Assembly: GCA_014381945.1 (NCBI GenBank)
Contig: JACNKQ010000024.1
Coordinates: forward strand, 1-64,000
Source: Actinomycetota bacterium
Lineage (GTDB): Bacteria; Actinomycetota; Acidimicrobiia; Acidimicrobiales; MedAcidi-G1
Length of the DNA stretch: 64,000 nucleotides
Direction of reading: 5' to 3'
Both the position numbers and the translations under genes were made by a program. Of this stretch, positions 1 to 64,000 are shown one piece after another (positions within the stretch are counted from its first letter, which is position 1; each line of letters opens with the position of its first letter). The notes below the pieces were generated by a model. It was not told the origin of the DNA, made no database searches, and worked only from the letters and a program-made list of their open reading frames with translations.

Positions 1-12
1 CACGTTCGGCAC

Positions 13-1530
13 CTAGAAACCCCTGATCCGCTCCGGGCCGCCGCCCGCGGCCGCCCCCGGATGGCGCCGCCCCACCTGGTCGGCGATCGGCCCGCGGCCC
101 GTTGCCCTCAGACGGGCCAGATAGTCCGGCAGTTCGCCCCAGACATGGAACGGCCCGCCCTCCTCCATGACGATGTCGTGCGGATCCCGGCCGCCCGGCG
201 TCGTCTCGAGCATCGATGACTCCCACGCTTCCAGACGGGATCGCGCCGCAGCAATTTCATCGACATGATCTCCGGCAATGTCGCGCTGAAGATGCGGATC
301 GCTGCTCAGGTCATAGAGCATCTCGTCCGGGTAGCCGTGGTAGCCGTCGTGGCGGGTGCGGACGTAGAGCCGGTCCTCCCAGCGCAGGCTGCGCTGCACG
401 GTCCACGCCGCCGCCGAGAGCACGAGTTCTTGTCTTCCAGACGGGCCGACTCCGTCCTGGAGTTCCGACGCGAAGCTCTCGCCGTCCCAATGCCCTGGCA
501 CCTCGGCGCCGGCCAGTTCGAGCAGCGATGCGAACAGGTCCAACTGGTAGTGCAGGCCGGGGTCAGCAGTGCCGGGCGCGATCCCCGGCCAGCGCACCAC
601 GCCCGGGATCCGGTGCGTGTACTCGTCGGCGGTGTGGTGGTCGCACCAGACGCCCAGTTCGCCGAAGTTCTCGCCGTGGTCCGACGACACCACCACGACC
701 GTGTCGTCGGCCACCCCCTGCGCGGCGAGTGCGTCCATGAGGCGGCCCACCAGTGCGTCGGCCCGTCGGATGCCGGTGTCGTAGCCGTCCAAGATGAGCG
801 CAATGTCGTCGAGCGACTCCAGGGACTCGGGCAGCAGCGGCAGGCCGCGGAACAAAGCAGCATCTCCACCGAAACCGAGCACCTCGCCGGCCGAGTGCGG
901 GCCGCCCTGTGACCGATGGCCGGCCAGGATGTCCTCGGTGACCCAGTCGGGGCGCCCGTCGCCGAGCAACTCGGCGTCCTCCAGCGTGCCGGTGTAGGGG
1001 GTGTGTGGATCCCAGACGTGCACGTGGAGGAACCAGCGGTCCCGGTCGGCGTTGCGGGACAGCCAGTCGAGGGCGTGTCGGCCGACCCCGTCGGCGGACC
1101 AGGTGTTGTAGCCGTCCTGGATGGCCTCGTTGAAACCGGCGTACCAGTGCAGCGCCGAGTGGTGCTGGCCGAACACCGAGATCGTGGTCGTCCAGAGCCC
1201 CGCCCGGGACAGCACGGCGGCGAGGCTGCCATGGGCCCGCGGCGACCGGAAGCCCCGGCGCAGCCCCTCGGAGAACGGGTCGGCGGCGGTGCCACCGTGG
1301 CCGACGGCCCCGTTGTGGATCCCGAACAGTCCCGTCTGGAGCGCCGAGCGGGACGGCAGGCACGGCGAGTCCGAGGTGTAGAGACCATCGAACCGGATCC
1401 CCTCTGTAGCCAGGGCGTCGATGTTGGGGCTGGTCGGCCGGGGGTACCCGTAGCACCCCAGGTGGTCGGGTCGCAGCGAGTCGATGTCGACCCAGAGGAT
1501 TCGGAGTGGGGGCGGCGAGGTTCCGGACAT
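13..1530 (-). CDS. Type I sulfatase / arylsulfatase-like enzyme
   Basis: This 505-residue protein is a sulfatase-superfamily hydrolase that should cleave sulfate (or related) esters. The N-terminus has the metal-binding stretch DIDSLRPDHLGCYGY at about residues 16-30. The formylglycine signature Cys57-Leu-Pro-Ser-Arg61 follows, so Cys57 would be oxidised to formylglycine. A second metal-binding element, SSDHGENFGE, lies in the C-terminal half. I chose the ATG at 1530 because the fold starts right after it; the frame stays open further upstream but the residues there look like shadow sequence. No signal peptide is evident. It diverges from the gene at 1586 across 55 bp. The substrate cannot be told from sequence, and the maturation enzyme is not in the window. 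Confidence 0.9.
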   Translation of the reverse strand: MSGTSPPPLRILWVDIDSLRPDHLGCYGYPRPTSPNIDALATEGIRFDGLYTSDSPCLPSRSALQTGLFGIHNGAVGHGGTAADPFSEGLRRGFRSPRAHGSLAAVLSRAGLWTTTISVFGQHHSALHWYAGFNEAIQDGYNTWSADGVGRHALDWLSRNADRDRWFLHVHVWDPHTPYTGTLEDAELLGDGRPDWVTEDILAGHRSQGGPHSAGEVLGFGGDAALFRGLPLLPESLESLDDIALILDGYDTGIRRADALVGRLMDALAAQGVADDTVVVVSSDHGENFGELGVWCDHHTADEYTHRIPGVVRWPGIAPGTADPGLHYQLDLFASLLELAGAEVPGHWDGESFASELQDGVGPSGRQELVLSAAAWTVQRSLRWEDRLYVRTRHDGYHGYPDEMLYDLSSDPHLQRDIAGDHVDEIAAARSRLEAWESSMLETTPGGRDPHDIVMEEGGPFHVWGELPDYLARLRATGRGPIADQVGRRHPGAAAGGGPERIRGF

Positions 1531-1585
1531 GGCACGAGTCTGGCAGGAGTCTGGCAGGAGGTCCCCCGTGGGGGAGAATGGGAGC

Positions 1586-2632
1586 ATGGAAGCCGAGATG
1601 CATGAACTCCATTCCCTGGACAGCGAGTCCCCTGAGGCGCTGTATGCGTTCCTGGCCGAACGCGAATGGGGCGACGGCCTGCCGGTCGTGGCGCCCACGG
1701 AGGCGAGGGTCGAGGCGATGCTGGGAGGAAACGCCGGCCTCGGTCCCGACGAGGTCCTCGCGGTCCTACCTCCCCGCGGTGGCGCAGCCACCCGCCGGGC
1801 AGTGGCCGTCAACGCCGTCATGGCCGGCTGCCCGCCCCAGGTGTTCCCGGTCGTGGCCACCGCGGTCCGGGCACTCGGCGAGCAGCGCCTCAACCTGCGG
1901 GGCGTCAACGCCACCACGCATCCGGTGGCGCCGCTGGTGATAGTGCACGGCGACGCCGTCGCCGATCTGGGCTTCAACGCCGAGGTCGGTGCCTTCGGAC
2001 CAGGCAACCGGGCCAACGCCACCGTCGGCCGGGCGGTGCGCCTCGTGCTGCTCCACGTGGCCGGGGCCCGTCCCGGCCCAGGCGACGCCGCCACCCAGGG
2101 CCAGCCGTCCAAGTACGCCTACTGCACCGCCGAGAACCAGGCGGCCAGCCCGTGGGAGCCCTACCACCACTCCGTGGGCGTCGACGCCCCGAGTGCCGTC
2201 ACGGTCCACTGCGGCGAGAACCCCCACAACTTCCACGACATGGAGTCCGACGACATCGGGCGCATCCTCGACAAGGCCGCCTCCGCCATGGCCACCTTCG
2301 GGGTCAACAACGCCTGCATCTCGGGCGGGGAGTGGTTCGTCGGCCTCTGCCCCGAGCACGCTGCCACCGCCGACCGGGCCGGCTGGGGCCGGGACGATGT
2401 CGCCTCCTACCTGTTCGCCCACGCCCGACGCCCCGCCCGGGAGTTCCGCCGGCAGTTCGACCTGCTGGCCTGGGCACCCTGGATGAACGACGCCGCAGAC
2501 GACGAACTTCTCCCCATGACCGAAGAGGTCGGCAACATCCGGGTATTCGTCACCGGCGGCGCCGGGAAGCACTCGTGCGTGATCCCATCCTGGGGCATGA
2601 CCCGCAGCGTCACATTGCCCCTGGAACCATGA
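1586..2632 (+). CDS. UGSC-locus partner protein, uncharacterised
   Basis: This 348-residue protein has no function I recognise. It is clearly homologous to the C-terminal two thirds of the thioredoxin fusion at 38599-40047. Both share a GDGLPVV/TDGLPVV-xPTEARV entry motif, an AVNAVMAGC motif, a GNRAN-(A/S)-T-(V/I)-GRAV block and a (C/L)-PEH motif. Conserved cysteines include the one in AVNAVMAGC. The ATG at 1586 follows a GGGGAGA ribosome site, and the conserved region begins about 25 residues later. The Sec-containing UGSC gene starts 13 bp downstream, so the two are probably co-transcribed and may work together. The recurrence of this pair elsewhere in the window supports a joint role. There is no signal peptide or membrane segment. 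Confidence 0.8.
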   Translation: MEAEMHELHSLDSESPEALYAFLAEREWGDGLPVVAPTEARVEAMLGGNAGLGPDEVLAVLPPRGGAATRRAVAVNAVMAGCPPQVFPVVATAVRALGEQRLNLRGVNATTHPVAPLVIVHGDAVADLGFNAEVGAFGPGNRANATVGRAVRLVLLHVAGARPGPGDAATQGQPSKYAYCTAENQAASPWEPYHHSVGVDAPSAVTVHCGENPHNFHDMESDDIGRILDKAASAMATFGVNNACISGGEWFVGLCPEHAATADRAGWGRDDVASYLFAHARRPAREFRRQFDLLAWAPWMNDAADDELLPMTEEVGNIRVFVTGGAGKHSCVIPSWGMTRSVTLPLEP

Positions 2633-2645
2633 GAGTCTTTCTCCT

Positions 2646-3209
2646 GTGACCATTTTGATCCAGGATCCAGCGGGCCCCCTAGCCGTGGGCGGTGTGCAAC
2701 TCGCCCCCGCCGTCCCGGCTCTGGTTTCCGGAAAGATCGGCGTGCTCGACAATGGCAAGCCCAACGCCCGGCTCCTGCTCACGAAGGCCGCCGAAGGACT
2801 GGCCACCCGCATCGGCGGCGAGGTGGCCAGCGTGATCGGCAAGTCGGACAGGTCGGGCAAGTCGGGCAGGGGCGCCCCGGGGAACAACGCCGCAACAGCG
2901 TGCGAGTCGCAGGTGCTGGAGGGCCTCAGCAAAGAGGTCCGGATCGTGCTGACGGGATCGGCCGATTGAGGATCGTGTACGTCGTGGAGTGTCCACGACC
3001 TCGTCGAACTCGAAAGGGCCGGCATCCCGACCGTGGTGCTCGCCACGACGCCGTTCGCCCACCTCGCCGCCGCCTCGGCGAAGAACCTGGGCCTGCCCGA
3101 TGCCCGTATTGTCGCCGTCCCGCATCCGCTGGGCGGCACGGACGAGGAGACCGTCATCGCATGGGCTGAGGCAGCCGTCGACGGAATCATCGAGGCGCTC
3201 GAACGATGA
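2646..3209 (+). CDS. UGSC-motif selenoprotein (in-frame TGA = Sec108)
   Basis: Read through the TGA at 2967-2969, this gene encodes 187 residues with Sec at position 108. The codons TGA GGA TCG TGT give Sec-Gly-Ser-Cys, the motif that names the UGSC selenoprotein family; its biochemical role is not established. The part before the TGA has a KIGVLDNGKPNA motif. The part after it continues as a regular fold (SVHDLVELERAGIP, then LPDARIVAVPHPLGG). Three observations support readthrough. The frame stays open for 79 codons after the TGA. It ends at a TGA overlapping the next start by ATGA. A perfect 8-bp hairpin follows the TGA. The GTG start at 2646 lies 13 bp after the partner gene. Treating it as two separate genes would cut the conserved motif in half. 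Confidence 0.88.
2981..2999 (+). promoter_or_regulatory. Bacterial SECIS-like hairpin of UGSC gene 1
   Basis: GTCGTGGA (2981-2988) pairs perfectly with TCCACGAC (2992-2999) around a GTG loop. The loop lies 20-22 nt after the Sec TGA at 2967-2969. This matches the known placement of bacterial SECIS stem-loops inside the reading frame, and the loop contains GU. The same loop bases at the same distance occur in the second UGSC gene. Confidence 0.8.
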
Positions 3210-4042
3210 GCATCGCCATAGACCTGAGCGGCAGGACCGCCATCGTCACCGGTGCGGGTGCCGGCATCGGCAGAGAGATCGCCCGTTGGCTGGCCAGGGC
3301 CGGCTCATCGGTCGCTGTCGCCGACATCCGGGCCGACAGGGCCGAGGAGACCGTGGCACTCATCCTCGACGAAGTGGTCGAGGTCGGAGCGAAGAGCGAG
3401 GTATTCGCCGTCGTAGCCGACGCCCGCGACGACGCTGGACTCAAGCGCATGGTGGAGTCGGCGGCGTATCAGCTCGACGGCCTGGACATCGCCGTCAACA
3501 ACATCGGCATGCTCGGACCGAGGGGAAGTGCACCCCTGCTGGACCTTGATGGCGAGGCATGGCGCGACGTCCTCGACCAGAACCTGGTGCTCACGGCGCT
3601 GTCCATGCGTGCGGAGGCGAAGGCCATGCTGGAATACGGATCCGGTGGGGGGGACGGGCAGCAGGTGATCGTCAACGTCACCTCCGGCGAGACCACGCGG
3701 CCTGCGCCGGGGCTCGCCGGCTACGGCGCTGCCAAGGCCGCCATCAACCACGTCACCGACACCGCCGCCGTCGAGTGGGGGCCGCTCGGCATCAGGGTGG
3801 TGGCGATCGCCCCCGGAACCACCCTCACCGAGACCGTCGCCGAGGCGCTGCCGCCGGACTACATCGACGCCGTAGTGGCCTCGACGCCGCTTCGGCGCAG
3901 GACCGAACACGACGAGTTGGGTCGCCTCGTGGTGTTCCTGGCCTCGGACCTTGCCCGTTGCATCACCGGTGGCCTCATCCTGGCAGACGCCGGTGCCAGG
4001 CTCGCGCGCAACCGGCCGGGGATCCCGGGGGGACCGGACTAA
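3206..4042 (+). CDS. SDR-family NAD(P)-dependent oxidoreductase
   Basis: This 278-residue classical short-chain dehydrogenase carries the cofactor motif TGAGAGIG at residues 15-22. It has the NNIG version of the structural NNAG motif and the catalytic pair Tyr173 and Lys177 in YGAAK. The start ATG overlaps the stop of the UGSC selenoprotein gene by ATGA, so translation is probably coupled and the three genes from 1586 form one operon. Its stop overlaps the stop of the convergent dehydrogenase at 4039. The substrate is not evident. An alcohol/ketone or hydroxyacyl-CoA substrate is likely from the surrounding CoA enzymes. Confidence 0.92.
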   Translation: MSIAIDLSGRTAIVTGAGAGIGREIARWLARAGSSVAVADIRADRAEETVALILDEVVEVGAKSEVFAVVADARDDAGLKRMVESAAYQLDGLDIAVNNIGMLGPRGSAPLLDLDGEAWRDVLDQNLVLTALSMRAEAKAMLEYGSGGGDGQQVIVNVTSGETTRPAPGLAGYGAAKAAINHVTDTAAVEWGPLGIRVVAIAPGTTLTETVAEALPPDYIDAVVASTPLRRRTEHDELGRLVVFLASDLARCITGGLILADAGARLARNRPGIPGGPD

Positions 4043-5112
4043 CTGCCCACCGGCGCGTGCCTGAGCACCGCACGGACGGCATCGGTGTCGGCGGTGCGCA
4101 GCAGAATGTCCATGGCCCGGCCGATTTCGTCGAGCCCGACAACCTCGCCGAGCAGGGGCCCGGTCGGGAAGTCGCCCTCGTTGAGAATCCGGCAGGCCTC
4201 GGCCACCGAATCGTTGGTGCCGCCGGCGCCACCGTGGATGGTGAGCGAGCGCATCACTACATGGTCCGAGACGACCGGCACGGCAGCCCGGTCCTTGAGC
4301 CCCGCCCAGATCACCTGGCCGCCGTGGTGGACCAGGTCGAGGCAGAGGCCCGGAGTCGAAGGCGCCGACGCCAGGTCGACAGCCACCGAGGCGCCGAAGC
4401 CGCCGGTGAGGTCGTGCACGATCTCGACCGGGTCGTCGACGGTCACGTCGATCGTGTGGTCTGCGCCGACCTCACGGGCCACCTCGAGGCGCATGGCGTC
4501 CTCAGCGGTGCCGGTCACGACCACGGTGGCCCCCAGCGACCTGGCGTAGGCGGCGCACGTGAGGCCCATGTGGCCCGGCCCCTGAATGACGATGGTCTGG
4601 CCGGCCTGCAGGTTCACCTTCGCCAGCCACGCCACCATGTTCGACAGCGGCTCGAACAGCGTCAACTCCTCGGCGGAGACGTCGTCGGTGAGCCGGACCA
4701 ACTGCGTGCCTGGCAGGATCGACATGAACTCGCCGTAGCCGCCCCACAGGCCCTCCCGCTCGTCAAGGCCGAACGAGTAGCCGTAGCAGCGGACACCGAA
4801 CGGGTTGCCCTCGTAGGGCGCTCCGTAGGTGACGATGTTGACCGCCACCCGGTCGCCGACTACGACACCCAGGTCGGCGTCGTCGTCGAGGGCGTGCACC
4901 CGGCCGACGATCTCGTGGCCGGGCACCGTCGGCGAGACCTCGCCCGGCACGTGCTTGTGGCCGTTGAGTTGGGCGACGTCGCTGTGGCAGAGCCCGACCG
5001 CCTCGACGGCCAGCACGGCCCCGCCCGGAGGAGCGGTGGCGACGGCGAAGTCGTCCCGACGCTCCCAGGTTCCGTCCCCCGAAAAGACGACGGCGCGGCA
5101 GGAGTTGGTCAT
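4039..5112 (-). CDS. Zinc-dependent medium-chain alcohol dehydrogenase family
   Basis: This 357-residue MDR-superfamily enzyme has the catalytic-zinc motifs GLCHSDVAQLNG and PGHEIVG, and a Rossmann motif GPGHMGL in its C-terminal half. The four-cysteine structural-zinc lobe of classical alcohol dehydrogenases is absent: the corresponding loop has only one cysteine (VRCYGYSF). The start at 5112 is the methionine directly before the conserved N-terminus; residues upstream in frame look like shadow sequence from the thiolase. It lies 25 bp downstream of the thiolase at 5138-6340, suggesting co-transcription. It probably oxidises an alcohol or hydroxyacyl intermediate, but the substrate is unknown. 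Confidence 0.88.
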   Translation of the reverse strand: MTNSCRAVVFSGDGTWERRDDFAVATAPPGGAVLAVEAVGLCHSDVAQLNGHKHVPGEVSPTVPGHEIVGRVHALDDDADLGVVVGDRVAVNIVTYGAPYEGNPFGVRCYGYSFGLDEREGLWGGYGEFMSILPGTQLVRLTDDVSAEELTLFEPLSNMVAWLAKVNLQAGQTIVIQGPGHMGLTCAAYARSLGATVVVTGTAEDAMRLEVAREVGADHTIDVTVDDPVEIVHDLTGGFGASVAVDLASAPSTPGLCLDLVHHGGQVIWAGLKDRAAVPVVSDHVVMRSLTIHGGAGGTNDSVAEACRILNEGDFPTGPLLGEVVGLDEIGRAMDILLRTADTDAVRAVLRHAPVGS

Positions 5113-5137
5113 ATCTCGGCTCCTGCCGGTACCTGTA

Positions 5138-6340
5138 TCAGATCCTCTGCAGGAGGGTGCCTGTGCCGAGGCCGCCGCCGCAGCACATGGTGACGAGGGC
5201 GTGCTCGCCGCCGGTGCGCTGCAGTTCGTGGACGGCCTTGGTGGTGAGGATGGCTCCGGTGCCGCCCAGCGGGTGGCCGAGGGCAATGGCGCCACCGTTG
5301 GGGTTGACGCGCTCCATGTCGGGCCCGATCTCCTTTTCCCAGGCCAGCACTACCGAGGCGAAGGCCTCGTTGATCTCGACGACGTCGATGTCGTCGATGC
5401 TCATGCCGTTGTCGGTCAACAGCTTGCGGGTGGCGCCGATCGGGCCGGTGAGCATGAACTCGGGGTCGGAGCCCACCAGGCAGGTGTCGACCACCCGGGC
5501 CAACGGCGTCACGCCGAGCGCCGCAGCCTTGTCGGCGGTCATGAGCAGAACGGCGCCTGCGCCGTCGGAGATCTGCGATGAGGTGGCAGCGGTGTGCGCC
5601 CCGTCGGGACGCCCTGTGGGCTTGAGTTGCGCCAGCCCCTCCATGGTGGTGTCCCGCAGGCCCTCGTCGCGTTCGACCATCACGGTCTCGCCGGTGGGGT
5701 TGCCCTCATCGTCGAGCACCGGGACCTCGACGTTGACCAACTGGGTCCCGTAGCGGTCCTCCTGCCAGGCGCGGGCCGCCCGGTCCTGGGACATCTTGCC
5801 GAAGACATCGCAATCCTCGCGGCTGATGCCCCAGTGGTCGGCCATGCGCTCGGAGCCCTCGAACTGCGAGGTGAACTCGAAGTGGTCGAAGTAGTTGCGG
5901 TTGATCGGGCGTCCGGAGTCCGGGTCCGCCGGCGTGGTTGCACCGAACTTCACCCGGCTCATCAACTCGATGCCGCAGCCGACGGCTACATCGACGGTAC
6001 CCGAGGCGACGAGGGCGTAGGCGAGGTTGGTGGCCTGCTGGGAAGAGCCGCACTGGGCGTCGACCGTGGTGGCCGGTGCCTCGAGCGGCAGCCCGGCGGA
6101 CAGCCACGCCGTGCGGGTCACGTTCATGGACTGCATGCCGACCTGGCCGACGCAGCCGCCGACCACCTGGCCGACCTCGAGCGGGTCGACGCCGGTGCGG
6201 TCGAACAGGGCACGTTGGACGGTGCCCAGGACGTCGACTGAGTGGCAGGACGACAGGCCGCCGTTACGACGACCGATCGGGGTGCGCACGGCATCGACGA
6301 TGACGACTGGATTGTCAGAACTTGCGGGGCTTGCAGGCAT
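5138..6340 (-). CDS. Acetyl-CoA acetyltransferase / thiolase
   Basis: This 400-residue thiolase has its acyl-accepting nucleophile at Cys97 in DAQCGSS. It also has the GHPLGGTGA motif carrying the catalytic histidine and the C-terminal cysteine in CCGGGLGTG. It would cleave 3-ketoacyl-CoA with CoA, or do the reverse condensation. The length is normal for the family. The sequence resembles the thiolases used in steroid or fatty-acid side-chain degradation more than a biosynthetic enzyme, but I would not fix the substrate. It is the first gene of a pair with the dehydrogenase ending at 4039. It diverges from the CDF transporter at 6422. Confidence 0.93.
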   Translation of the reverse strand: MPASPASSDNPVVIVDAVRTPIGRRNGGLSSCHSVDVLGTVQRALFDRTGVDPLEVGQVVGGCVGQVGMQSMNVTRTAWLSAGLPLEAPATTVDAQCGSSQQATNLAYALVASGTVDVAVGCGIELMSRVKFGATTPADPDSGRPINRNYFDHFEFTSQFEGSERMADHWGISREDCDVFGKMSQDRAARAWQEDRYGTQLVNVEVPVLDDEGNPTGETVMVERDEGLRDTTMEGLAQLKPTGRPDGAHTAATSSQISDGAGAVLLMTADKAAALGVTPLARVVDTCLVGSDPEFMLTGPIGATRKLLTDNGMSIDDIDVVEINEAFASVVLAWEKEIGPDMERVNPNGGAIALGHPLGGTGAILTTKAVHELQRTGGEHALVTMCCGGGLGTGTLLQRI

Positions 6341-6421
6341 GGATGCTCCAGGGATCGGGTGGACCTACCCTCACCCTACGATCATCAGTAGGCCGACGTG
6401 AGATCGAGCGAGAAGGGCACC

Positions 6422-7303
6422 ATGGGACAGGCGCACGATCACGGGAGATCCGGCCGCGTGCTGGGCTGGGCGCTGTGCGCCAACAGCGTGCTGCTGGTCG
6501 TGCAGGTGTTGGGCGTGCTGGCCTTTGCGTCGCTTGCCCTGGTGGCCGACGCAGTCCACCAGGGCTCCGATGTCCTTGCCCTGACCGTTGCCGTAATCGC
6601 CATGGCGGTGGCCCGCCGGGGGCCGATCGGCCGCTACAGCTACGGGCTCCGTCGGGCCGAGGTCATGGGTGCCCTGCTCAACGCCGTGCTGCTCCTGGCT
6701 GCCGCCGGCTGGATCGTGGTGGAGGCCTCCCGCCGCATCGGCGATGCGCCAGACGTCGACGGCTGGGGCGTGGCCGCCGTGGCCCTCGCCGGCCTGGCCG
6801 TCAACGGTGGCAGCGCCTGGCTACTTGGTCGCACCGGCGACCGGAGCCTCAACGTGCAGGGGGCCGCCCTCCACCTGCTCGGTGATGCCGCAGGATCCTT
6901 CGGTGCCCTCGTCGCAGGCCTGTCCATGGTGTTGTGGGACGCCGCCTGGGTCGACCCGGCGGTCTCGTATCTCATTGCCGCCCTGCTGCTCTGGTCCGGC
7001 ATCGGCCTGATCCGCCGCACTACCCGGATCCTGCTCGAGGGTGCGCCTCCCGGCATCGACACCGAGGACCTGGCAGCGCTGATGATCGCCCACGACAAGG
7101 TCGACGACGTCCACCACCTGCACGTCTGGGCTGTCGACTCGACGCTCGTGGCGTTCAGCGCCCATGTTGTGGTGGCCGCCGACACCCTCCATGACGCCCA
7201 GGGGGTCGCCACAGAACTCGAGGCCCGCCTGGCCGAACGCGGCGTCGCCCATGCCACCCTCGCCCTCGAGTGCCACCCCTGCGACGAGGGAGCAGGTTGT
7301 TAG
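6422..7303 (+). CDS. Cation diffusion facilitator (CDF) metal exporter
   Basis: This 293-residue membrane protein exports divalent metal ions, typically zinc or cadmium, in exchange for protons. It begins with a short His-rich HDHG segment. Multiple hydrophobic helices follow. Each half of the transport core has a metal-site pair: ADAVHQGSD in helix 2 and HLLGDAAGS in helix 5. The C-terminal cytoplasmic domain contains DDVHHLHVW and ends with a CHPCDEGAGC tail rich in cysteine. The ATG at 6422 follows GAGAAGGG. It is transcribed alone, divergently from the thiolase. Confidence 0.93.
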   Translation: MGQAHDHGRSGRVLGWALCANSVLLVVQVLGVLAFASLALVADAVHQGSDVLALTVAVIAMAVARRGPIGRYSYGLRRAEVMGALLNAVLLLAAAGWIVVEASRRIGDAPDVDGWGVAAVALAGLAVNGGSAWLLGRTGDRSLNVQGAALHLLGDAAGSFGALVAGLSMVLWDAAWVDPAVSYLIAALLLWSGIGLIRRTTRILLEGAPPGIDTEDLAALMIAHDKVDDVHHLHVWAVDSTLVAFSAHVVVAADTLHDAQGVATELEARLAERGVAHATLALECHPCDEGAGC

Positions 7304-7355
7304 GCGAGGGTTGCCGGACGAGAGCCCGCTGAACCCCGACACGCACGATGCGTGT

Positions 7356-7507
7356 GGTCAGATCGGCAGGTTGCCGGTGGCGGTAGTCGTCGGCCCCGTC
7401 CCCGGATCACACCCGGGTGCGTTGGCCACAAGTGATAGGAGGCCCGTCCCCGGATCACTTGCGTCCCCGGATCACTTGGGCGGGTCAGATCGGCAGGCTG
7501 CCGGTGG
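7356..7507. repeat. 25-bp direct repeat duplicating the end of the acyl-CoA dehydrogenase gene
   Basis: The 25 bases at 7356-7380 recur at 7483-7507 with one difference. The second copy encodes the C-terminal TGSLPI and stop of the acyl-CoA dehydrogenase on the minus strand. The first copy is a displaced duplicate 127 bp away. The DNA between them holds copies of the CGTCCCCGGATCACTT repeat. The gap 7304-7484 holds no gene. Confidence 0.75.
7430..7460. repeat. 31-nt intergenic repeat with AAGTGAT/ATCACTT inverted ends
   Basis: The element begins AAGTGAT and ends ATCACTT, with a GC-rich core AGGAGGCCCGTCCCCGG. It matches the reverse complement of the repeats at 49218-49248 and 49251-49281 at 29 of 31 positions. 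Partial copies of its right half lie at 7397-7410 and 7462-7477. Its function is unknown. Confidence 0.75.
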
Positions 7508-8726
7508 CTGCTGCGGTCGAGCCGCTGTCGGAGAACGCCTTGATCGCCCGTTGGGCGATTCTCATCTGGTGGACTTCGTCGGCACCGTCGGCGAAGCGGG
7601 CCCAGCGGGCGTGCTGGTACATGTGCGCCAGGGGCGTGTCGGTCGAGTAGCCCAGCGCCCCGTGCACCTGGATCGACCTGTCGATGATGCGCCCCAGTGC
7701 GTTGGCCACGAAGTGCTTGGCCATCGACACCTCTGATTTGAAGTCGTCGCCCCGGTCGATCTTGTAGGCGGCGTGGAGCACCATGAGCTTCGACTGGTAG
7801 AGCTCCATCGTCGAGTCGGCGATCAGCCACTGGATGCCCTGCTTCTCGGCCAGCAGCGAGCCGTGGCTGAACCGCTCCAGCGAGCGGGCGACCATCATGT
7901 CGAGCGCCATCTCGGCCTGGGCGATCCAGCGCATGCAGTGGGCCAGGCGGGCCGGGCCCAGCCGGTACTGGCCCAGCAGGTGTCCCTGACCGCGGCCGCC
8001 CAGCATCTGTGACTCGTGGAGCCGCAGGTCCTCGATGAGGATCTCGGAGTGGCCGGTTCCGCCGTGCATGGTTTCGATCTGGCGCACCTCGTTCCAGCCG
8101 TCGTGCGGAAGGTCGACGAGAAAGGCGGTGTTGGCGGCCTGTGGCAGGTCGGGGTCGTCCTCGGTGCGGGCGATCAGGATGGCGAACGACGCCCGGTGGG
8201 CGTTGGAGATGAACCACTTGTGCCCGTTGAGCACCCACTCCTCGCCGTCCTGATAGCCGTTGGTCTGGATCAGGGTCGGGTCGGAGCCGGCCACTTCCGG
8301 CTCGGTCATGGCGAAGCACGACCAGGTGCGGCCCTCGCAGAGGGGCTTGAGGTACCTGTCCTTCTGATCGTCGGTCGCCCAGTGGAGCAGAGTGTGCATG
8401 TTGCCCTCGTCGGGGGCCTGGCAGTTGAACACCCACGGCCCGTAGTACGACCTGGCCGCCTCGGCCTGGACCATCGCCAACTCGACGTGACCCAGCCCCA
8501 TTCCGCCCCACTCCTCGGGCATGTGCGGCAGCCAGATGCCCGCCGCATGGGCCTCCTTTCGCATGCCGATGAGCTCTTTGAGGCGTGCTTCTCCCTCGCC
8601 GGCTTCTCCCTCTCTGGCGAGCTCCTCGATGCGTGCCTCGCCGGGCCGGATGACGTCGTCGACGAACGTCCGGACCCGTAGGCGGATCTCCTCGAGTTCG
8701 GGTGACAGGCTGAAATCGATGGACAT
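7485..8726 (-). CDS. Acyl-CoA dehydrogenase
   Basis: This 413-residue flavoprotein would introduce a 2,3-double bond into an acyl-CoA. Family landmarks are CFAMTEPEVAGSDP (the FAD/substrate loop), GHKWFISNA and QVHGALGYSTDTPL. The C-terminal ADGADEVHQMRIA segment replaces the usual YEGTSEIQ, as in ACAD10/11-like branches, so the catalytic base cannot be assigned by the usual motif. It lies 42 bp downstream of an SDR gene on the same strand. Its stop falls within a 25-bp sequence duplicated downstream (see the repeat at 7356-7507). Substrate chain length cannot be inferred. Confidence 0.92.
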   Translation of the reverse strand: MSIDFSLSPELEEIRLRVRTFVDDVIRPGEARIEELAREGEAGEGEARLKELIGMRKEAHAAGIWLPHMPEEWGGMGLGHVELAMVQAEAARSYYGPWVFNCQAPDEGNMHTLLHWATDDQKDRYLKPLCEGRTWSCFAMTEPEVAGSDPTLIQTNGYQDGEEWVLNGHKWFISNAHRASFAILIARTEDDPDLPQAANTAFLVDLPHDGWNEVRQIETMHGGTGHSEILIEDLRLHESQMLGGRGQGHLLGQYRLGPARLAHCMRWIAQAEMALDMMVARSLERFSHGSLLAEKQGIQWLIADSTMELYQSKLMVLHAAYKIDRGDDFKSEVSMAKHFVANALGRIIDRSIQVHGALGYSTDTPLAHMYQHARWARFADGADEVHQMRIAQRAIKAFSDSGSTAAATGSLPI

Positions 8727-8768
8727 GGTGCTCTCCTGCTTGCTGCCGGCGTGCTGGTCGGCTTCGGT

Positions 8769-9701
8769 TCAGATCCCGGGGCCGGGACGGCCGGGGCCTT
8801 CGGTGGGCAGGCCGTGCATGCCGGAGTTGAGCTGCGCTGCGGCCATGAGCTCCGCCATGACATCTGTCAGGTCGGCCGGGTCATCGGGCTGGGTGGCGCT
8901 CGGTCCGAGGTGCCACTGTTGCGAGATACCCAGTTGCTCGCCGCGCACGTCGAACACCCGACCGGTCACGTTCTGGGCGGCCTCGCTGCAGAGCCACACC
9001 GCCGGCACGGCGATCCAACGTGGGGACATGGCCTCCTGTGCCTCGTCGTCCATCTGTTCGAATCCCGGCAGGTCGGAGGTCATGCGGGTGAAGGCGCCGG
9101 GTGCGAGGCAGTTGACGGTGACGCCGTACTTGACGAGCTCCATGGCGGTGATGATGGTGAATGCGGCGATGCCGGCCTTGGCGGCCCCGTAGTTCGACTG
9201 GCCGACGTTGCCGTAGATGCCCGACGGTGAAGACGTGTTGACGATTCTCCCGAACGCCTCGCCCCCGGCCTTGACCTTTTCGCGCCAGTAGGCGGCTGCG
9301 TGGTGGGTGGGGGCGAACGTGCCCTTGAGGTGCACGTTGATCACGGCATCCCAGTCGGATTCGGCCATCGAGAACACCATGCGGTCCCGCAGGATCCCGG
9401 CGTTGTTGATGACGATGTCGCAGCTGCCGAACGTGTCGATGGCCTGGTGGATCATCTGGCCTGCGGCGTCGAAGTCGGCGACGTTGGCTCCGTTGACGAC
9501 GGCCTCGCCGCCCATGGCCTCGATCTCGGCCACGACCTGCTGGGCGGGCGAGATGTCGGATCCGGCGCCGGCAGCGTCGCCGCCGAGGTCGTTGACGACC
9601 ACCTTGGCGCCGTTTTCGGCCAGCAGCAAAGCGTGTTCGCGGCCGATGCCCCGTCCCGCACCCGTCACGACCGCAACGCGGCCCGCACATAGTCCTGTCA
9701 T
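8769..9701 (-). CDS. SDR-family dehydrogenase, 17beta-HSD4-like
   Basis: This 310-residue short-chain dehydrogenase has the cofactor motif TGAGRGIG near its start, NNAGILRDR in the middle and the catalytic YGAAK. The NDLGG segment and the INNAGILRDR-MVF stretch are characteristic of the dehydrogenase domain of peroxisomal-type multifunctional enzymes (3-hydroxyacyl-CoA dehydrogenases acting on bulky acyl chains). It is upstream of and probably co-transcribed with the acyl-CoA dehydrogenase, which fits a beta-oxidation role. It diverges from the MBL-fold gene starting at 9821. Confidence 0.9.
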   Translation of the reverse strand: MTGLCAGRVAVVTGAGRGIGREHALLLAENGAKVVVNDLGGDAAGAGSDISPAQQVVAEIEAMGGEAVVNGANVADFDAAGQMIHQAIDTFGSCDIVINNAGILRDRMVFSMAESDWDAVINVHLKGTFAPTHHAAAYWREKVKAGGEAFGRIVNTSSPSGIYGNVGQSNYGAAKAGIAAFTIITAMELVKYGVTVNCLAPGAFTRMTSDLPGFEQMDDEAQEAMSPRWIAVPAVWLCSEAAQNVTGRVFDVRGEQLGISQQWHLGPSATQPDDPADLTDVMAELMAAAQLNSGMHGLPTEGPGRPGPGI

Positions 9702-9820
9702 GGGTTGCCTGCTCCTGAGTGTCCGTCGTCGGGTCGTGTGTCCGCACCGAGCCTGCCATCCGGGCGATCCGGCTGACCAGACGGGACGCGTGGGTGTCGA
9801 CGCCGAATAGGGTCGCGCCC

Positions 9821-10789
9821 GTGAGCGGTCGAGTCAGCTACGAACAGGGCCTCCATGAGGTGGCCGATGGTGTGTTCGCCTACCTGCAGCCAGATGGTGG
9901 CTGGGGTTGGAGCAACGCAGGCCTGCTGGCAGGCGACTGGTCGTCGCTGCTGGTCGACACGCTGTTCGACCTCCGCCTCACCCGGGAGATGCTCGAGTCC
10001 ATGGATGCGGTCACCGCCGGACGACCGATCGACGTCGTGGTCAACACCCATGCCAACGGCGACCACTGCTACGGAAACGGGCTGCTGGTGGAGGCAGGCG
10101 CCCAGGTGGTGACGACGGAGGCTGCCGCGAACGAGATGGGTGCCGTGCCGCCGTCGGCGATCGAGGCGCTGCTCCACGCCGACCTGGGCGAGCCCACGAA
10201 TCGCTACCTCCGGGAGGCGTTCGCCCCCTTCGACTTCGCGGCGATCACCGAAGCAGGAGGTGTGCCCGAACCCGACCGCACGTTTTCCGGCGAACTCCAG
10301 CTCGACGTGTGCGGCCGCACGGTAGAGCTCCTCGAGGTCGGCCCCGCCCACACCGCCGGCGACCTGCTCGTTCACCTACCGGACGCCTCCACGGTGTTCT
10401 GCGGCGACATCCTGTTCATCGGTGGCACCCCGATCATCTGGGACGGGCCCGTCTCCAACTGGATCGGCGCCTGTGATGCGATCCTGGGCCTCGACTGTGA
10501 GGTGATCGTTCCCGGCCACGGACCCATCGCCGACGACGCCGGCGTGCTGGCCGTACGCGACTACCTGGCCTTCGTCGAGGAGGAATGCCGGGCCCGCCAC
10601 GCAGCGGGCCAGGGTGCCGAGGAGGCCATCGCCGAGATCGACCTGGGTCCGTACCGGGAGTGGGGCGAATGGGAAAGGATCGTGGCCAACGTCCACGCGG
10701 TCTACCGTGAGATCGATGACGGGCACGCCGCTCCGGGCAACATCTTCGGTGCCATGGCGGCGCTGAAGTACGGAGAAGTCGGATCGTGA
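9821..10789 (+). CDS. MBL-fold metallo-hydrolase
   Basis: This protein of about 322 residues has the metallo-beta-lactamase fold. The metal motif reads NTHANGDHCYGN, an HxNxDH form of the usual HxHxDH. Later elements are VGPAHTAGDLLVHLP, FCGDILF and VPGHGP, each carrying an expected metal ligand. I placed the start at GTG 9821, just before the conserved SYEQGLHEV; upstream in-frame residues look non-coding. The next gene starts 7 bp after its stop, so they form an operon. The reaction could be thioester or lactone hydrolysis; the sequence does not decide. Confidence 0.85.
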   Translation: MSGRVSYEQGLHEVADGVFAYLQPDGGWGWSNAGLLAGDWSSLLVDTLFDLRLTREMLESMDAVTAGRPIDVVVNTHANGDHCYGNGLLVEAGAQVVTTEAAANEMGAVPPSAIEALLHADLGEPTNRYLREAFAPFDFAAITEAGGVPEPDRTFSGELQLDVCGRTVELLEVGPAHTAGDLLVHLPDASTVFCGDILFIGGTPIIWDGPVSNWIGACDAILGLDCEVIVPGHGPIADDAGVLAVRDYLAFVEEECRARHAAGQGAEEAIAEIDLGPYREWGEWERIVANVHAVYREIDDGHAAPGNIFGAMAALKYGEVGS

Positions 10790-10796
10790 GGAAGCG

Positions 10797-11669
10797 ATGA
10801 AATGCACATGTGCCTTTGCGGGGCTCGGGGTGATGGGGTATCCGATGGCCGGACACCTGCAGGCGGCCGGGCATGCCACCACCGTCTACAACCGGACAGA
10901 GGCCAAGGCCGAGGCCTGGGTCGTGGAACACGGCGGCGACCGGGCCGACACGCCTGCCGCCGCCTCGACAGGCGCCGACGTGGTCATGGTGTGCGTAGGC
11001 AACGACGACGACCTCCGCAGCGTGGTGTTCGGGGACTCCGGCATCCTGGCCGGCATGTCCGAAGGCGCCACCCTGGTCGACCACACCACAGCTTCAGCGG
11101 AGGTTGCCCGTGAGATCGCCGAGGCGGCTGCGGCGCAGGGCGTGGGGTTCGTCGATGCACCCGTTTCGGGCGGTCAGGCCGGCGCCGAGAACGGCCAACT
11201 CAGCATCATGTGCGGTGGCGACCCCGAGGTGTTTGCCGCCATCGAGCCCGTGATCGACGCCTATGCGAAGGCAACGGTGCTCGTCGGCCCTGTCGGCCAC
11301 GGGCAACTCACCAAGATGGTCAACCAGATCTGCATCGGCGGGCTCATCCAGGGCCTCTCCGAGGCGCTCGACTTCGGCCGTCGCGCCGGGCTCGACGAGG
11401 AGAAGGTGCTCGAGGCGATCAGCAAGGGGGCCTCGGGCTCCTGGCAGATGGACAACCGCGCCCGCACCATGCTGGATCGCAAGTTCGACTACGGCTTCGC
11501 CGTCGACTGGATGCGCAAGGACTTCGGGATCGTGTTCGACGAGGCAGGCCGCATCGGGGCGACACTGCCGGTGACCGCCATGGTCGACCAGTTCTATGCA
11601 CGCCTCCAACGCCTCGGCCACGGACGCTCCGATACCTCGACGCTCATCGAACTCCTGCGAGACGACTGA
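10797..11669 (+). CDS. NAD(P)-dependent oxidoreductase, 3-hydroxyisobutyrate dehydrogenase family
   Basis: This 290-residue beta-hydroxyacid dehydrogenase begins with a Rossmann motif GLGVMGYPMAG and has the substrate-binding FVDAPVSGGQAGAE motif. The catalytic lysine sits in GHGQLTKMVNQ. It would oxidise a 3-hydroxyacid (3-hydroxyisobutyrate, tartronate semialdehyde or similar) with NAD(P). It is immediately downstream of the MBL hydrolase, which could supply a free hydroxyacid from a thioester; that link is an inference. It is convergent with the TauD-like gene. Confidence 0.92.
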   Translation: MKCTCAFAGLGVMGYPMAGHLQAAGHATTVYNRTEAKAEAWVVEHGGDRADTPAAASTGADVVMVCVGNDDDLRSVVFGDSGILAGMSEGATLVDHTTASAEVAREIAEAAAAQGVGFVDAPVSGGQAGAENGQLSIMCGGDPEVFAAIEPVIDAYAKATVLVGPVGHGQLTKMVNQICIGGLIQGLSEALDFGRRAGLDEEKVLEAISKGASGSWQMDNRARTMLDRKFDYGFAVDWMRKDFGIVFDEAGRIGATLPVTAMVDQFYARLQRLGHGRSDTSTLIELLRDD

Positions 11670-11704
11670 GGGTCCGGCCTTCCGGGAGACACCAGGGCAC
11701 AGGC

Positions 11705-12562
11705 TCAGGCAGCGGGAGCGCTTCCTGCGACGGTGGTGCGCGTCATCTCCCTGCGCTGGCCGCCGTAGTCGTTGAGCGCCACGTGCTGCGTCGATCGGTT
11801 GTCCCATATCACGACGTCGCCGGCTGACCAGCGGTGCCGGAAAGTGAACCTGATGTGGGTGGTCCAGTCGTGGAGCCAGCTCATCATCGCTGCTTCCCCG
11901 TTCGGACCCTCTTCGCTCTCGAATCCCGGACCCTCGAGGGCCCGCACATACGTGCCGTTGAAGTAGAGGCTGCGCCGGCCGGTCTCGGGGTGCGTGCACA
12001 GCAGCGGATGGCGCTCCGTTTCGAGGGCATCGTCGGAGGTGCGGATGTCCATGCCCGACAACTGCGAGTGGAGGCCCTGCTGGGCGGGGGAGTACGAGGC
12101 GCTGGCCGAATGGATAGCTGTGACGGTGTCGAGCCGCTCGCGGGTTGCGTCGTCGAGGGCGTCGTGGGCGGCGGTCATCGATGCCCAGACCGTGTCGCCC
12201 CCCACATCAGGTACCTCGATGGCGTGGAGGACCGTGAAGGCCGGCGGTGCTGGCAGGAAAGAGAAGTCGCTGTGCCAGACACCGCCGAAGTTGAACGCCT
12301 CCGACTCTGTGGCTTCCTTGACCACCCGGATCACCTCGGGGTGACCATCGACCGGTTGCACGAACGGCACCGGTGAGTAAGGCCCCATGAGGTGGCTGAA
12401 GTCGGTCTGGTCGCCGGGGGAGAGGTCCTGTCCGGGCACCACGAGCACCTCGTGTGCACAGATCGCAGCGCGCAGTTCCTGTACCCGGGCCTCGTCGAGC
12501 GAACGCAGGTCGACATCCACCAGCCGTGCGCCGAGGACCCCCGTCAGGCGCTCGAGGTGCAC
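11705..12562 (-). CDS. TauD/TfdA-family Fe(II)/2-oxoglutarate dioxygenase
   Basis: This 285-residue enzyme of the taurine/alpha-ketoglutarate dioxygenase family carries the iron-binding HxD pair His97/Asp99 in GVWHSDFSF. The distal histidine sits in NRSTQHVAL near the C-terminus, and an arginine for 2-oxoglutarate lies in EMTRTT. It hydroxylates its substrate with O2 and 2-oxoglutarate. It lies 16 bp downstream of the amino-acid ABC transporter ATPase on the same strand, so it may act on an imported amino acid or sulfonate. That substrate assignment is a guess from context. Confidence 0.9.
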   Translation of the reverse strand: MHLERLTGVLGARLVDVDLRSLDEARVQELRAAICAHEVLVVPGQDLSPGDQTDFSHLMGPYSPVPFVQPVDGHPEVIRVVKEATESEAFNFGGVWHSDFSFLPAPPAFTVLHAIEVPDVGGDTVWASMTAAHDALDDATRERLDTVTAIHSASASYSPAQQGLHSQLSGMDIRTSDDALETERHPLLCTHPETGRRSLYFNGTYVRALEGPGFESEEGPNGEAAMMSWLHDWTTHIRFTFRHRWSAGDVVIWDNRSTQHVALNDYGGQRREMTRTTVAGSAPAA

Positions 12563-12578
12563 GGTCGGGCGGATCCCG

Positions 12579-13388
<810 letters not shown>

Positions 13389-13443
13389 GACATCACCTCG
13401 TTGTGGCTCGGGGCTTGCCCCGTATCGGGCGGGTTTCGGTCAT

Positions 13444-15267
13444 CTAGCGCTCACCGAGTCCGGTGCGCTGTTCGAGTCGTTGGCTGGCTTTGGACATCTG
13501 GTAACAGAAGAGCCAGTAGATCAGCGATACGAAGAGGATGTTCTCCTTGGTGCTGCCCATGAACTCGGTCTGGTTCGGCATAACATTGCGGGCGATGTAG
13601 AGCACGTCGAACAGGCCGATTATGGCCAGCAGGGAGGTTTCCTTGAACACGCCGATGCAGTGTCCGACCAGCGGCGGGATCGAGACCCTCAGGGCCTGGG
13701 GCAGCACGATGAACATCGTTTTCTGCGAGGTGGTCATGCCGACCGCCTCGGCAGCCTCGTGCTGGCCGCGGGTCACCGACTGGAGGCCGCCGCGCACGTT
13801 CTCGGCGAGATACGCCGCCGAGAACAGGGAATAGCCGATGATCACGGCGGCCACCTCGCTCAGGTGCATGCCCGGCGGCAGGAACAACGGCACCATGATG
13901 GAGAAGAAGATCAGGATCGTGATCATCGGAACGCCGCGCACGAACTCGATGAACCATGTCGCCAGCAGTCGGAAGATCGGCATGTTCGAGGTGCGGGCCA
14001 GGGCCAGGGCCAGCCCCAGCGGAAATGAGATCACGATTGTGAAGATGGCCACCATGAGCGTGAGCGAGAGCCCGCCTAGGAAGAACTGGCCGGGCACTTC
14101 GATTGTGGAGGGCGTGTTGACGGCCGTGACCAGCCAGGACATGACCCCGAGGAGGCCCAACCAGCCGATCACATAGTTCCTGCGGGCACGGGGTCCACCG
14201 CTGAACGTGGGTGCTGCCAGGGCGAAGGCGGCGAGCATCAGCAGGTCGAGGCGCACGATCATCCGCATCGGTGTAAGGAACGTGGCGAATGCGGCGATCA
14301 GCACCAGTGCAGCGACGATCCGGCCGATCTCGCCGGTCGACGGCCGGGCCAGCCAGTTCAGCAGGGCGCCACCGAGCACGGCACAGGCCAGGAAGATCGG
14401 GATGTCGGTGCCGAACACGTGGCCCATGTCGAAGTCCGGGTCGCGCAGCACCAGGTAGAGCAGGACCGGCGGCATCAGGAGCCAGAGCAGCGCCAAAGTG
14501 GTGCGTGTCGCATTGAGCGACCCGCGGTCGCGCAGGTACGTGCCGAGGAAGTACGCCGCCACGGCGATGAGCAGCATGATCGTCCACGGAAACTTGGTGC
14601 TGAGGGCCACGGTTCCCGGTTCGGCTATCACCCGCGGGGTTCGGTGGAGTTCGAAGGTGTGGTTGCCGTACGGGACCACCCACAGCGATCCCACAAGCCC
14701 GCTGAGGCCGATCAGCACAAGCGCCAGGGTGCTGATCGTGCGCTCGCTGTCGGCCAGTCGGCGCAGGGTCCCTCCGCCGCCGGCGACGGCGACGGCGATG
14801 AGCAGCCAGATGATCGTGGCCCTGGCGCTGAACGGGGCGAGGAGGGCGAACAGCGCAAGCGTGCAGCCGAACGAAAGGAGGCGACGGCCGACATTGGCGA
14901 TTGAAACGGCGGACCCGGCCCGCCAGACGGCCAGCGAGAGGCCCGTGAGCGTGAGGATGACGGCCACGGACACCCAGATCCGGAGGTACTGCTCCTCAGG
15001 GTAGGCCTGGGTCATCAGCAGCCGCAGGTTGGTGGCCGTGGCGTCCCATTGCCTCTGCGGGTTGAAGATGAAGGACAGGAGTCCGCGGGTGATGGCCAGG
15101 ATGATCAGCGATGAGACGACCGTTAGCACCGAGTTGAACGGGCTCGAGAACAGGTTCGCCCTGACCCATTCCCGGGGTGGCAACTTGGGGGTCTGTGGGG
15201 ACGCGACGGCCGGGATCGTTCCGGTCGACATGCCGAGGTCGGCGCCCAGTCCGGTGAACTCGCTCAT
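13444..15267 (-). CDS. aapM: Amino-acid ABC transporter permease, AapM-like, extended
   Basis: This 607-residue membrane protein forms half of the transport channel. The C-terminal part is a typical His/Glu-type permease domain with the EAA-loop sequence HEAAEAVGMTTSQKTMFIVLPQALR. The N-terminal half has many extra hydrophobic segments, so the protein is far longer than the roughly 380 residues usual for AapM. The start is 1 bp from the stop of the upstream permease, so the two are translationally linked. A 55-bp gap separates it from the ATPase gene. Confidence 0.88.
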   Translation of the reverse strand: MSEFTGLGADLGMSTGTIPAVASPQTPKLPPREWVRANLFSSPFNSVLTVVSSLIILAITRGLLSFIFNPQRQWDATATNLRLLMTQAYPEEQYLRIWVSVAVILTLTGLSLAVWRAGSAVSIANVGRRLLSFGCTLALFALLAPFSARATIIWLLIAVAVAGGGGTLRRLADSERTISTLALVLIGLSGLVGSLWVVPYGNHTFELHRTPRVIAEPGTVALSTKFPWTIMLLIAVAAYFLGTYLRDRGSLNATRTTLALLWLLMPPVLLYLVLRDPDFDMGHVFGTDIPIFLACAVLGGALLNWLARPSTGEIGRIVAALVLIAAFATFLTPMRMIVRLDLLMLAAFALAAPTFSGGPRARRNYVIGWLGLLGVMSWLVTAVNTPSTIEVPGQFFLGGLSLTLMVAIFTIVISFPLGLALALARTSNMPIFRLLATWFIEFVRGVPMITILIFFSIMVPLFLPPGMHLSEVAAVIIGYSLFSAAYLAENVRGGLQSVTRGQHEAAEAVGMTTSQKTMFIVLPQALRVSIPPLVGHCIGVFKETSLLAIIGLFDVLYIARNVMPNQTEFMGSTKENILFVSLIYWLFCYQMSKASQRLEQRTGLGER

Positions 15268-16791
15268 CTAACGCTCCACCAGCTTCATGCGGACGTTGAA
15301 CCAGTTCACGACGACCGAGATGCTCAACGAACAACTCAGGTAGAACAGCATCCAGATGACTACCACTGGCAGGGTCATGCCGGTCTGGTTGAAGGTGGTC
15401 TGGCCGACCTGGACGATTTCGCTGTAGCCGACGGCGACGGCCAGAGACGTGTTCTTGAGGAGGTTCAGGTACTGGTTGCCTGTCGGCGGCAAGATGATGC
15501 GAACCGCCTGGGGGAGCACGACATGGCGCAGGATCTGGCCACGGCCCAGACCTACGGCCATGGCCGCCTCCGACTGACCCTTGGGCACGGCGAGGATGCC
15601 GCCCCTCACGTTTTCGCCGATGAAGGCCGACGTGTAGAACACGACGCCGAAGAACACGGCGGCGAACCCGATCGACATGGTCAGGCCGCTCTTGCCGTAG
15701 TTGGGGAACTTGCCCTTCTGGATGATGTCCGGGCGCATGGCGTCGAACGGGCGTGCGGCGCCGTCGACGTCGAACTTGTTCTCGAGGACCTCGAACAGGT
15801 CGCGTCCGCTGTTGAGCGTCCAGGACGAAAATCCGGTCCAGCGAACCAGCATGACGACGACGGCCAGTGCGGCGAGCGTGGCGAAGGCGATCCGGAACCA
15901 GTCGTCATCCGAGATGGACAGGTGGCCGCGGGCGCTGCGGTGGGCGGACAGGAAACGGGTGATCCAGCGGGCGGCGGCACCCAGGGCGATGACGGAGAAC
16001 AGGATCTGCGGGGCGATGACGGGCAGGGAGTCGAGCAGGTCGGCAATGGCGCCCAAGGGGACGCCCAGCCATGAGAACACCGGGTGGACGAAGATGCCGA
16101 TCACCCCGAACAGGGCCACGGTACCCATCCCCCAGAGGATCGGCGAGGTCATGGCACCGGTTTCGTCCTGGATCCGTTGGCGGTGTCGACGGACGTAGTG
16201 GGCGGCGACTGCGCCCACGCCCACGACCGTCAACCATTGGTAGAAGCCGTCGGCGATGAACACCCGGGGCATCGATATGCCCTTATTGGAGATGTGGAAC
16301 CAGCCGTTGATGGGTCCGGTACCGAGCCCGACCCGGGGAAGCGTGGTCAGGACCGAGAAGTAGAAGGCTATCTGCACCAGCAACGGGATGTTGCGCAGCG
16401 TCTCGATCCACGTGCTTGCCAGTCGGCTGATCAGCCAGTTGTCCGAGAGGCGGGCCAGGCCCACGACGATGCCCAGAAGCGTGGCGAACAAGATGCCGGC
16501 GATCGACATGCGCAGGGTGTTGACCATGCCGGTCCACAGCGCCCGGGCGCCCGTGTCGGGTTTGGTGTCGATGCCCTCGCTGAGTTGGATGTCGATGGGG
16601 CGTTCGAGGAAGTCGAACGTGGAGACGATGTTCCTGGCACGGAGGTTGTCGCCGGCCTGTGTGGCCAGGAACCACATGGCGCTGAGGACCACCGCCAGAA
16701 GGACCACCTGCGTGACCCATTTCAGGACGACGACATCGCGCCACAGGGGCACCCGGTGCGATACCCGTTCCTGGGTGGTCGGAGCTGTCAT
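15268..16791 (-). CDS. aapQ: Amino-acid ABC transporter permease, AapQ-like
   Basis: This 507-residue membrane protein is the partner permease. It has the EAA-loop KGQSEAAMAVGLGRGQILRH near residue 410, followed by VVLPQAVRIILPP. Several hydrophobic segments precede the permease domain, again longer than a usual family member. The gene follows the substrate-binding protein gene after a gap holding a strong hairpin (16886-16926), and it abuts the next permease. Together they should import L-amino acids; specificity cannot be read from sequence. Confidence 0.9.
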   Translation of the reverse strand: MTAPTTQERVSHRVPLWRDVVVLKWVTQVVLLAVVLSAMWFLATQAGDNLRARNIVSTFDFLERPIDIQLSEGIDTKPDTGARALWTGMVNTLRMSIAGILFATLLGIVVGLARLSDNWLISRLASTWIETLRNIPLLVQIAFYFSVLTTLPRVGLGTGPINGWFHISNKGISMPRVFIADGFYQWLTVVGVGAVAAHYVRRHRQRIQDETGAMTSPILWGMGTVALFGVIGIFVHPVFSWLGVPLGAIADLLDSLPVIAPQILFSVIALGAAARWITRFLSAHRSARGHLSISDDDWFRIAFATLAALAVVVMLVRWTGFSSWTLNSGRDLFEVLENKFDVDGAARPFDAMRPDIIQKGKFPNYGKSGLTMSIGFAAVFFGVVFYTSAFIGENVRGGILAVPKGQSEAAMAVGLGRGQILRHVVLPQAVRIILPPTGNQYLNLLKNTSLAVAVGYSEIVQVGQTTFNQTGMTLPVVVIWMLFYLSCSLSISVVVNWFNVRMKLVER

Positions 16792-16885
16792 GGTCGGTCG
16801 AAGGTCATTTCGTGGGGGACAGGGTCAGCAGATGATTGCAGGAGTGCGACAGTAATTGATATCCGAAGCGCCCCCGGACGCGAAC

Positions 16886-16926
16886 GATCCCGGGGCCGGG
16901 AGCTTGCGCTCCCGAACCCCGGGATC
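16886..16926 (-). terminator. Strong intercistronic hairpin between binding-protein and permease genes
   Basis: GATCCCGGGG (16886-16895) pairs with CCCCGGGATC (16917-16926). Inside it, CGGGAGC (16897-16903) pairs with GCTCCCG (16908-16914) around a TTGC loop. No T-run follows. It lies after the binding-protein stop (16951) and before the permease start (16791). It probably attenuates transcription or protects the upstream mRNA, which would give excess binding protein. Confidence 0.7.
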
Positions 16927-16950
16927 ATCACGTACTTGGAATCTGCCTAC

Positions 16951-18075
16951 TTAGCGAGCCGGCGGGGAGTAGATGAGGCCCCCGTCGAGCCAGCCGGCGT
17001 TGGCGCTGCCCTCACGGACGAGGCCCACCGGGTTCAGGTTGCGGTTGTAGATCTCGCTGTAGTTACCGACCTGCTTGATCACCTGGTAGAAGGCGTCAGC
17101 GGCCAGACCCATACCGGTCTGGAGCTCACCGTCGCCACCGAGCAGACGGCCAACCTCACCCTCGTCGCCGACGTGGTCGTCGACGTTGGCGGAGGTGATG
17201 CCGTACTCGTCGGCGATGATCGTGGCGTAGACGGTCCAGTTGACGGCGTCGGCGAAGGCCGAGTCGTTCTGGCCGTAGGTCGGGCCGAGCGGCTCCTTGG
17301 AGATCGGCGTGGCCGGGAAGATGACCCACTCCTGATCGTCGGGCTGCATCCGGACCTTGCGGCCGACGAGTGCCGAACCATCGGTGGTGGTGATGTCACA
17401 GCCACCGTTGATGAAGGTTTCGTACACCTCGTCGCTGGTCTCGAAGCCGAGAAGCGTGATTTCGGCACCGGCCATTTCGGCAGCCTCGGCGATGTTCTTC
17501 TCCGTGGTGGTACCGATGTTGGTGCAGACAACCGCACCGTCGAGGTCGGCAACCGTGCTGTCGGCCGAGAAGCCGTCGCCGACACGGGCCATGAGCTGCT
17601 GGCCGTCGAAGTAGGTGGTGGGACCGAAGTCCATGCCCACCGAGCTGTCACGGCTCTGGGTCCAGGTTGTGTTGCGCATCAGCACGTCGACGTCGCCGGT
17701 CTGGACAGCGGTGAAGCGCTCCGAGGCGGTGAGGGCGGTGAAGCTCACGTTGTCGGCGCTACCGGTCATGGCGGCGGCCACTGCACGGCAGTAGTCGGCG
17801 TCGAAGCCGGTGATCGAACCGTCGGCCTGGGTCTCCGAGAAGGCCACCGCGCTGCCGCTTACGCCGCAGTTCAGGGTGCCTCGGGACTGGACGGTGTCCA
17901 GCAGGCTGCCGGACTGGACGACCTCGACCTCGGTCGTGGTCGTGGCTTCGGCCGTTGTGGTGGTCTGTGCAGCAGTGGTCGTCGAGCTGCCGCCGCCGTC
18001 ATCGCTACCGCATGCTGCGGCGACGATTCCGATCGACAGGAACACGGCGAGCAACTTCCAGTACTTGCTCTTCAT
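16951..18075 (-). CDS. aapJ: Amino-acid ABC transporter substrate-binding lipoprotein
   Basis: This 374-residue secreted binding protein has a signal peptide ending in the lipobox AAAC with Cys22, so it should be lipid-anchored outside the membrane. A Thr-rich linker (TTTAAQTTTTAEATTTTE) spans about residues 31-48. The solute-binding domain then begins with GTLNCGVSG and contains FDADYCRAVAAA, typical of the AapJ/polar amino-acid group. It is the first gene of the importer operon. A hairpin downstream may raise its expression relative to the permeases. Confidence 0.93.
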   Translation of the reverse strand: MKSKYWKLLAVFLSIGIVAAACGSDDGGGSSTTTAAQTTTTAEATTTTEVEVVQSGSLLDTVQSRGTLNCGVSGSAVAFSETQADGSITGFDADYCRAVAAAMTGSADNVSFTALTASERFTAVQTGDVDVLMRNTTWTQSRDSSVGMDFGPTTYFDGQQLMARVGDGFSADSTVADLDGAVVCTNIGTTTEKNIAEAAEMAGAEITLLGFETSDEVYETFINGGCDITTTDGSALVGRKVRMQPDDQEWVIFPATPISKEPLGPTYGQNDSAFADAVNWTVYATIIADEYGITSANVDDHVGDEGEVGRLLGGDGELQTGMGLAADAFYQVIKQVGNYSEIYNRNLNPVGLVREGSANAGWLDGGLIYSPPAR

Positions 18076-18240
18076 GTGTGAACCCCTCCGGGTGTCTGAT
18101 CCGCCACCCGATCACGGGAAGGCAGGGCCGCCCGTCTTTGGGCGACCCGGTAACGGTAGATGCTGGATGTGACATTGGCAACATGCACCGAAAATCTCAG
18201 GAATAACCGCAGCAGCCTGAAGGCGAAACCGTCCGCCGGT

Positions 18241-18795
18241 TCAGCGTCGTGTCAGTGCTGTGGCGGCCATGACGGCGCCGAGCACGCCACCGGAGGTGGA
18301 CAGCAGCAGGTCTCCAACCGTGTCGTCGTAGGTGAGTTGCAGGCCGGTGGTTCCCATCTCCTGGATCACCCACTCGACGCCCTCCCAGGCAATGATGGCG
18401 ATCGCTCCCAGGCCCGATCCCAGCATCACCAGGTTCCAGCGGGCCAGCACGTAGGGGCGCAGGAACAGGACGAAGGCGGCGACGAGGAATGTCCAGTTGA
18501 CGAAGTGGAGGATGTCGTCGAACTGATCGAAGGTATCGAACAGGTTCACCAGGTTGCCGAGCAGGTCGAGCACGAACGGTGTCACGAACAGTGCGTCGGC
18601 CAGGTGCGGGTACGCCACCCGGCGGCCGCGCACATGCCACACGAGCGGCACGATCAGAAGCGAGATCGGATAGCCGATCGCCCGTTCGGGCCAGCCCTTG
18701 CCCTCGACACCGGGTATGCCGGGGAAGACGAGGCCGGCCAGCAGGCACGCGATCAGCGCACCCTTGACCGTCCACATCAGCCGGCGCTGGTTCAT
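18241..18795 (-). CDS. DUF2238-like integral membrane protein
   Basis: This 184-residue protein is mostly hydrophobic with about five predicted membrane segments. The motifs FDDILHFVNW and WEGVEWVIQEMG, followed by DDTVGDLLLSTSGG, resemble the acidic and histidine positions of DUF2238/YjdF-type membrane proteins. Family function is unknown. The ATG at 18795 directly precedes a basic stretch and the first membrane helix. It lies 32 bp downstream of the acyl-CoA ligase gene and may share its transcript. Confidence 0.7.
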   Translation of the reverse strand: MNQRRLMWTVKGALIACLLAGLVFPGIPGVEGKGWPERAIGYPISLLIVPLVWHVRGRRVAYPHLADALFVTPFVLDLLGNLVNLFDTFDQFDDILHFVNWTFLVAAFVLFLRPYVLARWNLVMLGSGLGAIAIIAWEGVEWVIQEMGTTGLQLTYDDTVGDLLLSTSGGVLGAVMAATALTRR

Positions 18796-18827
18796 GGCGG
18801 AACCCTGGGTCAGTCGACGGGTCTGGA

Positions 18828-20387
18828 TCAGTTCACCTGCTTGTCCATGTCTTCCCAGTAGGGGGAGCGCAGCTTGTACTTCTGGAGTTTGCCGGTGGCG
18901 GTCCGGGCGAGTTCGTCGCGGAATTCGACCGACGTGGGGCACTTGAAGTGGGCCAGCTTCGCCCGGCAGTGGTCGATGAGCGCCTGTTCATCGACGGGGC
19001 TGCCGGTCACCGATCCCGCCTCGCCCTGGTCTGCGACGAGCACAACCAGCGCCTTGATGGTCTCCCCCCACTTCTCGTCAGGCACGCCGATCACGGCCAC
19101 CTCGGCTACCGAAGGGTGTGAGAACAGGGTGTCCTCGACCTCGATGGACGAGACGTTCTCGCCGCCCGAGATGATCACGTCCTTCTTCCGGTCGAGGATC
19201 GCCGCATAGTTGTCGTCGTCGATCACACCGCCGTCGCCGGTGTGGAACCAGCCGTCCGCAAGTGCCTCGGTGGTGGCCTCCGGCTGCTGCCAGTAGCTCT
19301 TGAGCACATGGTTCGAGCGGGCCAGGAGCTCGCCGTCGGGTGCGGTCTCGAGGGCGACTCCCAGTGCGGGTGCGCCGGCCCGCGAGAGCTTGGAAGCCCG
19401 CCCTGCGGCGTCGAGGTGGTCCCATTCGGCCCGGCGGCGGTTCATGGTTAGCAGGGGGGCGGTCTCGGTGAGACCGTAGATCTGGATGAACTCCCAGCCC
19501 AGCTCGGTCTCGACCCGTTCGATGGTCTTCGTGGGGGGTGGGGCGCCGGCCACGACCACCCGGACGGTTCCGGCGCCGGGGATCGGTCCGTCCCAGTCGG
19601 CGGCGGCGTCGAGTACGGCCGCAACGACCGCCGGTGCACCACACATCAGCGTGACCCCGTGCTGCTCGATGCGCCGCAGTATCTCGGGACCGTCGACCTT
19701 GCGCAGGACGATGTGCTTCCCTCCCATGGCGGTCACTACGTACGGCATGCCCCAGCCGTTGCAGTGGAACATCGGGAGCGTGTGGAGGTAGACGTCCCGG
19801 TCGGACACCAGGGTGTGCCAGCCGAAGGTGGCGGCATTGATCCACAGGTTCCGGTGGGTCATCTCGACGCCCTTGGGTCGGGCCGTGGTACCGCTGGTGT
19901 AGTTGATCGTGGCGGTGGCACGTTCGTCGGGCGTCCATGGCCGGGGTTCGACGCCCTCCACGAACAGGCTGTCGGATTCCTCACCGGAGAGGAGGCGCCG
20001 CGCAACGTTCACGTCACCGAGCGTCTCCTCGAGTTCGGGGTCCATGAGGAGCACCTCGGCACCCGAGTGGTCGACTATGTACTGGACCTCCTCGGCGTTG
20101 AGCCTGAAGTTGATCGGCACGCCGACCCGACCGTAGGCGCTGGTGCCGAACAGGAACACGAGCATGCGTGCGGCGTTGTGCGACACGATCGCGACCCGTG
20201 CGCCGAGGTCGAGGCCCAGGCCGTCGAGGCCTGCGGCCATCGCCTTCGCCAGTTCGGCCATGCGCCGGTATGTGAGGTCGGGGAGCGGAGGCGCCACCTG
20301 GTCGGGTTCGTCGACAACGGCGATCCGGTCGCCATAGACCAACTCGGCGCGTCGCAGGTGGTCTGCAACTGTCAGCGGAATCTCCAT
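18828..20387 (-). CDS. AMP-binding acyl-CoA synthetase
   Basis: This 519-residue adenylate-forming enzyme would activate a carboxylic acid to its CoA thioester. It has the P-loop YTSGTTARPKG, the YGLTETAP motif, the hinge motif DGWFHTGDGG and the C-terminal ISGGENVSSIEVED. The catalytic lysine lies near the C-terminus in ARTATGKLQKY. The length and motifs fit the medium/long-chain fatty-acid branch, but the substrate is open. It is divergent from the chorismate mutase gene and upstream of a DUF2238-like gene. Confidence 0.92.
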   Translation of the reverse strand: MEIPLTVADHLRRAELVYGDRIAVVDEPDQVAPPLPDLTYRRMAELAKAMAAGLDGLGLDLGARVAIVSHNAARMLVFLFGTSAYGRVGVPINFRLNAEEVQYIVDHSGAEVLLMDPELEETLGDVNVARRLLSGEESDSLFVEGVEPRPWTPDERATATINYTSGTTARPKGVEMTHRNLWINAATFGWHTLVSDRDVYLHTLPMFHCNGWGMPYVVTAMGGKHIVLRKVDGPEILRRIEQHGVTLMCGAPAVVAAVLDAAADWDGPIPGAGTVRVVVAGAPPPTKTIERVETELGWEFIQIYGLTETAPLLTMNRRRAEWDHLDAAGRASKLSRAGAPALGVALETAPDGELLARSNHVLKSYWQQPEATTEALADGWFHTGDGGVIDDDNYAAILDRKKDVIISGGENVSSIEVEDTLFSHPSVAEVAVIGVPDEKWGETIKALVVLVADQGEAGSVTGSPVDEQALIDHCRAKLAHFKCPTSVEFRDELARTATGKLQKYKLRSPYWEDMDKQVN

Positions 20388-20492
20388 GCGTGGCTGTTCC
20401 TTCGTCTGCGGCCCCGGGTCGGCGACAGTAGTACGGGCAGTCGTGGGCGCCTAGCCTTGGCTGATCCGACTGACCCGGGGACAGCGCACCGC

Positions 20493-20834
20493 ATGAGCGA
20501 TCCAGACCACCCAGACCACCCAGACCACCGAGACCACCCATACCACCCGGATCACGACCCGGAACTCGAAGCGTTCCGGGCGAGCATCGACAACATCGAT
20601 GCGGCGCTGGTCCACCTGCTGGCCGAGCGCTTCAAGGTCACCCGCAGGGTGGGTGCCTACAAGGCCGACTCTGGGCTCCCGCCTGCAGACCCCGACCGTG
20701 AGGCTGCGCAGGTCGACCGCCTGCGTCGCCTGGCCGACGAGGCGGGGCTCGATCCGGTGATCTCCGAGAAGTTCCTGCGGTTCGTGATCGACGAGGTGAT
20801 CCGCCACCACCTGCAGGCGGCGGACGAGGTCTAG
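20493..20834 (+). CDS. Chorismate mutase (AroQ type) with a His-rich N-terminus
   Basis: This 113-residue protein carries a chorismate mutase type II helical domain from about residue 26: FRASIDNIDAALVHLLAERF, then RRVGAYK and LRFVIDEVIRHH. It would convert chorismate to prephenate for Phe/Tyr synthesis. Before it lies an unusual repeat of Asp-His-Pro triplets (residues 4-22) encoded by near-tandem 9-nt units. That segment is not part of the family and could bind metal or be a slippage product. The ATG at 20493 precedes the repeat; a downstream start cannot be excluded. It is convergent with the ferritin-like gene. Confidence 0.85.
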   Translation: MSDPDHPDHPDHRDHPYHPDHDPELEAFRASIDNIDAALVHLLAERFKVTRRVGAYKADSGLPPADPDREAAQVDRLRRLADEAGLDPVISEKFLRFVIDEVIRHHLQAADEV

Positions 20835-20846
20835 CCAGCCGACGAA

Positions 20847-21992
20847 CTACGCCTGCGCCGCTTCGCGGTCCTTGGCGACCTCGTCGAGGTCGGCGTACTC
20901 CTCGCCGGTGTCGACCCAGTCCTCGAACTCGATGACGCCGATCTCGGTGAACCGGTCGCGCAGCCAGCCGTCGCCGGCGTCGAGCAGGCCCAGCTTCTTG
21001 CAGTTGGGCACGATCTTGGAGAACAGCAGGCGCTGGAAGACTCGTAGCTCGTCGGGCATGGCGAGCGTGAACTTCACCATGTCCTTGACGGGGACGCCCA
21101 TGCGCTCCCACACCTCCTGGCGCATGAACCGGTCGCGCATGCGCAGGGCGGCCTCGAAGGCGAACTCCTGGCGGTCGCGCAGTTCGGCGGTGGTGAGCTC
21201 CTGGTACACCTCCTGGAGGCTGAGCACGCCGAAGGCCACGTGGCGGGCCTCGTCGCTCATGACGTAGCGCAGCAGCTTCTTCAGCAGTGGCTCTTCGGTG
21301 GTCTGCTGCATGAAGCTGAAGGCGGCCAGTGCGAGGCCCTCGACCATGATCTGCATTCCGAGGTAGGTCATGTCCCAGCGGCTGTCCTCGAGGATGTCGT
21401 CGAGGAGCAGGCCGAGGTGCGTGTTGCACGGGTACCTGATGCCGTCGAGCTTCTGGTCGAGGTACTGGGCGAAGACCTCGACGTGGCGGGCCTCGTCGAC
21501 CACCTGGGTGGCGGCGTAGTACTTGGCGTCGATCCACGGGACGGTTTCGACGATCTTGGCGGTGCATAGCAGGGCGCCCTGCTCGCCGTGCATGAACTGC
21601 GACAGGCTCCAGTTCATGGACTCGACGCCGAGGTCGGCCCACTCTTCCTCGGTGAGCTTGTGCAGCGGCGACTCGGGGTTCTCGGCGAAGTACTGGACCT
21701 CGAGGGGGTCGGCGGGGGCGAGGGTCTTGTAGGGGTCGACGTCGATTGACCAGTCGAGGTCGGTCTGGCCGTTCCACTGGGAGGTCTTGGCCTTTTCGTA
21801 GAGCTTGTCGAGCCGTGCCCGCTCGCCCTTGTCGTAGCGCCAGGTGAAGATGGCGTCGGCGTTGTCCTCGACGGTGTGGATCACCGACGTGACGTCGTCG
21901 TTCCAGACGGAGAACTCGGTGATCCGGTCCGGGTCGTTGGCGTACTCGGCCAGGTCGACTACGTACTCGGGGCGCGGTTCGGTGGTGGTCAC
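20847..21992 (-). CDS. Ferritin-like (R2-type) diiron protein, paralog A
   Basis: This 381-residue protein has a ferritin-like four-helix core with two DEARH motifs (VVDEARHVE and MSDEARHVA) and a preceding HGEQGAL helix. Together these give the Glu/His set for a diiron site. It resembles the family that includes AurF-like N-oxygenases and uncharacterised ferritin-like oxygenases. It is about 50% alike by eye with the protein at 25305-26366, sharing YEKAK-x-(S/A)-QWN, SQF-(M/L)-HGEQGALLC and SKIVPNCKKLGLLD. Its ATG overlaps the stop of the TetR gene, so the regulator and this enzyme are one transcript. The substrate is unknown. Confidence 0.88.
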   Translation of the reverse strand: MTTTEPRPEYVVDLAEYANDPDRITEFSVWNDDVTSVIHTVEDNADAIFTWRYDKGERARLDKLYEKAKTSQWNGQTDLDWSIDVDPYKTLAPADPLEVQYFAENPESPLHKLTEEEWADLGVESMNWSLSQFMHGEQGALLCTAKIVETVPWIDAKYYAATQVVDEARHVEVFAQYLDQKLDGIRYPCNTHLGLLLDDILEDSRWDMTYLGMQIMVEGLALAAFSFMQQTTEEPLLKKLLRYVMSDEARHVAFGVLSLQEVYQELTTAELRDRQEFAFEAALRMRDRFMRQEVWERMGVPVKDMVKFTLAMPDELRVFQRLLFSKIVPNCKKLGLLDAGDGWLRDRFTEIGVIEFEDWVDTGEEYADLDEVAKDREAAQA

Positions 21993-22660
21993 TGGGGTGC
22001 TCCTGTCTGCTGTGAGGTCTCGTGGTTGGTGTCGTGCGGGTTCTCAGACACCGCCATGGAGGCGATGACACGGTCGATGACGGTGGTCCATGCGTCGGTT
22101 TCGGGCAGTTCGAGGCCCATGGCCCGGGTGAGGGTCATTCCGAAGCCGATGGCGTGGGCGAGGCGGACCGTGGCCAGGCGGTCGAGGCCGGGGTCGATCA
22201 GGCCGTCTGCCACGGCCTCGTCGACGAGTTTGGCGAGGCGGGCGTCCTCGTCCTCGACGCGGCGGCGGATGGCGGCGGCCAGTTCCGGGTCGCGGCGACC
22301 GGCGACGATGGCCTCGAGGAGGAGGCCGTAGCCGGTGGGGAGTTCGTCGAGGAGGTGGCTTCCGAGCGATGCCAGGACGTCTGTGGCGGACTCGCCGGCG
22401 TGGTCGGAGCGGAGCAGGCGCTCGATCTCGTCGGGGATGTGGTGGTCGACGGCGTCGAGGAGGAGTTCGGCCTTTCCGGTGTATCGGCTGTAGATGGCGC
22501 CGGTGGTCACGCCTGCCCGTCGGGCGATCTCGGCGACGCCGGACTTCTCGTAGCCCATCTCTGCGAAGACATCGGCGGCGGCGTGCAACAGACGTGTCGT
22601 GAGGGCATCCGACTCCGTGTCGGACGCGGTCGTCCGGATCTCTTGCGCTCCCACAGCCAC
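21989..22660 (-). CDS. TetR-family transcriptional regulator
   Basis: This 223-residue repressor-type protein has an N-terminal helix-turn-helix: ADVFAEMGYEKSG leads to IARRAGVTTGAIYSRYTGKAELL. A variable ligand-binding C-terminal domain follows. It overlaps the downstream ferritin-like gene by 4 nt and diverges from the enoyl-CoA hydratase operon. A near-perfect 17-nt palindrome lies directly upstream of its start, so it probably regulates itself, the diiron protein and perhaps the divergent operon. The inducer is unknown; an acyl-CoA is plausible from the neighbours. Confidence 0.92.
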   Translation of the reverse strand: MAVGAQEIRTTASDTESDALTTRLLHAAADVFAEMGYEKSGVAEIARRAGVTTGAIYSRYTGKAELLLDAVDHHIPDEIERLLRSDHAGESATDVLASLGSHLLDELPTGYGLLLEAIVAGRRDPELAAAIRRRVEDEDARLAKLVDEAVADGLIDPGLDRLATVRLAHAIGFGMTLTRAMGLELPETDAWTTVIDRVIASMAVSENPHDTNHETSQQTGAPQ

Positions 22661-22666
22661 CTCTGC

Positions 22667-22683
22667 ATAATAACGGTCATTAT
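22667..22683. promoter_or_regulatory. Palindromic operator candidate for the TetR regulator
   Basis: ATAATAACGGTCATTAT reads as an inverted repeat around a central G, with a single mismatched pair. It sits 7 bp upstream of the TetR start in AT-rich sequence, unlike the GC-rich surroundings, and lies between the divergent start at 22660 and the gene at 22758. The position and symmetry suit a TetR operator overlapping a promoter. Confidence 0.65.
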
Positions 22684-22757
22684 CGCCTTGTCAAGTCGGC
22701 GAACCTGATCCGGCCTGCATTCTGGTTGCCGGCAGACACCCGCCTAGTGTCCGACCG

Positions 22758-23486
22758 ATGGAGACACGCGTCCGACTCGAGATCGATGGGCCGGTGGCCA
22801 CGATCACGAACGACAACGCCGAGAAGCACAACGCCTTCGACGACGCCATGGACGCACGGCTGTTCGAGATCCTGAGCGAGATCAAGGCGAACCCTGACGT
22901 TCGGGCGGTGATCTGGCGGGGCGAGGGAAGGTCGTGGTCGTCGGGCCGCGACGTCTCGGCCATCGGCGTGCCCCTGACCACCGACCAGCATGCGGCCCTG
23001 ATGCGCCGGGGCCACGACGGCATCCAGCAGCTCTGGGAGCTCGAGGCCCCGGTGATCGTGGCGATCCAGGGCTGGGCCATCGGCGGGTCGTTCCAACGGG
23101 CCCTCATGTGCGACATCCGGGTGGCAGCCGAGGATGCCCGCTTCATGCTCCCCGAACTCGGCCACGGCGTCATCCCCGACACCGGCGGCATGGGCGTGCT
23201 CCAACAGATGTGCGGGCACGGCCTGGTCAGCGACATGGTGCTCACCGGCCGCCGGCTCGACGCCGAAGAGGCGCTCCGGTACGGGATCGTGTCCCGGGTG
23301 GTGCCCGACGACGAACTCGGCGCCACTGTGCGGGAAATGGCCGAGACGATCGCCGCAGTGCCGCCCCTGGCCGTGTCCCTCGCCCGGCAGGTCATTGGGA
23401 ACCTGGCACGACCCGGCATCGCCGCCTCAATGGCCGACGAGCGCACCTTCCAGACGCGCCTCAACCAGGAGCGCAGCCAGTCATGA
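22758..23486 (+). CDS. Enoyl-CoA hydratase/isomerase family protein
   Basis: This 242-residue crotonase-fold protein has the oxyanion-hole segments EGRSWSSGRDVSAIG and QGWAIGGSFQRAL. One catalytic acidic position is present in FMLPELGHGVIPDTGG. It would hydrate or isomerise an enoyl-CoA. It is the first gene of a plus-strand operon followed by an SDR and an LLM-class oxidoreductase. Its stop overlaps the first of three ATGA junctions at 23481-23514. The TetR palindrome lies upstream. Confidence 0.92.
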   Translation: METRVRLEIDGPVATITNDNAEKHNAFDDAMDARLFEILSEIKANPDVRAVIWRGEGRSWSSGRDVSAIGVPLTTDQHAALMRRGHDGIQQLWELEAPVIVAIQGWAIGGSFQRALMCDIRVAAEDARFMLPELGHGVIPDTGGMGVLQQMCGHGLVSDMVLTGRRLDAEEALRYGIVSRVVPDDELGATVREMAETIAAVPPLAVSLARQVIGNLARPGIAASMADERTFQTRLNQERSQS

Positions 23487-23520
23487 GCGGCGGGTCATGA
23501 ACGGCGGGTCATGAGCGGCG
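23481..23520 (+). repeat. Triplicated 14-nt junction with chained ATGA overlaps
   Basis: The unit TCATGAGCGGCGGG starts at 23481, recurs at 23495 with one change, and recurs in part at 23509. Each unit holds an ATGA. The hydratase stop overlaps ATG 23483. The mini-frame MSGGS from 23483 stops at a TGA overlapping ATG 23497. The mini-frame MNGGS from there stops at a TGA overlapping the SDR ATG 23511. Confidence 0.8.
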
Positions 23521-24419
23521 CATCCGAGACTCCGGGCCTGCCGGCACCACCGCGGACCGGCGCCAGCGCCCTGCCCGCCGGCACCTATGACGGCGAGACG
23601 GTCTTCATAACCGGCGCCGGCACCGGCTTGGGCAAGGCCATCGCCGTCGAGTTTGCCCGCCTGGGGGCGTCGGTCGTGGTCGCCAGCCGCAGCCCCGAGC
23701 ACCTGGCCGCCGGCCGGGCGGCCATCGAGGCGGTCGGCGCCGAGGTCAAGGTGGTCGAATGCGACATCCGCGACGCCGAGGCGGTCACCGCAGCCTTCGA
23801 TGCCGCCGAGGAACGCTTCGGCCTGCCCCGGGTGCTCGTCAACAACGCCGCCGCCAACTTTCCGTCGCCCGCAGAGGACCTGTCGCCCAATGCGTGGCGC
23901 ACGGTCGTGGACATCACGCTCAACGGCACCTTCCTGGTCAGCCGCGAGTTCGCCCGCCGCCACCTCGCCGCCGGCAGCCCGGCGTCGATCGTCAACGTGG
24001 GCGCCTCGTATGCGTGGACGGGTGGGCCCGGCTTCGCCCACTCGGCCGCCGCCAAGGCCGGGGTGAAGAACATGGTCGAGACGCTCGCCGTCGAATGGGG
24101 TCCCTCCGGAATCCAGGTCAACGGGCTGGTGCCGGGCCTGTTCCCCCATGAGGACATGACCGACGACATCCGGGGCAGCCTCGACATGAGCAGTGATCCC
24201 ACCGGTGGGCACGCTCTGCTCCAGCCCGCCATGCGGGTGGGGCAACGCCAGGAGCTGGGTTGGGCGGCAACGTTCCTCGCCTCTCCCTATGCCCGCTTCA
24301 TCTCCGGTCACACGCTCGTGGTCGACGGCGCCAACTGGCAGCGCCGCAACCTCACCAACCCACCCGTCACCACGGTCCGCGACCAACTCGGTCGCGGTAC
24401 GTTTTCGCTCGAAGACTGA
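23511..24419 (+). CDS. SDR-family oxidoreductase, 2,4-dienoyl-CoA reductase-like
   Basis: This 302-residue short-chain dehydrogenase has the cofactor motif TGAGTGLG, an NNAAANF motif in place of NNAG, and the SAAAKAG form of the active-site segment in which the usual tyrosine is replaced (HSAAAKAGVKN). Those features match the peroxisomal 2,4-dienoyl-CoA reductase branch, where the Tyr is not conserved. It lies between an enoyl-CoA hydratase and an LLM oxidoreductase, consistent with unsaturated acyl-CoA metabolism. The start was set at the third ATG of the repeated junction. Confidence 0.88.
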   Translation: MSGASETPGLPAPPRTGASALPAGTYDGETVFITGAGTGLGKAIAVEFARLGASVVVASRSPEHLAAGRAAIEAVGAEVKVVECDIRDAEAVTAAFDAAEERFGLPRVLVNNAAANFPSPAEDLSPNAWRTVVDITLNGTFLVSREFARRHLAAGSPASIVNVGASYAWTGGPGFAHSAAAKAGVKNMVETLAVEWGPSGIQVNGLVPGLFPHEDMTDDIRGSLDMSSDPTGGHALLQPAMRVGQRQELGWAATFLASPYARFISGHTLVVDGANWQRRNLTNPPVTTVRDQLGRGTFSLED

Positions 24420-24442
24420 CCACCGGAACAGGGAGTCCCGCC

Positions 24443-25294
24443 TTGCACAGCGCAGTCTGCATCTTTCCCACCGAATACGCGATCGGCCCCGTCGCCCTGG
24501 CGACGGCCCTCGAGGAGCGGGGCTTCGAGTCGCTGTGGGTGGCCGAGCACAGCCACATTCCGGTCGACCGGGCATCGCCGTGGCCGGGCGGTCCTGACAT
24601 GCCGCAGATGTACCACGACACCATGGACCCGTTCGTCTGGTTGACCGCTGCAGCCACGGCCACCGAGCGCCTCAAGGTGGGAACCGGCATCTGCCTGGTG
24701 GTCGAGCGCGATCCCATCCACACCGCCAAGCAGGTCACCAGCCTCGACGTGCTCTCCGGTGGTCGGTTCCTGTTTGGCGTCGGCGCCGGGTGGAACGCAG
24801 AGGAGATGGCCAACCACGGCACCGACCCGTCCCGCCGATTCGGCCTGCTGCGCGAGCGCATCGAGGCCATGCAGGCGATCTGGGCCGCCGATGGCGCCGA
24901 GTACCACGGTGACCAGGTCGACTTCGCACCCATCCACCAGAACCCGAAGCCGGTCCAGTCGCCCCATCCGCCGATCCACGTGGGCGGCGTGTTCCCCGGA
25001 GGCCTGGAGCGGGCCGTCCGCTACGGCAACGGCTGGATCCCCATCGCCGGACGGGGCGACGACGGCTTCGACCCGGCGGCGGTCGTGGCCCAGCGGGACG
25101 AGGCCTGTGAACGGGCGGGGCGCGATCCGGCCGAGGTGGAGGTCAGCATCTTCTATGCGCCGCCCGATCGTGCGACCGTTGAGGCCATGGCCGAGGCGGG
25201 CATCAGCCGGGCACTGTTCGGCCTGCCGCCCGCCGGCGCCGACGAGGTGCTTCCGCTCCTCGACCGGTTGGCCGAGGTGGCGAAGGGGTTCTGA
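24443..25294 (+). CDS. LLM-class (F420-dependent type) oxidoreductase
   Basis: This 283-residue luciferase-like TIM-barrel protein has LTAAATATERLKVGTGICLVVERDP, SGGRFLFGVGAGWN and PPIHVGG, all typical of F420-dependent actinobacterial members. The start is a TTG at 24443 preceded by GGGAG. It ends the hydratase/SDR operon. The cofactor is F420 by family preference, not proven by sequence, and the substrate is unknown. It is convergent with the ferritin-like gene at 25305. Confidence 0.9.
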   Translation: MHSAVCIFPTEYAIGPVALATALEERGFESLWVAEHSHIPVDRASPWPGGPDMPQMYHDTMDPFVWLTAAATATERLKVGTGICLVVERDPIHTAKQVTSLDVLSGGRFLFGVGAGWNAEEMANHGTDPSRRFGLLRERIEAMQAIWAADGAEYHGDQVDFAPIHQNPKPVQSPHPPIHVGGVFPGGLERAVRYGNGWIPIAGRGDDGFDPAAVVAQRDEACERAGRDPAEVEVSIFYAPPDRATVEAMAEAGISRALFGLPPAGADEVLPLLDRLAEVAKGF

Positions 25295-25304
25295 CCGGTG
25301 GCCC

Positions 25305-26366
25305 CTAGGTCTCGTCCGGCTCGATCGCCGAGTCGGCTGTCAGTTCCTCTGCCTCGGTCGAGAAGTGCTCGTACTGGATGATTCCCATCTCTGCGAAGCG
25401 CTCCCGCAGCCAGCCGTCGCGGTGGTCGAGCAGCCCGAGCTTCTTGCAGTTGGGGACGATCTTCGAAAACACCAGGTGCTGGAAGCGCTGCTGGGACCGG
25501 GTCGGCGGCAGCAGTCGCATGATGTCGTCGTTCGACACGCCGAACGACGGCCACAGCTCTGAGTTGAGGGAGCGGCGACGCATCAGGTCGCATGCCTCGT
25601 AGGCGAACTCCTGGCGTACACGGAAGTCGGCGGACGACAGGTCGTCGTAGATCTCCTGGAGCGAGAGGATGCCGAAGGCCACGTGGCGGGCCTCGTCGGC
25701 CATGATGTAGCGGATCATCTGCCTGAGCAGCGGATCCTGGGTGGTCCCCATCATCATGCCGAACGCCGCCAGGGCGAGGCCTTCGACCACTACCTGCATT
25801 CCGAGGTACACGAGGTCCCACTGGGAGTCCTGGAGCAGTTGGTCGAGCAGCGACTTGAGGTTCTCGTTGATCGGGTAGGTGGCGGGCATCTTTTCGTCGA
25901 GGTAGCGGTGGAACGCCTCGACATGGCGGGCCTCGTCCACCACCTGGGTGGAGGCGTAGTATTTGGCGTCGATCCAGGGCACCGACTCGACCAGTCGGGA
26001 GGCGCACAGCAGGGCGCCCTGTTCGCCGTGCAGGAACTGGCTCAGCGAGGCGCACTGTGAGTGGACGGCGAAGTCGATCCAGCGGTCCTCGTCCCAGTCG
26101 GCGACAGGTGAGCCCGGAATCTCCGCCAGCGCACGGCCCGGGAAACCGGCAGGGACCCCGGTTGCCTCGGCCTGGCGGGCGACCAGGCTCCACGGATCGA
26201 CCGGGGTGGACCAGTCGAGGTCGTCGGAGACGTTCCACTGGGCGCGCTTGGCCTTTTCGTAGAGACGGTTCAGCCCGTCGCGGCTGCGGTCGTAGTCCCA
26301 GGTGTAGAGGGCGTCGAACTCGACGTGGATGTCGTCGAGGTGTGCTTCGTAGGCCAGGGTACCCAT
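25305..26366 (-). CDS. Ferritin-like (R2-type) diiron protein, paralog B
   Basis: This 353-residue paralog of the protein at 20847-21992 has the same diiron motifs: LHGEQGALLC, VVDEARHVEAF and MADEARHVAFG. The C-terminal SKIVPNCKKLGLLDHRDGW block is also conserved. It lacks about 28 residues of paralog A's N- and C-termini. It is the last gene of a transcript starting with the HdrD-like protein (HdrD-like, DUF3501, this gene). That company suggests a redox or oxidative-stress role for this copy. It could be an oxygenase or an oxidase. Confidence 0.88.
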   Translation of the reverse strand: MGTLAYEAHLDDIHVEFDALYTWDYDRSRDGLNRLYEKAKRAQWNVSDDLDWSTPVDPWSLVARQAEATGVPAGFPGRALAEIPGSPVADWDEDRWIDFAVHSQCASLSQFLHGEQGALLCASRLVESVPWIDAKYYASTQVVDEARHVEAFHRYLDEKMPATYPINENLKSLLDQLLQDSQWDLVYLGMQVVVEGLALAAFGMMMGTTQDPLLRQMIRYIMADEARHVAFGILSLQEIYDDLSSADFRVRQEFAYEACDLMRRRSLNSELWPSFGVSNDDIMRLLPPTRSQQRFQHLVFSKIVPNCKKLGLLDHRDGWLRERFAEMGIIQYEHFSTEAEELTADSAIEPDET

Positions 26367-26421
26367 GCCAAGACCGTAGCGGCCGCCTGGGCCGGGTCAG
26401 GGGTCCGGGGCGGCCCGGGCA

Positions 26422-26994
26422 TCAGCCGTGGGTTGCGGCCAGGTCTGCGGCCAGGGCCTCCCGCTGCTCTTCGTCGAGGGCCACCTCTGCCTCGAGGCCG
26501 GCGAAGTCGCAGCCGACGGCGACCGGCGGCGAGGACATGGTGAACGTCAGGTACTGGACCGAGGAGAGGCGGCCGCGACCGACCTGGGCGGGGTCGAAGC
26601 CGGCGTAGGCACGGTCGCCTTCGGCAGTCACCAGGTAGAGGCGCTCCTGTAGGCCCATCCATGCCTCGAGCAACGGCTGGCGCTTCGCCTCGTCCTCGAT
26701 CTCGATGAGGAGTGCGCAACCGAGCTGGCCGGGGCCGCCCAGGACCTCGTTGTAGGTGTCGAGCTCCTCCTGGATGCTCGACTCGCGCACGATCCGTTCG
26801 ACCCGCATCATCTCCTGGACCTGATAGCGCATCGTGTCGTGGTTCTCGAACAGGAACGTGAGGTACTCGCCGACGTGGATCCTGCGGGGGCGCTTGGTCT
26901 CCATCACCTCGGAACGGGTTGCGTCGCGGCCGTCGTCGTAGGTCTGGAAGTCGACGATCTCGTCGCGTCGGACGTGGTGCGGATGGGTGTTCAT
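26422..26994 (-). CDS. DUF3501 family protein
   Basis: This 190-residue protein has the typical DUF3501 run RRIHVGEYLTFLFENHDTM followed by RYQVQEMMRVERIV. The family has no established biochemical role. It usually sits next to an HdrD/GlpC-like iron-sulfur protein and a rubrerythrin. Both neighbours are here: its start overlaps the stop of the HdrD-like gene by 4 nt, and rubrerythrin is 1.5 kb upstream. It is probably a partner of the HdrD-like protein in electron transfer. Confidence 0.88.
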   Translation of the reverse strand: MNTHPHHVRRDEIVDFQTYDDGRDATRSEVMETKRPRRIHVGEYLTFLFENHDTMRYQVQEMMRVERIVRESSIQEELDTYNEVLGGPGQLGCALLIEIEDEAKRQPLLEAWMGLQERLYLVTAEGDRAYAGFDPAQVGRGRLSSVQYLTFTMSSPPVAVGCDFAGLEAEVALDEEQREALAADLAATHG

Positions 26995-28373
26995 GCGGGC
27001 TCCGATCCCTCTGGGGAGACGCTCGTGGGGAACCCGTCGGGTTCGTAGGCCCTGGCCAGGATGGACATCGGGTGCATCGGCCGTCGGCCGGCGTGCTGGG
27101 CGAACTGCAGGGCGGCGAGCGGACAGTCGGTGGCCCAGACTCGGGCATCGGCGGCCGCGACCCCGTCGAAGGCCTTCTTCCCGATGCGGACCGAGACCTC
27201 GAAGCCCTCACTCTTCATGGCAAACGTGCCGTCGTGGCCGCAGCACTCCATCGTCGTCGACGGCTTGAGGCCGGGGATCCTGCGCAGAAGGTCGCGGCCC
27301 TTGAAGCCGACCGCCTGGGCCCGGAGGTGGCAGGGGGCGTGGTAGGCGACGTTGCCGGGTGTGCTGGCGAAGCCGTCGTCGAAGCGGTCCTCGTTGCGGA
27401 TCGACCACAGGAACTCGCCGGGGTCGGCCACCCGGTCGGCGAGGGCCTGTGCACGTTCGCGGTCCCCGGGTGCGACGAGTTCGGGGTATTCCCTGCGCAG
27501 CATCATCGAGCACGTCGGGTTGATGGCGACCACGGTCTTGCCGGCTTCGACGTGTGGGCCCAGCCGGTCGAGGTTGGTGGTCGCCTTGCGGCGGAGGGTG
27601 TCGAGGTCGCCGGATTCCCAGGCCGGCATTCCGCAACACTCGAGTCCCTTTTCGCAGGTGACGTCCACTCCGTTTCGCTCCAACACCGCCACCGTGTCGT
27701 GGCCCACCTCGGGCTCGTTGTGCTCGACGTAGCAGGTGGGGAACAGCACGATCTCTCCCTGGTCGGGTCGGCCGATCAGGCCCCTCTTCCCCGCCCATGC
27801 GGTGAAGGTTTCCCTGGCGAACGAAGGCAGGTCCTTGTCGGGGTGAATACCGACGAGCTTTTCGAGGAAGCGCCGGTGGATGCTGCTGCGGCTGTTCAGC
27901 GTGTTGGCGAGGCCGCCCGTGGCACGGGCCAGGCGGGCGGTCCGGTCGGGATCGCCCAACAGGTTGTCGCGGAGGCGCCGCTTGAGCCTGCCACCTCCGG
28001 CACGACTGCTCCTGGTCCTGAAGTTCTGGGCCTTGTACCGGTGCACCAGCTTCGGGAAGTCGAGTTGGAACTCGTGTGAGTCGCGCACCGTGTAGGGGCA
28101 CTGCACCTCGCACAGCTTGCACTGGAAGCAGGCGTCCATGACCTGGTCGGTCTCGGTGTCGGTGACCGCCCGGACGTCGCCGTCGTGGCGGTCGTCGATG
28201 AACGAAAACAGCGAGGGGAAGCTGTCGCAGTACTTGAAGCACATGCGGCACCCGTGGCAGATCTCGAAGGTGCGCAGGACCTCGCCCCGCAGGGCATCGG
28301 GGTCCCAGTAGTGCTCGTCGGCCGGATCGTAGGTGAGGCCCGGCGTGGGCTCGTAGGGGATCGGCGTGGTCAT
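26991..28373 (-). CDS. Heterodisulfide-reductase-related Fe-S oxidoreductase (HdrD/GlpC-like)
   Basis: This 460-residue protein binds two [4Fe-4S] clusters near the N-terminus ([11 protein letters not shown] and [13 protein letters not shown]). It carries two CCG domains further on, seen as [11 protein letters not shown] and ECCGHDGTF. Such proteins pass electrons to thiol or quinone acceptors at the membrane face. It heads a transcript with DUF3501 and a ferritin-like protein. A strong hairpin at 28401-28443 separates it from the rubrerythrin gene. The electron donor and acceptor are unknown. Confidence 0.92.
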
Positions 28374-28400
28374 CGGAGGTGGGGGGAATGCCCCTCAGAC

Positions 28401-28443
28401 GCGTCTCACCGGCCGCCCCCGGAGGAGACGGCCGGTGAGACGC
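28401..28443 (-). terminator. 14-bp hairpin downstream of rubrerythrin
   Basis: GCGTCTCACCGGCC (28401-28414) pairs perfectly with its complement at 28430-28443 around a 15-nt loop. The flanks extend the pairing imperfectly (GGGAATGC on one side, GCATTCCC on the other). It lies 38 bp after the rubrerythrin stop and 28 bp before the next start, so it probably ends or attenuates the upstream transcript. There is no T-run. Confidence 0.7.
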
Positions 28444-28481
28444 ATTCCCGGAGGATCAGCAGAATCAGCAGGCCGACGTGT

Positions 28482-28898
28482 TCAGCTGTTGTCGTCGAGC
28501 AGCGACTGGAAGCGGCCGGCGTGGGCCTTCTCTGCCTTGGCGAGGGTCTCGAACCAGTCGGCGATCTCAGCGAAGTCCTCTTCGCGGGCGGTCCTGGCCA
28601 TGCCCGGGTACATGTCGGTGTACTCGTGGGTCTCACCGGCGACGGCCGCTGCCAGGTTCTCGAGGGTGTCGCCGATCGGCAGGCCGGTGGCGGGGTCGCC
28701 CACGGTCTTGATGTAGTCGAGGTGGCCGTGTGCGTGGCCGGTTTCACCTTCGGCCGTGTCGCGGAAGTTGCCTGCGATGTCCGGGTAGCCCTCAATGTCG
28801 GCGACCTTGGCGAAGTAGAGGTAGCGGCGGTTGGCCTGGGACTCGCCTGCGAAGGCGGCCTTGAGGTTTTCGTGTGTCTGGGTGCCGTCGAGGCTCAT
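28482..28898 (-). CDS. Rubrerythrin family protein (no rubredoxin domain)
   Basis: This 138-residue diiron four-helix protein reduces peroxide in related systems. Visible motifs are [42 protein letters not shown] and [11 protein letters not shown], which supply the Glu/His ligands. The C-terminal rubredoxin cysteines are missing, so it must take electrons from another protein. The nearby HdrD-like protein or the SelW-type selenoprotein are candidates by context only. The start at 28898 directly precedes the conserved helix. Confidence 0.92.
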
Positions 28899-28974
28899 TG
28901 GTGCTCCTGTTGATCGGGGAAAAAGCGGGCGGTTCCTGATTGTGAAGCCTAGGCGCGCCGTAGGGCGAAGCAGA

Positions 28975-29244
28975 TTACTGGTCGGCGTATACGGGAATGT
29001 CGGGACCGACCAGGCTCCGGAAGATCTCCAGCACCTCGCCGGGTTCGGCGTGTCGGCCGGTGGCATGCTTCGAGTAGACGAGCTCGCCGTCGACGACTAC
29101 CTCGAAGGCGCCGTTGTCGCCGGTGACCAGGCGAAGGTCGTCGATGACGTGCTGGTAGTCGGTCAGCAGGTCGCTCACCGCGCTCACGGCGCGGGCGGAA
29201 TAATCTCAGGGGACGCAGTAGGTGATTTCGATGTTGTGGGCCAT
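28975..29244 (-). CDS. SelW/Rdx-family selenoprotein (in-frame TGA = Sec13)
   Basis: Read through the TGA at 29206-29208, the gene encodes 89 residues beginning MAHNIEITYCVP-Sec-DY. That is the classical CxxU redox motif (Cys10, Sec13) of the SelT/SelW/SelH (Rdx) family, a thioredoxin-like fold acting as a small thiol oxidoreductase. The rest fits the family: the FEVVVDGELVYSK strand and the GRHAEPGE turn. A predictor treating TGA as stop would report only the C-terminal 70 residues from a GTG and lose the active site. A 6-bp hairpin follows the TGA. The gene lies 9 bp downstream of a lipid kinase and upstream of rubrerythrin. Confidence 0.92.
29178..29194 (-). promoter_or_regulatory. Bacterial SECIS-like hairpin of the SelW gene
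   Basis: On the coding strand CCGCGC pairs with GCGCGG around a CGTGA loop. The loop lies 18-22 nt after the Sec TGA at 29206-29208 and contains GU. The position matches the hairpins of the two UGSC genes. Confidence 0.72.
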
Positions 29245-29253
29245 GGGCCGACG

Positions 29254-30162
29254 TTAGACGCGATCATCCCTGCGCGCCGAAGCGCCCGCCACATGCAGGG
29301 CCGCGGGGGCTACACGCAACGAAATCGGCAGCCCGCCGAATGCCTCGCCGTCGGCCCGGACGTAGCCGCCTCCCTCGACCGCCACCTCGGATGCCCGGAA
29401 CATGGTGACCCCGGGGTGGTCGATGTGGCTGCCGGTCTTCACCTTCTGAAACGAGCGCAACAACTCGAGGCGCCTGACATCTCCGACTATGCAGACGTCG
29501 AGCAGGCCGTCGGTGGGGTCGGCGCCGGGGCAGATGTCCATGCCGGCGCCGAAGAAACGGGTGTTGGCGACGACGACCACGGCGGCCCGGATGTCCTGCG
29601 CCTCGCCGTCGAGGACGAGCCGGTAGTCGGCGGGTCGCATGCGGGGTAGTTCGAGGAGCGTGGCGATGGTGTAGCGGGCGGTCCCCTTCGGAAATGACAT
29701 GTTGTTGGCTCGTGCGTTGACGGTCGAGGGGAAGCCGGCGATGACGCTCGTCAGGGCCGTGCGCCCTGCAGCGTCGATCACGTCGATCGCAGCCGGTTCG
29801 AGGAGGGCGGTGTCGACCCGCTGCTCCAGGTCCCCCGTGAGCAACCTGAGCGCCCGGGCGAAATCGTTGCCGGTGCCGGCGGGGATGGCGCCCAGCACCG
29901 TCGGGGTTCCTACGAGTGCACCGGCCGCCAGGTGCATGATGCCGTCGCCGCCGAGGACGAAAAGGCGCGTGGCCCCGCTGGACACGGCCCGACGTGCGGC
30001 TTCGGTTGCCGCACCGGCCGAGTCGGCTGCAAGCACCTCGGGTCGGATCCCCTGTTCCCGGAGTCGTGCCAGCACCCGCTGCAGGTCGGCGGCGGCGCGA
30101 CCTGCACGCGCCGCCGGGTTGGCCAGGAGTGCCATGCGCAACACTTCGCCATCATCGCCCAT
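29254..30162 (-). CDS. Diacylglycerol/lipid kinase family protein
   Basis: This protein of about 302 residues belongs to the DagK/YegS-type catalytic family, which phosphorylates membrane lipids with ATP. It shows the nucleotide-loop VLGGDGIMHLAAGAL (GGDGI rather than the usual GGDGT) and the GTGNDFARAL motif. The N-terminus MALLANPAARAG is typical. I chose ATG 30162, nine residues before that core; the frame runs further upstream but without family similarity. It is upstream of the SelW selenoprotein gene with a 9-bp gap, so the two are probably co-transcribed, though no functional link is known. Confidence 0.85.
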   Translation of the reverse strand: MGDDGEVLRMALLANPAARAGRAAADLQRVLARLREQGIRPEVLAADSAGAATEAARRAVSSGATRLFVLGGDGIMHLAAGALVGTPTVLGAIPAGTGNDFARALRLLTGDLEQRVDTALLEPAAIDVIDAAGRTALTSVIAGFPSTVNARANNMSFPKGTARYTIATLLELPRMRPADYRLVLDGEAQDIRAAVVVVANTRFFGAGMDICPGADPTDGLLDVCIVGDVRRLELLRSFQKVKTGSHIDHPGVTMFRASEVAVEGGGYVRADGEAFGGLPISLRVAPAALHVAGASARRDDRV

Positions 30163-30209
30163 CGCTAGCCTCGAGGGTGACCCGGACACACCGTGCGACC
30201 CCGTCGGAG

Positions 30210-30599
30210 ATGCCCATGAGACCTCGCAGCAACATCGGAGCATCTGTTGCCGCCGCCGTCCTCCTTGCCGCATGCGGCGGGGGCGGAGACGGCAGCGGTG
30301 GGGATGCGGATCCTGTCGGCGACGGCCACACCGTCCACGTCCAGGCCTTCGACAGGCAGGACTACGACGCCGACGGCTATGCGGCCGTCGCCGGTGAGGT
30401 CACGTTCGAGCTCAGCCAGGTCGGCACCCAGGAGCACACGTTGGTGGTCGAGGGCATGGAGGACGAGATGCGCCTGGTCGTCGAGGATGGAGGCACCGAC
30501 TCGGGGAAGCTGACCTTGGAGCCGGGCCGTTACATCCTGTACTGCGACATCGCCGGGCATCGGGCATCGGGCATGGAGGCACGGCTCACCGTCGGGTGA
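30210..30599 (+). CDS. Cupredoxin-like secreted lipoprotein
   Basis: This 129-residue protein has a signal peptide with lipobox LLAAC (Cys22), so it is predicted to be anchored outside the cell membrane. The mature domain is plastocyanin/azurin-like. A type-1 copper site can be drawn from His76 (TQEHTL), Cys112 (LYCDIAGH), His117 and Met122. It probably carries single electrons extracellularly. A Gly/Asp-rich linker follows the lipobox. It is divergent from the lipid kinase across 47 bp and convergent with the PuuD-like gene. Start at 30210 or the ATG at 30216. Confidence 0.88.
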   Translation: MPMRPRSNIGASVAAAVLLAACGGGGDGSGGDADPVGDGHTVHVQAFDRQDYDADGYAAVAGEVTFELSQVGTQEHTLVVEGMEDEMRLVVEDGGTDSGKLTLEPGRYILYCDIAGHRASGMEARLTVG

Positions 30600-30627
30600 G
30601 CCAGGTCCCGGCGAGCGTCCCCTGTGC

Positions 30628-31401
30628 TCAGGCGACGAGCTCGAAGAGCAGGTAGAGCACCAGCGTTATTACGAATCCGATCTTGATGGTGTCCTGGTGC
30701 TTGTCGAGTACGACCCTGTTGATGGCGTTGTCGTAGCCGCCCAACTTCCCCAGCGCCGATGCCTCCATCACGATCCAGATCACCAGGAAGACGATCCAGA
30801 GGGTCCAGCGGCCACCGGACGCCGGGCCGAATCCGATCCCGCCGATGACCTCGTCGCCGAATGCAGAGGCGAAGTGGCTGGGCCACATCATGAAGAAGAT
30901 GAGTGGTATCGAAAACAGCGTGTTGACACGGCTGGCCCGTGCGGCCCGCTTGCCGGCGGCCGGTGCCTCGGGGTCGGGCTCGCCGCCCTCGCTGACCGAC
31001 ACCGATGAGCCGATGGCGATCTGCTGGGCCGGCCAGATGACCATCCAGACGTTGGCGGCCATGGTGGTACCGAGCAGGGCGCCCCAGGCGATGCCGATGC
31101 CGGCGGAGGTGTTCCAGTAGTCGGGCATCAGCTCGCCGAGGGTCCGCTGGTGGGCGAGGATCCAGACACCGGAGACCCAGGTGGCCAGGGCGGCCCACCG
31201 GAACCACCACAGCGTGCGCCAGGTGATCTTGCGGAGCGCCTCGCCCTTGGCGCCGTCGCTCATCTCGCCGAAGGCAGCGCCCTGGATGAAGTTGAAGAAG
31301 TAGAGGAGTCCGATCCAGGTGATGCCGGCCAGGTAGTGGGCGTAGCGGCCGATGGCCTGACCACTTCCGGAGAAGCCCATCCAGTCGTTGAAGAGTTCCA
31401 C
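30628..31401 (-). CDS. PuuD-like (urate hydroxylase N-domain) membrane protein
   Basis: This protein of about 257 residues has seven or eight hydrophobic helices. It matches the membrane domain of the urate hydroxylase PuuD family, with GRYAHYLAGITWIGLLYFFNF and MMWPSHFASAFG. The C-terminal cytochrome c domain of typical PuuD is absent, and no CxxCH occurs. I preferred GTG 31401 because GGAG lies upstream; an ATG at 31452 is possible. Urate oxidation is a family-level guess. The adjacent cupredoxin lipoprotein (convergent) could be its electron acceptor, an untested inference. Confidence 0.8.
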   Translation of the reverse strand: MELFNDWMGFSGSGQAIGRYAHYLAGITWIGLLYFFNFIQGAAFGEMSDGAKGEALRKITWRTLWWFRWAALATWVSGVWILAHQRTLGELMPDYWNTSAGIGIAWGALLGTTMAANVWMVIWPAQQIAIGSSVSVSEGGEPDPEAPAAGKRAARASRVNTLFSIPLIFFMMWPSHFASAFGDEVIGGIGFGPASGGRWTLWIVFLVIWIVMEASALGKLGGYDNAINRVVLDKHQDTIKIGFVITLVLYLLFELVA

Positions 31402-31545
31402 GTTCGTTGCTCCAGGTCGAGGTCGAGGGATTTCGTCGGTAGCCCCGATCATGGCACGCCCCGTGCGCTGTGTAATGCATCAGCGGGCGATTGGCCGGGT
31501 TTCCCCGATTCCCGTTGCCGGGGACCCGGGTGCCACCATCGGTGG

Positions 31546-32790
31546 ATGGACCTGACATCGATCGACCTCTCGGACCCGCGATTCTGGGATCGGCCCCTCA
31601 CCGACCGGGCAGCGGCATTCGACCTGCTGCGGGCCGAGGACCCGTACCGCTACTTCGAGTTGCCGGCCGAGGTCACCGATCAGTTCCCGCAACGCGGATT
31701 CCATGCACTGGTGCGGCATTCCGACGTGGCGGAGGCCAGCCGCCGGCCTGGGGACTTCTGCAGCGGCGAAGGTGGGACATCCCCGGTCGACCTGCCCACC
31801 AACGAGTTGACCCGCTACTTCGGGTCGATGATCTCGATGGACGATCCGCGTCACAAGCGCCTGCGGTCGGTCATTTCTGCCGGGTTCACACCCGGGCGCA
31901 TCCGGGCCCTCGAGGACTCCGTCCAGCGGATCGCCGTCGAGGTCGTCGACGACCTGCTCGAACGAGGACCCTGCGACTTCGTGACCGACGTGGCGGCCCG
32001 CCTGCCGCTGCAGATCATCTGCGAGATGATGGGCGTCCCCGAGGAGCACTGGAAGATGGTGTTCGAACAGTCGAACACGATCCTCGGGAGCCAGGACGAC
32101 GAGTACCGCAGCGACGATGTCGACCTCGGTGCCCAACTCTTCATGGCCGCCTGGCAGTTGACCGAGTTGATGAAGGGGCTGATCGCAGAGCGGGTCGACC
32201 GGCCCACCGACGACCTGACCTCGACCCTGGTGCACGCCGAGGTCGACGGCGAACGCCTCGACCACGACGAGATCGCCTCGTTCTTCATCCTGCTGCTGGT
32301 GGCCGGCAACGAGACCACCCGCAATGCCATCTCGTGGGGCCTCCACCTGTTGACCGAACACGAGGACCAGCGGGCCAACTGGTGGGCGGACTTCGATGGG
32401 GTGGCCCCGACGGCCGTTGAGGAGATCGTCCGTTGGGCGGCTCCGGTCATCTCGATGCGACGCACGGCCACCCGGGACGGCGTACGCCTGGGCGAGCGGG
32501 AGTTCGCCAGGGGCGACAAGGTGGTCCTGTACTACTGGGCCGCCAACCGGGACCCCGGGGTGTTCGACGATCCGCTCGGGTTCGACGTGCTGCGCACGCC
32601 CAACGACCACTTCGGCTTCGGTGCCCCGGGTCCGCACTTCTGCCTCGGTGCCCATCTGGCCCGACGCGAGGTCACCGTGATGTGGCGGGAACTGTTCGAA
32701 CGGGTGCCGGGCATCCATGCCACATCGGCGCCGGACCGCCTGACCAGCGGGTTCATCAACGGGGTGAAGCACCTGCCCTGCGCCTGGTAG
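31546..32790 (+). CDS. Cytochrome P450
   Basis: This 414-residue soluble bacterial P450 monooxygenase has the I-helix oxygen motif LLVAGNETTRN, the K-helix ExxR in VEEIVRW, and the heme-thiolate loop FGAPGPHFCLG with the axial cysteine. The sequence resembles actinobacterial CYP125/CYP142-like members that oxidise sterols, terpenes or fatty acids, but the substrate is not determined. No ferredoxin gene is adjacent. The start ATG 31546 is followed at once by conserved sequence. It is convergent with the acyl-CoA ligase at 32816. Confidence 0.95.
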   Translation: MDLTSIDLSDPRFWDRPLTDRAAAFDLLRAEDPYRYFELPAEVTDQFPQRGFHALVRHSDVAEASRRPGDFCSGEGGTSPVDLPTNELTRYFGSMISMDDPRHKRLRSVISAGFTPGRIRALEDSVQRIAVEVVDDLLERGPCDFVTDVAARLPLQIICEMMGVPEEHWKMVFEQSNTILGSQDDEYRSDDVDLGAQLFMAAWQLTELMKGLIAERVDRPTDDLTSTLVHAEVDGERLDHDEIASFFILLLVAGNETTRNAISWGLHLLTEHEDQRANWWADFDGVAPTAVEEIVRWAAPVISMRRTATRDGVRLGEREFARGDKVVLYYWAANRDPGVFDDPLGFDVLRTPNDHFGFGAPGPHFCLGAHLARREVTVMWRELFERVPGIHATSAPDRLTSGFINGVKHLPCAW

Positions 32791-32815
32791 CGCAGGAAGG
32801 TCCCTGTTCTGGGAT

Positions 32816-34438
<1,623 letters not shown>

Positions 34439-34475
34439 GGGGTGCTCGCTTTCTTTGTCTCGGAAAGGTAGGGAA

Positions 34476-35195
34476 TCAGGCCGTGGCGTGGGCGTGCGCC
34501 GCCGTTGCCAGCTCGGCGAGTTCTGCGCGCTCGTCGTCGGAGAGGGGTGAGAGGTCCGCGGCCGATGCGGCGTCGGTGGCAGCTTCTATGGCGTCGCGGA
34601 CGGCCGAATCGACCGGCTCCCCTTCGTCGGGCCAGCCGAACAGGGCCGCAGGGCCGCCGTTGGCGAGGACGAGGCCATGGGGGTCGGCACCGGCGGCCCG
34701 GGCGGCAGCGATGTGCCGGCAGCCGCGGAGCTCGCGCAGGGTCTGGACGAGCAGGTAGGCGCGGCCCGGATCGTCGTCCGGGCGTGGCTGGTTGCGCCAT
34801 CCGGCGAACAGGTCGGCGGCGGTGGGATCGGCTGCGTCGACGACGGTGGCGGCGAGAGCGGCCAGGCGGCCCGACCCTGCGAATCCGTCGAGGTAGACGC
34901 GCCCCATCTCGGCGCAGACCTGTGCATAGATGGCACCTGCAGCCGAAGGTGACAGGGCATCGGTCGGCGTCCAGTTTCCGTGGATCACCTCCGGGGTGAA
35001 GAAGAAGGCGGCCTCACAGGCCGTGTCTGCCTCGACGTCGCCGAGTACCCCCAGGCGTCCGAGTGCGTACGAGGCGAGGCCGGCGGGGAGTCCGAGTTGG
35101 GCGCAGCGGCCGAAGGTGGCACCGTCGAGCATGAACCTGGCGCCGAGCACCTGGACGGGTTCGGCGATCTGTCGTGCTGCGGTCAGGGCGTCCAT
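34476..35195 (-). CDS. SCO6745-family protein
   Basis: This 239-residue protein belongs to the actinobacterial SCO6745 group, a helix-turn-helix-like fold of unknown function. Typical segments are LPAGLASYALGRLGVLGD and AAFFFTPEVI. A paralog lies at 61248-62147 and shares the ASRAAPLG/ASYALGRLG and FYNF/FFFTP positions. I chose ATG 35195, which follows a GGGGGGAC site, over an in-frame ATG at 35237. It sits in the UGSC locus 2 operon between a MauE-like gene and an acyl-CoA ligase. Confidence 0.8.
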   Translation of the reverse strand: MDALTAARQIAEPVQVLGARFMLDGATFGRCAQLGLPAGLASYALGRLGVLGDVEADTACEAAFFFTPEVIHGNWTPTDALSPSAAGAIYAQVCAEMGRVYLDGFAGSGRLAALAATVVDAADPTAADLFAGWRNQPRPDDDPGRAYLLVQTLRELRGCRHIAAARAAGADPHGLVLANGGPAALFGWPDEGEPVDSAVRDAIEAATDAASAADLSPLSDDERAELAELATAAHAHATA

Positions 35196-35262
35196 CGGCG
35201 TCGTCCCCCCTTTGATCTCGGATCGGGTCCCGTGCAAGGTACCAGCCGACCCTCGGTGCCCA

Positions 35263-35634
35263 TCAGCCGAGGACGGCGACGCAGCCGACGGCTATGAGTG
35301 CGAGGTTGCGCACCACGTCCGCCCACGACAGTGGCTTCGTCGACCAGGCGCCGAAGCATCCGCAGCCGTCGGTGTGGCCGGCCCGGAGCCGGCCGACCAG
35401 AAGTGTGGTGAACGCTGCGAGGAGGGCGACTGCGCTGGCGCCGCCCGTGACCGGGTCGAGGAGCAGCAGCAGGGCGGTGGCCAACTCGACCACCGGGAGC
35501 GCTGTCGCGAACAGTTCGGGTCGGGGGAGGCCCAGCCCGCCGAGGGCCCGTCGGGTGTCGACCGGTGACCGGAACTTGGCGATGCCCGCTGCACCGAACA
35601 CCAGCGCCAGCAGGACGGCGGCTGTGCGTGCCAT
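35263..35634 (-). CDS. MauE/DoxX-like membrane protein
   Basis: This 123-residue protein has four hydrophobic helices. The cysteine motif DGCGCFGAWS lies in the loop before the last helix, as in MauE-type membrane proteins. MauE works with a thioredoxin-like partner in disulfide handling of methylamine dehydrogenase; here no such enzyme is present. Two thioredoxin-fold proteins are encoded upstream in the same operon (37503 and 38599), so a thiol-relay role is plausible. The ATG at 35634 is preferred to a TTG at 35646. Confidence 0.85.
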   Translation of the reverse strand: MARTAAVLLALVFGAAGIAKFRSPVDTRRALGGLGLPRPELFATALPVVELATALLLLLDPVTGGASAVALLAAFTTLLVGRLRAGHTDGCGCFGAWSTKPLSWADVVRNLALIAVGCVAVLG

Positions 35635-35650
35635 GTCAACGGTCAATAGC

Positions 35651-36601
35651 TCAGTAGCCGAGCGCCACGTCGACCGGGGCGAGGAGGTCTAGTCCCTGGC
35701 AGAAGCGGCGCACGTTTTCCTCGACGAAGGTCTCGAGCAGGTCGAGGCCCATCTCGGGCGTGTTGCCGATGTGCGGGGTGATGAGGCAGTTCGGTAGGGC
35801 CCAGAGGGGGTGGCCGTCTGGAAGCGGTTCGGGTTCTGTCACGTCGAGGGCAGCGCCGCCGAGACGGCCTTCGCCCAGTGCGGAGACCAGGTCGTCGGTG
35901 ACGATGTGCCCGCCCCGCGCCACGTTCACGATCCAGGCGTCGTCCGGGAGCAGGTCGATGGCGGCGGCGTCGATGATCCCCCTTGTCTCCCCGGTGAGCG
36001 CCAGGGCGACGACCAGCAGGTCGGTGGCGGGGAGCACGTCGGGCAGGTGGTCGACGGTGACGGTCCGGTCGGCGCCGAAGAGCGGGTGCCCGCTGCGGCG
36101 GACCACGGTGGTGACGCAGCCGAATGGCTCGAGCAGCGGCAGGAGGCACGCTGCGATGCCCCCTCCTCCCAGCACGGTGACCCGGCTGCCGGCCAGCAGG
36201 CGTCCGACGGGTGCCGACCAGCTGTGCTCACGGGCGTAGCCGTGCAGGTGCTTGAAGCCGGCCAGCGCCATGGCCAGCGCCGTCTCGGCCACCGCCGGTG
36301 CGTACACGCCCTTGCCGCACGTCCACGTCCAGCGGTCGTCGAGGTGGTGGGCGAACGGCTCGATGCCGGCATAGGGGAGCTGGATCCATTCGAGCCGGTC
36401 GGCGTCCGCCACCAGCACAGGGAAGGCAGCGGTGTTGCCGGGATCAGCCCAGATGAGCCCCTCGGCCCTGTCGATGTCGGCGATTGTCCCTCCGCCGGCT
36501 TCGACCGCTGCGGACATGCGGGCGTACATGGCAGGCCGGGTTTCCGGCGCCACGGCGATGGGACGGGGTGCCGGCGATGTCACGTCTGAAGGGGGAGGCA
36601 C
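35651..36601 (-). CDS. D-isomer-specific 2-hydroxyacid dehydrogenase
   Basis: This 316-residue NAD-dependent dehydrogenase would reduce a 2-oxoacid to the D-2-hydroxyacid. It has a Rossmann element TVLGGGGIAACLLPLL in place of the usual GxGxxG pattern, the VNVARGGH segment with the catalytic arginine, and the C-terminal ITPHIGNTP with the catalytic histidine. Its start region overlaps the stop of the LLM gene by about 22 bp; a GTG at 36583 is an alternative start. It is mid-operon below UGSC locus 2. Confidence 0.9.
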   Translation of the reverse strand: MPPPSDVTSPAPRPIAVAPETRPAMYARMSAAVEAGGGTIADIDRAEGLIWADPGNTAAFPVLVADADRLEWIQLPYAGIEPFAHHLDDRWTWTCGKGVYAPAVAETALAMALAGFKHLHGYAREHSWSAPVGRLLAGSRVTVLGGGGIAACLLPLLEPFGCVTTVVRRSGHPLFGADRTVTVDHLPDVLPATDLLVVALALTGETRGIIDAAAIDLLPDDAWIVNVARGGHIVTDDLVSALGEGRLGGAALDVTEPEPLPDGHPLWALPNCLITPHIGNTPEMGLDLLETFVEENVRRFCQGLDLLAPVDVALGY

Positions 36602-37482
36602 TCGTCGGCCACGGCGTTGATCGTGTGTTGCCAGTCGTCGGGTTCGTCGAGTGGGAACAGCACGAACTTGGAGGCGCCGGCGTCGACGAACGAAGCAAGG
36701 CGGTCGGCCAACCCTGTAACTCCCGTTGCGACGATCTCGGCAGGGTCCAGGTCGGGTTGGCGGTCGCGCAGCCGGGCGACGAAGCGGTCGGGAAGCGCCC
36801 GGTGGACGAACGGGACCAGCGCTCCGAAGTGACCCTGGTCGATGGAGCGTCCGTGTGTCGATGCCTCGGAGTTGATGGTCGCGATGCCCTCGGATACGGC
36901 AGCGGGCGTCGTGAACGACGGGAGCCAGCCGTCGCCCAGGCGGGCGCAGCGCCGAAGCTCCGACGGGGCGAAGCCGCCCAGCCAGACGTCGATGGGCTGC
37001 TGTACGGGCTTGGGTTGCAACTGGACCCCGGACAAGGTGAATCGTGGGCCCTGGTGGTCGACCACTTCCTCAGAGGCGTCCCAGAGGCGGCGCATCAGCG
37101 GCAGGGCCTCGTCGAACCAGGCTGCCCGGTCGCCACGGGCCACACCGAACGCCTGGTGCTCGGCGGCGTCGGCGATGCCGAGCCCGAAGGCGGGGAGGGC
37201 CCGACCGCCGGAGACCAGGTCGAGGCTGGCGATGGCCTTGGCACAGAGCACCGGGTTGCGACCGGGGAGCACCATGACCGCCGGTCCGAACTTGAGGCGT
37301 TCGGTGCGGCCGGCGGCGTACGACATGGCGACGATCGGGTCGAGGGTCAGGCCGTTGGCCCGCTCGCTGACCCATAGGGAGTCGAAGCCGAGCGATTCGA
37401 GGTCGTCGACCAGGCGGCCGAACAGGTCGGTGTCGTCGGGGTGCGCCGATCCGCCGAAGCCGAAGCCGATACGGATCTTCAT
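36580..37482 (-). CDS. LLM-class (F420-dependent type) oxidoreductase
   Basis: This 300-residue luciferase-like TIM-barrel protein has LESLGFDSLWVSERAN, TERLKFGPAVMVLPGRNP and DVWLGGFAPSELRR. It is most like F420-dependent oxidoreductases of actinobacteria. The start lies 20 bp after the thioredoxin-like gene and the stop overlaps the next gene, so it is firmly within the operon. Its substrate and its relation to the selenoprotein are unknown. Confidence 0.9.
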   Translation of the reverse strand: MKIRIGFGFGGSAHPDDTDLFGRLVDDLESLGFDSLWVSERANGLTLDPIVAMSYAAGRTERLKFGPAVMVLPGRNPVLCAKAIASLDLVSGGRALPAFGLGIADAAEHQAFGVARGDRAAWFDEALPLMRRLWDASEEVVDHQGPRFTLSGVQLQPKPVQQPIDVWLGGFAPSELRRCARLGDGWLPSFTTPAAVSEGIATINSEASTHGRSIDQGHFGALVPFVHRALPDRFVARLRDRQPDLDPAEIVATGVTGLADRLASFVDAGASKFVLFPLDEPDDWQHTINAVADECLPLQT

Positions 37483-37502
37483 GCCGGCGTTCCGATGGGC
37501 AG

Positions 37503-37994
37503 TCAGCCCAGGGCTGACGTTCCCGCATAGGGCGCGGGATCGCCGGCGGCGGGGATCTCGGGTCTGGACCAGGCGGTGAGCGCCACGAGTTCGTCGACCA
37601 CCCCGCGCCAGGCAACGGGGTCCCAGCCCTCGGCAGCACCGAGCAGGTGCCCGTCCTGGCGGATCGCCACGAGGGCCGGCAGGGTGTCGAGGCCTAGGGA
37701 GCGGACAAGGGAGCGGTCGGGGTCGGCCAGACCGAGGATCTCGTCAGCGAGGGGACCGAGGAACCGGGCAGCGCCGTCGCTGTCGGTGCCGGTGACGAGG
37801 TAGGCCACGCGCACGTCGGCGTCGCGGAACTCGTTGAGGATGCGTCGTGCCGTGTCGAGCAGCCATGAACTCTCGTGTGTGTAGGGGTCGAGGACCACGG
37901 CCGCCATCGGGAACAGCGTGAGCAGTTCCGAGAGGGGGAGCGGATCGCCACCGATCGGTTGGAGTTCGATGTCGAGGGAGGGGTCCTGTGCCAC
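37503..37994 (-). CDS. Thioredoxin-like protein lacking a CxxC
   Basis: This 163-residue protein appears to have a thioredoxin/TlpA-like fold. VVLDPYTHESSWLLDTARR occupies the active-site helix position, and LGLDTLPALVAIRQDG supplies a cis-proline-type turn. The redox CxxC is absent and no cysteine is seen in the protein, so it cannot be a simple disulfide reductase. It begins with GTG 37994, 77 bp after the UGSC selenoprotein stop. It may be a binding or adaptor partner in the same redox system. Fold assignment is by pattern and moderately sure. Confidence 0.65.
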   Translation of the reverse strand: MAQDPSLDIELQPIGGDPLPLSELLTLFPMAAVVLDPYTHESSWLLDTARRILNEFRDADVRVAYLVTGTDSDGAARFLGPLADEILGLADPDRSLVRSLGLDTLPALVAIRQDGHLLGAAEGWDPVAWRGVVDELVALTAWSRPEIPAAGDPAPYAGTSALG

Positions 37995-38071
37995 GAACGG
38001 TGACGCTAGCAAGGCACCGGCGCGGCGACACGGACGCGATCGCCCTGTGTCCCCCGCTGTACCTGGCGCTT

Positions 38072-38602
38072 TCAGGAACCGGTGAGGGCGGACACGAGTG
38101 CGTCGATGGCTTCGTCGGCGAGTGCCGCCATCTCGTCGTCTGTGCGGTCCTGGATGGGGTGCGCCACGAAGACGCTCGCCACGTCGAGTCCGAGGGCATC
38201 TGCCTGCAGGGCCGCAGCGTCGGTGAAGGTGTCGGAGGCCACGAAGACCCCCGGCACTCCCCTTCGTTCGAGATCGTCGATGTCGTGCACACTGCACGTC
38301 GTGCACGATCCTCAATCGGCGAGGGCCTCGATGACGGCATCGCACTGGATGGCGATCTCGTGGCGCAGGTCGGCCGGTGCAGGCTTGGTGAAGGTGGGCT
38401 TGGCGTAGCGGGCGACCGTTGCCCCGAGGGTGGTGAGCTGCTCTTCGACCCGGTCCAGGAACACGTCGCCCCGGGGCTTGGAGATGTCGAGCAGGCCGAC
38501 CGTCAGGCCGGACAGGGATGCGGGTCGGGCGGTGCGCTCCCTGGTAGCCGGCCGCTGTTCGGCTGTCGGGTCCAGGACGGTGGTGCCCTCGTGTGTGTTC
38601 AT
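38072..38602 (-). CDS. UGSC-motif selenoprotein, second copy (in-frame TGA = Sec97)
   Basis: Read through the TGA at 38312-38314, this gene encodes 176 residues with Sec at position 97 in Sec-Gly-Ser-Cys-Thr-Thr-Cys. It matches the first UGSC protein on both sides of the TGA: LTVGLLDISKP before it, and SVHDIDDLERRGVP then LGLD-xA-SVFVAHPI after it. The ATG overlaps the stop of the upstream fusion gene by ATGA. A hairpin with the same loop at the same distance as in copy 1 follows the TGA. Stopping at the TGA would leave an orphan 3' frame of 79 codons. An extra cysteine follows the motif (GSCTTC) that copy 1 lacks (GSCTSW). Confidence 0.88.
38284..38298 (-). promoter_or_regulatory. Bacterial SECIS-like hairpin of UGSC gene 2
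   Basis: On the coding strand CGTGCA pairs with TGCACG around a GTG loop lying 20-22 nt after the Sec TGA at 38312-38314. Loop bases and distance are the same as for UGSC gene 1, although the stem sequence differs. A further G-C pair lies beyond one mismatch. Confidence 0.76.
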
Positions 38603-40047
38603 GGGGTTATCTCCCTCGTGACGGGGTCGGAGCCGCCGGGGCCGTTCTTCCAGCCCCCGATGATGGCCGAGAACAGGCCGGCCGGCCCACCGGCGTGGAC
38701 GACGAGCAGGCCGCCGGGGCGGAACTTGGGCAGCCGGTGGCCGGCCAGGGCGACCGGGAGGCCCTCTTCGATGCCGTCGGCGCCGGCGATGATCCGGTCG
38801 GTGTCGAACATGAGGTGTTCGGCCAGTTCGGCCAGGAATCGGGTGCGGTCCCAGCCGGCGTCCCGGAAACGTGACATGTGCTCGGGCGACAGGACCAGCA
38901 TGGCGTCCATACCCATCACGATGCGGGGTGAGACGGTGCTGCGGAGGCTGGCGGCCAGCGAACGCGTGAGCGACTCGGGGCTGCGGCTGAGTTGGTCCAT
39001 GACCAGGCTGGGCCCTTCGCCGCAGAAGGCCGTGACCGTGTTCTGGCCGCTGCCGAAGCCCCGTTCCCCGGCGAGCGAGTCCCATGGGGAGCCTGCTTCG
39101 TCCTCGGCGAAGCAGAAGCCCTGCTTGCCGACGTGGCCGAGGGTGGCCCGGTCGATGCCGCCCGGGGCGCCGCCGCCGACGTTGCGGAGCACCAGCTGGA
39201 CCGCCCGGCCGATGGTGGAGTTTGCCCGGTTGCCGTGGCCCAGGGCGTTGATGCCCGAGTTCATCCCGATCTCGGCGGCGATGGGCCCGTTGACCACGAG
39301 GACCGGGCCGACCGACATCGTCGTGGCAAGCACCCCGTGCATGTTGAACTCGTCGGTGCAGACCGCCTCGAGTGCGGCCAGTACGACGGGCAGGTACTCG
39401 GGACGGCAGCCGGCCATCACTGCGTTGACGGCCACCTTCTCGACGGTGCATTCGGCGAGGTTCGGGGGTGCGAGGGCGACGACCTCGTCGGCGGATCGGG
39501 TGGTGCCCTCGAGCATCCGGACCACGCGTGCCTCGGTGGGCGGGACGACGGGGAGGCCGTCGGTCCAGCCGCGGTCGAACAGGGCCTCGTGGTCGTCCTC
39601 GAGTGCGGCGAACCCGACGCGTCTCGAGGCGAGGCCCGTTCCGCCGAACCTGGCCCGGAGTTCGTCGACCCGCCCGGGGTCGACCGTGAGGGACCCTCAG
39701 CCGGGCTTGAAGACCGGGAGACCGTCGCCGAGGCCGGTGACGCCGGTGAGTTCCTCCCAGTTGTCCCGGTCCCAGCCGACGGTGCGGGCGACCTCGACGC
39801 CGTCGAGCCGGCGAACGAGCGTCGGCACGGCATCGAGGTCGATCTGCCAGCTGGTGGCCAGGTCGGTGTCGTCGACCACCCAGTCGGCATCGGCCGGAAA
39901 GGCGGGGTTGTCCTGTGTGTAGACGACGAGGCCTGCCACCTCGGCGAGGTGTTCGAGCACCGGAACGACCAGCGAGCAGGCCGGGCAGGCCTCCTTGACC
40001 ACGGCCACGAGCCCGTCGGGGATCGTCGGGAGGTCGGGAGCACCCAT
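38599..40047 (-). CDS. Thioredoxin-UGSC-partner fusion, predicted selenoprotein (in-frame TGA = Sec117)
   Basis: Read through the TGA at 39697-39699, this is one 482-residue protein. Residues 1-116 form a thioredoxin-like domain with CPAC (VVKEACPACSLVVPVL) and a DAVPTLVRR cis-proline turn. The TGA sits in PG-Sec-GSL. The remainder is homologous to the protein at 1586-2632 (TDGLPVVPPTEARV, AVNAVMAGC, GNRANSTIGRAV, LSPEHM). The frame is the same across the TGA. No ATG, GTG or TTG occurs between the TGA and the conserved TDGLPVV motif, so a separate downstream gene would have no normal start. A perfect 8-bp hairpin follows the TGA. If termination occurs instead, the product is a 116-residue thioredoxin-like protein. 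Confidence 0.78.
39664..39684 (-). promoter_or_regulatory. Bacterial SECIS-like hairpin of the thioredoxin fusion
   Basis: On the coding strand GTCGACCC pairs with GGGTCGAC (8 bp) around a CGGGC loop. The loop lies 21-25 nt after the TGA at 39697-39699, close to the placement in the UGSC genes. The loop lacks the GU seen in the other three, so it is the least typical of the set. Confidence 0.62.
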
Positions 40048-40161
40048 CGCCGTCAGTCTCGCGCACGGCGCTCCCATGGGGGGTACACGGGTGGGGCGTC
40101 GGGGGTGAGATGGGTCACACTCCGTCTGGCGCATCGGGACCGTCATTACCCTCGTGCAGCG

Positions 40162-41022
40162 ATGGACGCCATGCTCGACGTCACGTTCTACGGGGTCAGG
40201 GGCTCGACCCCCTGCCCGTGTGACGCGAATGCCCGTTATGGCGGCAACACCTCATGTGTGGTGGTAGATGTGCCGGGCGGCGATCCGATCCTGTTGGACA
40301 TGGGAACCGGCCTGCGCTTCTACGGCGTCGACGAACCGTGCGCAGTGGACCCATTCCGGGGCACGGCGCTGGTGAGCCACCTCCACTGGGACCACATCCA
40401 GGGCCTTCCCTTCTTCGCCCCGATCAACTGTCCGGATGCCCGGCTCGACGTGTACGGGCCCTGCAACGGCCGCACCCTCGAGGCCTGTTTCGAGGAGTTC
40501 ATGGCGCCGCCGTACTTCCCGATCGGGTTCCGCGACCTCGCCGGCGAGATCGGCTTCCACGACGTGGACGCAGGGAGCTTCGACCTGGGCCCGGCAAGGG
40601 TCACGGTCGCCGCCGTTCCCCATGTCGGCACCACCAACGGCTACCGGATCGACTGGAACGGTGTCAGCGTCGCCTATGTCAGCGACCATCAGCAGCCCGT
40701 CGGCGAGCCGACACGGGTCGACGAGGCGGTCCTGGAACTGGTCGATGGTGTCGATGTGCTGATCCACGACGCCCAGTTCACGCCCGACGAGTTCGCACAG
40801 CGCCCCGACTGGGGGCACTGCACCGTCGACTACGCCGTCGAGGTCGCCCACCAGGCCGGTGTCGGCGAGTTGGTGCTGTTCCACCACGACCCTGCCCACT
40901 GCGACGCCACGGTCGACGGCCTCCTCGAGGGGGCACGGGCGGCGGCCGAAGGGCGCAATGTGGGTGTGGTGTCGGCTGCGGCCGAGGGCCGCACCATTTC
41001 GCTGGCGCCCAAAGGCGCCTGA
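40162..41022 (+). CDS. MBL-fold metallo-hydrolase
   Basis: This 286-residue hydrolase has the metallo-beta-lactamase metal motif SHLHWDHIQG (HxHxDH). The N-terminal GVRGSTPCPC segment is typical of the cyclic-phosphodiesterase/RNase-Z-like branch. Later metal positions appear in VPHVGTTNGY, YVSDHQQP and FHHDPAH. It diverges from the thioredoxin fusion gene across 114 bp and is the first of a short plus-strand run. An alternative start is the ATG at 40171. Confidence 0.9.
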   Translation: MDAMLDVTFYGVRGSTPCPCDANARYGGNTSCVVVDVPGGDPILLDMGTGLRFYGVDEPCAVDPFRGTALVSHLHWDHIQGLPFFAPINCPDARLDVYGPCNGRTLEACFEEFMAPPYFPIGFRDLAGEIGFHDVDAGSFDLGPARVTVAAVPHVGTTNGYRIDWNGVSVAYVSDHQQPVGEPTRVDEAVLELVDGVDVLIHDAQFTPDEFAQRPDWGHCTVDYAVEVAHQAGVGELVLFHHDPAHCDATVDGLLEGARAAAEGRNVGVVSAAAEGRTISLAPKGA

Positions 41023-41113
41023 TCCCCCGGCATCCGACCCTCGGACATGGCCGACCTGCCGGCCCGGGTTACCCTCCGCCGGTAGGAACGAGCAGAGCCC
41101 ATGGGGAGCGAGC

Positions 41114-41602
41114 ATGGCTGACCAGATCGACGGCGACCTCTATCGGAAGGTCCTCGGCAGGTACCCGACGGGGGTGACCCTGGTGACGGGCTGTCCCGAC
41201 GGCGAGCCCCTGGCTGTCGTCATCGGCTCGTTCGTGTCCGTATCGATGGACCCGCCGCTGGTCGGTTTCCTGGTGGGGGAGGGCTCGCTCACCTGGCCCC
41301 GCATCGAGGCCACCGGTTCGTTCTGCGTGAACGTGCTGTCCGACGAGCAGGCCGAGCTGTCGAACGCCTTCTTCCGCAGGGACGGCGACCCGTGGGAGGG
41401 CACCGGCTGGGAGCCGGCCCCGTCCGGTTCGCCGCTCATCCCCTCCTGCCTGGCCTCGATCGACTGCTCGATCCATGAGGTCGTCGATGCCGGCGACCAC
41501 GTGTTCGTCATGGGGCTGGTCGAGCACCTCAGCCATGTCGACGAGGGCTCGCCGCTGGTGTTCCTGGGTGGCCGGTACGGCTCGTTCACGGGGTCCGGCT
41601 GA
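41114..41602 (+). CDS. Flavin reductase family protein
   Basis: This 162-residue protein has the FMN-binding flavin-reductase fold: RYPTGVTLVTG at the N-terminus, FVSVSMDPPLVGFLV, and SFCVNVLSDEQAELS. It would reduce flavin with NAD(P)H for a partner monooxygenase or act on its own. A GGGGAGCGAGC site precedes ATG 41114. Its stop TGA overlaps the ATG of the gamma-carbonic anhydrase gene (TGATG), so they are coupled. Confidence 0.92.
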   Translation: MADQIDGDLYRKVLGRYPTGVTLVTGCPDGEPLAVVIGSFVSVSMDPPLVGFLVGEGSLTWPRIEATGSFCVNVLSDEQAELSNAFFRRDGDPWEGTGWEPAPSGSPLIPSCLASIDCSIHEVVDAGDHVFVMGLVEHLSHVDEGSPLVFLGGRYGSFTGSG

Positions 41603-42120
41603 TGCCCGTCTATGCACTCGGCGGTGTCGAGCCTCGGATCGATCCGAGCGCGTATGTGCACCCCGAGGCTGTCGTGATCGGCAACGTCGAGATAGGTCCA
41701 GGGTCGAGCGTGTGGCCACATGCCGTCATCCGTGGCGACGACAACCTGATCTCGATCGGTGCCCGCAGCAGCGTCCAGGACAACGCCGTGCTGCACTGCA
41801 CCGACGAACTCCGGACGATCGTCGGGGACGACGTCACGCTGGGCCACCTCTGCCACCTCGAGGGTTGCACGGTCGAGGACCAGGGGCTCGTGGGCGTGGG
41901 GGCGGTGGTGCTCCACGCTGCCGTGGTCGGCCGGGGTGCGATAGTCGGGGCCAACGCAGTGGTCCGCAACGGCCAGATCGTGCCGCCGCTGTCGATGGCG
42001 CTCGGCGTGCCGGCTGCGATCCGGGAGGGTGTCGTCGCCGAGGGGACCAACCTCGTCAACGCCCAGGTGTACGTCGAGCGGGCAAGGCAGTTCCGTGAGG
42101 GACTGCGCCGCGTCGGCTGA
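41602..42120 (+). CDS. Gamma-carbonic anhydrase family protein
   Basis: This 172-residue left-handed beta-helix protein shows the repeated hexapeptide pattern (IGNVEIGPGSSVW, VIRGDDNLISIG, VQDNAVLHC). The histidines for a metal site fall in LGHLCHLEGC and near VLHAAVVG. Members bind zinc or iron; many are carbonic anhydrase-like, others scaffold. It is translationally coupled to the flavin reductase upstream and overlaps the hydrolase start downstream. Confidence 0.92.
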   Translation: MPVYALGGVEPRIDPSAYVHPEAVVIGNVEIGPGSSVWPHAVIRGDDNLISIGARSSVQDNAVLHCTDELRTIVGDDVTLGHLCHLEGCTVEDQGLVGVGAVVLHAAVVGRGAIVGANAVVRNGQIVPPLSMALGVPAAIREGVVAEGTNLVNAQVYVERARQFREGLRRVG

Positions 42121-42922
42121 CGACCGGCCAGTCGAACCCTTCGACCCCGCAACGAACGTGCCCAACCACACCTACCGGTCCGGTGACCTGACGCTCGCCG
42201 CCCACCTGGAGCGACCTCCCGGAAGCGGCCTTGACCTGCCCGGTGTCGTGATCTGCCACGGCTTTCCCGCAGGCGAGGGCGGTGGCGCCAACTCGCCCGC
42301 CACGTTCCCCGAGTTGGCGGCCCGGATCGCACGAGAGATGGGATGGGTGGTGATCGTGCCGGCGCCCCGCGGCATGCCGGGGTCCGAGGGCTCGTTCAGC
42401 CTCGATGGCTGGCTCGAGGACATCATCGCCGCCGCCGACCACCTGCTGGTCGGGCAGAGGGTCGGTTCTGTCTGGGCGGCCGGCTTCGGCACCGGTGGTG
42501 CGCTGGCGGTGTGTGCAGCGGCGGCCGACCAGCGCATCGGCGGTGCGGCGGTGCTCGCAGGTCCTGCCGACTTCTCCGGCTGGGCCGCCAACCCGCGCAG
42601 GCTGCTGCTACATGCACGGGAGGCCGGGGTCATCGACGAGGACTCCCAACCGACGGACTTCGACCGTTGGACGGCGGGGCTGACCGGGATCTCGGCGGAA
42701 CATGCCGCCGAGGCCCTGGCGCCCCGGCCGCTCCTGGTCGTGCACGGCACCGACGACGACATCGTGCCGCCGTTGGACGCCCGGGCGGTCGCCGCCGCAC
42801 ACGGTGCCGGTGACCTGCGCATGATCAACCGGGCCGGCCACCACCTTCGCCACGACCCCAGGGCGATCGCCATCCTGCTGGGCTGGCTGGACCGTCAGCG
42901 CCGCCTGCTGGGCAGCGCCTGA
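42095..42922 (+). CDS. Alpha/beta hydrolase
   Basis: This protein of about 275 residues has an alpha/beta-hydrolase fold. VVICHGFPAGEGGGANS supplies the oxyanion segment, LLVVHGTDDDIVPP the acidic position, and RAGHHLRHD the histidine. The nucleophile elbow reads GFGTGGALA, where the usual Ser is replaced by Thr, so activity may differ. The start is uncertain: GTG 42095 (overlapping the previous gene) has an AAGG upstream, and GTG 42158 begins right at the conserved region. Confidence 0.8.
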   Translation: MRDCAASADDRPVEPFDPATNVPNHTYRSGDLTLAAHLERPPGSGLDLPGVVICHGFPAGEGGGANSPATFPELAARIAREMGWVVIVPAPRGMPGSEGSFSLDGWLEDIIAAADHLLVGQRVGSVWAAGFGTGGALAVCAAAADQRIGGAAVLAGPADFSGWAANPRRLLLHAREAGVIDEDSQPTDFDRWTAGLTGISAEHAAEALAPRPLLVVHGTDDDIVPPLDARAVAAAHGAGDLRMINRAGHHLRHDPRAIAILLGWLDRQRRLLGSA

Positions 42923-42934
42923 ATCGAGGCGTGC

Positions 42935-43015
42935 CTCCCTGTTCTCCCTGTCCTCCCTGTTCTCCCTGTCCTCCCTGTTCTCCCTGTTCTCCCTGTTCTC
43001 CCAGTTCTCCAGGTT
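42935..43015. repeat. Nine tandem 9-nt repeats (CTCCCTGTT) upstream of sufB
   Basis: Units of CTCCCTGTT or CTCCCTGTC run head to tail seven times from 42935. Two degenerate units (CTCCCAGTT, CTCCAGGTT) end at 43015. The strand asymmetry is strong: one strand is pyrimidine-rich. The array lies between the hydrolase stop and the sufB start. The rest of this gap (43016-43114) must hold the sufB promoter; TACTAT at 43043 is a weak -10 candidate. Confidence 0.9.
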
Positions 43016-43114
43016 GCCCCACCTTTACGCGCCGGGGATTGTTACTATGGCCGTAGGAGAAATCCACGGACGGCCACCCGTCGTCCGCCAGCCACCCTGG
43101 AGGCATCCCGGACC

Positions 43115-44542
43115 GTGACCGCCACCGACGCGCCAACTGATTCCGTCGCCGATCTGGGGCTCGACCTCGGCCGCTACAAGCTCGGCTGGAGTGACGAGGA
43201 GGACTACGTCTTCAAGCCCAGGAAGGGCATCGACGAGCGCATCATCGAGGAGATCTCCTGGATGAAGGGCGAGCCGGCCTGGATGCGCGACTTCCGGCTC
43301 AAGTCGTTTGAACGCTTCGGCCGTCGCCCGATGCCCACCTGGGGCGGTGACATGTCGGGGATCGACTTCGACAACATCTTCTACTACATCAAGCCCACGG
43401 AGTCGCTCGTCGACGACTGGGACCAGGTCCCCGACTCGATCAAGAACACCTACGAGAAGCTGGGCATCCCGGAAGCGGAGCGCAAGTACCTGGCCGGCGT
43501 CACCGCCCAGTACGAGTCCGAGGTCGTCTACCACCGCAACCGCGAAGACCTCGAGGAGCAGGGGATCATCTTCTGCGACATGGACACCGCCCTGCGCGAG
43601 TACCCGGAGGTCGTCAAGGCATATTTCGGCCGGATCATCCCGCCCAACGACAACAAGTTCTCGGCTCTCAACTCTGCTGTCTGGAGCGGCGGGTCGTTCA
43701 TCTACGTCCCGCCCGGCGTCAAGGTCGAGATGCCGCTGCAGGCCTACTTCCGGATCAACGCCGAGAACATGGGCCAGTTCGAGCGCACCCTCATCATCGC
43801 CGACGAGGGCTCGGAGGTGCACTACATCGAGGGCTGCTCGGCGCCGGTCTACAGCACCGACTCGCTGCACTCGGCGGTGGTCGAGATCGTGGTGAAGCCT
43901 TCGGCCCGAGTCACCTACACCACTATCCAGAACTGGTCCAGCAACGTCTACAACCTGGTCACCAAGCGGGCACGGGTCGAGGCGGAGGGCCACATGGAGT
44001 GGATCGACGGCAACATCGGCTCCCGCCTCACGATGAAGTACCCGGCCGTGGTGCTCGCCGGACCGAAGGCCTCCGGCGAGGTCCTGTCCGTGGCCTATGC
44101 CGGTCCGGGCCAGCACCAGGACGCCGGCGCCAAGATGACCCACCTGGCCCCCGAAACCACCTCCAAGATCGTGTCCAAGTCGATCTCCAAGGACGGCGGC
44201 CGCACCAGCTACCGGGGCCTCGTCCGGATCGAGGACGACGCCTACGGCTGCAAGAGCCATGTCCAGTGCGATGCCCTGATCCTCGACGACGACAGCATCT
44301 CGGACACCTACCCCTACATGGAGGTCGGTGCCGCCGACGCCGTGGTCGGCCACGAGGCCACCGTCTCGAAGGTCGCCGACGACCAGCTGTTCTACCTGAT
44401 GAGCCGCGGGCTCTCAGAAGAGCAGGCCATGTCGATGGTCGTCAACGGCTTCATCGAGCCGATCACCCGCACCCTGCCGATGGAGTACGCCGTCGAGTGG
44501 AGCCGCCTCATCGAACTGCAGATGGAGGGATCGGTCGGCTGA
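43115..44542 (+). CDS. sufB: Fe-S cluster assembly protein SufB
   Basis: This 475-residue SufB is a scaffold subunit of the SufBCD complex that builds iron-sulfur clusters in the cytosol. Recognisable stretches are [55 protein letters not shown] and [13 protein letters not shown]. The late [18 protein letters not shown] segment is also typical. The start is a GTG at 43115. Unlike most suf clusters, no sufC, sufD, sufS or sufU is beside it here. The GTG start and the tandem repeats upstream are the only unusual features. Confidence 0.96.
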
Positions 44543-44568
44543 GTGCTGGGACCGGCTAGGAACTTCCC

Positions 44569-44955
44569 ATGCCGATGCGCCAGGACTGCAAGTACTTCGA
44601 GAGCCGCTCGTACCCGAACGGCGACACTGTCCGGAAGTGTGACCTGGACCTGGCCCCCGAGGCTCCGTGGCGCTGCCCCGACGACTGCCCGTCGTACACC
44701 CGTCGGATGGTCGACGTGAACTGGAGCCACGGCACCCTGGTCACCCCGGCCACGCCGGACGAGCCGGCCAGCCTCGGCGAGGACGACAGCATCGCCGCCC
44801 TGCTCGACGCCGCCGAGGACATCGTGAACGAGGCGGGCCCGCGTGTGATGGCCGACCTTGAACGCGAGTCGTCCAAGCGCCGTTTCCTGAAGGGCCGGGG
44901 CAAGGGCGGCAAGCCGGGCAAGCCCGGGAAGAAGAAGCGCCGCCGAAAGGGCTGA
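44569..44955 (+). CDS. Small Cys-containing protein with a basic tail, uncharacterised
   Basis: This 128-residue protein has four cysteines in the first 40 residues (DCKYFESR, VRKCDLD, WRCPDDCPSY) that could bind zinc or an Fe-S cluster. An acidic middle follows (GEDDSIAALLDAAEDIVNEAG), then a Lys/Gly/Arg-rich tail (residues about 103-128) that could bind nucleic acid. It starts 26 bp after sufB and is probably co-transcribed. I do not recognise a named family. It could be involved in cluster handling or be an RNA-binding protein. Confidence 0.75.
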   Translation: MPMRQDCKYFESRSYPNGDTVRKCDLDLAPEAPWRCPDDCPSYTRRMVDVNWSHGTLVTPATPDEPASLGEDDSIAALLDAAEDIVNEAGPRVMADLERESSKRRFLKGRGKGGKPGKPGKKKRRRKG

Positions 44956-44963
44956 GAGCCGTC

Positions 44964-45500
44964 TCAGTCGGAGGCGACCAAGACCTCGACCACGGCGCCG
45001 AAGGGCAGGTGTGTCGCCGAGCCGTCGGCCTCCCGGACGAGGAGCACGTCGCGGCCGAGGCGTTCGAGGACGCCCTCGACTGGAATCAGGGTGCCGACCA
45101 GCGTGATCGTCACGCGTGGCTGGTCGGCGACGAGCCGGTCGAGGACATCCCGGAGGTTGGGACCGTCGTGGGCAACAGACCGGTCGCCGACCAGGTCGGG
45201 GACGCCGCGGTCGGGACGGATGGCCGCCAACGCCCGTCGGGCAACCAGCGCCAGCCGTCGATCGTCGAGCCGCAGGCCGACCAGGTCGGCGCCGACGGTC
45301 TCGATGCGTCCGTGGCGGCGTCCACCGCCCACGAGCAGGAGTTCGACCGGGTCCTGACGTTCGGCCAGGTCGGCGAGCAGGCCCAGCAGGCTGGCCGACT
45401 CCTCGGCACGGCGCCGCAGCCAGGCCTGGTGCCCGAGGCGCCGGACGGCCTCGTCGACCCCGGCCTCGGCGGCTAGGCGGTCCAGCGGATCAGCAGACAT
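44964..45500 (-). CDS. Conserved protein with two Sm-like beta segments, uncharacterised
   Basis: This 178-residue protein has a short helical N-terminus. Two stretches then follow the pattern of small Sm-like/SH3 barrels: RRHGRIETVGADLVGLRLDD, and LVGTLIPVEGVLERLGRDVLL further on. I cannot name the family. It faces the small Cys protein convergently (8 bp between stops) and diverges from phoH. The start at 45500 is the methionine closest to the conserved helix; an earlier in-frame ATG at 45548 is possible. Confidence 0.65.
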   Translation of the reverse strand: MSADPLDRLAAEAGVDEAVRRLGHQAWLRRRAEESASLLGLLADLAERQDPVELLLVGGGRRHGRIETVGADLVGLRLDDRRLALVARRALAAIRPDRGVPDLVGDRSVAHDGPNLRDVLDRLVADQPRVTITLVGTLIPVEGVLERLGRDVLLVREADGSATHLPFGAVVEVLVASD

Positions 45501-45592
45501 GGCCGGAGAGTAGCGGCGGTATGGCCCCGGGTCACGAGCCCCGAACACAGGGGAATCGGTGTGGTGCCCGGACGGGTACGCTCTGGGGGCTG

Positions 45593-46552
45593 ATGGCAGA
45601 GACGACCGTGACCCTTGACGTGCCGGGCAATGACCTGATGTCGGGCCTGGTCGGCGAGCGCGACCAGTTGCTGCTCCGGGTCGAGGAGGCCTTCCCCGAC
45701 GCCGTCATCCATGTGCGGGGCAACCAGATTTCCGTCGACGGCCCCGACGCCGACCTGGTCGGCAGGGTGTTCGACGAACTGGTCATGCTGCTCGAACGGG
45801 GTCTGCCGATAGACGACCGCACCCTCGACCGGACCATCGACATGGTGCGCTCCGACGAGAGTCCCTCCGAGGTGCTCGGTACCGAGATCATGCGCACGGC
45901 CCGCGGCAAGCCGGTACGGCCGAGGTCGGTAGGCCAGAAGCTCTACGTCGAGGCGGTGCGCGACAGCGTCGTCACGTTCGCCATCGGCCCCGCCGGCACC
46001 GGCAAGAGCTGGTTGGCCGTTGCCATGGCCGTCCGGGCCCTGCAGGGCAACCTGGTGGACCGCATCGTCCTGACCCGGCCGCTGGTCGAGGCGGGCGAGC
46101 GGGTGGGTTTCCTGCCCGGCGACCTAATGGCCAAGGTCGACCCCTACCTGCGTCCCCTCTACGACGCTCTCTTTGAGATGCTCGAGGCCGAGACCGCCCA
46201 GAAGATGCTCGACCGGGGGCAGGTCGAGGTGGCACCTCTGGCGTTCATGCGGGGCCGCACCCTCAACAACTCGTTCGTGATCCTGGACGAGGCCCAGAAC
46301 ACCTCGCCCGAACAGATGAAGATGTTCCTCACCCGGATCGGCTTCGGAACCCGTGTCGTCGTGACCGGCGACGCCAGCCAGGTCGATGTCCCGGACGGGC
46401 GCAGTGGCCTCGACGGCATCGAGAAGGTCCTGAAGGGGATCGACGGGCTCTCGTTCGTGCGCCTCGGTGCACGCGACGTGGTCCGCCACCGGATCGTCCA
46501 GGACATCGTCGAGGCCTACGACCGCAACACCCCCCGGCGCAGGGGTTCCTGA
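45593..46552 (+). CDS. phoH: PhoH family ATPase
   Basis: This 319-residue protein has a P-loop ATPase domain: Walker [13 protein letters not shown] around residues 130-140, Walker [18 protein letters not shown], and VTGDASQVD. An N-terminal domain of about 100 residues with a KH/R3H-like pattern ([13 protein letters not shown]) precedes it, as in the PhoL type. It probably acts on RNA. Order phoH-ybeY-CorC-era is the conserved arrangement for this group and supports a role in rRNA maturation. The ATG at 45593 was chosen; the next gene starts 5 bp after its stop. Confidence 0.94.
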
Positions 46553-46557
46553 CCCGG

Positions 46558-47058
46558 ATGGGCGACGAACCTCCTGAACCCGGCCCCACGGTCGTGGTCG
46601 TCGACGAACGGGCCGCCCCCGGTGCGGGCCCCGAGGTCGATGCCGACCGCTGGGGACGTCTCGCCTCCGATGTGCTCGTCGCCGAGCGCCTCGCCGAGCC
46701 GCGCATGGAGCTCACTGTCCACTTCGTGGACGAACAGGCCATAGCCGACCTCAGGGCAGAGCACCTTGACGGCGACGGCAGCCCGACCGATGTTCTCGCC
46801 TTTCCACTTGACAACCCGGTCGACGATCCCGCCGAGGTGCCCGATGATGAGCCGGTGTTGCTGGGCGACGTTGTGATTTGCCCCGCTGTTGCCGCACGGC
46901 AGGCGGTTGACGATGATGGTGTGTATGTCGACGAGGTGGCCCTGCTGTTGGTCCACGGGATCCTCCACCTCCTCGGCCACGACCACGCCGAGCCCGACGA
47001 CAAGGCGGTGATGCAGCAGCGCGAGAGCGAGCTGCTCGACCGGCACCACCGCCCATGA
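46558..47058 (+). CDS. ybeY: Endoribonuclease YbeY (rRNA maturation)
   Basis: This 166-residue zinc endoribonuclease matures 16S rRNA and takes part in ribosome quality control. The metal motif [11 protein letters not shown] is at the C-terminal end. The TDVLAFPLD segment is family-specific. An N-terminal extension of about 20 residues is rich in Pro and acidic residues. Its stop overlaps the next ATG by ATGA. Confidence 0.96.
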
Positions 47059-48353
47059 CCGGCCTCGAGATGCTCGGTGTCGTCACCCTGGTGCTCCTGA
47101 CCGGCGTGGGATCGGTGCTGGCTGCGGCCGAGACGAGCCTCACCCACATGCGGCGTGCCCGGGCGGCGGTGCTGGCCCGCGGCGACCGTGAGAACGGCAA
47201 CGGCAACGGGCCCGGCGACAACGCCGCCGGTGACCGGACCGGGCTGCTGCTCGAGGTGCTCGAAAGGCGTTCCCGCTATCTCGGGCCGATCCTGCTGCTG
47301 CTCCTGGCCTGCCAACTGGGTGCAGCCGGCCTGACCGCCGTGATCGTCAGCGATCGCTTCGGCGGTGGCTGGGTGGCTCCCTCGCTGCTGGTCCTGCTGC
47401 TGGTGTTCTTCGTCGCCGCCGAGATCGTCCCCAAGACCTGGGCGCTGACCAACACCGATGCGGTGGCGGTTCGCATGGCGCCGCTGGCGAGCGGCCTGTC
47501 GAGGATCGTCCCCCTCCGCTGGGTGACCGCCTCGCTGGTATCCCTTGCCGAGCGGATCGCCCCGAGGCGGACCAACGGAGCCGGATCCGCCATTTCGGAA
47601 GAGGAACTGCTCGCTGTTGCCGACCGGGCACTGGAGTCGCAGGCAATCGACGAGGAGGAGCACGAGCTTGTCGAGTCGGTGATCGCCTTCGGTGACACGC
47701 TCGTCCGGGAGGTGATGGTGCCGAGGCCCGACATGGTGACGGTGGGGTCCGATGCCACGATCACCGAGGCGATCGAGGTCGCTGTCCGCAGTGGCCGCAG
47801 CCGCGTTCCGGTTGAGGGGACGGGCACAGACGACCTGGTCGGCGTCGTGCACGCCAAGGACCTGATGCGGGCGCAGTTCGAGGGTCGGGGGGACGACCCG
47901 GTGACCGGGCTGGCCAGACCGACCCACGACGTGCCCGAGACCAAGCAGGCCGACGACCTCCTGCGCCAGATGCAGGCCGAGCGCTTCCATCTGGCGGTGG
48001 TCGTCGACGAGTACGGCGGAACGGCCGGCATCGTGACCATGGAGGACCTGCTCGAGGAGGTCTTCGGCGAGATCGTCGACGAGTTCGACAGCGAGGAGCC
48101 CCTGACCACGCCCCTGGCCGACGGTGCGATGCTGGTACACGGCCGGATGCCTGTCGACGAGCTCGACGAGTTGCTCGGCGACGTACTGCCGGACGGCGAC
48201 TGGGACACCGTCGGTGGGCTGCTGTTCGATGCGCTTGGTCATGTCCCGGCGGTGGGGGAGGGTGTCGAGCTTGCGGGTCGGCGCTTCGACGTCGAGCAGG
48301 TGGTCGGGCGGCGCATCACCCGGGTGCGTATCAGCGCCCCAACGGCTCGGTGA
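47055..48353 (+). CDS. Hemolysin/CorC family protein (DUF21, two CBS domains)
   Basis: This 432-residue membrane protein has an N-terminal DUF21 domain of several helices, a central CBS-domain pair ([21 protein letters not shown], then [20 protein letters not shown]), and a C-terminal CorC-HlyC domain ([16 protein letters not shown]). The family is linked to magnesium or cobalt export and metal tolerance. It is coupled to ybeY upstream and overlaps era downstream by 4 nt only if era starts at GTG 48350. Confidence 0.93.
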
Positions 48354-48373
48354 CCGGTTCGGGGGAGAGCGCT

Positions 48374-49213
48374 ATGCGTTCGGGGTTCGTGACGATCGTG
48401 GGCCGTCCCAACGTCGGCAAGTCGACGCTGCTCAACAGGATGCTCGGCACCAAGGTGTCGATCGTTTCCAACAAGCCCCAGACGACCCGGACCGAGGTCC
48501 GCGGCGTGCTGACCCGCCCTGATGTGCAGGCGGTGTTCTGCGACACGCCGGGCATCCACAAGCCCCGGACGACCCTCGGAGAACGGCTCAACCACACAGC
48601 CCGTTCGGCGCTCGCAGACATGGATGTCGTGTTGTTCGTGGTGGACGGCCGGGGCGGCATCGGAAACGGCGACCGGTTCGTAGCCGAGGGGCTCCCACCC
48701 GACCGGACGGTGCTGGTCCTCAACAAGGTCGACGGCCAGCCGCGTGGCCGCATCATCGAGCAGTTGGCCCTGGCAACCGATTTCGGGTTCGACGAGTACT
48801 TTCCGGTCTCGGCCCGGAAGGGGACCGGCGTCGACGACCTGCTCGAGCACGTCCTGGCACGCCTGCCCGAGGGACCGCAGTACTACCCCGACGACATGGT
48901 CACCGACGTCCCCGAGGCCTTCTGGGTGGCTGAGCTGGTGCGCGAACAGCTGTTGGCTGTGGTGCGCCAGGAGCTACCCCATTCGATCGCTACCCGGGTC
49001 ACGGAGTGGGAGTGGCCGCACATCCGCTGTGAGATCCTGGTTGAGCGCGACTCTCAGAAGGGGATGGTCATCGGCAAGGGGGGCCTCGTGCTCAAGGAGG
49101 CCGGTATCCGGGTGCGTGAGCAACTCCCGGAGGGCGCCTATCTGGAGCTGGTGGTGCGGGTCGACAAGGACTGGCAGCGTCGCCCCAGGGCCCTCGACCG
49201 CCTGGGCTACTGA
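48374..49213 (+). CDS. era: GTPase Era
   Basis: This 279-residue GTPase assists 30S subunit assembly. G1 is [10 protein letters not shown]3 is [10 protein letters not shown]4 is NKVD, and the C-terminal KH domain carries [17 protein letters not shown] chose ATG 48374 because GGGGGAGAG lies directly upstream and the fold begins at [14 protein letters not shown] at 48350 overlapping the previous stop is the alternative. Intergenic repeats start right after its stop. Confidence 0.96.
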
Positions 49214-49217
49214 CCGC

Positions 49218-49281
49218 AAGTGATCTGGGGACGGGCCTCCGATCACTTGCAAGTGATCTGGGGACGGGCCTCCGATCACTT
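49218..49281. repeat. Two tandem copies of the 31-nt AAGTGAT/ATCACTT repeat
   Basis: Identical 31-nt copies lie at 49218-49248 and 49251-49281, separated by GC. Each starts AAGTGAT and ends ATCACTT around a CTGGGGACGGGCCTCCG core. A truncated third copy lies at 49357-49375. The same element, inverted with two changes, occurs at 7430-7460. The gap 49214-49418 holds only these and the tandem array at 49291; no gene is seen. Confidence 0.85.
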
Positions 49282-49290
49282 GCCCGAGTG

Positions 49291-49346
49291 ACAAGGCGAC
49301 AAGGCGACAAGGCGACAAGGCGACAAGGCGACAAGGCGACAAGGCG
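49291..49346. repeat. Seven tandem 8-nt repeats (ACAAGGCG)
   Basis: Seven exact ACAAGGCG units run head to tail between the two-copy and truncated 31-nt repeats. An 8-nt period does not preserve a reading frame, which fits non-coding DNA. Copy number is likely variable between strains. Confidence 0.9.
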
Positions 49347-49418
49347 ACGGGCCGCCAAGTGATATGGGGACGGGCATTTTGTTGCTGCGAGTACGACTCG
49401 CCCCGCTGCCCCCTGTGG

Positions 49419-51350
49419 CTACTCCCCGGACAGCCCGCGCAGGAACCGCCCGACCTCGTCGGGATCGACCGTGCGGGGCATTGGCGGGAGTGCGGCGATG
49501 AGTTGTTGCCGGTAGGCGTGGCTCTTGGCGAGCCGCCGGTCCAGCACGGCGACCACGCCGATGTCGGTCGCCGTCCGGATGAGGCGCCCGGTTGCCTGCG
49601 CCAGGTCGGTGGCCGCCATGGGGATGTCGATCTGGCCGAACGCGCCTTCGCCGAGCTGTTCGCGGCGTGCACTCAACAATGGGTCGTCGGGACGGGGGAA
49701 GGGGATGCGGTCGATGGTGACCAGCGACAGAGCCGGCCCGGGCACGTCGATGCCCTGGAAGAGGCCGCGGGTGCCGAACAGGCAGGAGGTCTCGTCGGCG
49801 GCGAAGGCCTCGATGAGTGCCGGTTTGGGGAGGTCGTTCTGGTGGAGGACGGTGAACGGCAGCCGTTCGGCCAGGTGGGCGTGGGCGGCGTCGAGTGCCG
49901 ACCAGCTGGTGAACAGCGCCAGGGTGCGGCCACCGGCTACGAGGATCAGCCGCTCGAGTTCGTCATGGACGGCGTCGCGGTAGCCGGGGTCGCGTGGGTC
50001 GGGGAGGTGGGCGGCGCAGTACAGCAGCGTCTGGCGCTCGAAGTCGAAGGGGCTGCCGACGTCCTCGACCCGGTGTTCGCCCTCGGGAAGGCCCAGGCGC
50101 CCCACCAGGTTGGGGGGCAGGGTGGCGCTGGTGAGCACTACCGGGCGCTTCGGCCAGAGGCGTTCCTGCAGCACGCCAGCTATGTCGATCGGCGACATGC
50201 GCAACACGGGTCGGTTGCGTGCGCCCTCCACCCAGATGACGTCGCCGACGGCGGGTGAGCGGATGGTGCGGATGGACCCGAGAAGGCCGTCGGTGGCCAG
50301 CAGCACACGTTGGGCCCGTGCCTTGGCATCCGCTTTGGCGTCATCGGGGATTGCACGCAGTGCCGATTGGAGGGACTCGAGTCGGGTATCGGCCAGCTCG
50401 AGCAGCGGCCCGATGAGGGGATCTTCGGCAGGGTCGAGGCGCTTGCCGACGTGTGTGAGAAGTGCGTCGTCGAGGCGACCAGCTAGGTCTTCGAGATCGT
50501 CGAGTTCCGACGAGCGGGAGAGCACGCCGGCCGCCAGGCGGCGCAGTGACCGGAAGCGGCCGCCGAACACCTCGGCGCCGATGGCGGCGGCGAGGATGTC
50601 CTCGGCGGCGTGGGCCTCGTCGAGGATCGCCAGGTCGTGTGCCGGGAGGATGGCCCCGTCGGTCGCAACGTCGATGCCGTAGAGGTGCAGGTTCGTGACG
50701 ATCACCTGCGCCTGTGCCGCACGGTCGCGGGCGAGTTCGGCGAAGCACCCGTCACCCGACGGGCAGCGGTTTCGGCCCGGGCACTCGTGGGAGCCGACGC
50801 TGACGGCCGACCAGGTGGATCCGCTGGGCTCGAAGGGCAGCTCGGCCCGGTCGCCGGTGTCGGTTTCTGTTGCCCAGTCGGCGATGGCTGCCAGGTGTTC
50901 GTCGTCGGCATGTTCGGCGAGCCCGTCGAGGGTCTGCTGGACGTTCGCCTCGGCGACCTCGGCGAGGCGTTGGAGGCAGACGTAGTTCGATCGACCCTTG
51001 AGGACTGCGAACGAGACAGGTTCGTCGATGTAGTCGGCAAGGTGCTCGGCCAGGAAGGGCAGGTCGCTGTTCGCCAACTGGTCCTGGAGCGCCTTGGTGG
51101 CCGTGGCGATCACGGTGCGTTGCCCGGCCAGGAGGGCCGGTACCAGATAGGCGAGCGTCTTGCCGGTTCCCGTGCCGGCCTGCACAGCCAAATGGCCCCC
51201 GCCGTCGATGACCTCGGCCACGGCACGGGCCATGGCCTCCTGGCCGGGGCGCCGCTCGCCACCGTCCGGCAGGTGGGCGGTGACCTCTTCGAGGGCGATC
51301 GCGGCGCGCTCGGAGGGGTCTGTCGGCTCCTCTGTTTCCTCTGCGTCCAT
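49419..51350 (-). CDS. dinG: DinG-family ATP-dependent DNA helicase
   Basis: This 643-residue superfamily 2 helicase of the XPD/DinG type has Walker A QAGTGTGKT at residues 57-65. Four cysteines suit an Fe-S cluster between the first helicase motifs: one in NYVCLQRL and three in CPGRNRCPSGDGC. The DEAH box is in AILDEAHAAED and motif VI is in QATGRLIRT. It would unwind damaged or R-loop DNA. The ATG at 51350 directly precedes an acidic start; upstream in-frame residues overlap the divergent uppS gene. Confidence 0.92.
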   Translation of the reverse strand: MDAEETEEPTDPSERAAIALEEVTAHLPDGGERRPGQEAMARAVAEVIDGGGHLAVQAGTGTGKTLAYLVPALLAGQRTVIATATKALQDQLANSDLPFLAEHLADYIDEPVSFAVLKGRSNYVCLQRLAEVAEANVQQTLDGLAEHADDEHLAAIADWATETDTGDRAELPFEPSGSTWSAVSVGSHECPGRNRCPSGDGCFAELARDRAAQAQVIVTNLHLYGIDVATDGAILPAHDLAILDEAHAAEDILAAAIGAEVFGGRFRSLRRLAAGVLSRSSELDDLEDLAGRLDDALLTHVGKRLDPAEDPLIGPLLELADTRLESLQSALRAIPDDAKADAKARAQRVLLATDGLLGSIRTIRSPAVGDVIWVEGARNRPVLRMSPIDIAGVLQERLWPKRPVVLTSATLPPNLVGRLGLPEGEHRVEDVGSPFDFERQTLLYCAAHLPDPRDPGYRDAVHDELERLILVAGGRTLALFTSWSALDAAHAHLAERLPFTVLHQNDLPKPALIEAFAADETSCLFGTRGLFQGIDVPGPALSLVTIDRIPFPRPDDPLLSARREQLGEGAFGQIDIPMAATDLAQATGRLIRTATDIGVVAVLDRRLAKSHAYRQQLIAALPPMPRTVDPDEVGRFLRGLSGE

Positions 51351-51406
51351 GTGATGACGGTACCGGTGCCGGGTGACACGAGGAGGTCTGCTCCACCGGG
51401 TGCTCC

Positions 51407-52153
51407 GTGCCAACCGGTAGTTTTCGAGTTGTGCTTCCCGCCGACCTCGATCCCTCGCGGATCCCGCGCCACATCGCCTGTGTCATGGACGGCAACGGGC
51501 GCTGGGCGAAGCAGCAGGGCCTGTCCCGGACCGAGGGCCACAAGGCCGGTGAGCGTGCCCTGTTCGATGTGCTCGAGGGTGCCGACGAGATCGGCATCGA
51601 CTGGTTCACCGTCTACGCCTTCTCGACCGAGAACTGGCGGCGCCCCAAGGACGAGGTCAGGTTCCTCATCAACTTCAACGAGCAGATACTGCTCGAGCGC
51701 CGTGACGAGCTGAACGAGCGCAACGTCCGGATCCTGTTCTCGGGGCGCCGCGACTGGCGGGTCCCGAAGCGCCTGATTCGGCGCATGGACGAGTCGCTGG
51801 AACTCACGCAGGACAACACGGGACTCACGTTCACGATCGCCTTCAACTACGGCGGGCGGGCAGAGTTGGTCGATGCCGTGAGGTGCATCGTCGAGTCGGG
51901 AACGCCGGCAGAAAAGGTCACAGAGAAGGTCATCGCCAGGCACCTCTACAACCCCGAGATGCCCGACCCGGACCTCATGATCCGAACCTCGGGCGAGTAC
52001 CGGATCTCCAACTTCCTGCTGTGGGAGCTGGCATACAGCGAGCTGGTGTTCAGCGAGGTGCTGTGGCCCGACTTCCGCCGGGAGCACCTCTACGCAGCCA
52101 TCAAGGAGTACCAGGATCGGGATCGGCGCTTCGGCGGCGTCGCCGGCGAGTAG
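51407..52153 (+). CDS. uppS: Isoprenyl transferase (undecaprenyl diphosphate synthase type)
   Basis: This 248-residue cis-prenyltransferase makes the lipid carrier for cell-wall synthesis. The diphosphate-binding MDGNGRWAKQQG motif is near the N-terminus, with FTVYAFSTENWRRP and DPDLMIRTSGEYRISNFLLWE further on. The start is unsure: GTG 51407 is used here, and an in-frame GTG at 51431 is an alternative; neither has a close ribosome site. It precedes recO by 28 bp. Confidence 0.94.
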   Translation: MPTGSFRVVLPADLDPSRIPRHIACVMDGNGRWAKQQGLSRTEGHKAGERALFDVLEGADEIGIDWFTVYAFSTENWRRPKDEVRFLINFNEQILLERRDELNERNVRILFSGRRDWRVPKRLIRRMDESLELTQDNTGLTFTIAFNYGGRAELVDAVRCIVESGTPAEKVTEKVIARHLYNPEMPDPDLMIRTSGEYRISNFLLWELAYSELVFSEVLWPDFRREHLYAAIKEYQDRDRRFGGVAGE

Positions 52154-52181
52154 TGGGAACATGCCCGGAGGCCGGTGCCTG

Positions 52182-52901
52182 ATGGCCCTCTACCGGGACC
52201 AGGCGGTGGTGCTGCACACCTGGAAGCTGGGCGAGGCAGACCGCATCCTGGCGCTGCTGACCGCCGGCCACGGCCAGATACGGGCTGTGGCAAAGGGGGT
52301 GCGCAAGACCCGTTCGAAGTTCGGTGGCCGGCTCGAGCCCACATGCCACGTCGACGTGCAGCTACACAAGGGGCGCAGCGACCTGCAGATCGTCACCCAG
52401 GCCGAGAGCCTCGACACATTCGCCACGCTGCGGTCCGACCCCGACCGTTTCGCTGAGGCGTCGGCCATGCTCGAGGTGGTCGAGCGCCTGGCGCCGGAGG
52501 GTGAGGGTGACCGGCGTCGCTACGACATGCTCGTCGGTGCGCTGCGCACGCTCGATCGGCGGCCGTCGCCGCTGCTGGTACCGGCTTTCTTCCTCAAGGT
52601 GCTGGCGCACGAGGGCCTGGCTCCTTCGCTGGATGCCTGCGTCCGGTGTCAGGCGACCGAGCCCCTCGTGGCCGTCGACATCGGCGAGGGCGGGGTGCTG
52701 TGCGACGGCTGTCGCCGGGGCCGCCCCGTGTCCGAGTCGGCGCTGGCGGTGATGCGTGCCGTCCTCGGAGGCCACCTGGCGACGGCCCTCGAGGTCGAGG
52801 ACGCCAGGGTCTGCGGCGAGGTCGACGCCGTCGCCACCGACGCCGTTGAATACCACCTCGAACGCCGCGTCCGATCCAGGCGCGTCATGGAGCAGGCGTA
52901 G
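52182..52901 (+). CDS. recO: DNA repair protein RecO
   Basis: This 239-residue RecO loads RecA onto gapped DNA in the RecFOR pathway. It has an N-terminal OB-fold (RDQAVVLHTWKLGEADRIL, KGVRKTRSKFGGRLEP). A C-terminal zinc finger is formed by CVRCQATEP and LCDGCRRG. I preferred ATG 52182, which has GGAGG 11 nt upstream, over an in-frame ATG at 52161. It follows uppS and faces a convergent RDD-family gene. Confidence 0.93.
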   Translation: MALYRDQAVVLHTWKLGEADRILALLTAGHGQIRAVAKGVRKTRSKFGGRLEPTCHVDVQLHKGRSDLQIVTQAESLDTFATLRSDPDRFAEASAMLEVVERLAPEGEGDRRRYDMLVGALRTLDRRPSPLLVPAFFLKVLAHEGLAPSLDACVRCQATEPLVAVDIGEGGVLCDGCRRGRPVSESALAVMRAVLGGHLATALEVEDARVCGEVDAVATDAVEYHLERRVRSRRVMEQA

Positions 52902-52904
52902 GGC

Positions 52905-53465
52905 TCAGCCTTCGATCGGGTTGGGTGGGTCGATCTGTTCGGGCATCACCGGAGGTTCGGGCGGGTCGGCGAGGCCGGGCACGGAGAGGACCAGTCCGGC
53001 GTCGCCGCGGTCGACGACGAGGGTGCGCCCGATGCGGTCGCCGACCCGGCGGTGGCCCTTGGTGGTGATCATCACGCCCAACTCGACGAACGGGATTACC
53101 GGGATCGGGATTATCCACGGGATCGTGCGGCCGGCGGCGCCCAGCAGGCCGGGGATACTGCCGTCGCTGCGGCGCACGATCCTCAGGCCCACGATCGCCT
53201 TGCCCAGGCTGAATCCCCTGGTTCCGGCCAGCAGGACGTGGTTGACGATGAAAAGGAGCGAGGCGGTGAGCAGGGCGGACTGGTTCCAGATGATCTGGTC
53301 ATCGTCGGTGATCGACGCGATGCCGCCCCTGTAGAGAAGCAGCACGACTATCGAGATGATGAAGGCGTCCAGCAGCGAGGCGACCAGGCGTCGTGCCACG
53401 ACAGCGGTCGGGTCGCCCGACGGTCCGCCCCGTCCGATCTGGCCCATGCCCCGGATGTTTTCCAT
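52905..53465 (-). CDS. RDD family membrane protein
   Basis: This 186-residue protein has the RDD domain start ARRLVASLLDAFIISIVVLLLY, a middle helix and the GFSLGKAIVGLRIVRRSDG segment, giving three or four membrane helices. The C-terminal tail is Pro-rich and hydrophilic. The family's function is mostly unknown; some members act as Na+/H+ antiporters. The ATG at 53465 precedes conserved sequence. It is convergent with recO and divergent from glyS. Confidence 0.88.
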   Translation of the reverse strand: MENIRGMGQIGRGGPSGDPTAVVARRLVASLLDAFIISIVVLLLYRGGIASITDDDQIIWNQSALLTASLLFIVNHVLLAGTRGFSLGKAIVGLRIVRRSDGSIPGLLGAAGRTIPWIIPIPVIPFVELGVMITTKGHRRVGDRIGRTLVVDRGDAGLVLSVPGLADPPEPPVMPEQIDPPNPIEG

Positions 53466-53538
53466 GTGGCGAGTGTCGCACGAAACACCGCCGAAGCGTC
53501 GCCAACGTCGGTACCAGCGGTCGCTACCCTGCACCGCC

Positions 53539-54858
53539 ATGGTCCCCAACGACGAGACGCTGTTCGACAAGGTCGTCAACCTGTCCAAGCGGCGTGGTTT
53601 CGTGTTCCAGTCGGCCGAGATCTACGGCGGCTTCCGATCGACCTACGACTACGGGCCGATCGGCGTGCTGCTGCTGCGCAACGTCAAGGACCAGTGGTGG
53701 CGGTCGATGGTTCAGATGCGCCACGACGTCGTCGGGCTCGACGCCTCGATCCTGTCGCCGCCGGCCGTGTGGGAGGCGTCGGGCCACCTCGCCAACTTCA
53801 CCGACCCACTCGTCGACTGCCGGGAGTGCGGTGCCCGTCACCGCGAGGACAAGCTCGACGACCCCGACACCTGCCCCGACTGCGGCGCCACCGGCACGCT
53901 CACCGAGGCCCGCCAGTTCAACCTCATGTTCAAGACCCACGCCGGACCCGTCACCGAGACGGCCACCGAGGTCTACCTGCGGCCCGAGACAGCCCAGGGC
54001 ATGTTCACCAACTTCGCCAACGTGCTCAACACCAGCCGCAAGCGGCCGCCGTTCGGCATCGCCCAGATCGGCAAGTCGTTCCGCAACGAGATCACCCCCG
54101 GCAACTTCGTGTTCCGGACCCGCGAGTTCGAGCAGATGGAACTCGAGTTCTTCGTGCCGCCCGACGATTCCGACGAATGGTTCGGGTACTGGTGCGAGGT
54201 GCGCCGCAACTGGTACCTCGACCTCGGAATGCCCTCCGACAGGTTGCGGCTCCGCGTCCACGAGGGCGACGAGTTGAGCCACTACTCGAAGGCCACCTCC
54301 GATGTCGAGTTCCTGTTCCCGTGGGGCTGGGACGAACTCGAGGGCATCGCCAATCGCACCGACTTCGACCTGCTGCGCCACTCCGAGGCATCCGGCGCCC
54401 GACTCGAGTATCTCGACCCCGCCACCAACGAGAAGTACGTCCCGCACGTGATCGAACCGGCCGCCGGTGCTACCCGCACCGCCATGGCGTTCCTCATGGC
54501 CGCCTACGACGAGGAGGAGGTGCGTGGCGAGCAGCGCACCGTCCTGCGACTCGACCCGCGCCTCGCCCCGTACACGATGGCCGTCCTGCCGCTGTCGAAG
54601 AAGCCCGAGTTGGTAGAGCCGTCCCGCGAGGTGCTGGGCCTGCTGCAGCCGCACTGGATGTGCGACTACGACGAGACCCAGGCCATCGGTCGTCGCTACC
54701 GGCGCCAGGACGAGATCGGCACGCCGTTCTGCGTCACGGTCGATTTCGACACCCTCGACGACCGGGCCGTCACCGTGCGGGACCGCGACTCCATGGAGCA
54801 GGAGCGGGTGCCGATCGACGGGCTCGTCGACCACCTGCGGGGCCGGCTCCCGGCCTGA
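53539..54858 (+). CDS. glyS: Glycyl-tRNA synthetase (single-chain, alpha2 type)
   Basis: This 439-residue class II synthetase charges tRNA-Gly. It starts with LSKRRGFVFQSAEIYGG and YDYGPIGVLLLRNVK (motif 1 region). It carries a zinc-binding pair CRECGARH and CPDCGATG. Motif 2 is FRNEITPGNFVFRTREFEQMELEFF, and motif 3 lies in VIEPAAGATRTAM. The C-terminal anticodon-binding domain ends the protein. It is about the usual length for the alpha2 actinobacterial/eukaryote-like form. Confidence 0.96.
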   Translation: MVPNDETLFDKVVNLSKRRGFVFQSAEIYGGFRSTYDYGPIGVLLLRNVKDQWWRSMVQMRHDVVGLDASILSPPAVWEASGHLANFTDPLVDCRECGARHREDKLDDPDTCPDCGATGTLTEARQFNLMFKTHAGPVTETATEVYLRPETAQGMFTNFANVLNTSRKRPPFGIAQIGKSFRNEITPGNFVFRTREFEQMELEFFVPPDDSDEWFGYWCEVRRNWYLDLGMPSDRLRLRVHEGDELSHYSKATSDVEFLFPWGWDELEGIANRTDFDLLRHSEASGARLEYLDPATNEKYVPHVIEPAAGATRTAMAFLMAAYDEEEVRGEQRTVLRLDPRLAPYTMAVLPLSKKPELVEPSREVLGLLQPHWMCDYDETQAIGRRYRRQDEIGTPFCVTVDFDTLDDRAVTVRDRDSMEQERVPIDGLVDHLRGRLPA

Positions 54859-54906
54859 GCCGGCGGCCGGGATCGCTGTCGGAGGGCGCTGCTAGTTTCG
54901 GTGCCC

Positions 54907-56730
54907 ATGGGGATCCTCGACGACGACATCCGTCGGGTGCGCGATCAGAGCGACATCGTCGGGATCGTCACACAGCACACGCAGCTGAAAAAGACCGGTA
55001 GGCAGTGGATGGGCCTGTGCCCGTTCCACGGTGAGAAGTCGCCATCGTTCTCGGTCAGCCAGGAAAAGGCGGTCTTCTACTGTTTCGGCTGTCAGGTGCA
55101 GGGTGATGTCATCGACTTCGTCCGCGAGATGGAGCACCTCGACTTTGCCGGGGCCGTCGAGTACCTGGCCAACAGGGCCAACATCACGCTCCGCTACACG
55201 GACGCCAACGAGTCCAGGAAACGGGGCCGGCGGCGTTCGCTCATCGAGGCCGTCGGGAAGGCGGCCGACTTCTACCACCGGCGCCTCCTCGAGGGCGACG
55301 ACGCCGGACCGGCCCGTAGCTACCTGCGGGCACGCGGCTACGACGGTGACGTGGTCCGGAAGTTCTCGATCGGGTGGGCGCCCGAGGAGTGGGACTCGCT
55401 GGCACGCCATCTGGGCCTGTCGACCGAGGACCTCCAGGGCGCAGGTCTGGGCGGCCTCAACAAGCGTGGGAAGCAGTACGACTTCTTCCGGGCCCGCATC
55501 ATGTTCCCGATCTTCGACGAGCGGGGCGACGCCGTCGGCTTCGGTGGCCGCAAGCTGCCCGATTCCGAGGGACCCAAGTACAAAAACTCCTCCGACCAGT
55601 CTGAGGTCTACGACAAGGGCCGACTGCTCTACGGCCTCAACTGGGCCAAGACCGAGGCTGGGCGCATGGACGAGATCGTCGTGTGCGAGGGCTACACGGA
55701 CGTCATCGGTTTCCACCAGGCCGGTATTGAGCGGTCGGTCGCCACCTGCGGCACCGCCATGACCGCCGACCACGCCCGCAAGCTGTCCCGTTTCGCACCC
55801 CGGGTCGTGCTGGCCTACGACGCCGACGGTGCGGGGCAGGCAGCCGCCGAACGGGTCTACGCCTGGGAGGAGGAGTTCGGGCTGCGCTTCGCCGTCGCCG
55901 CCCTGCCCGAGGGCTCCGACCCCGGCGACATGGCCCGCTCGGACCCTGAGGGCCTCGGGCGGGCCATCTCCGACGCCCGACCGTTTCTCGAGTTCCGCGT
56001 CGACAGGGCACTGGGTCGGGGCGACCTCGACACCATGGAGGGTCGGGCGCTGGCCGCCGCCGATGCCATGTCGCTCGTCGCCGAGCATCCCAACCCGTTG
56101 GTGCGCGACCAGTACGTCATGGGTATCGCCGACCGTTGCAGGGTGTCGGTGGAGGAGGTGCGGCGCCTGGCCAGGTCGACGCCCGGGAGGCGCGGCGGTG
56201 GTCGGGAGGCGTCCCGGGCTCCCGTGTCGACCAGGCTCACGTCGGAGCATCAGGCGATCCGGCTGCTGATCCACCGGCCCGACGACATGGCGGCGCACCT
56301 GCATCCGGTGCTGTTCGGTGACCTGATTGCCCGCACCGCCTACCAGGCCCTTGTCGGACACGAAGACCTGCATGCGGCCCGTGAGGCAGCCGGTGGAGAA
56401 TCCGCCGACCTGCTCGGCAGGCTCGCCGTCCAGGATGCGACCGACGACGATCCGGTCGGGGTTCTCAACAGGCTGGTTTCGCTTGCCGCCGAGCGGGTCG
56501 CCGTGGGGATCGAAGCCGAGGCACGTGAGAGCGGCGACCTGGCGGCCTATCAGGAGCCGATTTCGTACCTGCGCACCGAGATCATCAGGCTCCGCGAGAT
56601 CCCGGCTTCACGGTGGGAGGAGCCTGGTTCACAGTCCGGTTCCGAGACCGATTTGGAGTCCGACTTCGAGTCCCTCGAGGCATTGCTACGGTGGCTGGTC
56701 GAGTACTCGGAGGGGGGGTCCGATGGGTGA
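54907..56730 (+). CDS. dnaG: DNA primase DnaG
   Basis: This 607-residue primase lays RNA primers for replication. The N-terminal CHC2 zinc finger uses Cys38, His41, Cys59 and Cys62 (CPFH and CFGC). The TOPRIM domain has [13 protein letters not shown] and [14 protein letters not shown]-terminal helicase-binding region follows. ATG 54907 is preferred over a GTG two codons earlier. Its stop lies inside the first codons of rpoD (8-nt overlap), so the two are coupled as in other actinobacteria. Confidence 0.96.
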
Positions 56731-58033
56731 CGCTGCCCCGAATGCCCGCTGGGCAGGGGTTTCGGAGTTTGAGTTCGTCCGTCTGCTGCGGCGCGGGCGG
56801 GTACGTGGTCGGCTCACGCTCGACGAGGTCATCGACGTCATCCAGGATGCGGAGCTCACCCCCGAGTTGATCGGTGAGATGCGAGCCGCACTCGAGGATG
56901 AGGGCATCGAACTGGATGAGACGGTCGTAGATGCCACCGGCGATGGCACCGGCACCGGCGATGGCACCGGCGATGGCACCGGCACCGGCACCGGCGATGG
57001 CGATGACGATGACGAGGAGGTGCTCCGGCTGATCCGACCGAGGCAGAGGTCGGTACGGCGCCGCGACCCGGCGAAGCACCCATCGGAGCGCGGCGACAGC
57101 GGCGACTCCACCCGCATGTACCTCCAGGAGATCGGCGAGGTTCCGCTCCTGACCTCGGCTGAGGAGGTCGAGTTGGCGACCGCCATCGGGGACGGCAACG
57201 TGGCCGAGGACGAGCTCGCCGACCTGGCGGTCACGGGCGAACTCGACCAGATCGAGCGCGTGGTGCTCGTGCGGCTGAGGCGCCGACAGCGGGCCGGTGA
57301 GATGGCACGCGATCGGCTCACCCGGGCCAACCTCCGCCTGGTGGTCTCGATCGCCAAACGCCATGTCGGGCGGGGCCTGCCGCTGCTGGACCTGGTCCAG
57401 GAGGGCAACCTGGGGCTGATGCGGGCTGTCGAGAAGTTCGATCATTCGAAGGGCTTCAAGTTCTCGACCTACGCCACCTGGTGGATCCGTCAGGGGGTAA
57501 CCAGGGCGGTAGCCGACCAGGCGCGCACGATTCGCATTCCAGTCCACATGGTCGATGCCATGAACCGCTGTGTCCGGATTGAACGCGAGCTCCAGCATGA
57601 ACTCGAGCGGCAGCCCTCGGTGGGCGAGATCGCTGAGCGGGCCCTACTCGATCCTGACAAGGTGGAGGACCTGTTGGACCTGGCCCGAAACCAGGTTCCG
57701 TTGTCGCTGGATTCAACGTACGGCGACGAACAGGACGTGAGCCTCGCAGACCTGGTCGCCGACCTCGATGCGGAGGATGCCGTCATTTCTGCCACGCGAC
57801 GGCTCTTAAAGGACGACATTCTCGAGGTGCTCGACCAACTCGACGATCGGGAGCGCGACGTCGTCCGCATGCGCTTCGGCCTCGACGACGGTAGGCCGGC
57901 GACGCTCGAAGAAGTGGGTCGTCGGTTCGGTGTGACCAGGGAACGGGTGCGTCAGATCGAGTCTCGAACCATGGCCAAGCTGCGTCATCCTCTGAGGTCG
58001 GAGAAGCTGCGCGAGTACCTCGACGAGGATTGA
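56723..58033 (+). CDS. rpoD: RNA polymerase primary sigma factor RpoD/SigA
   Basis: This 436-residue group 1 sigma factor has region 1.2 [20 protein letters not shown]. Region 2 is [28 protein letters not shown] through [13 protein letters not shown]. Region 3 is [12 protein letters not shown], and region 4 ends with [20 protein letters not shown]. The N-terminus has a short helical domain, then a Gly-Asp-Thr repeat at about residues 71-96, encoded by near-tandem GGCACC/GGCGAT units (56933-57012), ending in an acidic run. That insert is unusual and probably flexible. It follows dnaG directly. Confidence 0.96.
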
Positions 58034-58034
58034 G

Positions 58035-58071
58035 CGCAGGATGTTCGCCGGGGGCGCGCTGGTATCCTGCG
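58035..58071 (+). terminator. Possible hairpin after rpoD
   Basis: CGCAGGAT (58035-58042) pairs with ATCCTGCG (58064-58071) around a 21-nt GC-rich loop, starting 2 bp after the rpoD stop. The right arm lies 8 bp before the tRNA-Asn. It could end rpoD transcripts. The TATCCT at 58063-58068 within it might instead serve as a -10 for the tRNA. Confidence 0.4.
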
Positions 58072-58079
58072 TCCCGCCT

Positions 58080-58152
58080 TCCGGGGTAGCTCAGCTGGCA
58101 GAGCGTCGGACTGTTAATCCGCAGGTCGTGGGTTCGAGCCCCACCCCCGGAG
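58080..58152 (+). tRNA. tRNA-Asn (GTT)
   Basis: The cloverleaf has acceptor TCCGGGG (58080-58086) pairing with CCCCGGA (58145-58151), D-arm TAGCTCAGCTGGCAGAGC, anticodon GTT at 58113-58115 and T-arm GGTTCGAGCC. Discriminator G at 58152 is followed by an encoded CCA (58153-58155). Confidence 0.96.
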
Positions 58153-58190
58153 CCATTCGCTTCCTGGCGGATTTCTCATAACCGGCGTGT

Positions 58191-58892
58191 TCATCGGTCT
58201 TGTGCGACGAGCGTGATCCGGACTCCCGAGATCTCCACCTCGCTGGACTCGGCTGCTGCCAGTTCCAGGCCGCTGACGCCCTCGCCTCGGTCGTCTGAGA
58301 CCCCGGCAAACCGGATCTCCCCCTCGTCGAGCGGAAGCGTGGTGCCGTCTGCCGGGACGCCAAGCACCTCCGACCAGCGGGCGGCCATCGAAGTTGGTTC
58401 TTCTGCCTGGATTTCGACGGCCTGTATGCCTTGCACGACGTCGGTGCGGATGTGGTTGCGCCAGTCAGGGCCGGCCCAGGGCCAGGCGTCCCAGTCGTCG
58501 GTCCGGTCGACCGACAGGATTGCCCCGCCGACGTCGGCCGGGTGGAGGTGGAGGCCGGCGACCCCGTCGGCGGCCGCCTCGAAGACCACCCGGGCTCGGG
58601 TCTCGGCGAACCGGTTGCGGAAGGGTTCGAGGTCGTCGACCTGGAGGATGACCATGTAGCCACCGTCGCCGCCCCGCTTGTCGAGCAGTCGGCCGGCAGC
58701 GGTGCCCGCCTCGATCGGCGACACGACCTCGAGCAACTGGTCGCCCACCGGATACAGCACGTTGTGGAGGCCGAACCCCGCCACTCCAGGATCGCGGAAG
58801 CAGGCCTCGATGCCGAGGCGTTCTTCGATGTCGGCCTCGACGGCGGCGAGGTCCTCGGCCACGAAGGCCACCTGGCGAAGGCGAATACGCAT
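58191..58892 (-). CDS. VOC/glyoxalase-like protein
   Basis: This 233-residue protein has two vicinal-oxygen-chelate-like halves, the first starting RIRLRQVAFVAEDLAAVEADI and the second with IQAVEIQAEEPTSMAARW. GLHNVLYPVGDQLLEVVSPIEAGTAAG is typical of the glyoxalase-like domain. Metal ligands are not evident in all expected places, so enzymatic function is uncertain. It lies 17 bp downstream of the PPOX-family gene on the same strand. Confidence 0.82.
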   Translation of the reverse strand: MRIRLRQVAFVAEDLAAVEADIEERLGIEACFRDPGVAGFGLHNVLYPVGDQLLEVVSPIEAGTAAGRLLDKRGGDGGYMVILQVDDLEPFRNRFAETRARVVFEAAADGVAGLHLHPADVGGAILSVDRTDDWDAWPWAGPDWRNHIRTDVVQGIQAVEIQAEEPTSMAARWSEVLGVPADGTTLPLDEGEIRFAGVSDDRGEGVSGLELAAAESSEVEISGVRITLVAQDR

Positions 58893-58909
58893 CTCTGGTA
58901 CGTCGGGGC

Positions 58910-59311
58910 TCAGCCCATGGTCGTGCAGCGCAGAGGCTCGATGACGGCGACCACCCGGACCTCGTCCGGCGGGAGCAATTCACGGGGGTACTCCTCCACG
59001 CCGCTGTACTTCAGGCTCTGCGCATCGAGGAACGAGACGTCGGCGTCGCTCTCCCATGTCACCACCCGGCCGCGCACCTCGAGGTAGCGGCCCTGGTCGG
59101 ACGGGTCGATCGCCGACAGCGCCACCCGGTCGTCGGCGCACAGGTTGCGCCACTTCTGGCGACCTTCGGAATGGGGGAAGCGGACGTGCGTACCGTCGAA
59201 GGCGGCCCACACGGGCGAGGAGTGCGGCTCACCGTCGGGGCCGATGGTGGCCACATGCCAGACGGCGGGCAGGTCGAACAGGTCACGGTGGCTTGCCGGG
59301 ATGACGGTCAT
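58910..59311 (-). CDS. Pyridoxamine 5'-phosphate oxidase/F420-family protein
   Basis: This 133-residue split-barrel flavin or F420-binding protein has LPAVWHVATIGPDGEPHSSPVW, the phosphate-binding GRQKWRNLCADDRVALS and YLEVRGRVV, as in PPOX-class F420-binding proteins. It could reduce an organic substrate or bind heme or flavin. The start at 59311 begins the conserved domain. Its neighbours are a GT2 gene upstream (11 bp) and a VOC gene downstream, all on the minus strand. Confidence 0.85.
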   Translation of the reverse strand: MTVIPASHRDLFDLPAVWHVATIGPDGEPHSSPVWAAFDGTHVRFPHSEGRQKWRNLCADDRVALSAIDPSDQGRYLEVRGRVVTWESDADVSFLDAQSLKYSGVEEYPRELLPPDEVRVVAVIEPLRCTTMG

Positions 59312-59322
59312 GGGCGGCGACG

Positions 59323-60489
59323 CTAACCGCGGGCGGGACGCCAGGTGAGGCGCGAACCGAGCAGGTGGCCGACCGGAGTCATGGCGGCCAGGGCCACCAG
59401 AAACGCCGCCAGCGGACCGAGGTGGAACCAGTTGACGAGGGCGTTGATGACCATGAGGCGGCCGAACAGCAGGACGCCGAGTGCCAACTGCACACCGAGG
59501 AGGCGGCGGATGCGGTCGAGTGCGGTGCGGGCCACCCGGCCGGCGAAGGTCCAGAGGTCGAGCAGCAGCACCGTGTAGAGGATGGCGACCTCGCCGGCCA
59601 GCGCCGCCGAGCGGGTGAGGTTCAGGTCCAGGCCGTCGAACAGCCACACGAAGGTGGCGGCGTCTACCACGAGCGCCGTGAGGGTGACGGCGAGGTAGCG
59701 GGCGAGCGCCTGGCTGCGCAGGGGCAGGACCCGGAGGCGCATGAGGTGCCGGAGGTAGTCGAGGTAGTGGAGGGGCCGGACCTTGGATTCGCCCCGCTCG
59801 CGCTCGAGGAAGACATAGGGGGCCTCGGCCACCCGTCGGATGTCGCCGCGGGCGAGAACTTCTAGGAGGATCTTGTAGCCCACCGGGTGGAGTTCCTGGG
59901 CGGCGACGGCCTCACGTCTGACGAGGAAGTAGCCGCTCATGGGGTCGGTGACCCGGCCGACCGTGCCGGGGAGCAGCAGCAGGCCCAGCGCCTGGGCGCC
60001 CCGTGACAACAGGCGTCTGGTGGCCGACCAGTTGGAGACGCCGCCGCCGGGCAGGTGGCGGCTGGCGACCGCCACGTCGGTGCGCTCGTCGAGCGCTGCG
60101 AGGAGTTCGACCAGCACCTCGGGTGGGTGCTGGCCGTCGCCGTCGATCACGCCGAGCACCCGGCTGCGGGCGTGGGTCCAGCCGCAGACAACGGCGCTGG
60201 CGAGCCCGGACTCGCCGGTGCGGCGCAGCACGCGCAGGGTGGGGACCTCGTCGATGAGGCCGGCGGCTACCTCCCAGGTGCGGTCGGGGCTGTCGTCGTC
60301 GACGACGATCAACTCGTGGGAGACCCCGGCGTCGCCGAGGATCGAATGGAGGCGCCGGACCAGGTCGGCGATGTTGCCGGCTTCGTTGAACGTGGGGATG
60401 ACGAGGCTGACGTCGACGTCGCCGTCGTGGTCGCTCGTGATCTGCAGTGCCTGGCCGCCGACGACATCGACGACTGCGCCACCGGTCAT
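59323..60489 (-). CDS. Family 2 glycosyltransferase fused to a GtrA-like membrane domain
   Basis: This 388-residue protein has a GT-A glycosyltransferase domain in its first 230 residues: VSLVIPTFNEAGNI, VVDDDSPDRT and GVIDGDGQHPPEV supply the nucleotide and metal sites, and DPMSGYFLVRR is typical of dolichol-phosphate mannosyltransferases. Four membrane helices of the GtrA type make up the last 130 residues. It would transfer a sugar from a nucleotide donor to a polyprenyl phosphate at the membrane. The start at 60489 was chosen because the fold begins about 25 residues later. Confidence 0.93.
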   Translation of the reverse strand: MTGGAVVDVVGGQALQITSDHDGDVDVSLVIPTFNEAGNIADLVRRLHSILGDAGVSHELIVVDDDSPDRTWEVAAGLIDEVPTLRVLRRTGESGLASAVVCGWTHARSRVLGVIDGDGQHPPEVLVELLAALDERTDVAVASRHLPGGGVSNWSATRRLLSRGAQALGLLLLPGTVGRVTDPMSGYFLVRREAVAAQELHPVGYKILLEVLARGDIRRVAEAPYVFLERERGESKVRPLHYLDYLRHLMRLRVLPLRSQALARYLAVTLTALVVDAATFVWLFDGLDLNLTRSAALAGEVAILYTVLLLDLWTFAGRVARTALDRIRRLLGVQLALGVLLFGRLMVINALVNWFHLGPLAAFLVALAAMTPVGHLLGSRLTWRPARG

Positions 60490-60590
60490 GGCTGCTCCTG
60501 TGCCGTGTCGGTCGGGGTCGGGACACGGTATCCGAAGCCCGTGACGGGCCGGGGTCCTGAATGGGCGGGCAATGGGCCAGACTGCGGGTG

Positions 60591-60663
60591 GGGCCGGTAG
60601 CTCAGTGGTCAGAGCAGGCGACTCATAATCGCTCGGTCGCGGGTTCGATCCCCGCCCGGCCCA
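60591..60663 (+). tRNA. tRNA-Met (CAT, elongator type)
   Basis: The acceptor GGGCCGG (60591-60597) pairs with CCGGCCC (60656-60662), with discriminator A at 60663. Anticodon CAT is at 60624-60626 in loop CTCATAA. The anticodon stem GCGA-CTCATAA-TCGC and a G-C first pair suit elongator Met. Ile2 with a modified CAU cannot be ruled out by sequence alone. CCA is not encoded. Confidence 0.92.
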
Positions 60664-60741
60664 CGTAGGTTGACGGGTAACCCCCATGGCATGCCTGTAG
60701 AACCCTGTTCGGTGGCAACCGATATCGCTGAAGGAGCGACG

Positions 60742-61161
60742 ATGCCTGAAGTCGATTACGTGATCTTGTGCGACTACGCCCGCATCGAAAACGGGGTCGC
60801 CTTCATCTCGGCAGCGGGGATCAGCCGCTTCACGATCGCCGACCTGGAACAGGCGCAGCAGTTCACCATCGTGCTGAGCGTGTCGCTCTCGAAGTGGGAG
60901 TGTGATCAGCCGCACCAGCTTCAGATCGTCGGTGCCGACGCCGATGGCGCCGCCATCTTCCGCGCCGACGGCGTCATCAAGACGGCATGGGACGAAGCCC
61001 TTCCTGCGGGATGGAGGAAGCCCCTGATCCTGCCCTTCCGGATCGGCAAGAAGTTCACCTCGTACGGCCTCTACACGATCGATGTCCTGATAGGTGGGGA
61101 CATCAAGGCAAATCTGCAGTTCCAGGTCCAGCCCCCGCCGCCCAGGCCCGACGGGGCATAG
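60742..61161 (+). CDS. DUF6941-like conserved protein
   Basis: This 139-residue protein begins PEVDYVILCDYARIENGVAF and contains LPFRIGKKFTSYGLYTIDVLIGG, a beta-rich pattern resembling DUF6941 proteins common in actinobacteria. The family has no known function. AAGGAGCG lies just upstream of ATG 60742. It follows tRNA-Met and precedes the SCO6745-family gene on the same strand by 86 bp. Confidence 0.75.
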   Translation: MPEVDYVILCDYARIENGVAFISAAGISRFTIADLEQAQQFTIVLSVSLSKWECDQPHQLQIVGADADGAAIFRADGVIKTAWDEALPAGWRKPLILPFRIGKKFTSYGLYTIDVLIGGDIKANLQFQVQPPPPRPDGA

Positions 61162-61247
61162 GAGCCCGGTTCCCGCCGTCGGGAACATGCGGCAACGGAC
61201 GGGTCCGACCTGATCCAAGGAAACGCCGTTGCGGGTACGGTCGGTCC

Positions 61248-62147
61248 ATGACCGAACCTTCGCCGACCGATCTTTCCCCCAAAGCCGTTGCGCGCGTGCA
61301 TGGCATCACCACGATGTTCCACGGCTTCGTCTACTTCTCGCAGGAGGCGACCGAGGAGTACGCAGCCGTGGGGGTCGAGGGAGCGGGCGGTTACTTCGCC
61401 TCGCGTGCTGCCCCTCTGGGGCCCGTCTCCCCGGAGGTCGTGGTTGCCACGTTCTACAACTTCAGCCCAGATCTAGTCCGACCTGCCATGGAGGGGGTCT
61501 GGGACCGGGTTTCGCCCGACGACGTGCAGCGGGCCAGGTGGCGGGCGGTCATGCGGATCCTCGATGCCACCGTAGCCGACGCCATGACCGATGCCGAAGT
61601 CGTCGAGGCGCTCGGTGTCGCCGAAGCCTGCGTCTCGGCGCTTTCCCATGCGGGCAGACCGCTTGCCGCTGCCAACGCCTCGGTACTGCCGCTTCTCGAG
61701 GAGTCCGAGTTCGCCGGTAACCGCCTGCTGCGCCTCTGGCAACTGGTCACGATCCTGCGCGAATGGCGCGGCGATGCGCACATCGGCCTCCTGATCGCAG
61801 AGCCACTCGACGGATGCGAGTGCACGGTCGTCAGCGAGATGCTCTTCCACCGGCCCGGAATCATCAGGTCCACACGCGCATGGCCTGAGCCTGACTGGTC
61901 CCTGGCGGTCGAGCGCCTCACCGCACGAGGCTGGCTCGACGCCGATGGCATCACCGAACAAGGTCGCTCCAGACGCAGCGAAATCGAGCGCCGGACCAAC
62001 GAACTCGACGCCGCGGCGTGGAAAGGCATGGACGATCAGGCCGTCCACCGGTTCGCCGACCTCCTCAAGCCGGCGAATGAAGCCCTTCGTGCCGGCGGCC
62101 ACTTCGCCGCCTTCGACCCGGACCTGCCCTGGAAGGGTGATTCCTGA
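61248..62147 (+). CDS. SCO6745-family protein
   Basis: This 299-residue protein has the SCO6745 signature (GGYFASRAAPLGPVSPEVVVATFYNFSPDLV) and LDATVADAM. It is related to the protein at 34476-35195 and is 60 residues longer at the C-terminus. The C-terminal part looks like a winged-helix (RGWLDADGITEQGRSRRSEIERRTNE). The function is unknown; DNA or ligand binding is possible. The ATG at 61248 begins the conserved region. Confidence 0.85.
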   Translation: MTEPSPTDLSPKAVARVHGITTMFHGFVYFSQEATEEYAAVGVEGAGGYFASRAAPLGPVSPEVVVATFYNFSPDLVRPAMEGVWDRVSPDDVQRARWRAVMRILDATVADAMTDAEVVEALGVAEACVSALSHAGRPLAAANASVLPLLEESEFAGNRLLRLWQLVTILREWRGDAHIGLLIAEPLDGCECTVVSEMLFHRPGIIRSTRAWPEPDWSLAVERLTARGWLDADGITEQGRSRRSEIERRTNELDAAAWKGMDDQAVHRFADLLKPANEALRAGGHFAAFDPDLPWKGDS

Positions 62148-62219
62148 CGGCATGCCCTGTGACACATGGCCGTCTTCAGGGCCGACTGCACTGCCGATCG
62201 TCGGGGCCAGACTGGGGCC

Positions 62220-62471
62220 ATGAGCACGAGCAGCGAGGTCATCGTCTACTGGAGGCCCGGTTGCGGCTTCTGCCACAAGTTGTTCCAGCGGTTCGACCGG
62301 GCAGGTCTCGAGCGGACGGAGCGCAACATCTGGGACGACCCGGAAGCCCGAGAGCAGCTCCGGGCCTACGCAGGTGGCGACGAGACCGTGCCCACGGTCG
62401 TCGTCGGCGGTCAGGTGCTGGTCAACCCCCGTCCCGAAGAGGTCATCGCCCTCGCCGAACTGGGGCTCTGA
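62220..62471 (+). CDS. Glutaredoxin/mycoredoxin-like protein
   Basis: This 83-residue thioredoxin-fold protein has the active-site RPGCGFCHKLFQRF (CGFC), the TVPTVVVGGQVLVNP cis-proline and GG motifs, and the length of actinobacterial mycoredoxins. It would reduce mixed disulfides with mycothiol or glutathione-like thiols. The active site uses Cys, not Sec, unlike the four TGA-containing genes. It is convergent with the partial hydrolase at 62475 (3 bp). Confidence 0.92.
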   Translation: MSTSSEVIVYWRPGCGFCHKLFQRFDRAGLERTERNIWDDPEAREQLRAYAGGDETVPTVVVGGQVLVNPRPEEVIALAELGL

Positions 62472-62474
62472 CCC

Positions 62475-64000
62475 TCAGCCGTCGAGCATCCGGCCGACAC
62501 ACGGGCCGGCACACACGTCGATCACCTGTCCGGTCAACAGGAACGTGAGCGCCTGTTGGAGCACGCGGTCCTCGTCGGCCGCCGCCCCGTGCGGGTCGGA
62601 CCCGTATTCAGGTGAGAAGGGCGGCAGGTTGACTGTCGGCGGCGGAGGTGTTCCGAAGTCCCAGACGCCGAGCGTCGCACCCGACGCCGGATAGCCGGAG
62701 ACCCGTTCGATGCCCCAGAACGGCTCGGTATCGAGGCTGCGGCCGTCACGGAGCGGCGGGTCGTTGACCAGCGCGCCGATCGTGCGGGCGAACACCTCGG
62801 TGGCCACGTTGGTGACCTGGTGGTCGCCGAAGGCCTCGAGCAGGAACACGTTCTTGGCCTCGAGGCCGGGATACGGGTCGGCGGTGAGGTGCTGGGCGTA
62901 GGCCTGGTTCTCGCCCCGGTCCCAGAGCAGTTGGGCCAACTGCATGACCAGCACGTGCTCCATCGGATCCGGATAGGAGGCATCGAACACGGCCTGTAGC
63001 GGCGGCCAGTCGCTGGACCGGTCGAGCAGCACGTTGTAGTTCATGGCCGGCACGCCCAGCATCACGTCGGACCACTCGGACGAAACGGCCGATGCGGCGC
63101 CGCCGAGGATGCCCCCTTGGCTGTTTCCGAGGAAGGCGGTGCCCTCGCCCGACAGCAGCGGCGAGCCGTCGTCGGTCTGGAACGCCCGGTCGGTCACGAA
63201 GCCGTCCGGGCTGTTGACCAGCCGGCCCAGGAGTTGGAAGGCCAGGTGGGCCTGTTGCAGCCGGTCTGCCTGCTCTGCGAAGCGGGACATCTCGGCGAGG
63301 ATCTCGACGACCGCAGGCACGTCCTCGCTCGACATCCCGATCCAGTCTGTTGCGCAGCCGGCGGCCAGGCCGAGGGTGGCGAACCCTTCGAAGAAGTCGA
63401 CCTCGCCGCGGCTGCCGAGCAGGCCGTGTCCGTAGAGCACCGTGGGCACCGGTCCGGGGGGGCTCGCCGGGAGCACGCAGCGGAAGCGGGCGGGGTAGTC
63501 GGGGTGTTCGGTACTGCGCACCGGCAGACCGTCTTCGAGCAGGAAGCGGTTGCCGGGCCCGCCGTCGCCGGTCAGGTGGTTCGGCAGGGTGAACGTGCCC
63601 TCTATGAACCGGATCGACTCACCCTCCACGGAGGTCACCTCGAAAGCGGGGGCGCCGTCTTCGCCCAACCCGGCGAAGGTGCTGTCGACGATCGCCAGCA
63701 GTCGGCCGGCGAGGCTTTCGGCGCTGGCGATTGTGAAGGTCCACTGGAGGGGGAGTGTCAGTGAGATCGGATCGCCGTCGCTGTCGAGCAACCCGTCGAC
63801 CTCGACGAGGTACTCGTGGCCCTCGAGCATTGCCGTTGCCGGCCGGACCATGAGCAACTGTTCGCCGGCCGGGGCGGTGGCGTCCATCTCCGCCCAGTAG
63901 GGCCAGCGATCGCCGGTGGTGAGGTCGGTGAGACGGACGGGTGTGGCGTCGCCGAGCGAGGCGCCGATGTCGGTGGTGCCGGGGACGCCGGAGAGGGCGA
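62475..64000 (-). CDS. Alpha/beta-hydrolase-like protein, 5' end outside the window
   Basis: At least 508 codons are visible; the frame is open to the right edge, so the start is missing. The N-terminal visible half looks like Ig/beta-rich domains (PAGEQLLMVRPATAMLEGHEY). The second half is hydrolase-like, with VLYGHGLLGSRGEVDFF and the nucleophile elbow FLGNSQGGILGG (Ser in GNSQG). The C-terminus ends with two cysteines in VCAGPCVG. It is probably a secreted esterase-like protein, but a signal peptide would be outside the window. The substrate is unknown. Confidence 0.8.
   Translation of the reverse strand, partial: ALSGVPGTTDIGASLGDATPVRLTDLTTGDRWPYWAEMDATAPAGEQLLMVRPATAMLEGHEYLVEVDGLLDSDGDPISLTLPLQWTFTIASAESLAGRLLAIVDSTFAGLGEDGAPAFEVTSVEGESIRFIEGTFTLPNHLTGDGGPGNRFLLEDGLPVRSTEHPDYPARFRCVLPASPPGPVPTVLYGHGLLGSRGEVDFFEGFATLGLAAGCATDWIGMSSEDVPAVVEILAEMSRFAEQADRLQQAHLAFQLLGRLVNSPDGFVTDRAFQTDDGSPLLSGEGTAFLGNSQGGILGGAASAVSSEWSDVMLGVPAMNYNVLLDRSSDWPPLQAVFDASYPDPMEHVLVMQLAQLLWDRGENQAYAQHLTADPYPGLEAKNVFLLEAFGDHQVTNVATEVFARTIGALVNDPPLRDGRSLDTEPFWGIERVSGYPASGATLGVWDFGTPPPPTVNLPPFSPEYGSDPHGAAADEDRVLQQALTFLLTGQVIDVCAGPCVGRMLDG

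Follow-up and report, generated by a model that had tools for sequence, protein, structure and literature searches.

The closest described relatives of the genes analyzed here belong to the UGSC family (PF24696/NF041046), Sec-dependent proteins that are among the most abundant aquatic selenoproteins, with 255 sequences in GOS according to the available text of Zhang and Gladyshev (2008; PMC2398784). The same text describes a UGSC/Unknown_1 fusion in which UGSC is joined to an unknown domain, and UGSC appears in an inventory from 2026 that covers 119 families and subfamilies of prokaryotic selenoproteins (PMC13188914), although nowhere in the literature did we find a function stated for it. Two other groups offer points of comparison. 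One is glycine reductase and D-proline reductase (GrdB, PrdB), selenoenzymes with a thioredoxin-linked logic, and in the available portion of a review thioredoxin is given as the reductant of glycine reductase. The second is a set of proteins combining a thioredoxin fold with Sec, including Sec thioredoxins with a UxxC motif, SaoT, those with the HUIPC motif, and Sec.1/Sec.2.

The 64,000-nucleotide stretch of Acidimicrobiia DNA analyzed here (the window) encodes a UGSC-family protein directly downstream of a gene in which a thioredoxin domain is joined to a large second domain, referred to as the partner domain, across an in-frame TGA. A second pair of related genes lies elsewhere in the window. 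The features are as follows:

38599..40047, minus strand: predicted thioredoxin-Sec-partner fusion selenoprotein gene, 482 aa plus a TGA stop; residue 117 is Sec or Cys in 110 of 110 homologs
39739..40047, minus strand: thioredoxin domain, residues 1-103, with CPxC (C21/C24) and P75-T76; profile and structure match
39697..39699, minus strand: in-frame TGA, predicted Sec117, in the PG-[U/C]-GS motif; from the codon column across homologs
39664..39684, minus strand: putative SECIS hairpin, 8-bp stem and loop CGGGC; from conservation and covariation
38602..39600, minus strand: partner domain, residues 150-482, ~330 aa; AF2 pLDDT 91, pTM 0.92
38072..38602, minus strand: UGSC-family selenoprotein; PF24696 E 1.3e-45, NF041046 above cut-off
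38312..38314, minus strand: in-frame TGA, predicted Sec97 of the UGSC protein (ALAD-UGSC-TTCS)
1586..2632, plus strand: second, stand-alone partner copy, 39% identical and without a thioredoxin domain
2661..3221, plus strand: second UGSC selenoprotein, adjoining the second partner, with an in-frame TGA (GSAD-UGSC-TSWS); PF24696 E 4.8e-39

The fusion protein is genetically inseparable from UGSC but is a different protein, lacking the UxxC of that family and matching neither PF24696 nor NF041046. It also departs from UGSC/Unknown_1, as the available text describes it, in that a thioredoxin domain followed by its own Sec is joined to the partner domain; judging from the single chains of UGSC and partner described below, and within the limits of that text, Unknown_1 is probably the partner domain itself. 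The likeness to GrdB and PrdB systems lies in this logic and in a weak UGSC match to GrdB around the Sec, and none of the NCBIfam models for reductase subunits matches the partner domain; as regards a pyruvoyl subunit of the GrdE/PrdA type, this domain gave no Pfam or NCBIfam match and a weak fold match. As in the Sec thioredoxins and their relatives there is a thioredoxin fold with Sec, but here the CxxC remains Cys, and Sec follows ~93 residues later, past the fold, in a PG-U-GS motif ahead of the large second domain. The fusion protein is covered by none of the NCBIfam models (June 2026), and the 2026 inventory contains no thioredoxin/partner fusion with a PG-U-GS motif (PMC13188914). The correct reading would thus add a selenoprotein architecture missing from the current inventory, whereas standard annotation would give a truncated thioredoxin and a headless hypothetical protein.

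The initial annotation proposed that a single frame runs through the TGA at 39697-39699, and minus-strand translation bears this out: the junction reads ...LPVFKPG-U-GSLTVDPGRVDEL..., and the plus-strand letters at these positions are TCA. A start at 40047 is plausible, as homolog alignments begin at residues 1-14, and there is also an in-frame ATG upstream, at 40146. Of 61 related genomes, 44 have the thioredoxin-partner architecture (a contig end cuts one of these copies), and it is present in 80 loci from a species-level collection. Among 110 full-length homologs the codon in the Sec117 column is TGA in 53, TGC in 42 and TGT in 15, with no others, although some of these rows are the same genome drawn from both collections and the unique sequence contexts number 35 for Sec and 54 for Cys. 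The third codon position is the most variable both upstream and downstream of the UGA, which indicates translation both before and after it, and together with the restriction to three codons this places the observation far beyond chance. The proposal of one fused selenoprotein is supported accordingly. Its expected PGCGS counterparts of ~480 residues exist, every TGC or TGT homolog being a single uninterrupted protein of about that length, and no full-length homolog is encoded as two separate proteins.

The obvious alternative is that there are two genes, with the TGA acting as a normal stop for a 116-residue thioredoxin and a separate partner protein starting downstream. An ATG at residue 156, just ahead of the conserved motif, is available for this in many Sec homologs, and trxA and the partner are indeed separate genes in Arthrobacter. 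The initial annotation argued against such a start from the lack of any ATG, GTG or TTG between the TGA and TDGLPVVPPT; this is correct for the window gene, which has none in residues 118-155, but as a general argument it fails, because just 14 of the 53 Sec rows share the absence and most have an in-frame start in this stretch, often at residue 156. What counts against two genes in the family as a whole is that the Cys homologs are uninterrupted reading frames with the column confined to TGA, TGC and TGT, that residues 118-155 evolve as coding sequence, and that the SECIS is kept in the Sec homologs. We consider the two-gene reading scarcely credible. Global recoding of TGA as Trp or Gly was rejected, as the fusion gene and its neighbor both end in TGA and the aligned residue is Cys, and so was a sequencing error or pseudogene, as the identical TGA is present in dozens of genomes. 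On these comparative grounds it is nearly certain that the fusion gene encodes a single protein and that the UGA at 39699-39697 is decoded as Sec.

The genome carries Sec machinery. There is a tRNA-Sec, confirmed by ARAGORN, with adjacent selA and selB genes ~12 kb away on the same contig, and selD is also present. The selD gene contains an in-frame TGA of its own, and the selenophosphate synthetase is thus probably itself a selenoprotein. Co-occurrence of the fusion with selB across the 61 relatives (39 with both, 5 with the fusion only, 5 with selB only and 12 with neither; Fisher p 1.3e-5) is supportive, although it is confounded by kinship and the genomes with the fusion only are incomplete.

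A putative SECIS lies shortly downstream of the UGA and is conserved together with Sec. Numbering from the T of the TGA, nucleotides 16-23 pair with nucleotides 29-36, and this 8-bp stem is common to all 35 unique Sec contexts, with a loop region, CCCGGGCGG, that is nearly invariant (32 of 35). Pairing holds in 95.7% of stem cells in 32 distinct Sec rows, compared with 18-49% when the register is slid by 1-3 nt. Twelve stem cells are altered on both sides, and such double changes occur at one pair only, 21/31, where C-G (14) alternates with U-A (12) in a compensatory manner through coupled changes of an Asp codon (GAC/GAT) and a Val/Ile codon (GTC/ATC). At the protein level the stem reads VDPGR(V/I)D, a segment that the Sec forms conserve and that is free to vary in the Cys forms; the Cys homologs form a mean of 4-5 of the 8 stem pairs, and the loop is no longer kept. 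Because the folding energy (MFE) of 55-nt Sec windows is no better than that of shuffled sequences (z 0.03) and an Rfam search gave no meaningful SECIS match, the evidence for the element is comparative.

In a FastTree phylogeny of 94 sequences the Sec/Cys label is explained by two changes. With stand-alone partner domains as the outgroup Cys is basal, and the changes are one Cys-to-Sec gain in the family of the window gene and one reversal, in a genus holding both forms; support for the inner nodes varies, and the outgroup includes one long branch. Cys at residue 117 thus looks ancestral, and the SECIS appeared along with the gain of Sec. The origin of Sec from a redox-active Cys is known in bacteria, according to the available text of PMC1794560, and the locus offers a clean case in which Cys is replaced by Sec and a SECIS emerges within coding sequence.

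The two domains are of unequal familiarity. Residues 5-103 match PDB thioredoxins by profile (best E 7e-4), and structure comparison gives a thioredoxin fold with Z of about 9 and an rmsd of 1.9-2.4 A across 84-85 residues; the score for the thioredoxin equivalog TIGR01068 is 13 bits, below the curated cut-off of 96.8. C21, C24 and P75-T76 are invariant in 56 rows. PG-[U/C]-GS is likewise invariant, with Sec117 positioned after the thioredoxin fold and between the two domains. The initial annotation heard in PG-Sec-GSL an echo of the UGSC core; three residues are indeed in common, but position +3 is Leu, Met, Ile or Arg rather than the Cys of a UxxC, and common descent of this segment with the UGSC protein was set aside, as nothing beyond those three residues points to it. 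The partner domain has no Pfam or NCBIfam model across 45 members, with single stray matches only, and is labelled 'hypothetical protein' in annotated plasmid records. A class I fumarate hydratase fold was considered and rejected (best Foldseek rows E 2.5e-3, TM about 0.27, rmsd 16 A), and VIA comparison with the PDB gave a Z of about 5 at most, which is too weak for naming a relative.

The association of the partner domain with UGSC is close. In the window the UGSC start codon overlaps the fusion stop codon (ATGA), and a UGSC-family gene directly follows the fusion in all 107 loci with enough downstream DNA. The UGSC Sec codon is TGA in 106 of 106 readable loci, even where residue 117 is Cys. 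The second pair at 1586-3221 has its own in-frame TGA, which brings the 64-kb window to three predicted Sec codons, distributed over two related operons. Stand-alone partner genes adjoin UGSC in most loci examined, in either gene order, and in other phyla the partner is either a separate gene beside UGSC or fused to it. Such UGSC-partner single chains have an intact CGSC in one locus (L224) and a degenerate UGSC motif in three others; in these (L219:4416-6101, L220:4320-6044 and L177) the motif is now (A/G)DMGTS, without Sec or Cys. Two of the degenerate chains are near aconitase X and DUF126 genes, which hints at a non-redox branch of the family. Searching PDB sequences with UGSC gave no hits. 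The partner domain and UGSC very probably work together, and this provides a functional lead for UGSC, whose action would depend on the partner domain and, in several lineages, would also involve the thioredoxin system.

The thioredoxin link recurs outside the fusion. One example is Arthrobacter, with the order trxB-trxA-partner-UGSC, where trxA is ordinary and its position beside the partner marks a functional pair whose fusion occurs in the window. In Roseovarius the order is partner-UGSC-trxB, in Variovorax trxB precedes the partner at a distance of ~2 kb on the upstream side, and two more loci (L202 and L224) have trxB-like genes nearby. The cases of trxB beside the pair include one Acidimicrobiia locus. 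Overall, separate thioredoxin-system genes are near the partner and UGSC in 5 of 32 loci, so that the link is recurrent but not universal; around many partner-UGSC pairs a stretch of about 5 kb is free of thioredoxin genes, and a dedicated donor is correspondingly not universal. The Sec region of UGSC weakly resembles glycine-reductase B (TIGR01917; E 2.4e-4, with 20 bits where the curated cut-off is 602). Genes near partner/UGSC pairs include those for CoA transferases and TRAP or tripartite carboxylate transporters, which points to an organic acid as the probable substrate.

The best overall explanation, which we favor with some reserve, is that a selenoenzyme reductase resembling GrdB/PrdB has the thioredoxin-Sec module as its own internal electron donor. 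The partner domain and UGSC protein would together make up this reductase, each as one subunit, and the UGSC Sec would be its catalytic nucleophile, as is the case for the B proteins of glycine and proline reductase, to which UGSC is apparently related. Thioredoxin reductase would reduce C21/C24 of the fused thioredoxin, and these thiols would hand electrons to Sec117 (Cys117 in relatives) on the segment between the domains, which would in turn restore the UGSC Sec, oxidised in each turnover, to its reduced form within the partner/UGSC complex. Taken separately, a role of the fused thioredoxin as electron donor has slightly better than an even chance of being correct, and that of Sec117 as relay residue falls a little short of even. 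Since relatives have Cys117, sulfur can do the job of this residue, and Sec would be faster or harder to inactivate. The overlap of the UGSC start with the fusion stop further suggests that UGA readthrough may set UGSC output by selenium supply. The full proposal, a previously undescribed Acidimicrobiia selenoenzyme reductase with a thioredoxin-Sec-partner relay subunit and a UGSC catalytic subunit, selenium-gated through translational coupling, is tentative.

The same overlap lends itself to a different account, in which the UGA would work chiefly as a switch governed by selenium, with both the short thioredoxin and the full fusion being made, UGSC regulated by their ratio, and little catalytic role for Sec117. 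That UGSC is a selenoprotein at every locus with a readable codon would suit such regulation, yet many Cys117 relatives have the same operon and cannot switch, and the invariant PG-[U/C]-GS points to a chemical role; we regard this account as improbable. Somewhat less so, but still rather unlikely, is an ancillary function of the thioredoxin domain in protection or repair, such as the reduction of a UGSC selenenic acid, in place of stoichiometric electron donation. The many UGSC/partner pairs that manage without a local thioredoxin would be explained in this way, although the recurrence of trxB, once with trxA, beside the pair in unrelated phyla is what would be seen with a turnover donor.

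Several neighboring genes may also be noted. Downstream of UGSC there is a gene for a 165-aa protein with no Pfam match (37503-38000, minus strand), which is conserved close to the operon among 26 of the 80 relatives, followed by a luciferase-like monooxygenase gene (PF00296; 36580-37482, minus strand) that 12 relatives carry in their 3-kb flanks. Genes annotated as phosphosulfolactate synthase are near a UGSC/partner pair in Natrinema (L193) and Arthrobacter (L195), a possible clue to a sulfur-containing substrate.
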